IMG/VR virus record: IMGVR_UViG_3300048136_000009
Coordinates: 1 to 26,202 of that record
Source of the DNA: a virus
Reading direction: 5' to 3' (one strand)
DNA: 26,202 nucleotides
Positions 1 to 26,202 of the stretch are shown here, one piece after another. Below the pieces are notes generated by a model, which had not been told where the DNA came from, searched no databases, and saw nothing but the letters and a program-made list of their open reading frames with translations. How positions within the stretch are numbered: position 1 is the first letter of the stretch; each line of letters begins with the position of its first letter. A program made the translations under genes and the position numbers.

Positions 1-759
1 GTTGTCTAGGCTTCTGCCACTGGTGTTAATGGAAATAGATTTTTCCATAACTTGCCGATAGAGAAGCAAAAACACATCAGGCCATTCTCTGATTTCATTA
101 TTCACGATAGTTTCGTAAATATCATATGCCTTTTCGTAGCTGACTCTGTTCGTCATTACAGCCATGACGTATGCAGCTTTGAAGCCAGTCTGCTTCCAAA
201 CACTACCCGCTTTCCGAGGTGGCTTAATATGATATTCAACCTCGCTCAAAAGCTCACCAATACGACTGTTCAATACATTTTGAACATCGTCAGCCATTGG
301 GTGAGAGATGAATGATGCAGACCGCAATAAATATTGGATGGGCATAATGATTTTTGTATGCGCCCCAATAATGTCGGCTGGCGTTCTAATTTTTCCTTGA
401 TCCAAGGTTTTGTAAATATCTGTGGATCGCACAATAAAAACAGAATACGCATTGGCTTTGCCAGTTTCCACTTGAGCATTACCCCTGTGGTTTCCATTGA
501 TAAGAACCCATGAGCCTCTCTCTTTTGCAAAGACCAAAGACTCTGGGTTTAACACCCAACGGTTAAGGTTCATGGCTCTGACGTACTTACGGAAAGTTTG
601 GCGATTAAGATCGCGGTTTCCTTTGTAGTTCAGTTCAAGCAATTGCTTCATTTCTTCCGCATTTATTTCTGCGTTGAATTGAACCTGCTTACGATCAAGC
701 GGATTAGCCGCGTTAATCATCCTTTCGTGATTTAGTTCCAATAGTTCGAAGATACCCAT
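1..759 (-). CDS. ParB/DGQHR-like phage protein, 3' end beyond the left edge
   Basis: An uninterrupted frame of 253 codons runs from ATG at 759 to the window edge with no stop, so the C-terminus is missing. The start overlaps the previous gene's stop as TAATG. Residues 84-131 have the layout of the phage and mobile-element family in which a DGQHR box is followed by a strand and a TLDxGxxRTxAD motif: here WVLINGNHRG (84-93), then VFIVRSTDIYKTLDQGKIRT (107-126) and PADII. The usual DGQHR is replaced by NGNHR, so Asp and Gln are lost while His and Arg remain. Family members are related to ParB/sulfiredoxin-type folds; their function in phages is mostly unknown. The fold is inferred from motif spacing only. 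The neighbours (a nuclease and a small conserved protein) suggest a DNA-metabolism or early module. Confidence 0.72.
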   Translation of the reverse strand, partial: MGIFELLELNHERMINAANPLDRKQVQFNAEINAEEMKQLLELNYKGNRDLNRQTFRKYVRAMNLNRWVLNPESLVFAKERGSWVLINGNHRGNAQVETGKANAYSVFIVRSTDIYKTLDQGKIRTPADIIGAHTKIIMPIQYLLRSASFISHPMADDVQNVLNSRIGELLSEVEYHIKPPRKAGSVWKQTGFKAAYVMAVMTNRVSYEKAYDIYETIVNNEIREWPDVFLLLYRQVMEKSISINTSGRSLDN

Positions 760-1157
760 TATTCCACTTCCTCTACTGTGATTCTGCCGATTTCTACTGT
801 ACGGCACTCTTCAAGCTCATCCTTGATTGCAGGAGGAGCCGCGGTGAATTTGCGCTCTTCTACGGCGAACGTCAGCTTGCCATAATGTTGCGCGTTTTCT
901 GGTGACATATTGTTAAGCGTGTCACGCAGTTTCTCTTGGTCCCATGTTACCTTCTTGCCCACAGTGACCTTGAGCCTATGGTTGCCCTCTGCGATTTGGG
1001 CAGTACCAAAGTCTTTGCCATTGGCACGCAATACGTCTCGCGCCACTGGTAGAAAAATATCAGATAGTTGTTCTTCAACGTCTTTGAGTTCAAGGCGCAT
1101 CTCGCTGATAACGTGCTTGAGTTCGTCTCGACGTTCGAATAGCTCACGACTGTTCAT
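759..1157 (-). CDS. conserved phage protein of unknown function, coiled-coil N-terminus
   Basis: This is a 132-aa acidic soluble protein. Residues 1-40 are charged and heptad-like (ELFERRDELKHVISEMRLEL), suggesting a coiled coil. Residues 46-76 carry GKDFGT, a KVTVGKKVTWDQEKL stretch and a conserved-looking hydrophobic core. The C-terminal part (KFTAAPPAIKDELEECRTVE) resembles a family of small marine-phage proteins found near replication genes; I do not know its function. The ATG has a purine-rich site upstream (GCGGAAGGAATCGAC). Its stop overlaps the start of the ParB-like gene (TAATG), so the two are translationally coupled. A promoter/operator-like site lies directly upstream at 1191-1221. 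No signal peptide or membrane segment is seen. Confidence 0.75.
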   Translation of the reverse strand: MNSRELFERRDELKHVISEMRLELKDVEEQLSDIFLPVARDVLRANGKDFGTAQIAEGNHRLKVTVGKKVTWDQEKLRDTLNNMSPENAQHYGKLTFAVEERKFTAAPPAIKDELEECRTVEIGRITVEEVE

Positions 1158-1190
1158 GTCGATTCCTTCCGCTTTAATTTTCTAGAAACC

Positions 1191-1221
1191 CATATATCCC
1201 ACATGAAGTGGGATGTGTCAA
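1191..1221 (-). promoter_or_regulatory. candidate promoter with palindromic operator
   Basis: On the minus strand a perfect TTGACA box (1221-1216) overlaps the TGA stop of the DUF1064 gene. It is followed by the perfect 7-bp inverted repeat ATCCCAC-TTCAT-GTGGGAT (1214-1196) and then AT-rich GATATA (1198-1193, 17-bp spacing) or TATATG (1196-1191, 19-bp spacing). The -10 match is weak. An inverted repeat inside the spacer of a promoter is the classical place for a repressor site. It would control the 132-aa and ParB-like genes. A terminator reading is less likely: no T-run follows the hairpin on the minus strand, and on the plus strand the T-run starts about nine bases too late. Confidence 0.45.
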
Positions 1222-1592
1222 CGACTTTTTTTAGATAAAAATATTTCTATGCCGAGACATGCCTTCATCAGCTTCTTTTTCAGCTTGAATTCAGGCGTTT
1301 CGACGCCCTTAGCGTCTTCGACAATTGTTTCCCAATCACCGTTGGCATTTTCTTTTTCGTATCGGAAGTCTGCTATGTAGGTGCAAATCTTCTGACCGTT
1401 GACTTCTAGTGCGAACCGCACCTGTAGCTCAAGGTTGCGCACCCTACCTGCAAGCTCAAGACTCTTTATATATAGATACCTCTCAGATTCCCACTTGGAA
1501 TCGAACTTGATTCCCTGCACAGTTACTTTCTTGTTTCCGTACTTGGGTCTTGACCCACGCCGCTTGGGATTATATACAGTAGGGAAAGTCAT
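1218..1592 (-). CDS. DUF1064-family PD-(D/E)XK endonuclease (putative resolvase)
   Basis: This 124-aa protein matches the DUF1064 (PF06356) pattern along its length. It has the N-terminal KYGNKK (17-22), GIKFDSKWESERY (27-39) with Glu35, the LELQVRF strand (54-60), YIADFRY (72-78) with Asp75, VEDAKG (91-96) with Asp93-x-Lys95, and TPEFKLKKKLM (99-109). These positions fit a PD-(D/E)XK core. DUF1064 proteins are phage nucleases often compared with Holliday-junction resolvases or tRNA-endonuclease-like folds; the substrate here is inferred, not shown. The start lies only 18 bases from the divergent plus-strand gene and has no good Shine-Dalgarno sequence (GGAG is about 18 bases away). It probably depends on read-through from upstream or an unseen signal. 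Confidence 0.85.
   Translation of the reverse strand: MTFPTVYNPKRRGSRPKYGNKKVTVQGIKFDSKWESERYLYIKSLELAGRVRNLELQVRFALEVNGQKICTYIADFRYEKENANGDWETIVEDAKGVETPEFKLKKKLMKACLGIEIFLSKKSR
1550..1578 (+). promoter_or_regulatory. candidate sigma70-type promoter for the plus-strand regulator
   Basis: TTGACC (1550-1555) and TATACA (1573-1578) are separated by 17 bases on the plus strand, inside the 5' part of the divergent nuclease gene. Transcription would start near 1585, giving a leader of about 26 bases with a GGGAAGGA ribosome site before ATG 1611. The hexamers match consensus at 5/6 and 4/6. The position just upstream of the only plus-strand gene makes it more believable than the score alone. TATATA at 1571-1576 is an alternative -10 at shorter spacing. 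Confidence 0.5.
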
Positions 1593-1610
1593 TTATGGGA
1601 AGGAAACTCC

Positions 1611-1826
1611 ATGCCAAACCCCGGAAAATACAAATCCGTAGGTGTTTCGATTGAAGCGTATGATAAGCTGGTTTACATCGCGGAGCACGAAGATCGTGCT
1701 ATAGGGCGACAGCTTGCACGCATGATTGATGAAACATACGAGGATATTCAAGCGCGTGTCAACGCCAAGCCAACGTACCGCCCCCCTGTTGGGATTGGCG
1801 GCTTGGCTTCAGTCATCGAAGATTAA
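1611..1826 (+). CDS. small ribbon-helix-helix-like putative repressor
   Basis: This 71-aa protein is the only credible gene on the plus strand. It has a strong ribosome site (GGGAAGGA, about 6 bases before ATG) and its own candidate promoter. Residues 6-13 (KYKSVGVS) could form the beta ribbon, 14-26 (IEAYDKLVYIAEH) helix A and 29-48 (RAIGRQLARMIDETYEDIQA) helix B. This is the order and length of Arc/CopG-type DNA-binding domains, which dimerise and bind short operator repeats. The tail (49-71) is Pro/Gly-rich and probably flexible. Its end overlaps the 3' end of the 958-aa gene (convergent stops, TTAA). The role as a repressor of nearby promoters is inference; an orphan antitoxin-like protein is the alternative, but no toxin partner is visible. 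Confidence 0.68.
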   Translation: MPNPGKYKSVGVSIEAYDKLVYIAEHEDRAIGRQLARMIDETYEDIQARVNAKPTYRPPVGIGGLASVIED

Positions 1827-4699
1827 AGCAATCCTACGTTTCCTAGACCGCCCAGTAGTGTTGCAGCCACTGCTGGGTTTTCTGCTGCGCGTTGCCTAAT
1901 CGACGGCTGCGCGGCAGGCATAGGGGGTAAATCAGTCACCGGGGACACTTCAGGAACTGGAACACTTGTTCGGGTTACGGGAGATGGAGCCGGGGCAGAC
2001 GCTTGATCTAAATCACCCATTAAAGCAGTGGCTTGACTGACCGCAGAGGTTGCTATCTCATCCATGCTTTGTGCAGTACCCTGCGCCATAAATGAAGAAA
2101 TGCTGTCAGATATTAACTCTCCAGCTATTTGACCTCTGGTTTTTACGTCTTCACCCTGTGCAAGTTTTTTGTACTTTTGAGTGAATGCCTTGTAGAATCT
2201 AGGAGATGAAAACAGTTTTCCAACTACGCTCAGTCTAGCAATAGTTCCCAAGTTTTCTAAGGGGCTTGCGGCAATGTTTGCTGCTACAAGATCACCACCA
2301 CTTGCAGATTCCCCAAGAAGTTTCATGGTTCTGCCAAACTGCTGCATTTCATTAGCCATTTCTTTTCCGTAAATGACTTCTATCTTGGCTTTGTTTTTAG
2401 CGATCCTATCACCAAACTTGGCAAATTGCGTTCTGTCTGTAAGAAAATTCTTTTCAAAATCTCCTATCAGGTTGTCCATATAATATGTCTGAATTTTACC
2501 GATTGATTCGGCATCGTTGTCAAAAAACTTACGCAACGATGTAATGTCTTCCGCACGCATAGAGCCATCAGCGATAAACTCAGCCGCTTCTGTAGCGGTT
2601 AAATCTCCACTGGATAGCTTTTTGTTTATGCGGTTCCTATTGAACCTTGCCTCATCATCTAACGCCTTGCTTAGATTCTTTAGCAAATTAACACCTGACT
2701 CGTCAGCGCCTGCTGCCACAAAATCATCAATTACTTTTTGATCGATGTTGCGCAGTGATAAAGCGTTTAATTGTTCGGCTAGTTTGCGAACCTCTGAAGC
2801 GTTTCCCCCAAAAAGCTCATCAGCAGTAGAGCCAATTTTATCTAAATTTGTTTTAAACTTAGATCCAGAAAACTTACCTGTCTTGGTGTTCATTGAACTG
2901 CTCAACGTATCGCGCAACCATTCAGACGCGATACGTTCTCTAAGGGGTGCAAACGTTCCCTCACCAGCAAAATCATCTATGGCTTTTGCGGCGTCTTGTA
3001 GAAGCTGTGGGTTGTCCTTACGAACAAGGGAACGCATTGCATCTTTTGTATTGACGGTCACATCATTACGCACCGCATTGATCAAGGTTTTCTTACCTAT
3101 CGCGCTGCTTACTTTCTCAAACTTTTTATTGCCTTCTTTATAGAAATTACGAGCGCGGCCTAAGTCACGCACTGCGTCTCTAATCAACTTTCTACTTCCC
3201 ACGTTAGCAGAACCCGGCAATGCCTTGTTTAAGAAATTACCTGTTGTCTTACCCGCTAAATCTATCACATTGTCGATTTGAGGTAAAAAGTCATCAACAA
3301 CGCCACCAATTGTATCAGAGGTTATGTTGAACATGCCTGTGTCACGCAAACTTTTTCGAGCGTAATAAAGCTGACTGAACGAAGCCTTGTCGCCTAACTC
3401 TGCAATTTCTCTTAAAATCATGCCAGCTTTGTGCGGGTTTGTTCCAACTTGAGCGTTCTCAAAACGCCTTGCTTGCTTTGCCGCGTCTTCTGCTATGCCT
3501 TTTGTGGAAAAGATGGCTTCATCACCCGCACTGTTTCTAATAGCGTTGTTTATGTTTACAAACTCTGCTTCAGCCAGATCATCAAACGCTTTGTAAGATT
3601 GTTGAAACGCCGCGAACAAATCATCTTGTATAGCTGTGTCTTTCTCTGCGGCCTTGCCGAGATTTACCGCTATTTCGTCCATATGCTTCAGCAAACGTTT
3701 TTCTTGGTCCCTGACTGCCGAAGACAGTGTTTTGTCTCCTAGCCTAGCGGCATCAGTTAAGGCGTTTGCTGCGCCCTGTATGTCAACCTCATCGCCAGTG
3801 CCACGCAACCACTGTAAGTCACGCATAATGTTCTCATGGTTTTTGCGAAGCCTCGCAGACGTACCAAGAGCCTTTTCCGCAATTGCTTGCTGACGCGCGA
3901 CAAGAGACGGCGCACCAATAGCGTCCAAGGAGGGCAAGTACCCGCGCCTTTCTGCCTCTACGATGTCCGTTATTCTTTCTTCAGGAAGCCCCTTACCAAC
4001 ACGACCAGCACCAGAAGCAACTCTAAATGCTTTGCCTGCCAGTCCAAACACGCCTTCACCAGCGCCAGAGATTAACGCTTCCTTAGCAATGTCTTTGGCT
4101 ATCTCAGAGCCAGCTTGATCCTGAACGCCTTGTAAAGCCTCAATACCCTCTTCCGCAGCTTTACCTGCACCACCACCTAGAGTAGCACCTATAACTGCAC
4201 CAAGAACGGGAACTGGAATAGCGGCTTGACCTGCTATTGCCCCACCAACACCGCCGACTAGCGTTGTACCAAGCCCTGACAAGTCAGATAAATCCTGACG
4301 CGTAAATCCTTTTTCATCAATCAGAACCGGGACTTCGGTTTCTATCCCGAACTTTTGTGCGCCTTCAGGCATCAATGCCAGCCTGCCGCGCTGATCCCGT
4401 GTGTATTCTGTTTCGTTTAAACCAAAGCCTTCACGAAGAACCTTTTCCTGTTCTTCATTTGTGTCAGCACGACCAAGCATAGAGCGCAGCTTTGTATCTT
4501 GAACACCTGTGCTGTAATCAAAATCAAGGTTTTCGCCTCTTAAAGAAGTTTCATATGCATCTATGACATCTTTCGGCAAGTAATCTTTAGGCTTACTTTT
4601 GATGTCACTTATTTTTAAAAACTCTTCGAAAGTTGGCTTATCGCCTGCAATTTTAACATTTATATCACCAAAGCGAGATTGAACTGTGACGTTTCCCAT
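1823..4699 (-). CDS. very large internal virion / DNA-ejection-like protein
   Basis: This 958-aa protein is mostly alpha-helical and charged. Residues 141-179 are a Gly/Ala-rich hydrophobic stretch (GTTLVGGVGGAIAGQ, then VPVLGAVIGATLGGGAGKA) like the glycine-zipper membrane segments of phage ejection proteins and pore formers. The long middle (about 200-860) is helical with no catalytic motif I recognise. The end (about 895-935) is a Pro-rich linker followed by ENPAVAATLLGGLGNVGLL. It is last in a series of three large proteins downstream of the nozzle-like gene, the place of internal or ejection proteins in short-tailed phages. The start follows a GGAGG site that overlaps the previous stop. 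No lysozyme or transglycosylase domain is visible, so the function is inferred from context and composition. Confidence 0.7.
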   Translation of the reverse strand: MGNVTVQSRFGDINVKIAGDKPTFEEFLKISDIKSKPKDYLPKDVIDAYETSLRGENLDFDYSTGVQDTKLRSMLGRADTNEEQEKVLREGFGLNETEYTRDQRGRLALMPEGAQKFGIETEVPVLIDEKGFTRQDLSDLSGLGTTLVGGVGGAIAGQAAIPVPVLGAVIGATLGGGAGKAAEEGIEALQGVQDQAGSEIAKDIAKEALISGAGEGVFGLAGKAFRVASGAGRVGKGLPEERITDIVEAERRGYLPSLDAIGAPSLVARQQAIAEKALGTSARLRKNHENIMRDLQWLRGTGDEVDIQGAANALTDAARLGDKTLSSAVRDQEKRLLKHMDEIAVNLGKAAEKDTAIQDDLFAAFQQSYKAFDDLAEAEFVNINNAIRNSAGDEAIFSTKGIAEDAAKQARRFENAQVGTNPHKAGMILREIAELGDKASFSQLYYARKSLRDTGMFNITSDTIGGVVDDFLPQIDNVIDLAGKTTGNFLNKALPGSANVGSRKLIRDAVRDLGRARNFYKEGNKKFEKVSSAIGKKTLINAVRNDVTVNTKDAMRSLVRKDNPQLLQDAAKAIDDFAGEGTFAPLRERIASEWLRDTLSSSMNTKTGKFSGSKFKTNLDKIGSTADELFGGNASEVRKLAEQLNALSLRNIDQKVIDDFVAAGADESGVNLLKNLSKALDDEARFNRNRINKKLSSGDLTATEAAEFIADGSMRAEDITSLRKFFDNDAESIGKIQTYYMDNLIGDFEKNFLTDRTQFAKFGDRIAKNKAKIEVIYGKEMANEMQQFGRTMKLLGESASGGDLVAANIAASPLENLGTIARLSVVGKLFSSPRFYKAFTQKYKKLAQGEDVKTRGQIAGELISDSISSFMAQGTAQSMDEIATSAVSQATALMGDLDQASAPAPSPVTRTSVPVPEVSPVTDLPPMPAAQPSIRQRAAENPAVAATLLGGLGNVGLL

Positions 4700-4701
4700 T
4701 A

Positions 4702-6495
4702 TTAACCTCCAGTTAAATCAACCGTAGCAATTGGCTTCGTTGTTGTGCTTCCGTCTTCATTTCTGGGAACAGGTGACACAAACGGAGTCTCAAGATTTTC
4801 GCTCAAAAAATCTACGGTTCTATTATATTCGCTATCATTCACATAATAACTAGGATCATACATGTGCTGCAAGGGTGCTACTAAAGAACTTTTCTTGCTA
4901 CCAAAGTATGAAAGCATTTCATTTAGAGCGTATTGAACTTGAGATGGAGAAGATGTCATGTTTATATCGCCAAAAGACGCATCCAACATTTTTCTATCAT
5001 AATCAGAAACTTGACTTTCTTGAATAATAAGACGTTTCATTTCGTTAATTACAGACAATCGCATTGCGTTAAATCTGTCCTCATCGCTAACGCCTTCTTT
5101 ACCAAAATCAATTTGGGGGTCACGAAGCCCAAAGTTTCCAAGTTGTTTCTTGATTCTGTCACCAACAGTTTTGAACGCAGGAGCGTTTTCTTGGGATAAC
5201 TCCTCAGCAATACCCAACATTTTATTAACGTTTTCTTCGCCTTTAGAATATTTATTCCAAGCATTCGAGACGAGAGCCGCATCAGCAGATGGTCTAGCTA
5301 AACGGACCTCTCCACCTGAAGTGCCGTATCCAATTTTAACTCCAGAAATAATTTCATTTTTGTCGATGTTTTTTAACTTTAAATCATCTTTAGACGATTT
5401 GTCGGCTTCAAACGATAACTCTAAAACCTTTAAATTATAGGCTCTATTTGCTGCGCGAGCTTCTTTGGCAAGTGCGGCTCTAGACGATTCATCTGAGCGC
5501 ACTGCTTCTAAAGCATATTTACCCGCAGCAAGTTTGGCTGCATTAGCGCGATCAATAGCTTTATCCAACATAGGCTGTGCTGCTTCACCAGCGGAACCAA
5601 CAGATTGCAACATCTTACCTATGTTAAAGCCTTTACCTGCTTTGTTCTGCATAAGCGCCAAGCCGAACGCCATCAATGCCTTGCTTTTGTCCACCTTGCC
5701 GCTTGCATCAATTCCTGTAGCATCGGCAAATTCTTTTTTATAACGGGCAAGAGCATCTTCACGAGTTTCACCTTTGGCTGGCGTGTCGTCTTTGCCAGCA
5801 GATTTATTAAAATCTTGCATAGCTGAAATAAACGCATCATCAACCACTTCATCGGTGACACGCATACCTTGTGCTGTAGCTATATCTTCCTCTGCGGCAC
5901 GAAAATCTTCTGCTTTTTGGGCTGGAGTTTTTAACGCTTCGGCTCTTTCTCCGGGCTTCTCTACAACTTTCCCACGGCCACCAAGAACGCCAAGATTGTC
6001 TAAGTAAGCCTGTATTTCATCTGCTTCACCAGCAGCAAAATCTTCAAGAGGATCAACAGTTTTAAGCTCATTACCTGTAATTTCTGCATACAATTCAGGG
6101 GATAGTTTTTTTATCTCACCAGCTTCTTCTACTTCAGGCAAAAAATAATCAGTTGATTCATCTACAAATTCGCCAGCGCGACCATAGCTTTTTTGAGCTA
6201 AGTCGAACAAATCTTCACCTAATTCTGGAAATCCAAGAGCAGAAGCCCCTAGTCCACTGACATCAGATGCAGCGCCATATAGTCCATAACCCCCAGCCGC
6301 AGCCATGTCTTGAAGATATGAGGCTATACCAAGAGGTAATTTAGCCGCTGGCCCTAGCGTTTTTCTAACGGGGGAAAAAACATCGGATACAGATTGAGCA
6401 GTTGTTTTTGGGCTTACTGGTGGGACACCTTCTTGCGCTGCTTGCTGCTCCGCAATCAGTCTATCAAACATCTCAAAGTCAAAGGTGTTAGCCAT
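4702..6495 (-). CDS. large structural protein, probable internal virion protein
   Basis: This 597-aa protein has a short N-terminal helix (FDFEMFDRLIAEQQ), a Gly/Ala-rich hydrophobic part at about 45-105 (LPLGIASYLQDMAAAGGYGL and GASALGF), an acidic linker at about 120-220, and a second Ala/Gly-rich segment at about 270-320 (LMAFGLALMQNKAGKG). A helical region and a Pro/Thr-rich C-terminal tail (VSPVPRNEDGSTTTKP) follow. No enzyme motif is seen. It lies between the 657- and 958-aa genes with only 2 and 9 bases between, so the three probably form one translational unit. Its architecture resembles the next gene's (hydrophobic Gly segment near the N-terminus, helical body, Pro-rich tail), which suggests related roles in the virion or ejection apparatus. 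That is inference. Confidence 0.68.
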   Translation of the reverse strand: MANTFDFEMFDRLIAEQQAAQEGVPPVSPKTTAQSVSDVFSPVRKTLGPAAKLPLGIASYLQDMAAAGGYGLYGAASDVSGLGASALGFPELGEDLFDLAQKSYGRAGEFVDESTDYFLPEVEEAGEIKKLSPELYAEITGNELKTVDPLEDFAAGEADEIQAYLDNLGVLGGRGKVVEKPGERAEALKTPAQKAEDFRAAEEDIATAQGMRVTDEVVDDAFISAMQDFNKSAGKDDTPAKGETREDALARYKKEFADATGIDASGKVDKSKALMAFGLALMQNKAGKGFNIGKMLQSVGSAGEAAQPMLDKAIDRANAAKLAAGKYALEAVRSDESSRAALAKEARAANRAYNLKVLELSFEADKSSKDDLKLKNIDKNEIISGVKIGYGTSGGEVRLARPSADAALVSNAWNKYSKGEENVNKMLGIAEELSQENAPAFKTVGDRIKKQLGNFGLRDPQIDFGKEGVSDEDRFNAMRLSVINEMKRLIIQESQVSDYDRKMLDASFGDINMTSSPSQVQYALNEMLSYFGSKKSSLVAPLQHMYDPSYYVNDSEYNRTVDFLSENLETPFVSPVPRNEDGSTTTKPIATVDLTGG

Positions 6496-6504
6496 GTGCG
6501 CCTC

Positions 6505-8478
6505 TTATTGGTTCAATCCCTGCAATGTAGCATATGCGCCAACACCTTGCAGGAATGGATTTGGTTGTGACTGTGGCGTTTGTGTAAACTGCCCGTACAT
6601 AGAAGCAGAAGGCGATCCTGTTAGATATGTCTGAGCATAGCTGTAAGGAGCCAACGCTTGTTGAGTTTTGTTAAGAACATTCTGGCGCAAGAAGTCTTGA
6701 TACTGCTGATCATACTGACGCTCTTTGCCACCAAGCTCATACATAAACCCAAGATCGGCAGGCTGCATACCAGCATACACGCGACCAATATCAGCAGATG
6801 TACCCGCCAATTGACCGTATGCCTTACCGATATCTGCTTGTGCGCCGCCAATTTGACCGTATGTCTGACCGAGACCACCCATCAAGCGACCTGTTTCCAA
6901 GTTGCGTTTCTTTTCATCCTGCGCTGCACGAGCCTGCGCTTCTGCGCTTGATAGCCCCATGCTACGATACATATCCGCAGCTTTTGCCATGCGGTTCTGA
7001 GCGTCTTCAAATGATTTTGACTCTGTGCTCAGTTGCTGCGCACCGAGGCGACCAAGCTCCTGACCACCAGAAAGCTGACGGCGAGATGCGTCCTCAAATG
7101 CTTGCTGCCTTGCAGTTTCTTCGGCTTTAGATACAGCAGTTTCTAGCTGCGCACCTGTTAGGCCGCGAGCCTGTGCGTCCTCATAGGCTTTTTGCTTGGC
7201 TGCATTGATTTGCTGCTCCGCTGCCATCTCGCGCTTCTGCGCATCTTGGAACGCCTGCTGACGCAGTTGCTCTTCAGTTTGAGATAGACCAGCCGAGGTT
7301 GTCGCTGCGGCAAGGCCGCGCTTCGCTGCATCCTCAAATGCTCTGGATTCCAGCGTTGCACCAGTTGTTCCAAGCTGCCCTGTAAGGCCAGATGCTTGCA
7401 ACGCACGCTTGCGAGCCGCCTCATCCGTTGCCATCGCACTTGCCAACGCTTTGTCGTAGCCTTGCGACATAAGGTTAGCGACTGTGCTTTGCTTGGCTTC
7501 TTCTATAGCACGCTCTGTTTCCGCAGCTTGCACGCCTGCACGAGAGCCACCAAATGCCCCTGCGCCAATTGCTTTAGCGGCACCAGCTTGACGGCGCTGT
7601 TCGCCCTCACGCTCAATACGCTTTAGGGCCGCGTCCACAACTTGCTGCTTGTACGGGTCCATAAACTCTTGCGTGCGAGCCGCTGGATCAAATCTTCCAA
7701 GGCCCTCTTCTGCAAGCTCAAAGGCGCGACCTGTTCCACGCTCAAACGCTTCACGCGCACCGAACTCACCTTCGCCTGCCTTTGTTACGTCTCGCCTTGC
7801 ATCAGCCAAGCCACCAGACTGCTGGTACTCACCTGTGCCACGGCGCATTGCAGCTTCATCAGGACCAAATGTGCCTTGCGCACCAGCTATTGCAGCGCGT
7901 GCTGCATCGTAAGCTGTGGGGTCTTGAACAAACTGGCCCAGACCACCCGCTATGGTGCTTCTGGCATCGCCTAAAAGAGCATCTGCGCGTCTTTGTGCAT
8001 CAAACTGACCAGTAGCGGCATCCGCTCGCAGCTTTGCATCAGCTAGTTCAGTGTCGTAAATTCCTTTTGCACCAATACCACCAGCGCCTGCCTCCAGATA
8101 AGATTTTGCTGAAGGGAAGTAATCTGTCAGTGCTTTTGATATTGTATCAGCACCCTCACCAAGCTGTGCACCAGCTTCAGGAAGATAGCGAACATTACCT
8201 TCTGCATCTTGGAAATAAGGCAGGTAACGGTCCATGAAGGCTTGACGGCCTTCAGCAGTACCAAGGGTTCCTGTAACCGCTGCTTGGAGCGGATCAGCCC
8301 CCGCCTGCACATAATCAGGTATTTGAAATATGTCTGGGTATGCTTCTGGATCGAGAATACCACCAGTTAAAACTCCTGAGTCATCTGGGGTTCCGTAAAT
8401 CCGCGCAAAGAGTGCTTGCTCAAGGTCCTGTATATACTGGGGGCGCTGCTGAATTATTGTTTGTGTAGTATCCGACAT
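6505..8478 (-). CDS. Ala/Gln-rich repetitive structural protein
   Basis: This 657-aa protein is rich in Ala, Gln and Gly. Residues about 150-290 hold short helices with Gly turns. From about residue 370 a motif of type (A/S)(F/Y)(E/Q)DAxxR recurs at least five times at roughly 25-35 residue spacing (RAFEDAAKR, QAFQDAQKR, KAYEDAQAR, QAFEDASRR, KSFEDAQNR), suggesting a rod of helical hairpins. After it comes a 14-residue tandem repeat. The C-terminal 80 residues (ELGGKERQYDQQYQDFLRQN onward) resemble the ends of structural proteins common in marine phages. The start overlaps the previous stop as TAATG. It is probably part of the tail hub or ejected core; I cannot name a tighter family. Confidence 0.7.
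   Translation of the reverse strand: MSDTTQTIIQQRPQYIQDLEQALFARIYGTPDDSGVLTGGILDPEAYPDIFQIPDYVQAGADPLQAAVTGTLGTAEGRQAFMDRYLPYFQDAEGNVRYLPEAGAQLGEGADTISKALTDYFPSAKSYLEAGAGGIGAKGIYDTELADAKLRADAATGQFDAQRRADALLGDARSTIAGGLGQFVQDPTAYDAARAAIAGAQGTFGPDEAAMRRGTGEYQQSGGLADARRDVTKAGEGEFGAREAFERGTGRAFELAEEGLGRFDPAARTQEFMDPYKQQVVDAALKRIEREGEQRRQAGAAKAIGAGAFGGSRAGVQAAETERAIEEAKQSTVANLMSQGYDKALASAMATDEAARKRALQASGLTGQLGTTGATLESRAFEDAAKRGLAAATTSAGLSQTEEQLRQQAFQDAQKREMAAEQQINAAKQKAYEDAQARGLTGAQLETAVSKAEETARQQAFEDASRRQLSGGQELGRLGAQQLSTESKSFEDAQNRMAKAADMYRSMGLSSAEAQARAAQDEKKRNLETGRLMGGLGQTYGQIGGAQADIGKAYGQLAGTSADIGRVYAGMQPADLGFMYELGGKERQYDQQYQDFLRQNVLNKTQQALAPYSYAQTYLTGSPSASMYGQFTQTPQSQPNPFLQGVGAYATLQGLNQ
6739..6864 (-). 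repeat. 42-bp tandem repeat, three units, in the 657-aa gene
   Basis: Three consecutive 42-base units encode TYGQIGGAQADIGK, AYGQLAGTSADIGR and VYAGMQPADLGF plus two residues. The first two units keep the DNA string CATACGGTCAA and nearly all of TTGGCGG at an exact 42-base offset; the third is diverged. The pattern indicates a recent in-frame duplication inside a helical structural protein. Confidence 0.75.
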
Positions 8479-9479
8479 TACGCCATACCCTCCAGTTTAT
8501 CCATCATGCCGTACATTTTGTTAATGCCCTTGTTTAAGTTGCCGTTGCCAGCGCCCTTAACTGCATCGCGGGTCATGACGAACTCGCCTGCTGTAAGCAT
8601 AGCAGGAACATCATCCTTTGTACCAGAACCCTCGCTTGGCATGATGCCACCATCACGACGAGGGAAATATGTAGCCCCGCCTTTGTTTAAATTCATAGGA
8701 CGATCAAGACGATTAAACCTAATACGGTCCGGGTCTGCCATTATTTCAGCATAACTCCGATCTTTTGTTCGGCTTATATCTTCTTCTTCATCCTTGCCAC
8801 CAAACACTGAATCTAAAAGCTGCGCCCCTAGCCCCATAGCTAATGACTCTCCGATTTTTGTGTTAAGTATGCGTCCCAGCCCACTGCTTGTGTCAGTGTT
8901 GAACATCTCTCCAAGACCCAAAAGTCCTTCTGCTCGGGCTACAGGTGCTGGAGGCTTTGCGGCTGCACCACTTAATGCTTCAATTGCGCTGACTTTAGGT
9001 TGTCCTGCTGAGAATGGGCTAACACCCGCAGCCTTGGCTGCGCTTGGAGCGTCAACATCAGCGCCAAATAAAGCACCAAGTCCAGAGTCTCCACCACCTA
9101 AATAGCTCAATCCACCGCCAGCTACGCCGCCTATAAGCGCGTCACGCAAGGAAGGCTTCTTGCCACCTAGAGTTTGGGCTAAAACATTGCCAATTGCACC
9201 CTGAACAATAGGATTGCTGAAAAAACCACCGCCAGTAACAGCGCCGATAATTTTATCCAAGAAAAACTCAGGCTCGCCTGTTATCGGGTTTATGCTATTG
9301 CTTTTAGAGCCAACGACATAACGCAAAGGATCAGCGCCCACATCTCTGAACGCCATTCCCAATCCACGAGCAACTTGAGGCCGTTGCTGCAAGACTTCTT
9401 GAGGTACAACCATTTCGCCCGGAGCAACGTGCGCCATCATTGTATCACCGTTTCTACCGTATTGTGCCATGCCTTGCAT
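8478..9479 (-). CDS. conserved phage structural protein with two GE(M/F)V motifs
   Basis: This 333-aa protein opens with GRNGDTMMAHVAPGEMVVPQ (residues 8-27). It ends with DDVPAMLTAGEFVMTRDAVK (289-308) inside a Gly-rich stretch and a short Met-rich helix. The middle is Gly/Ala-rich (GGVAGGGLSYLGGGDSGLG). The C-terminal motif is typical of the ends of phage tape-measure-like and minor structural proteins. Here it is on a short protein, so the protein is not itself a tape measure. The start is ATG with GAGGT six bases upstream; the 51 bases before it hold no other gene. It overlaps the 657-aa gene by TAATG. It is likely a minor tail or hub component; its precise role is unknown. Confidence 0.7.
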   Translation of the reverse strand: MQGMAQYGRNGDTMMAHVAPGEMVVPQEVLQQRPQVARGLGMAFRDVGADPLRYVVGSKSNSINPITGEPEFFLDKIIGAVTGGGFFSNPIVQGAIGNVLAQTLGGKKPSLRDALIGGVAGGGLSYLGGGDSGLGALFGADVDAPSAAKAAGVSPFSAGQPKVSAIEALSGAAAKPPAPVARAEGLLGLGEMFNTDTSSGLGRILNTKIGESLAMGLGAQLLDSVFGGKDEEEDISRTKDRSYAEIMADPDRIRFNRLDRPMNLNKGGATYFPRRDGGIMPSEGSGTKDDVPAMLTAGEFVMTRDAVKGAGNGNLNKGINKMYGMMDKLEGMA

Positions 9480-9530
9480 ACTAAACCTCGTGACTTATGC
9501 CATTAAGTTACCAAATGTTCCTTTAAAATA

Positions 9531-9761
9531 CTAGAGTGTACTGCCAGAAATAGGCTCTGGAGCCGTAACTCGAATATTTGTACTTCTTTTTTCTGTTCCT
9601 GTCCAACGCTCACCGCAGTCTGGACAGTTGCCATCAGGATAACTAGCAACTTCTTCTGGTGTATCAACCGCGTTATCGCAGTTCACACAATGCACCATGT
9701 CTGTGCTACTTGAAGGTCGCCATGTAGACCCGTCTGGCATCGTAATTATACTATCGCTCAT
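9531..9761 (-). CDS. small zinc-ribbon protein
   Basis: This 76-aa protein has four cysteines arranged as two knuckles, C25-V-N-C28 and C46-P-D-C49, with 17 residues between, which fits a zinc ribbon. The N-terminus (MPDGSTWRP) and the motif RWTGTEKRSTNIRVTA after the second knuckle look conserved among marine phages. Its start overlaps the previous stop as ATGA. It sits between the nozzle-like gene and a structural gene, so it may be a minor virion part or an assembly factor rather than a transcription factor. There is no direct evidence for either. Confidence 0.75.
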   Translation of the reverse strand: MSDSIITMPDGSTWRPSSSTDMVHCVNCDNAVDTPEEVASYPDGNCPDCGERWTGTEKRSTNIRVTAPEPISGSTL

Positions 9762-10054
9762 GATATTGTCACCGTCACTGAACCAATTTCTCCTGTTGCT
9801 TGCGATCCCCTTACATAAGGAGAATGCGCTACTGGCACGCGAAGCTGCCCACCGTGATTAAACACCGCGCCGTCTTCTAAGCCACTGTCATCTGTTTGAA
9901 GTGCCGTAAATACTGTAAAAGTATTACGCCCTTCGCCGGGGTTTTGCATGTTTTGCAGGTACGTCGAATAAGACCGCAATACTTCTGCGAAATACTGATT
10001 GCTATACTCCTCTGGGGGTATGGGGAAGAATGGGAGGTTTAGATTCCTCGACAT
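9758..10054 (-). CDS. small conserved tail-region protein with ATGxxGSVTV C-terminal cap
   Basis: This 98-aa protein has an N-terminal part (PFFPIPPEEYSNQYFAEVLR, about 9-28) that looks like a helix after a Pro-rich arm, then a beta-rich part (FTVFTALQTDDSGLEDGAVF). It ends in GSQATGEIGSVTVTIS. This last segment matches the repeat unit of the 431-aa protein and the end of the 108-aa protein at 20903. The start overlaps the nozzle gene's stop (TAATG) and has a GGGAGAAGG ribosome site. It is probably a virion protein attached to the nozzle or fibre; its function is not known. Confidence 0.75.
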   Translation of the reverse strand: MSRNLNLPFFPIPPEEYSNQYFAEVLRSYSTYLQNMQNPGEGRNTFTVFTALQTDDSGLEDGAVFNHGGQLRVPVAHSPYVRGSQATGEIGSVTVTIS

Positions 10055-12168
10055 TACCTTCTCCCGTCTGGTCGGACTTCCACTCTTGGGGAGCCAAGCC
10101 TCCAGCCTACACCTGTGTCATCAGTTTCTATTCTGAAAGCAAACGATCTACCTCTAAGCCGAACAAATATCTGATCAGTAAATTGTTCTACCGGGACAGA
10201 AGCTGTTTTGGCAACCGAGCCATTGTTCGTATTGGTATAGTTTCCGCCGGGAAAGTTACGGACTTTTAGAGTCATAACCGCACTAGGCGTTGGGTTAGAT
10301 GAATCCCTAAAGGTCATATCTGGTATCAGACGCTTCATAAACACGAATTGTTCGCCTTCTCCCAAGTCCATCTGACTGCTTTCAATGTATGACGAAATTG
10401 CACTAGCAGGAGAGGTGCTACCATCGTCAAATCCTATTTCCTGAAGGTACAGATAGTGATCGGAACCAGCGGCTATTGGGTCTGAATTAACGCCGCGGTC
10501 AAGCCAACAAGTGCGCCCAAGAGTGCCATAATACCAAATCTTTTGCTGATAATTATACGTCACATATCGGTCATTTTCTGTGCTGGAGGATGATGGATAG
10601 AACCATGTAACCTCAGAAAACGCTGTATTTGTAGATGCTGTGACCTTTTGGAGTTGATCACTATTGATGTCCGTAAATACATAATCACGAACAGAGCATG
10701 GTAGACGCTGTACTGCACCACCGTAGACGTAAAACTCTTCCGCGCCCATCCAAAACACATTATCTTCAACCGCGATTGCAGCCAAAGGACCAGCGATTGT
10801 GATGTTTGTGGATATTTCGTTGATGCCAAATGTAAATGGAGGGCCTAGATACTGCATAGCGTGTAGCGATACATCAGTAAAAACAAGCACTTGCTGCCTT
10901 GTTTCCAAAGCTGTAACGATTTCAGAGCCAGAGCCAATGCGCAAATCACCCGCGGTATTTGTGACCAAAGACTGCCATTCTGTTACATTTTCCTGATCAG
11001 AAAAACGTATAAGTAATGGGTCTTGCACACCCGGATTTGTTTCTGAGTCACAGCCAAAGGCAATAACGTGACGATCACGATCAGAAACCAATACTTGCTT
11101 GGCTATCGTTGGAACCTTATTAGCCCCCGCAATTGAGGCCAACTCTACGGCTCTATTTGCAAGTCCATTTGTTTTATCCCAGTAGTATATGTCAGCATTT
11201 CGCACGTTAATGATTAAATCTTCACCAAAGTTATCGTGCGACCAGATACGAAGAGTTTGCCCAGAAGCGTTTAAAGAAGTCGCACTACCCCAAGCGCCAC
11301 GCGACCAAGTTCCCGCGCCCCAGCCATTTCCAACAATAGTAGTGTCTAAACCTGTGTTAATTTGATACGCGCCAACAACGCTGGAACCACCGTTCCCGCT
11401 ATCTGATGATGTAGCAAATACATATGTGGGGTTAAGACCAGTTGTCGTTGTTATGCTTGTAATCGTGCTAACAGTACGGGCTTCTATTTGATAACTATTA
11501 ACACCAATAACATAAGTTACTTGATATTCTTGGTTAAGAACATCAGCAGTTACCGCCCCGCCAAGGCTAACAGCACCAGACAACGTAACAAAATCGTTCT
11601 CAAGAGCGCCGTGGTCATTGTCAGTTACAACAATGGTAGCACAATTTACTGCTGCTCCAGAAGAATGAGACGCGGCAGTTGTATCATTTACGCCTCGCAC
11701 ACAGCCCGTTAAATCATTTCCAGAAACAAGTGCATAGGTAATGATTTCGCTACCTATTTTTATACGACCAGATGTTGGGAAACCACTAGCGGAAGTCAGA
11801 GAGATTGTTGTGTCAAGTATATCAACATCTGCGCTCAGTGTATTTGCGCTTGCTGCAAATGTAACGTCTCCAGCCGCCGTTGTTGCGCGAATAGGTGTAA
11901 TATCGTTATACCCACCACCTTCGTTGATATAATACTTTAGATGAGTTCCAACTCCTAAATAGTTTGATCCATCTAAAGCGATCCAAGGATGCAATGCACG
12001 ACAGGTGCCTAAAAACGCGTTGCTTGATTGTTTAATCCAACCGCCAATTTTTTCAGGATAACCGAAGCGAAACCGCACTTTATCCATGTCAAACCAGCCA
12101 CCTTCGTTGCTGTATGACGTAGTTTCACGGTTAATACCGGGTCGGAATTGAAGTTTGGTCAACGGCAT
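10054..12168 (-). CDS. predicted tail nozzle / hub protein (gp10-like)
   Basis: I place the start at ATG 12168 (704 aa), because AGGAGG lies six bases upstream; an earlier in-frame start at 12198 would overlap the -10 box. The N-terminus (KLQFRPGINRETTSYSNEGG, WFDMDKVRFRFGYPEKIGGW) is a hallmark of marine-phage proteins usually modelled as the short-tail tube or nozzle (P22 gp10-like beta-propeller). Residues about 110-175 (TISLTSASGFPTSGRIKIGS onward) and about 183-235 look like two inserted beta domains. Residues 282-293 hold GWGAGTWSRGAW, also found in the 431-aa protein. The remainder is beta-rich with regular W/Y/G blades. It is followed by small accessory and internal virion genes. The P22 comparison is structural inference, not sequence identity. 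Confidence 0.72.
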   Translation of the reverse strand: MPLTKLQFRPGINRETTSYSNEGGWFDMDKVRFRFGYPEKIGGWIKQSSNAFLGTCRALHPWIALDGSNYLGVGTHLKYYINEGGGYNDITPIRATTAAGDVTFAASANTLSADVDILDTTISLTSASGFPTSGRIKIGSEIITYALVSGNDLTGCVRGVNDTTAASHSSGAAVNCATIVVTDNDHGALENDFVTLSGAVSLGGAVTADVLNQEYQVTYVIGVNSYQIEARTVSTITSITTTTGLNPTYVFATSSDSGNGGSSVVGAYQINTGLDTTIVGNGWGAGTWSRGAWGSATSLNASGQTLRIWSHDNFGEDLIINVRNADIYYWDKTNGLANRAVELASIAGANKVPTIAKQVLVSDRDRHVIAFGCDSETNPGVQDPLLIRFSDQENVTEWQSLVTNTAGDLRIGSGSEIVTALETRQQVLVFTDVSLHAMQYLGPPFTFGINEISTNITIAGPLAAIAVEDNVFWMGAEEFYVYGGAVQRLPCSVRDYVFTDINSDQLQKVTASTNTAFSEVTWFYPSSSSTENDRYVTYNYQQKIWYYGTLGRTCWLDRGVNSDPIAAGSDHYLYLQEIGFDDGSTSPASAISSYIESSQMDLGEGEQFVFMKRLIPDMTFRDSSNPTPSAVMTLKVRNFPGGNYTNTNNGSVAKTASVPVEQFTDQIFVRLRGRSFAFRIETDDTGVGWRLGSPRVEVRPDGRR

Positions 12169-12189
12169 CAGCAACCTCCTGTTAAGGCG

Positions 12190-12218
12190 ATTATACACAT
12201 TCTGAACAATTGTTCGAG
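12190..12218 (-). promoter_or_regulatory. candidate promoter of the nozzle/internal-protein operon
   Basis: The minus strand has a perfect TATAAT (12195-12190) that would start transcription near 12183, just before AGGAGG and ATG 12168. The -35 region (CTCGAA at about 12218-12213) is poor. A perfect 12-bp palindrome fills the spacer, so activation or repression by a protein is likely. This is one of the few real intergenic gaps in the structural region. Confidence 0.5.
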
Positions 12219-12250
12219 TTATTCTTTTTTTGAAAATAAACCGAACAATT
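12204..12250. repeat. operator-like palindrome GAACAATTGTTC with extra half-site
   Basis: GAACAATTGTTC (12204-12215) is a perfect 12-bp palindrome. A further CGAACAATT half-site at 12242-12250 pairs with AATTGTTCG at 12208-12216 as a 9-bp inverted repeat with an A/T-rich loop. The array therefore holds three half-sites within 47 bases, between the endolysin stop and the nozzle-gene promoter. It could be an operator or, less likely, a weak terminator, since no T-run follows on the minus strand. Confidence 0.55.
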
Positions 12251-12726
12251 TAATCTATAAGCTCAAAGTGCGGTCCATCAATAAATGGTCTACGCCCTTG
12301 TGATCTACGAAGGTCAATATAAGCGTTCATTGCTTCTTCCATTGTGCCTTCCCATTTACGAATGTCCATAGGATAAGGCATTTCAGGGGTACCCCACGCT
12401 GCGCCCCAGCAAATAGGAACGCCCAACTGAGTCGCTGCTTCTTTGATTGCATCTGCTAGATCATCATAGACAGAGAGTTCCCAACTCGCCCTGCCATTTA
12501 TGAATGCCATAATGTCGAAAGCCTTACCTTCAAGGTGCTTAGACTTCATCGTCTGACTAGCGCCCTTAGCAACGAGTTCTTTCTGCTGCTCTATAGTTCG
12601 CATACCCTGCACCACACCAAAGTCTGTCTTGGTCATGGTTATCGCCATTTTGATTACAGCCTGTAGTCGGTCATCTATACCTTCAAGCCGATCAAGGCTA
12701 CGCCTGCTTAACTTAAACTCGCTCAT
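12250..12726 (-). CDS. endolysin, M15-family (VanY-like) peptidase
   Basis: The protein cleaves peptide cross-links in peptidoglycan at the end of infection. I choose ATG 12726 (158 aa) because AGAGGAAG lies just upstream; the longer frame from 12846 would run through the holin gene. The zinc site of M15 peptidases is visible: SKHLEGKAFDI (62-72, His64 and Asp71) and DGPHFEL (150-156, His153). FGVVQGMRTIEQQKELVAKG (36-55) is the usual strand and arm before it. Length and layout fit single-domain L-alanyl-D-glutamate-type phage endolysins. There is no signal peptide, so export would need the holin just upstream. It is last in the small-gene lysis cassette. Confidence 0.9.
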   Translation of the reverse strand: MSEFKLSRRSLDRLEGIDDRLQAVIKMAITMTKTDFGVVQGMRTIEQQKELVAKGASQTMKSKHLEGKAFDIMAFINGRASWELSVYDDLADAIKEAATQLGVPICWGAAWGTPEMPYPMDIRKWEGTMEEAMNAYIDLRRSQGRRPFIDGPHFELID

Positions 12727-12727
12727 G

Positions 12728-13117
12728 TTACTTCCTCTTAAAAAATGCTTGCGCCCCGCGCACACCGAAACTCGCTGAAATTGCAATCCCAAGGCTGTAA
12801 AAATACCAGTCGGGCGCTTTAGAAAGCTGTTCAAACCCACGATCAACCCAACCTTCTGCGCCCGGAATCCAGCATAAAATCAATGGAATAGACAAAATAA
12901 TCACGAACCACTCGTCTTTCCAGCTTGACTTGGCCCCCTCTGCCATAATGCGCTCCCAGTCGGCAACGCTTGTCTCTTTTGACAATAATATCTGGGCTTT
13001 CGCCTTCGCCTCAGTTAGCTTTAACTCCGCTTCGGCTGCGTTTTTATCAGCTTTGCCTTGCAGCCAAGAGCCTGCGAGGTTCGCTATTGGGCCTAATGCC
13101 GCGGTAAAAATACTCAT
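12728..13117 (-). CDS. holin of the GTA/3TM type
   Basis: The protein should form lesions in the inner membrane that release the endolysin. ATG 13117 is chosen because it overlaps the previous stop as ATGA; it gives 129 aa. Residues 1-20 are a weakly hydrophobic N-terminal helix (FTAALGPIANLAGSWL). Residues 22-62 are an amphipathic Ala/Lys/Glu helix. WKDEWFVIILSIPLILCWIP (66-85) and YFYSLGIAISASFGVRGAQA (105-124) are membrane segments. The WKDEW motif after a charged helix is typical of 3TM GTA-type holins. It lies one base before the endolysin gene. The assignment rests on motif and context. Confidence 0.78.
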   Translation of the reverse strand: MSIFTAALGPIANLAGSWLQGKADKNAAEAELKLTEAKAKAQILLSKETSVADWERIMAEGAKSSWKDEWFVIILSIPLILCWIPGAEGWVDRGFEQLSKAPDWYFYSLGIAISASFGVRGAQAFFKRK

Positions 13118-13314
13118 TTTTCCGAACCCAACCAAACGGCTATCGTTCCCGTCATAGCCCCACTGACCACTGAAATCATTGCAGATTGCTGTGTTGACAA
13201 GTCATCCAAACTCATCCCCCACTCAATCACGCGGATATACATAATTGTCATAACAACCATCATAAAACGTGGCATGAGCTTATATTGCAGAATCTTTTCA
13301 AAGGTATTTGCCAT
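13114..13314 (-). CDS. two-TM small membrane protein, possible second holin
   Basis: This 66-aa protein has hydrophobic segments at about 14-34 (MPRFMMVVMTIMYIRVIEWG) and 44-63 (SAMISVVSGAMTGTIAVWLG), a short loop and a charged C-terminus (GSEK), which is the layout of class II holins or antiholins. It has an AGAGGTG ribosome site and overlaps the next gene as ATGA. Marine phages often carry such a protein next to the 3TM holin. Which of the two is the holin and which the modulator cannot be told from sequence. Confidence 0.72.
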   Translation of the reverse strand: MANTFEKILQYKLMPRFMMVVMTIMYIRVIEWGMSLDDLSTQQSAMISVVSGAMTGTIAVWLGSEK

Positions 13315-13315
13315 G

Positions 13316-13570
13316 TTACACCTCTATGTTTAACTTCGTTCCTTGCGGTCTATCCGCACTGGTCTTTCGCCCGAATCTATCATAACTTTCCTGTAAGTCC
13401 AATCTCTGCTTTGCAAGAGCCTCTAAATGGCTGTGGTTGGCCCTATGCTCCTTCTCCACACGTTGCTCCGCTAAATGTGTTTCTATGCGCTCACGCGCTT
13501 TTGTTTGGGCGTGTATGTCGCTTCCCACATTAAACGGCATGTTGCCTACACCTGTCAGACCATCAGCCAC
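13316..13570 (-). CDS. small charged helical protein of the lysis cassette
   Basis: This 84-aa protein (GTG start) has a helical middle rich in Arg, Glu, Lys and Gln (KARERIETHLAEQRVEKEHR, then SHLEALAKQRLDLQESYDRF) and a basic tail. No membrane segment or known motif is seen. The GTG at 13570 overlaps the preceding 40-aa ORF's end and has GAGG nearby. An in-frame ATG at residue 11 is an alternative start. It lies between membrane proteins in a tightly packed operon, so it may act in lysis control or as a minor virion protein. I do not recognise a family. Confidence 0.65.
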   Translation of the reverse strand: MADGLTGVGNMPFNVGSDIHAQTKARERIETHLAEQRVEKEHRANHSHLEALAKQRLDLQESYDRFGRKTSADRPQGTKLNIEV

Positions 13571-13685
13571 AGCCGCCTCGTTCTATAACCCACTCCGCTA
13601 TTAATCGACTATGCGTAATAATCACAATCTTGCCTCGATCATCATACACAGCCCAACGCATACGCCTTACTTGTACTAACTTCAC
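13563..13685 (-). CDS. small 40-aa hypothetical protein
   Basis: A 41-codon frame (GTG start) encodes VKLVQVRRMRWAVYDDRGKI (1-20), then a beta-strand/helix pattern VIITHSRLIAEWVIERGG. Its start overlaps the stop of the 155-aa gene as GTGA and its stop overlaps the next gene's start. It fills a gap of about 110 bases that would otherwise be odd in this dense cassette. There is no strong ribosome site, so translation would depend on coupling. The composition looks like a real small alpha/beta protein; its function is unknown. Confidence 0.5.
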   Translation of the reverse strand: MKLVQVRRMRWAVYDDRGKIVIITHSRLIAEWVIERGGCG

Positions 13686-14149
13686 CCATTCGCCAACTTA
13701 TCTACACCCCATATCATCGCTACGGTTCCCGCCACAAAAATTGTAACGCCTAACGCCAATGAAATACCCCAGAACAACCTATCTCTGGCAGCAGCTTGGG
13801 CTTCCAAGGCTTCTTTCTGGCGCTTCCTTGCTTCGGCCTGTTCGCGCACCACAAGATCCCACATGCCCGGTGGTCCATATAAGCGGCAATGGCTGCGAAG
13901 GGTTTCCATAGCTTCTTTGTGGGCCATTTTAGCTTGTGCTATGGCAAAGCCTTCCGCTTCGCTGGAAGTCAGTCTTCCCAACGGTCCTTTGTGCTTTCCC
14001 GATTCCGCAATAGCTATGTCGGCTTCTAGCTTTGCCAATTTCCCAAAATGAGGCATAAGACTGTTTACGTCTTTGCCAGCTTGAACCGCGGAGCTAATGC
14101 CCCCCGCTATTTTAGTTACAGCGCCTGCTAAGGCTAAGACTTCTATCAT
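13682..14149 (-). CDS. conserved marine-phage protein with C-terminal membrane anchor
   Basis: This 155-aa protein has a hydrophobic, small-residue N-terminus (IEVLALAGAVTKIAGGISSA), a segment QAGKDVNSLMPHFGKLAKLE (23-42), a charged helical middle (about 65-125) and one clear transmembrane helix at 126-147 (FWGISLALGVTIFVAGTVAM) with a short tail. The GKDxxSLMPHFGK pattern and C-terminal anchor resemble a family common in marine phages near lysis genes. Function is unproven; suggestions are a membrane or spanin-like part or a minor virion protein. Its start overlaps the 54-aa gene as ATGA, and its stop overlaps the 40-aa ORF. Confidence 0.72.
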   Translation of the reverse strand: MIEVLALAGAVTKIAGGISSAVQAGKDVNSLMPHFGKLAKLEADIAIAESGKHKGPLGRLTSSEAEGFAIAQAKMAHKEAMETLRSHCRLYGPPGMWDLVVREQAEARKRQKEALEAQAAARDRLFWGISLALGVTIFVAGTVAMIWGVDKLANG

Positions 14150-14310
14150 GCTTCACGAAAGCTCCTTGGACAATAATAATCAGGATCAACGCGATAAACG
14201 CGCTTGTTATACATGCCGTCACATTGATAGTGACAGGATTTATAAAACCAGCTTCCGTAGCCGTTTATGAATACATGCCCATATCCTATAAATATAAGCA
14301 CACAAAGCAT
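14146..14310 (-). CDS. small Cys-rich protein with N-terminal hydrophobic segment
   Basis: A 54-aa frame starts as TAATG on the stop of the 77-aa gene and ends as ATGA on the start of the 155-aa gene, so both ends are coupled. Residues 1-15 are hydrophobic (LCVLIFIGYGHVFI), like a short signal or membrane segment. The rest is rich in Cys, Tyr and Trp: GSWFYKSCHYQCDGMYNKRV (19-38) and VDPDYYCPRSF (41-51). The paired Cys suggest disulphides in the periplasm. The CxxxC and YYCP pattern resembles small accessory proteins in other marine-phage lysis regions. A lipoprotein-type spanin was considered, but no lipobox is clear. The function is unknown. Confidence 0.7.
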   Translation of the reverse strand: MLCVLIFIGYGHVFINGYGSWFYKSCHYQCDGMYNKRVYRVDPDYYCPRSFREA

Positions 14311-14543
14311 TATCGCTCCATCAAGCGATCTATTTTTTCTTCAAGGCGATCAAACCGTGAAACGATCTGGCTCATTACAGTCGTACTGTCGGCCTTAGTG
14401 ACGTATTCTTTTGCCATTTCTTCTCTTGTTTTGTTCAAGAGAATTTGAACGCGCCCAAGTTCAGCGTGTTGTGTTTTTATCCACCAACCTAAACCACCGA
14501 TTGCAGTGGTTAAGCCTAAGTTTATGAGCGCGTTCATTTCCAT
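14310..14543 (-). CDS. membrane-anchored coiled-coil protein (spanin- or holin-associated?)
   Basis: This 77-aa protein has a hydrophobic N-terminal segment (ALINLGLTTAIGGLGWWIKT, about 5-24) followed by a long charged coiled coil ending in VMSQIVSRFDRLEEKIDRLM (56-75). One N-terminal membrane helix plus a periplasmic or cytoplasmic coiled coil is the layout of i-spanin-like and T4 RI-like small proteins. Sequence alone cannot decide which, or whether it is neither. It overlaps the 76-aa gene by TAATG and the next gene by TAATG, so it belongs to the coupled cassette. Confidence 0.68.
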   Translation of the reverse strand: MEMNALINLGLTTAIGGLGWWIKTQHAELGRVQILLNKTREEMAKEYVTKADSTTVMSQIVSRFDRLEEKIDRLMER

Positions 14544-14773
14544 TATTGTGCTGCTACCTCTTGAGCTTCTTCAGACTCTTCCAAAGACTTCGTAAGCATA
14601 TCCATGAAGGCTTGCTTGCCGACAGCGAGTTGATCCAGATTGAACTGGGCAGAACCCATCTTTCTGTCCAAGTCAGCAACGTGGTTAATCATAACCTTTT
14701 GCTGATCTGTAAGTTGGTCTTCAGTGTAGTCTGTGCCGTTGATCGTGACGGTTTTTGTTTGTTTCTCGGCCAT
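14543..14773 (-). CDS. small conserved phage protein (DUF6447-like)
   Basis: This 76-aa protein starts with a beta hairpin (KTVTINGTDYTEDQLTDQQK, about 6-25) followed by two helices (VMINHVADLDRKMGSAQFNL and QLAVGKQAFMDMLTKSLEE). The pattern TINGxxYxxxxL-(S/T)DxxK followed by a helical hairpin matches a small family widespread in marine phages, which I believe is called DUF6447. I cannot check that number here. It has a strong AAGGAG ribosome site. It may be a structural chaperone or fibre-associated helper; no direct evidence is seen. Confidence 0.72.
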   Translation of the reverse strand: MAEKQTKTVTINGTDYTEDQLTDQQKVMINHVADLDRKMGSAQFNLDQLAVGKQAFMDMLTKSLEESEEAQEVAAQ

Positions 14774-14799
14774 CGTGATCTCCTTTCGTTAAGTTAAAA

Positions 14800-15171
14800 T
14801 TAGCTCCAAGGAACCCCAGAAGCAGTGGTTGCAGCGCGGTCAATTTGGCCTTGTACTTTAGCAGTACGGTTAGCCTCAACGCGAGCTTTGGCTTCAGCGG
14901 CGGTTTCGTCGCCTTCGATCAAGCTGTCGTAGACCCAACCAAGAACATCGTTTTCAGTCAAATCCGCGTATGGAATATAATCTGAGCTTGATGGATCAGG
15001 GTCGCAGCGGAGCTTGCCGCCTTCTGTTGCGGTGTAGTCGTAGGTGTCGTTACCTTCTGCATCCGTTCCAGTTACATTTCCTGCTACGCAAGACCAATAG
15101 ACGAGGATTACTCCACCGTCCGAATCTTTATGCGTCATGTTGTTGACGCTCCAAGTTGTTGTAATAGCCAT
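14800..15171 (-). CDS. small conserved marine-phage protein downstream of the fibre gene
   Basis: ATG 15171 is chosen (123 aa) because AAGGAG lies upstream; an earlier start at 15204 has no ribosome site. The protein has an N-terminal beta domain (TTTWSVNNMTHKDSDGGVIL) and a motif YIPYADLTENDVLGWVYDSL (54-73). A helical C-terminal part (ETAAEAKARVEANRTAKVQG) ends in TTASGVPW. The combination of DxxGG, LTExDVxGWV and a terminal GxPW tail is typical of a family in marine T4-like and podovirus-like phages, usually beside tail-fibre genes. Function is unknown; a fibre-bound or assembly role is suggested by position. Confidence 0.75.
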   Translation of the reverse strand: MAITTTWSVNNMTHKDSDGGVILVYWSCVAGNVTGTDAEGNDTYDYTATEGGKLRCDPDPSSSDYIPYADLTENDVLGWVYDSLIEGDETAAEAKARVEANRTAKVQGQIDRAATTASGVPWS

Positions 15172-15200
15172 TGTTTGTTTCTCCTTTATGACTAATTTAT

Positions 15201-15215
15201 GCACCGCTAGGGTGC
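15201..15215 (-). other. intercistronic hairpin after the fibre gene
   Basis: GCACC-GCTAG-GGTGC forms a 5-bp stem with a 5-base loop in the 48-base gap between the fibre stop and the next gene. No T-run follows on the minus strand (ATAAATTAG), so it is not a full terminator. It may be an attenuator or an mRNA-stability element. Confidence 0.3.
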
Positions 15216-15219
15216 GGGG

Positions 15220-18200
15220 TTATGCGATAATATTTCCGTGAGTTGTGGTCACTGTATAACTACCGCTTGCAATTTCTTTGACTGTCACCACGTTAACGCC
15301 GCCCGTCAGCATTGCATTGATATAAACTATACCTGAACCGCCACCGTTTTTCTTGACGCCTAGAAAACTACTACCTCCAACTGTTGCTGTAACAAGTTGA
15401 AGGCTTGCGCCCGATTGGCCCGCTGTTCCATCCACAGTGCTTGTTACGGTAAAGTGTACGTTGTCATTACTATAATTCTTAGTGACGGAAAAATCGGCCA
15501 TTGAAAAACCAGTGTAGGATTGCACCCACATTTTCCCGCTAAAGATACATCCTACGTTGTTGGCATTAGCGTAGGTTAGGTCGAAAAGCTGTACAAAACC
15601 GTTGCTATTATTGGTGGAATTAGGAACCCTACCGATGTACATATTTTCACCGGGCTGCGTCATGTCAGCCGCCTCAAATGAGAAAACAGTGCTGCTGTGT
15701 AGAGTAGAGCTAGATCCGATCCTAACAACGTTTGCTCCAGCATCAACAGACAGCATATTGGCGTTACCGTCACTCTCAACACGGAAGTCTTCAGCGTTAG
15801 CGCCGTTTTCGTTTACTGTCAGTCCGCCGACAAAACTGCCGCGGCCGCCTGTAGTAACAGTGAACAGATTAGTAGAAAGCGGGTCGCCGCTCATCAAAGC
15901 CATCAAGTTGTCTTGGTTTCGGAACCCCATGACAGAACGGCCTGCTGTTGACGGCCACATTTTCAAGTCGTGGTCTTCCGACACACCCGATTTACCAACC
16001 GTCAAACTGCCATAAACTTGCATTGTTGCGTCTGGGGAGCTTGTTCCGATTCCGACCTCATTAGTCCCCGCATCAACAAACAGCATATTAGCGTTGCTGT
16101 CACTCTCAACACGGAAGTCGGTTTCTGCCCTACCTAGTTCGTTGATGGTAACATTACCGAAACTACTATCATTATTTGAAATCTGCAATTCACCTGCGTA
16201 ATCCCCCGCAGTGTTGTTGCCGGAACCAATAAGATGTAGGCCAAATGCCCCGCCCTTGATCGCACTGCGGAAACTGCTTCCGCTGCCATTATTCCCTTCA
16301 AAAACGATAACCGAATCGCCGCTGCCGTTTTGTTCGTTTTGCAAATATAACGTAGGCTGGTCGTCATATTCCGTTGTGTTGTAATTTACGTCATGCCGAA
16401 TAACCATCGGCCCTGTGCCCTTGGTGCTTTCAGCATTGCCAACCCGCACTTGGTCAAGACCCGCATCCACCACAAACATATTAGCGTTGCTGTCACTCTC
16501 AACACGGAAGTCATAGTTTGCGCCAGTTTCGTTAAAAGTAGTGTCACCCGCACCATTTATGCTGTGTTGAGTAGCTCCCGACCCATCCATTATATCAAGT
16601 CGTGGGGCATAATTTCCTATAGCACTTGCCAATAATTCAACTACGGGAACGGAGCCGCTCCTTGTTTGAAACTTTATATAATTGCTGTTCCAAGTTACTG
16701 TTGGATCAGTCCCTAAAGCAACGCCCCCATGAACATTTAAAACTTGGCTTAAATCTGTAGACCCACCAATATTGACATGATTACTACCCGCATCCACAAA
16801 CAGCATATGGGTGTTGCTGTCACTCTCAACACGGAAGTCGCCTGTGCTTAAAGAAGACTCGTTTACAACAACTTCACCAGTGTCATAAATACTAAAATAT
16901 TCACTGGATTTGCTATTCCCCACAACTCTTAATATTTTCCCAGCCGACGTATTTGGTCGATTAGAGTTAATGTAGATTATACTGTTTCCAGAACCTTGAT
17001 CCGCGCTACTGTCGTCCTCAAACAAAGACTGCCATGAATTGCCACCAGCCGAGGCATTAGTTTGCTCAACGCGGAACGAGCCAAGAGGTGTAGCGTCTCC
17101 AGAAGTAACATGCAGGAACGCTTGAGGAACATTATTATTAATGCCAACTCTATTTGTAGAAGCATCAACAAACAACATGTGTGCTTGATCATCTGACTCA
17201 ACACGGAAATCCTTGTTGTCACCGTTTTCGTTGAACACGGAACCCGCGCTCTCGTCATAGACGAAGCTGGCGTTGCCTGAAGTGTCGTAGAAGGTGATGT
17301 CGCCGTTGAAGCCTATTCTCATCGCATCGGCTTGTGTTCCGCTATTACTGCGGGCAAATATCATATCATACTGGCGTCTAGCATTTGTTGCCTCTACACG
17401 GATAGACCCTGCATTTTCGTCCGTTGCTACACCACTAACAGTGTTTCTAAACTGTAAGTCCCAAACATCATCTCCTGCGTTCGCAGTAGTGCCATCCAAG
17501 TATATTTTGCCACCACTAGCTGAAGAAGTATTATTAAACTCACCATCCCCATCCACAGTCAGCCCATCGCTGGTCAAAGTCCCAGTGATGTCTACACCTG
17601 TGCTGGTGGTGGCGAGTTTGGGTGCGTTGTCGTAGTATAGTGTAACAGCACCTCCACTATTCCCATCAATTACCGCCTCCGACCCATCAGAACTGCGAAG
17701 CCTAAAGTTCCCACCCCAAATCTGCAAATTGCCAGCGCCAGTATCAGTAATAAAACTATCCGACCCATCATGGTAAATCTGTAAATCTGACGATGCTCCG
17801 AAGATGGCTTTGCTACTATCCGCAAACGTAATGTCGTCATTAGCGGAAACTGCTATATCCGTACCGCCAGTCGTGTTGCCGTTAGCAAGAACCTCGGACA
17901 GTTCGTTGTTGGCACCGACTTGTGCATCAACATAAGCCTTGATGGACTCAGAAGTCGCAATGTTCGTTGCAGCCGCCGTGCCCATTGTATCGTCGTCAAT
18001 AATCGCAGTGACCGAAACGCCACCCAAACGCAGGCTGTCGAAGTACGCGTTGTTAAACACGTTCGCCGCAACCGCGCCGGCTCCGGCGCCGTTAAAAAAT
18101 ACAACCGCTGTCGTACCCGCAGGCACCTCGTAGTCATTACTCGCGTTATATGTCCCTTGAAACAACAAGATGCTGCGCGAACCAGACAGGTTATTCCGCA

Positions 18201-18498
18201 CATATATAATCTTTTCCGCGTCATTCGGAGTAAGCTGCACAAACGCAGTGCCGCCCAAATCCCCGCCGTCGCCAAAAATAACCAGACGATTACGTCCATT
18301 AGAAGACGCGCCATCGCTGATAGGCAATGTATTAGGAGAACCAGAAGACCCCGTGGCTGCAAGCGTTACAGACACCTGACCGTCAAGCGCGGTATCCAAC
18401 AATTCAAAGTTCGTGTTCGTTGTGTCGCCCCATGTACCAGACTGTTCGCCTGTGCCGATGAGTTCGATACCGTTATTCAGTGTATATGTACTAGGCAT
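15220..18498 (-). CDS. repeat-containing tail fibre / receptor-binding protein
   Basis: This 1092-aa protein starts TYTLNNGIELIGTGEQSGTW (4-23), a fibre N-terminus common in marine phages that likely docks on the tail. Residues about 195-325 are beta-rich modules (LQIYHDGSDSFITDTGAGNL, VDITGTLTSDGLTVDGDG). From about 420 to 915 a module with DFRVESDxxANMLFVDAGxN recurs at least five times, separated by about 110-130 variable residues. The C-terminal part (from about 915) is unlike the repeats and probably carries the receptor-binding tip. No intramolecular chaperone (peptidase S74) is seen at the end. The start ATG has AGGA about eight bases upstream. It lies after the repeat protein and before small accessory genes, so it is the best candidate for the adhesion fibre. 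Confidence 0.8.
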   Translation of the reverse strand: MPSTYTLNNGIELIGTGEQSGTWGDTTNTNFELLDTALDGQVSVTLAATGSSGSPNTLPISDGASSNGRNRLVIFGDGGDLGGTAFVQLTPNDAEKIIYVRNNLSGSRSILLFQGTYNASNDYEVPAGTTAVVFFNGAGAGAVAANVFNNAYFDSLRLGGVSVTAIIDDDTMGTAAATNIATSESIKAYVDAQVGANNELSEVLANGNTTGGTDIAVSANDDITFADSSKAIFGASSDLQIYHDGSDSFITDTGAGNLQIWGGNFRLRSSDGSEAVIDGNSGGAVTLYYDNAPKLATTSTGVDITGTLTSDGLTVDGDGEFNNTSSASGGKIYLDGTTANAGDDVWDLQFRNTVSGVATDENAGSIRVEATNARRQYDMIFARSNSGTQADAMRIGFNGDITFYDTSGNASFVYDESAGSVFNENGDNKDFRVESDDQAHMLFVDASTNRVGINNNVPQAFLHVTSGDATPLGSFRVEQTNASAGGNSWQSLFEDDSSADQGSGNSIIYINSNRPNTSAGKILRVVGNSKSSEYFSIYDTGEVVVNESSLSTGDFRVESDSNTHMLFVDAGSNHVNIGGSTDLSQVLNVHGGVALGTDPTVTWNSNYIKFQTRSGSVPVVELLASAIGNYAPRLDIMDGSGATQHSINGAGDTTFNETGANYDFRVESDSNANMFVVDAGLDQVRVGNAESTKGTGPMVIRHDVNYNTTEYDDQPTLYLQNEQNGSGDSVIVFEGNNGSGSSFRSAIKGGAFGLHLIGSGNNTAGDYAGELQISNNDSSFGNVTINELGRAETDFRVESDSNANMLFVDAGTNEVGIGTSSPDATMQVYGSLTVGKSGVSEDHDLKMWPSTAGRSVMGFRNQDNLMALMSGDPLSTNLFTVTTGGRGSFVGGLTVNENGANAEDFRVESDGNANMLSVDAGANVVRIGSSSTLHSSTVFSFEAADMTQPGENMYIGRVPNSTNNSNGFVQLFDLTYANANNVGCIFSGKMWVQSYTGFSMADFSVTKNYSNDNVHFTVTSTVDGTAGQSGASLQLVTATVGGSSFLGVKKNGGGSGIVYINAMLTGGVNVVTVKEIASGSYTVTTTHGNIIA
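15739..17213 (-). repeat. five near-identical ~50-bp repeats within the fibre gene
   Basis: Units start near 15739, 16067, 16460, 16787 and 17160 (spacings 328, 393, 327, 373). On the minus strand they read GACTTCCGTGTTGAGAGTGA, then GCAACGCTAATATG in the better copies, encoding DFRVESDSNANM-FVDAG. The three middle copies are nearly identical at DNA level, including silent positions, while the segments between them are unrelated. The fifth copy (17160) is more diverged. Confidence 0.8.
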
Positions 18499-18507
18499 AA
18501 TTTTTTC

Positions 18508-19803
18508 CTATGCTGCTATGTCATCCCAGCCCGGAGTTTGAGACGGTGTTTCGTCACTCCATGCGGGGGTGGAAGATGGTGTAACCGGAGTATAGCCCGG
18601 ATTTTGATTTGGAACAATACGTCCCCAAACAAGGACAGGTGTTATCTCTCCAGTCCCAACAACTCCTACAGGAAACACAGTGCATCCAAGGCTAAACCCT
18701 GCGATTTCCCCAACTTGTCCCGCGGCGCTTACGCCAGTTACGTCAACCTCTAAAACAAGATCAACTGTTACTGAGCCTACATTTGCGGAACCAGACACTC
18801 CAGTAACAGAAATATTAGCGTCTGAGGTCGTGGTTACTGATCCCACAGAGGCGGTAGAATCAACTCCTACAACAGAAACATTATTTACTGTTATAACTGT
18901 TGTAGAACCTACTGAAGCTATTGCGGCAACACCAGTAACATTTACTATTTCATTTTCTTCTACGGTAACAGTGCCTACAGAGGCTGTCGCATCAAGGCCA
19001 GTAACAGAGGTGTTGGCTTCGGCAACTACCGCAACACTTCCAACACCACCTGTCGCTTCAAGTCCAGTGGTCGGAATAACTGCTTGTCCCGTTGCTACCG
19101 CCGTTCCAACGCTACCTGTCGCTTCAAGTCCAGTTGGTGCTACATTAGCCTCTGCGATTAAGGTTACGCCATTTACGGAGCTTGAAGCCGATAAACCTGT
19201 GACAGAAACATCTGCCGCAGCCACAACTGTGACAGAGCCAACGGCTGAAGTGCCAGAAACGCCGCTAACTGAAACTGCAACGCCTTGCTGGACACCCGCC
19301 TCACCGACCTGACCTGTTGCGGATACGCCCGTAACAGACACATTAGCTTCCGCAACAACCGTAACAGACCCAACTTGACTAGAAGCTCCAACTCCTGTCG
19401 GGGAAACATTAGCCTCCGCGATAACCGTTACGGCCCCAACACTACTCGCAGCGGATACACCTGTAACCGATATAACTGCTTCTGCGATAACCGTTACAGC
19501 CCCAACACTACCTGTTGAGGAAACGCCAGTGACAGAAACAACCGCTGCCGCCGAAGCTACCGCCGTCCCTACTTGCCCTGTAGCACCTACGCCTGTTGGA
19601 GAAACATTTGCTTCTGCAACAATGGTTACGGACCCAACACTACCTGTGGCATCAATTCCTGTAACGGGAACATCACTTGCCCCCGATACGGTAACTGAAC
19701 CAATTTGGCCTGTAGCAGAAACACCTGTAACTGTTACAGGGAGTGGATTACTCCAAGCTCCTTCAGACCATGTGCCGCGACCCCAACCTGCAATAAGTGC
19801 CAT
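18508..19803 (-). CDS. 22-residue tandem-repeat structural protein
   Basis: This 431-aa protein starts MALIAGWGRGTWSEGAWS (1-18), sharing GWGxGTWSxGAW with the nozzle-like protein. Residues 23-376 are sixteen 22-aa repeats of type SVTGVSATGQVGSVTVVAEA plus NV, low in charge and rich in Gly, Ser, Thr and Val, suggesting a beta-solenoid or stacked beta rod. A degenerate unit follows, then VWGRIVPNQNPGYTPVTPSS and two TP(A/G)W(S/D)D motifs before the end. This type of protein is common in marine phages but uncharacterised. It could be a collar, fibre or capsid decoration. It precedes the fibre gene by only 9 bases. The ribosome site is weak. Confidence 0.8.
   Translation of the reverse strand: MALIAGWGRGTWSEGAWSNPLPVTVTGVSATGQIGSVTVSGASDVPVTGIDATGSVGSVTIVAEANVSPTGVGATGQVGTAVASAAAVVSVTGVSSTGSVGAVTVIAEAVISVTGVSAASSVGAVTVIAEANVSPTGVGASSQVGSVTVVAEANVSVTGVSATGQVGEAGVQQGVAVSVSGVSGTSAVGSVTVVAAADVSVTGLSASSSVNGVTLIAEANVAPTGLEATGSVGTAVATGQAVIPTTGLEATGGVGSVAVVAEANTSVTGLDATASVGTVTVEENEIVNVTGVAAIASVGSTTVITVNNVSVVGVDSTASVGSVTTTSDANISVTGVSGSANVGSVTVDLVLEVDVTGVSAAGQVGEIAGFSLGCTVFPVGVVGTGEITPVLVWGRIVPNQNPGYTPVTPSSTPAWSDETPSQTPGWDDIAA
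18675..19737 (-). repeat. sixteen 66-bp tandem repeats (22-aa units)
   Basis: The repeat units keep exact 66-base length with one possible extra codon near the end, so expansion or contraction keeps the frame. DNA identity between units is moderate; strings such as GTAACGGTTATCGCGGAGGC recur in neighbouring units. Two unit classes alternate in part: SVTGV and SPTGV starts. Confidence 0.85.
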
Positions 19804-19819
19804 TTCGTATGCCTGAAAC

Positions 19820-20248
19820 TTAGGCTATACGAACAATAGCGTTTGATGCGTCTGCTGTTGGGAATACGATGGTGAAATCACCCGCTGTGGATGTTTTGTC
19901 AGAACCGAAGTCTAAAACGCAAACAGTGCGGTTGCCATTTGTTGAGTTGTAAATCAACGCGCCACGAGCAGTAATCGTTGCCGAGCTAAACGTTAAATCT
20001 GCAAAATCAATAAACGCCGTTGTTCCGCTAGTAGTCGGATCAATGTTGGTCAGCGTACCACCACCAGCAGAATAACCTGTTCCACTAACCTCGTTAGTAG
20101 CCGTATAAACGGTTGTTGCTGCTGTAAACGAAGCACTGTTTGTATATAGCGCAAGTTTGTATGTATTTGCGCCCACGTTAAAATCATGCAAACCTTCAAG
20201 AACTTCTTTCTTGAAAGAAGTGCACAAATAGTTTCCTGTAAAAGCCAT
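19820..20248 (-). CDS. small beta-rich virion protein
   Basis: This 142-aa protein (AAGGAG site) starts with a charged piece (SFKKEVLEGLHDFNVGANTY, 11-30) and continues as beta strands: YKLALYTNSASFTAATTVYT (30-49) and ALIYNSTNGNRTVCVLDFGS (96-115). The end is FTIVFPTADASNAIVRIA. The pattern KxExLxGxHxF..... TYKLALY is widespread in marine phages. It is probably a virion protein from its place between the adaptor genes and the repeat protein. The function is unknown, and no membrane or catalytic motif is seen. Confidence 0.75.
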   Translation of the reverse strand: MAFTGNYLCTSFKKEVLEGLHDFNVGANTYKLALYTNSASFTAATTVYTATNEVSGTGYSAGGGTLTNIDPTTSGTTAFIDFADLTFSSATITARGALIYNSTNGNRTVCVLDFGSDKTSTAGDFTIVFPTADASNAIVRIA

Positions 20249-20258
20249 TGTAGTCTCC

Positions 20259-20906
20259 TTACGTTTTCTCTCTCAGTATAAGTCCAGTACGATAAGCATC
20301 TGTAACTTCTTGTGACTCACCAAAGTTTTTAACACGGGACATGGCTTCAGTAAATCTTTGAGTATAGTTCTGAACCAAGTCGGCTTCACCTTTCATAAAG
20401 GTATAAGCCTCAATTAAAGAGCCGTATAAAAGCGCCACGGAGGCATTGGTGCTTAACCATGTGGTGCCATTATCTCCAGAAGCGGTCAGGCTTAATGGAC
20501 GATAAAAGTAATGAAGCTCCACGTTATATGACGCGTCAGGTGTTGGACCTAAGATAAAGTTATCAATGTCAAACTGCGCATAATAGCGGGGAGCACCAGT
20601 CGTAGAATTGTTCGGGTTAAAAGACTGAACAAAGTTTACATCCTTAAACAACACAAACTCTTTGCTGCTTCCGTTCGTAAACGAAAGACTGAAAGGCGCG
20701 AGATAATCGTTAGGAAGCGCCAGATATTCATTGCCTGCTGTCAAGCTCCCACCTTGGTTTTTTCTAAAAACCTCAAGTTGCGCTATCTTTAAGATGCGCT
20801 CTTCAGCGTTTTTAATAAATATATCCAGACTATTCACAAAGGTTGTCTCTGTGTTTTCAGTGTAGTTCTGAATAGCCGTTTTCAATTCTGCGTATGTAAA
20901 GCTCAT
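20259..20906 (-). CDS. head-tail adaptor-like protein
   Basis: This 215-aa protein starts with helices (MSFTYAELKTAIQNYTENTE, TTFVNSLDIFIKNAEERILK). Next come a beta part (GGSLTAGNEYLALPNDYLAP), a strand-rich middle with DNFILGPTPDASYNVELHYF, and a long C-terminal helix. The LPxDYLxP and GPTPxxxYxVELHYF motifs are typical of the SU10-type adaptor proteins that sit between portal and nozzle in short-tailed phages. It lies between the 108-aa protein and the beta-rich 142-aa protein. The start overlaps the previous stop as ATGA. The adaptor assignment is from motif memory and position, not from a search. Confidence 0.75.
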   Translation of the reverse strand: MSFTYAELKTAIQNYTENTETTFVNSLDIFIKNAEERILKIAQLEVFRKNQGGSLTAGNEYLALPNDYLAPFSLSFTNGSSKEFVLFKDVNFVQSFNPNNSTTGAPRYYAQFDIDNFILGPTPDASYNVELHYFYRPLSLTASGDNGTTWLSTNASVALLYGSLIEAYTFMKGEADLVQNYTQRFTEAMSRVKNFGESQEVTDAYRTGLILREKT

Positions 20907-21229
20907 GATGTTGTCACCGTTACGCTGCCAACAGACCCAGTGGCAAGCAAATTATTGGGGGTCAATCCCCCATCATATTTAAAACCTACTGGATTCCAGC
21001 CCCATTGTATGTTGTTTTGTTGCGCCACATTCTGTTCAGGACGCGGATTTCTCAATGCCTGTGGATCAGGCGTTGCACGAAGAGGCTCTAGCTGTGGTTG
21101 TTTAGCCTCCCACTCATCTTTACCTACAAGAAGACCATTCCACTCTTTACGCATGTCTCTGAGCCGATAGCGGAAGCCAGATCGGTCAGATATCCCATAT
21201 GCCCACTTTCCTGTGGCATACTTAGACAT
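20903..21229 (-). CDS. small protein with ATGxxGSVTV C-terminal cap
   Basis: This 108-aa protein has a basic N-terminus with SKYATGKWAYGISDRSGFRY (2-21) and RKEWNGLLVGKDEWEAKQPQ (28-47). A Pro/Gln-rich linker (about 47-72) leads to NNIQWGWNPVGFKYDGGLT (72-90). It ends ATGSVGSVTVTTS, matching the repeat unit of the 431-aa protein. The front part looks like a family of small phage proteins next to adaptor genes, with KWA.GISDRSGFRY.. as hallmark. It overlaps both neighbours (8 bases with the 222-aa gene, ATGA with the 215-aa gene). It is likely a head-completion or adaptor-associated protein. Confidence 0.72.
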   Translation of the reverse strand: MSKYATGKWAYGISDRSGFRYRLRDMRKEWNGLLVGKDEWEAKQPQLEPLRATPDPQALRNPRPEQNVAQQNNIQWGWNPVGFKYDGGLTPNNLLATGSVGSVTVTTS

Positions 21230-21890
21230 AGCGGTAGTTCCTCAAGTCTGGGGCAACGCGGAAGGACGCACGATCACGATCCTCATCCATTGCGCGGTTT
21301 ATTTCCTCTTCATATATAGCTTTTAGCATCTGCATGCGGTCTGGAGCACGCTTAATGCTCATATAATATGCCAAACCAGCCGCTAACGCAGGGTAAAACC
21401 GAAACGGAACCTGCAATGTATTGGTGTAGATATCGGCATCATCCATACGAATTAGTGCATCATACAGAACAACATCTGTGCTATTATCAGGCAAAGGCCA
21501 CATTTTTAAAGCAGGGTTTATTTGTCTATCTACAAAAAACTGCGTAGGTCGCCCAGTTGTGGATTTTGTAGGAATGTTAAGATATTCATCCCTACTGATG
21601 CGATCTAACGCATAATCTGTTCCATCGCGTCGAACGACTAGCGACAATATGTCTATTACATCAGTACCAAGGTCAACATCACCATCGTTTTCTGTAACGG
21701 TGAAGTTTCGCTGGGCTATGGTCCACTGGTTTAATCCGCGGTTAGCCCAATCAGCAAACATAAGGTTTAAAGAACGCTTTGCAGTCTTCAGATCATAACC
21801 TGTGCGAACTTCCAAGCCGCAACGCTCAAAAGCCTCTTCGATGTAATCAGCTACATCTAGTTCAAAATCTTTAGACCCTGATACAGTCAT
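21222..21890 (-). CDS. head-completion / tail accessory protein (P22 gp4-like)
   Basis: This 222-aa protein has an N-terminal helical part (ELDVADYIEEAFERCGLEVR) and KTAKRSLNLMFADWANRGLN followed by QWTI (35-58). A beta part (VDLGTDVIDILSLVVRRDGT) is followed by a long helical end (FYPALAAGLAYYMSIKRAPD). The YIEEAFERCG, RSLNLMxxDWANRGLNxW and LxAGLAYYxxxKR motifs are well known in short-tailed phages as the gp4-like head-to-tail stabilising protein. It should seal the portal after packaging and dock the nozzle. It overlaps the upstream basic-protein gene as ATGA. It is the most strongly recognised connector gene in the window. Confidence 0.82.
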   Translation of the reverse strand: MTVSGSKDFELDVADYIEEAFERCGLEVRTGYDLKTAKRSLNLMFADWANRGLNQWTIAQRNFTVTENDGDVDLGTDVIDILSLVVRRDGTDYALDRISRDEYLNIPTKSTTGRPTQFFVDRQINPALKMWPLPDNSTDVVLYDALIRMDDADIYTNTLQVPFRFYPALAAGLAYYMSIKRAPDRMQMLKAIYEEEINRAMDEDRDRASFRVAPDLRNYRYV

Positions 21891-22165
21891 TTCTTCTTCC
21901 TTTTAAGGGATTTAACCCTTTTTGGCTTGCCAGCAGGCTGTCCAAGACGTTTCTTTTGAGATATTCTACTACGCTTTTCCGCAGATGTCATCTCTGAAGC
22001 TGTCTTTGGCGTTTTTGAGCTTACACGCTTGCTGGGCCGACAGTATGGAGTGCCGCGCTTTTCATCCTTTTTTCGACCACAGGCTTTGCCTGTACGAACG
22101 TCTTTCCAGTCTTCTTTAAACCAGCGTTTGAGTGCAGCACCCTTTTTTGTCTTCCGTACAGCCAT
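21887..22165 (-). CDS. small basic CGRK/YCRP protein
   Basis: This 92-aa protein is extremely basic. It has KRWFKEDWKDVRTGKACGRK (13-32), GTPYCRPSKRVSSKTPKTAS (38-57), an SEMTSAEKRSRISQKKRLGQ helix (57-76) and a Lys-rich tail (KSLKRKKK). The two cysteines in CGRK and YCRP are typical of a small family widespread in T4-like cyanophages and marine phages, usually beside capsid genes. Its function is unknown; binding to packaged DNA or to acidic capsid surfaces is a reasonable inference. It overlaps the next gene as ATGA. Confidence 0.78.
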   Translation of the reverse strand: MAVRKTKKGAALKRWFKEDWKDVRTGKACGRKKDEKRGTPYCRPSKRVSSKTPKTASEMTSAEKRSRISQKKRLGQPAGKPKRVKSLKRKKK

Positions 22166-22443
22166 TAGCTTTTCTTCGTCACTTTGCGGCGACTAGACAT
22201 CACCTTTCCGCAACCATTTGCAACCACTTCACCACCTTTCATCATTCGGCGCACTGGACGCTTACGAAACTCGTTAGAAGGCTCAATAACGCCTCCCATA
22301 GCTTTCTTAACAGGCTTCTTCTTGCTGTTTCCCCAGTTTTTAGCACCTACTTTTCGGCATTTAGCGATTGCGCCGCTTGCGTATGCGCTTGGAAAAACCT
22401 TGTACCTTGCTTTTACCTTTTTGTAGCACGCGTCCTTTGGCAT
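22165..22443 (-). CDS. small basic PSAYASGA protein
   Basis: This 92-aa basic protein begins PKDACYKKVKARYKVFPSAY (2-21), then ASGAIAKCRKVGAKNWGN. The YKVFPSAYASGAxxxCRKVGAxNWGN motif is a hallmark of a small family found in many marine phages. The rest is Lys/Arg-rich with a Gly/Met turn (MGGVIEPSNEF) and a Cys near the end (ANGCGKVMSSRRKVTKKS). AAGAGG lies upstream of the ATG. It is the second of three or four basic proteins behind the capsid gene. Its function is unknown; DNA condensation or head morphogenesis is suggested by charge and position. Confidence 0.8.
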   Translation of the reverse strand: MPKDACYKKVKARYKVFPSAYASGAIAKCRKVGAKNWGNSKKKPVKKAMGGVIEPSNEFRKRPVRRMMKGGEVVANGCGKVMSSRRKVTKKS

Positions 22444-22507
22444 TTTTTTTCCTCTTCATAGGCGGCTTCGTAACTTGCTGCCTCATCTGTGAGCGGCCTA
22501 TAGCCAT
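22361..22507 (-). CDS. 48-aa very basic ORF overprinting the next gene
   Basis: ATG 22507 follows directly on the stop of the basic gene at 22508 (TAA then ATG), with GGAAG about eight bases upstream. It encodes MAIGRSQMRQQVTKPPMKRK (1-20) and a Lys/Arg-rich remainder ending SKRIRKRRNR. The last 83 bases overlap the PSAYASGA gene in another frame. Exact placement and a plausible ribosome site support it; against it stands the overlap with a well-conserved gene, which restricts its sequence. It would be a fourth basic protein in this cluster. Proof needs proteomics or conservation. Confidence 0.42.
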   Translation of the reverse strand: MAIGRSQMRQQVTKPPMKRKKNAKGRVLQKGKSKVQGFSKRIRKRRNR

Positions 22508-22801
22508 TTAACACTTCCAACGCTTACGCGCCTGCCTCAAGCGGCTATTTGGGTCTTTTGCCGCCTTTGGAAACTTTTTCATTTGTCCAGCCGAACGTGC
22601 GCAATATGACTTACGCCGCTTGGCATCTTTACTGCCCTTTTTGACTTTGCCTGTCACAGCAGTCTTTAGCTTAGAGCCGGGATTTGCTTTTTTATACGCG
22701 GCAACGCCCTTTTTGGTCATGCCAGCACCTGATTTGGTCTTACGGTAATTACCACCTTTGCCAGTGGTTTTTCGTATCGGATTTTCTTTTTTACGAGCCA
22801 T
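22508..22801 (-). CDS. small basic SYCAR/RKWxC protein
   Basis: I take ATG 22801 (97 aa), with AGAGG before it, over a TTG fifteen bases earlier. The protein is strongly basic: GKGGNYRKTKSGAGMTKKGV (14-33), then AAYKKANPGSKLKTAVTGKV, KRRKSYCARSAGQMKKFPKA and the end DPNSRLRQARKRWKC. The pattern KxGxxxKTAVTG, then KSYCAR.(S/M)xGxxKK, then DPxSRLxxAxxxWxC is shared by a small family in cyanophages and other marine phages. The two Cys may bind metal or form a disulphide. It is one of the basic cluster; its function is unknown. Confidence 0.82.
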   Translation of the reverse strand: MARKKENPIRKTTGKGGNYRKTKSGAGMTKKGVAAYKKANPGSKLKTAVTGKVKKGSKDAKRRKSYCARSAGQMKKFPKAAKDPNSRLRQARKRWKC

Positions 22802-22802
22802 G

Positions 22803-23090
22803 TTACCTCTGCACAAATAAAGTTAACGTTACATTGTCTGGTATTACACCCCAAAGGCCGTTCTCAAAAATTATTCCGTCACCCGGAATTTCCATTCCAA
22901 AAACTCCTTTTCCAGACTCATCTAACTCTAAAATAACAGTTCCAGACGCGGCAGAAGCATTGTCATAAATAAATGCTTGATCTGTCGCGCCTGTATCATG
23001 ATTTATAATAAAGCCCATCAAACGACCACGGCCTGAAGCAAACGATCCAGAATCGTGTCTGTGAACCGCTTTGACTTCATTCCCAGCCAT
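22803..23090 (-). CDS. small beta-rich protein, paralogue of the 93-aa neighbour
   Basis: This 95-aa protein has an N-terminal basic part (KAVHRHDSGSFASGRGRLMG) and beta strands LMGFIINHDTGATDQAFIYD and GVFGMEIPGDGIIFENGLWG, ending in NVTLTLFVQR. The last 60 residues match the next protein in pattern: a strand, P-x-DGI, a turn and a final LTxFL strand. The family is likely a small virion beta-sandwich. It starts after the 93-aa gene and ends one base before the next start. A decoration or head-spike role is inferred from the location just after the major capsid gene. Confidence 0.7.
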   Translation of the reverse strand: MAGNEVKAVHRHDSGSFASGRGRLMGFIINHDTGATDQAFIYDNASAASGTVILELDESGKGVFGMEIPGDGIIFENGLWGVIPDNVTLTLFVQR

Positions 23091-23099
23091 TTTGACCCC

Positions 23100-23381
23100 T
23101 TATGACAAAAAGATTGTCAGTTCGTTGCTTGATCCCGTGAAAGCACTAACATACGCACCGCTTGTAGCGAGAATACCATCATCAGGGATGTTTAAGTGAT
23201 GCATCCCTGTTGGAAAAGTTTGCGTAATCAGTGTATCGCCCGAACCGCTACCATCTTTAATTGTAAAAGCACCCGCTGCGGCTGCATAAATTACAATTTG
23301 ACGAATGCGAGAACGAGCAGGGCCAACAACAGCCGCAGATGTACCCTGCGCCCAATTATATGCCTTTACTGGACCTGCCAT
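23100..23381 (-). CDS. small beta-rich protein, possible capsid-associated protein
   Basis: This 93-aa protein starts AGPVKAYNWAQGTSAAVVGP, continues with RSRIRQIVIYAAAAGAFTIK and ends with LNIPDDGILATSGAYVSAFT then ELTIFLS. The strand-turn layout and the P-x-DGI plus LTIFL pair it with the 95-aa protein. An AGGAGG site lies before the ATG. Small beta proteins at this location are common in marine phages and usually uncharacterised. Decoration of the capsid is a guess. Confidence 0.72.
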   Translation of the reverse strand: MAGPVKAYNWAQGTSAAVVGPARSRIRQIVIYAAAAGAFTIKDGSGSGDTLITQTFPTGMHHLNIPDDGILATSGAYVSAFTGSSNELTIFLS

Positions 23382-23393
23382 GTTAGCCTCCTA

Positions 23394-23603
23394 TTAAGAT
23401 AGTGCAGCGCCAACAGCAGTAACCCAAGCGGCTCCTGTATTGATTACCAAACAATATTCGTTGTTGCCTGCGCCATTGTCGCTAACAATGTAAACAGTAC
23501 CAACAGTAGTATCTGCAAAAGCAGGAAGGTCAGCAGTTGCTACAACTGGAACCTCAAAGCCATTGGTGGACTGTACTGGTCCTGAAAAATGTGTAGTTGC
23601 CAT
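23394..23603 (-). CDS. small 69-aa beta-rich protein
   Basis: This 69-aa protein begins ATTHFSGPVQSTNGFEVPVV (2-21), then TTVGTVYIVSDNGAGNNEYC (32-51) and ends LVINTGAAWVTAVGAALS. ATTHFSGPxxxxxGF is a repeated opening of small marine-phage proteins; the rest looks like a beta sandwich. It has a strong GAGAGGAG site. It is the first gene after the capsid terminator, so it may be made from its own promoter or by read-through. The function is unknown. Confidence 0.72.
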   Translation of the reverse strand: MATTHFSGPVQSTNGFEVPVVATADLPAFADTTVGTVYIVSDNGAGNNEYCLVINTGAAWVTAVGAALS

Positions 23604-23669
23604 GTTTTTCTCCTCTCGTGTCCGAGGTCAACTCCATATGCCTGCAAAGCATAAAGATATATACCGAGC

Positions 23670-23697
23670 ATTATTACTCGAAAACAGAATAACACAA
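23670..23697 (-). promoter_or_regulatory. weak candidate promoter after the capsid terminator
   Basis: On the minus strand TTGTGT (23697-23692) and AATAAT (23675-23670) are spaced by 16 bases. The -10 matches 5/6 but the -35 only 3/6. It lies just behind the strong terminator and 67 bases before the 69-aa gene, which would otherwise depend on read-through. The 178-base gap at 23604-23782 holds this, the terminator and no gene. Confidence 0.33.
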
Positions 23698-23701
23698 AGA
23701 T

Positions 23702-23734
23702 AGAAAAAAGAAAGGGGCCACCGAAGTAGCCCCT
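23702..23734 (-). terminator. rho-independent terminator with UUCG loop after the capsid gene
   Basis: On the minus strand the RNA reads A-GGGGCUAC-UUCG-GUGGCCCC-U: a 9-bp stem (one G-U pair) closed by the C(UUCG)G tetraloop, followed by UUCUUUUUUCUA. It starts 48 bases after the capsid stop. On the plus strand the same stem has a C-A mismatch and no T-run, so the direction is clear. Confidence 0.9.
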
Positions 23735-23782
23735 AGTTACAGGGAGGAAGGCATGAAACGCCCACCTCATCTATAACATATG

Positions 23783-24691
23783 TTACGCTCCGGGTGAACC
23801 GAAAACACAACGTGGGTCTGAGAACCCAAAGCTGTAACGCTCACGCGCTTTAAAGCGCATGTTGCCTGTGTCGAAGTCAGCTTCCATGTTTGTTCTCATT
23901 GGAGAACGCTCAAAGTGCTTGAATCCGTTAGGCGCGTCAGTCTTGATGAAGAACGCATCTGGGTCTGTCAAGAAGTGGTTTACAGTGTAACCCTCTGGAA
24001 GCATACCCATGTTGCGAATCGCGTTTACATCATTATCGGCTGTGCCAACACGCAATGTTGATTCCAACAAACGATCTGCAACGAATTGCAGTTGTGGTGG
24101 AATAACCATTTTTGTGCCGCGCAGAGCAATAATCATATTACGCTCATCTACGAAGGTTGAGATATCAATCAACGCATTTTCCAACGAAGTTTCGTTGAGG
24201 TCAGCCGCTGTTGATGGCTCGTTGCGGAAAGTACCGCCACCTGACAGTGGGTGCGCAGTTGAGCAAAGCTCAACACCGTCACCACCAGCGAAGTTAGCAT
24301 TAAACGCGTTGTTCAATACTGATGCCGCTTTAACCTGCTTAGTGTGTGCCATAGAACGCGCAAGCGCCTTCGTATAACGAGCACCAAGACGGTCATACAG
24401 GTTGTCTTCGATTGCTTCTTCGGTCAATGCGAATGCGAGAGCAACTGTTTCGTGTGAATAACGAGCAGTGTACGCTTCATTTGCATTGTCGAACTCTACA
24501 CCAGAACCTTCGGATTTTGTGGGAGCATTCCCAAATCCGACGAGCATAACTTCCTCTTCAAATGCACGATCTGAAGATTCAGTGTCGAATATTTCCGCAT
24601 GTTGATTTTCATAGCGGTCATATTCCATGCCGAACAGAGCGTTAAGACCCGGTTCTAGCTCCTTAACGAGTTGTGAACGTGAAATAGCCAT
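23783..24691 (-). CDS. major capsid protein (HK97-fold, Mu gpT-like)
   Basis: This 302-aa protein forms the icosahedral shell. It starts RSQLVKELEPGLNALFGMEY (5-24) and continues with ESSDRAFEEEVMLVGFGNAP, and TARYSHETVALAFALTEEAI as an E-loop/strand region. STAHPLSGGGTFRNEPSTAA (about 142-161) and MVIPPQLQFVADRLLESTLR (about 193-212) follow in the A/P-domain, and the end is RERYSFGFSDPRCVFGSPGA. The STAHP-GG-xFxN and VIPPxLxFxAxRLLxS motifs match Mu-gpT-like capsid proteins common in marine phages. The length is short for HK97-fold proteins with a separate scaffold, which fits the scaffold-like gene three places upstream. A strong terminator follows, consistent with high expression. Confidence 0.92.
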   Translation of the reverse strand: MAISRSQLVKELEPGLNALFGMEYDRYENQHAEIFDTESSDRAFEEEVMLVGFGNAPTKSEGSGVEFDNANEAYTARYSHETVALAFALTEEAIEDNLYDRLGARYTKALARSMAHTKQVKAASVLNNAFNANFAGGDGVELCSTAHPLSGGGTFRNEPSTAADLNETSLENALIDISTFVDERNMIIALRGTKMVIPPQLQFVADRLLESTLRVGTADNDVNAIRNMGMLPEGYTVNHFLTDPDAFFIKTDAPNGFKHFERSPMRTNMEADFDTGNMRFKARERYSFGFSDPRCVFGSPGA

Positions 24692-24703
24692 AACTCAGTC
24701 TCC

Positions 24704-25276
24704 TTATGCTAGACCCGCAGTGCCAGCACTGAACAGGTGGTTGTTGATTTTGACAATTACGTTTGTATTTGCCGACGAAACATCGCTATTCTCAGGGTCC
24801 TGAGAAATGTCGATTGCCTTCAAAGCAAGAGCAGCAGTAGTTGCCCCTGTTGTGACATCTAGCTCAGAGCGAGAATTACCGCTTACGGTGCTTCCTGCTG
24901 TTGCATCAACAATGTCAAAGTTACCAAACAAATCAGCTACAGGGAATGCAGCGTCAGCTTGGATTTCGAAGGTTGCACTTGGGTCATCAATGACATTTGC
25001 GAAAATATCTGTCCCAGTTGCGTTTGCAGGCCAGTAGTTTGAATAGATAATATCACCACTAGCGTCTACATATGAACAGCCGTTAAATACGCCCAAAATT
25101 AACGCGTTGTCACCAGCGGCAACACGAGTAATTGTTCCATTAGTAGCGACAGTTACTAGGTCGCCTTGGAAAATACCCGTATTATAGCCAGAGGCAATAC
25201 GATAACGGTTTTGTCGCTGCGAGCTTGTGCTCGTTTTGATTGGGCGAAGGCCGAAAGCAGCGTCTTGATTAGACAT
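24704..25276 (-). CDS. capsid-associated structural protein (decoration-like)
   Basis: This 190-aa protein has AAFGLRPIKTSTSSQRQNRY (6-25), then YRIASGYNTGIFQGDLVTVA (25-44). ITRVAAGDNALILGVFNGCS follows, then ASGDIIYSNYWPANATGTDI. Later strands hold ATFEIQADAAFPVADLFGNF and NTNVIVKINNHLFS. The GxRPxK..... YxIASGYxTxIFxGDxV and YWPA motifs mark a very common protein next to the capsid gene in marine phages. It is all-beta and likely on the capsid surface as a decoration or minor protein. Its place is directly upstream of the major capsid gene (12 bases). Confidence 0.78.
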   Translation of the reverse strand: MSNQDAAFGLRPIKTSTSSQRQNRYRIASGYNTGIFQGDLVTVATNGTITRVAAGDNALILGVFNGCSYVDASGDIIYSNYWPANATGTDIFANVIDDPSATFEIQADAAFPVADLFGNFDIVDATAGSTVSGNSRSELDVTTGATTAALALKAIDISQDPENSDVSSANTNVIVKINNHLFSAGTAGLA

Positions 25277-25278
25277 CT

Positions 25279-25749
25279 TTACTCTCCTTCAGAGTTTCCG
25301 CGTCCTTTCATTCCAAAAGATACGGAAGATTTACGTTGCGGAGCAAGTTTTGGCATGGCTGAATTGTTTTCACGCATCCAGTCACGATCCACTGCATCCA
25401 GTTGATTTTGAGAAACACCTTGATAGTGTTTATTCCGCTGATCAGCCATTTCGACAGGGATACGAGCGAGAACAAGACCACCAACACCAATGGTGCCAGC
25501 GTTACGTCCCTCATCTACTACAGGCCCTACATAATCGGGATACTCTTCAGCGCGAACGAGGTCCCAGCCTTCTTGCCGTTTCTTGTGTACGTTAGTTTTA
25601 TCGTCGAATTCCATTACAGATTCGCGTATCCAACGGTGTTTATAACCGAGGGGGGCTTCTGGAGCTTCCAAGGCAGAACCGGGTCGCCATTCCATTGAAC
25701 GTTCTGAGCGTTCCCGCGTAGTTGATTCGCGTGGTGTCCTGTTTGCCAT
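25279..25749 (-). CDS. conserved head-region protein
   Basis: This 156-aa protein has an Arg-rich N-terminus (PRESTTRERSERSMEWRPGS) followed by YKHRWIRESVMEFDDKTNVH (35-54) and KKRQEGWDLVRAEEYPDYVG (55-74). GTIGVGGLVLARIPVEMADQ and the helix QGVSQNQLDAVDRDWMRENN follow, then a basic tail (PQRKSSVSFGMKGRG). The WxRESV...D..NVxKRxxEGWxxVRAEEYPD and GVGGLxLARIP motifs are highly conserved across marine phages. Function is unpublished as far as I know. It is made between the scaffold-like and capsid proteins and is probably a head-assembly factor. Confidence 0.78.
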   Translation of the reverse strand: MANRTPRESTTRERSERSMEWRPGSALEAPEAPLGYKHRWIRESVMEFDDKTNVHKKRQEGWDLVRAEEYPDYVGPVVDEGRNAGTIGVGGLVLARIPVEMADQRNKHYQGVSQNQLDAVDRDWMRENNSAMPKLAPQRKSSVSFGMKGRGNSEGE

Positions 25750-25750
25750 T

Positions 25751-26202
25751 TTATTGACTCCGATTTTCTAATTTTGCGACTTCTTTTGCGTATTTATCGA
25801 GAGGAATCCTCATCTTTTTCGCAAATGCCACTTGACCCGGTGTTAATTCCACCGCCTTTTTCCGCCCTGACTTTACAGACCGTCCGTTTCCAGACGCAGG
25901 AGCAACAGTCTGGGCGTTGGACCGTTTCTCCTGAAACTTGTTAGGCATTTCTTTGCGCATACGAGAGTCGATTTCTTTGTAGTAATCATCACTCGTAGGA
26001 TCGAAATCCTCTTCTAATACCAATTGTTCATGGATAGCTTGGGCTGCTCGCGTCATAAGGCGATCCTGTCCAAACCATTGGTTTTTGCCCAACCACTTCT
26101 CCAGCTTAGGATCAGGAGCCGCTTGCTGTTGCGGAGCCTGCTGTTGCGGAGGGGCCGGTTGTGGTTGAGCTTGTTGATTTTGTGCCGCTTCTTGTTGCTG
26201 CG
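25751..26202 (-). CDS. scaffold-like head protein, 5' end beyond the right edge
   Basis: The frame is open to the right edge, so the N-terminus lies outside; a TTG at 26092 is not the true start. The visible part begins with a Gln/Pro/Ala-rich linker of about 25 residues, then WLGKNQWFGQDRLMTRAAQA. IHEQLVLEEDFDPTSDDYYK and EIDSRMRKEMPNKFQEKRSN follow, and the end is ELTPGQVAFAKKMRIPLDKY plus AKEVAKLENRSQ. The (N)xWFGxDRxMTRAAxxIHExLV and LTxxQVAxAKKxxIPLxxYA motifs are well known from marine-phage proteins preceding the capsid gene. An acidic or helical front with a basic end is typical of scaffold proteins. The scaffold role is inferred. Confidence 0.75.
   Translation of the reverse strand, partial: QQQEAAQNQQAQPQPAPPQQQAPQQQAAPDPKLEKWLGKNQWFGQDRLMTRAAQAIHEQLVLEEDFDPTSDDYYKEIDSRMRKEMPNKFQEKRSNAQTVAPASGNGRSVKSGRKKAVELTPGQVAFAKKMRIPLDKYAKEVAKLENRSQ

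Follow-up and report, generated by a model that had tools for sequence, protein, structure and literature searches.

A conserved 71-residue protein of uncultured marine phages, its constrained promoter and a TGGG motif in early and replication promoters: a candidate viral repressor

The window (the whole stretch of 26,202 nucleotides analysed here, positions 1 to 26,202 of IMG/VR record IMGVR_UViG_3300048136_000009) contains a small plus-strand gene, called the regulator gene below, with a DUF1064 nuclease gene on one side and a gene for a 958-aa virion protein on the other, which agrees with its predicted place between the virion genes and the genes of DNA metabolism. The features of the locus are as follows.

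759..1157, minus strand: phrog_2480, first gene of the replication/recombination operon, a predicted target
1193..1221, minus strand: second promoter with CCCA-N7-TGGG (ATCCCACTTCATGTGGGAT, 1197-1215), a promoter-like sequence 5′ of the replication operon
1218..1592, minus strand: divergent DUF1064/Holliday-junction-resolvase-like nuclease gene, codons 4-16 of which carry the regulator promoter and putative operator
1543..1570, plus strand: putative operator, half-sites TTGGGT, CCCA and TTGGGA at a spacing of 10-11 bp, over the -35 box and just 5′ of the -10 box
1550..1578, plus strand: regulator promoter TTGACC-17-TATACA (TTGACC 1550-1555, TATACA 1573-1578), inside the divergent nuclease gene
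1600..1604, plus strand: Shine-Dalgarno sequence AAGGA, 6 nt 5′ of the regulator ATG, spacer conserved in relatives
1611..1826, plus strand: regulator gene, 71 aa, ATG start, predicted ribbon-helix-helix (RHH) protein with a conserved N-terminal domain, a variable linker and the conserved C-terminal tail GIGGxxSV(I/L)ED
1733..1762, minus strand: possible promoter TTGACA-18-TATGTT within the regulator gene and directed towards the nuclease gene, kept in 15 of 31 relatives
1823..4699, minus strand: convergent virion protein gene, 958 aa, probably a DNA-transfer protein by position (compare DSL-LC04); its stop codon overlaps that of the regulator gene
1850..1886, plus strand: terminator-like hairpin (11 pairs, 1850-1878) and T-rich tail, within the 3′-terminal part of the 958-aa gene

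The 71-aa frame, present with its ribosome site as originally predicted, was found again in all relatives that could be read. Scanning public viral contigs with the regulator yielded 125 relatives, 80 of which were kept, and a scan with the nuclease was added; together they gave 160 fetched loci with a complete regulator copy, many contigs having been fetched twice, which correspond to 91 distinct gene-plus-upstream sequences and 40 distinct proteins. Among these 40 proteins, the diversity at codon positions 1, 2 and 3 was 0.22, 0.13 and 0.53, respectively, indicating selection on the regulator protein in this frame. Residues 1-43 and the C-terminal tail are conserved across relatives and the linker between them varies. 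Wherever the neighbours could be read, the gene order was constant (nuclease start, 17-20 nt, regulator on the opposite strand, convergent virion gene), and the regulator is kept in sequence and position even where identity in the adjoining virion gene falls to about 25%. All 80 nuclease loci of a further, later scan, which overlaps the first set, carry the regulator. Across a large group of uncultured marine phages the locus has a constant position, and the conservation of both gene and promoter in related phages, proposed originally as a check, was confirmed in silico. The accompanying statement that all other genes lie on the minus strand holds for the 26-kb fragment, whereas in G001, a near-complete relative of 55 kb, a predicted early-gene block of about a dozen genes (23.8-29.9 kb) shares the strand of the regulator.

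The predicted TTGACC-17-TATACA promoter inside the divergent nuclease gene is present and conserved, and transcription from it would start near 1585. A scan for the promoter consensus alone did not exceed chance, with three sites of at most one mismatch against 1.3 expected. The decisive evidence, and the strongest single result of this analysis, is synonymous constraint in the nuclease gene over the promoter boxes: across 49 distinct nuclease sequences, synonymous diversity relative to expectation was 0.11 at codons 5-16, compared with 0.78 at codons 17-24 and 0.76 at codons 25-124. The promoter is therefore under strong selection, and we regard the regulator gene and its promoter as genuine with near certainty. 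The constrained block consists of TTGGGTCTTGACCCACG and TTGGGATTATATACAGTAGG with a short variable centre between them, and reaches past the -35 and -10 boxes; codons 10-11, the only freely varying ones within it, form the centre between two half-sites. The half-site cores are TGGG at 1544-1547, CCCA at 1554-1557 and TGGG at 1565-1568. Because TTGGGT, 5′ of the -35 box, is not needed by a promoter alone, the block looks like a promoter plus an operator. A pattern built on the core block matched 119 stretches of viral DNA, and the regulator was present at 76 of the 77 pattern loci that carried new ids (for the most part contigs of the earlier set, cut differently), the lone exception ending 55 nt after the promoter begins. 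In the G11S clade, the regulator promoter has TTGGCTC for TTGGGTC and the replication promoter CCTT for CCCA; covariation of protein and operator was dropped as evidence, since this change represents one lineage and the early promoters of the clade keep TGGG.

The RHH fold of the regulator is probable rather than proven. Its best natural sequence match in the PDB is HP0222, a solved Arc/MetJ-type protein (PMC6269979), at an E value of about 0.1 and without gaps over 42 residues (12-53). RHH_7, the Pfam family of HP0222, matched four of 40 relatives below its cut-off (best E 0.13), and an Arc-like PHROG matched one of the 40 (E 0.14). The window protein itself had no Pfam match, and in Pfam, NCBIfam and PHROG scans of the 40 relatives no family passed the threshold, the matches being scattered and at chance level. 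The AlphaFold2 monomer model (mean pLDDT 68, pTM 0.46) contains helices at 14-27 and 29-52, where an RHH protein would have them, and no beta strand, which may not appear in the model of a lone RHH monomer; the invariant residues fall in the predicted strand and helices. Foldseek returned no significant structural match for this model. With the shallow regulator alignment, hhalign comparisons with cellular RHH_1 (18 sequences, probability 4.5%), CopG and Arc were not convincing. A search of 299 genomes with RHH_7 gave no match, and the control genomes gave none either, so that it was uninformative. The RHH-like domain of the original prediction thus has weak computational support, from HP0222 and from the position of the two helices, whereas no profile passes and no strand is seen.

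Repeated half-sites were found in the regulator promoter and also elsewhere among the viral promoters. CCCA-N7-TGGG occurs twice in the 26.2 kb (1554 and 1198), both times in a promoter spacer, and the second occurrence lies 5′ of the replication operon. The products of this operon in G001 include a Sak4-like annealing protein, a helicase and a primase/helicase. Upstream of this operon in relatives, TTGAC is kept in all 31 sequence clusters and CCCA-N7-TG in 27 of them. Half-sites are common to the regulator promoter and the early ones, but the layout differs. The early-promoter pattern TTGAC-N9-15-TGGG-N5-7-GGG has 15 sites in six large genomes, against 0.5 expected from shuffles, a count made in the very genomes from whose inspection the pattern was designed; 14 of the 15 stand 54-64 nt 5′ of an ATG with a ribosome site. 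This stricter pattern superseded a looser one containing CTAG (15 sites, 1.6 expected). Nine further regulator-bearing records (302 kb), which are kin of the six and of which at least one site (G678 12454) had been seen beforehand, gave nine matches, including one (G676 1114) that resembles the only non-promoter match among the six genomes. The same pattern had no match in seven phages without the regulator gene (397 kb), and a reversed-pattern control had none throughout. These comparison phages are distant, the closest terminases being 55-62% identical, so the co-occurrence of gene and motif may represent a single event of descent. The case for a shared motif is strong and that for a regulon good, and the conserved early promoter class stands as a finding even if another factor owns the motif.

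In G001-G006, genomes in which the frequency of CTAG is about half of expectation, almost every TGGG promoter has a CTAG, mostly as TCTAG, directly after its -10 region. The gap between the nuclease gene and the gene at 759-1157 is an insertion hotspot, in which 29 of about 160 fetched loci have an insert of about 400-600 bp. Each insert holds one extra plus-strand gene, the genes belonging to unrelated families (for example L169 14255-14563, L023, L125 and L034), and they are possibly accessory or anti-defence genes; the inserts of G003 and G678 carry their own TGGG-type promoter. Five loci (L132, L133, L134, L143 and L149) contain two tandem copies of the gene matching window 1-807 (phrog_5931), whose identity to the copy in the window is about 67% and 52%.

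We infer that the regulator takes the RHH fold, dimerises, binds the motif and represses rather than activates; that it is an Arc/SvtR-like autorepressor which also represses early and replication promoters is somewhat more probable than all other readings together. It would be made from a short (about 300 nt) single-gene mRNA, transcribed from its own sigma-70-like promoter, provided that the hairpin at 1850-1878 terminates transcription. The protein, probably dimeric, would bind TGGG/CCCA half-sites spaced by about one turn of the helix. In the regulator promoter, such half-sites cover the -35 box and the margin of the -10 box, which suggests self-repression; related ones that surround the -10 box in the promoters of the replication operon and of the early genes would allow these promoters to be shut down as the regulator accumulates. 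The original prediction had a small repressor timing early and late expression; with half-sites at its own, early and replication promoters, early timing is plausible, and the support is limited to the early side.

An alternative that we consider unlikely, yet the most serious one, is that TGGG marks a class of phage promoters recognised by a different factor, either another phage protein or a host regulator, with the small protein not binding the motif and the regulator promoter simply a member of this class. In most early promoters the motif lies across the -10 box, accompanied by the TCTAG element, and it could be a promoter signature; it could also be bound by another core protein. One candidate reader is a 109-aa protein with a helix-turn-helix (HTH)-like C terminus (G001 23366-23695), relatives of which occur in four of the other five genomes. 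However, these relatives are only 33-39% identical and no match was found in G005, whereas the regulator is 66-81% identical in all five. The extra half-site 5′ of the -35 box of the regulator promoter, constrained as well, also argues against mere membership. A D5-like HTH protein of G001 was rejected as a common regulator on account of its absence from the five other genomes. Among the non-structural proteins common to the six genomes, the regulator is the only one with a recognised regulator-like pattern, and on balance we favour the regulator as the reader of the motif, and repression as its effect, with confidence a little above even.

The regulator might instead activate transcription or organise DNA structurally, for example at a replication start, in packaging or in activation of the replication operon. 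Its gene borders the replication module, and RHH proteins such as AvtR (PMC5569661) and AmrZ (PMC3325190) are described in these reports as activating as well as repressing. This reading is nevertheless improbable, given that the half-sites overlap or touch the -35 and -10 boxes, where binding of a protein would normally obstruct the polymerase. Very improbable is a main role of the antisense or convergent transcript itself in damping nuclease expression or virion-to-replication read-through, the latter a part of the original prediction. It would suit a promoter inside the nuclease gene, overlapping stop codons and a possible minus-strand promoter inside the regulator gene, but not the strong selection at the level of the regulator protein. 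Moreover, a terminator-like hairpin about 26 nt 3′ of the regulator stop, common in relatives and missing in some, would stop the transcript close to where the 958-aa gene ends, which makes a read-through role less likely than the repressor role. The hairpin sequence is also translated, as a conserved virion-protein peptide, and together with its loss in some relatives this leaves the read-through idea some probability. An RHH antitoxin, suggested by the RHH head and the conserved, probably flexible tail, a layout common in type II antitoxins, is hardly credible and was rejected, because both neighbours lie on the opposite strand and no adjacent codirectional toxin gene was found at any locus examined.

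A wider form of the preferred repressor reading, which we put forward as tentative and somewhat doubtful, would make the regulator the master switch of a regulon in widespread uncultured marine phages, reading TGGG boxes in early and replication promoters, including those of the adjoining exchangeable accessory genes, and contacting a further partner through its tail. The closest terminases, 55-62% identical, are those of the pelagiphages HTVC027P and HTVC023P and the phages 023Pt_psg01 and DSL-LC04, in none of which the regulator was matched, and a search of the annotated phages in the collection with the regulator protein gave no match at E 1. Window 12722-15037, the peptidase/chitinase region, is 91% identical to Roseobacter phage CRP-902, and most of the remaining window has no such match; this pattern is taken as a recent exchange between phages, and the match hints at hosts that are apparently Roseobacter-like. 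One metagenome-assembled genome (MAG) contig matches the regulator strongly, and two other matches among 390 genomes are marginal. A cellular origin was rejected, as this contig shows phage gene order and is likely a phage contig binned with its host.

If the repressor reading is true, gene control in uncultured phages becomes directly testable, and the motif would provide a handle for finding early genes, as has been done for archaeal viruses (PMC11065993); if the master-switch form is true, the motif would list early, possibly anti-defence, genes across the phage group. Small viral repressors are already known; here a family without a Pfam or PHROG match is accompanied by a predicted binding site and predicted target promoters in many marine phages. 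SvtR and AvtR, small RHH proteins encoded by archaeal viruses, repress the promoters of their own genes and, by way of repeated sites, act on further promoters of the virus (PMC5569661). The regulator resembles them as a small virus-encoded protein of predicted RHH type with repeated sites at its own and other viral promoters; they differ in belonging to archaeal viruses and promoters, no sequence relation was shown, and binding is proven for them and inferred for the regulator. Arc of phage P22 and RelB (PMC2812701) are likewise RHH dimers; they bind near promoter boxes, to half-sites that repeat along one side of the DNA. Unlike both, the regulator has an additional conserved C-terminal tail; its profile comparison with Arc is not significant, and RelB works with the toxin RelE, whereas the regulator has no partner gene. 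HP0222 of Helicobacter pylori (PDB 1X93), an RHH dimer and the closest natural PDB sequence, is a cellular protein, matched only at the E value given above and through a Pfam family whose cut-off the regulator family does not reach. Finally, Aca8 of SIRV2 is a predicted winged HTH protein and acts on an archaeal core promoter; the likeness lies in the arrangement, a single conserved motif at the early promoters of a virus, which a single small DNA-binding protein of that virus is proposed to shut (PMC11065993).
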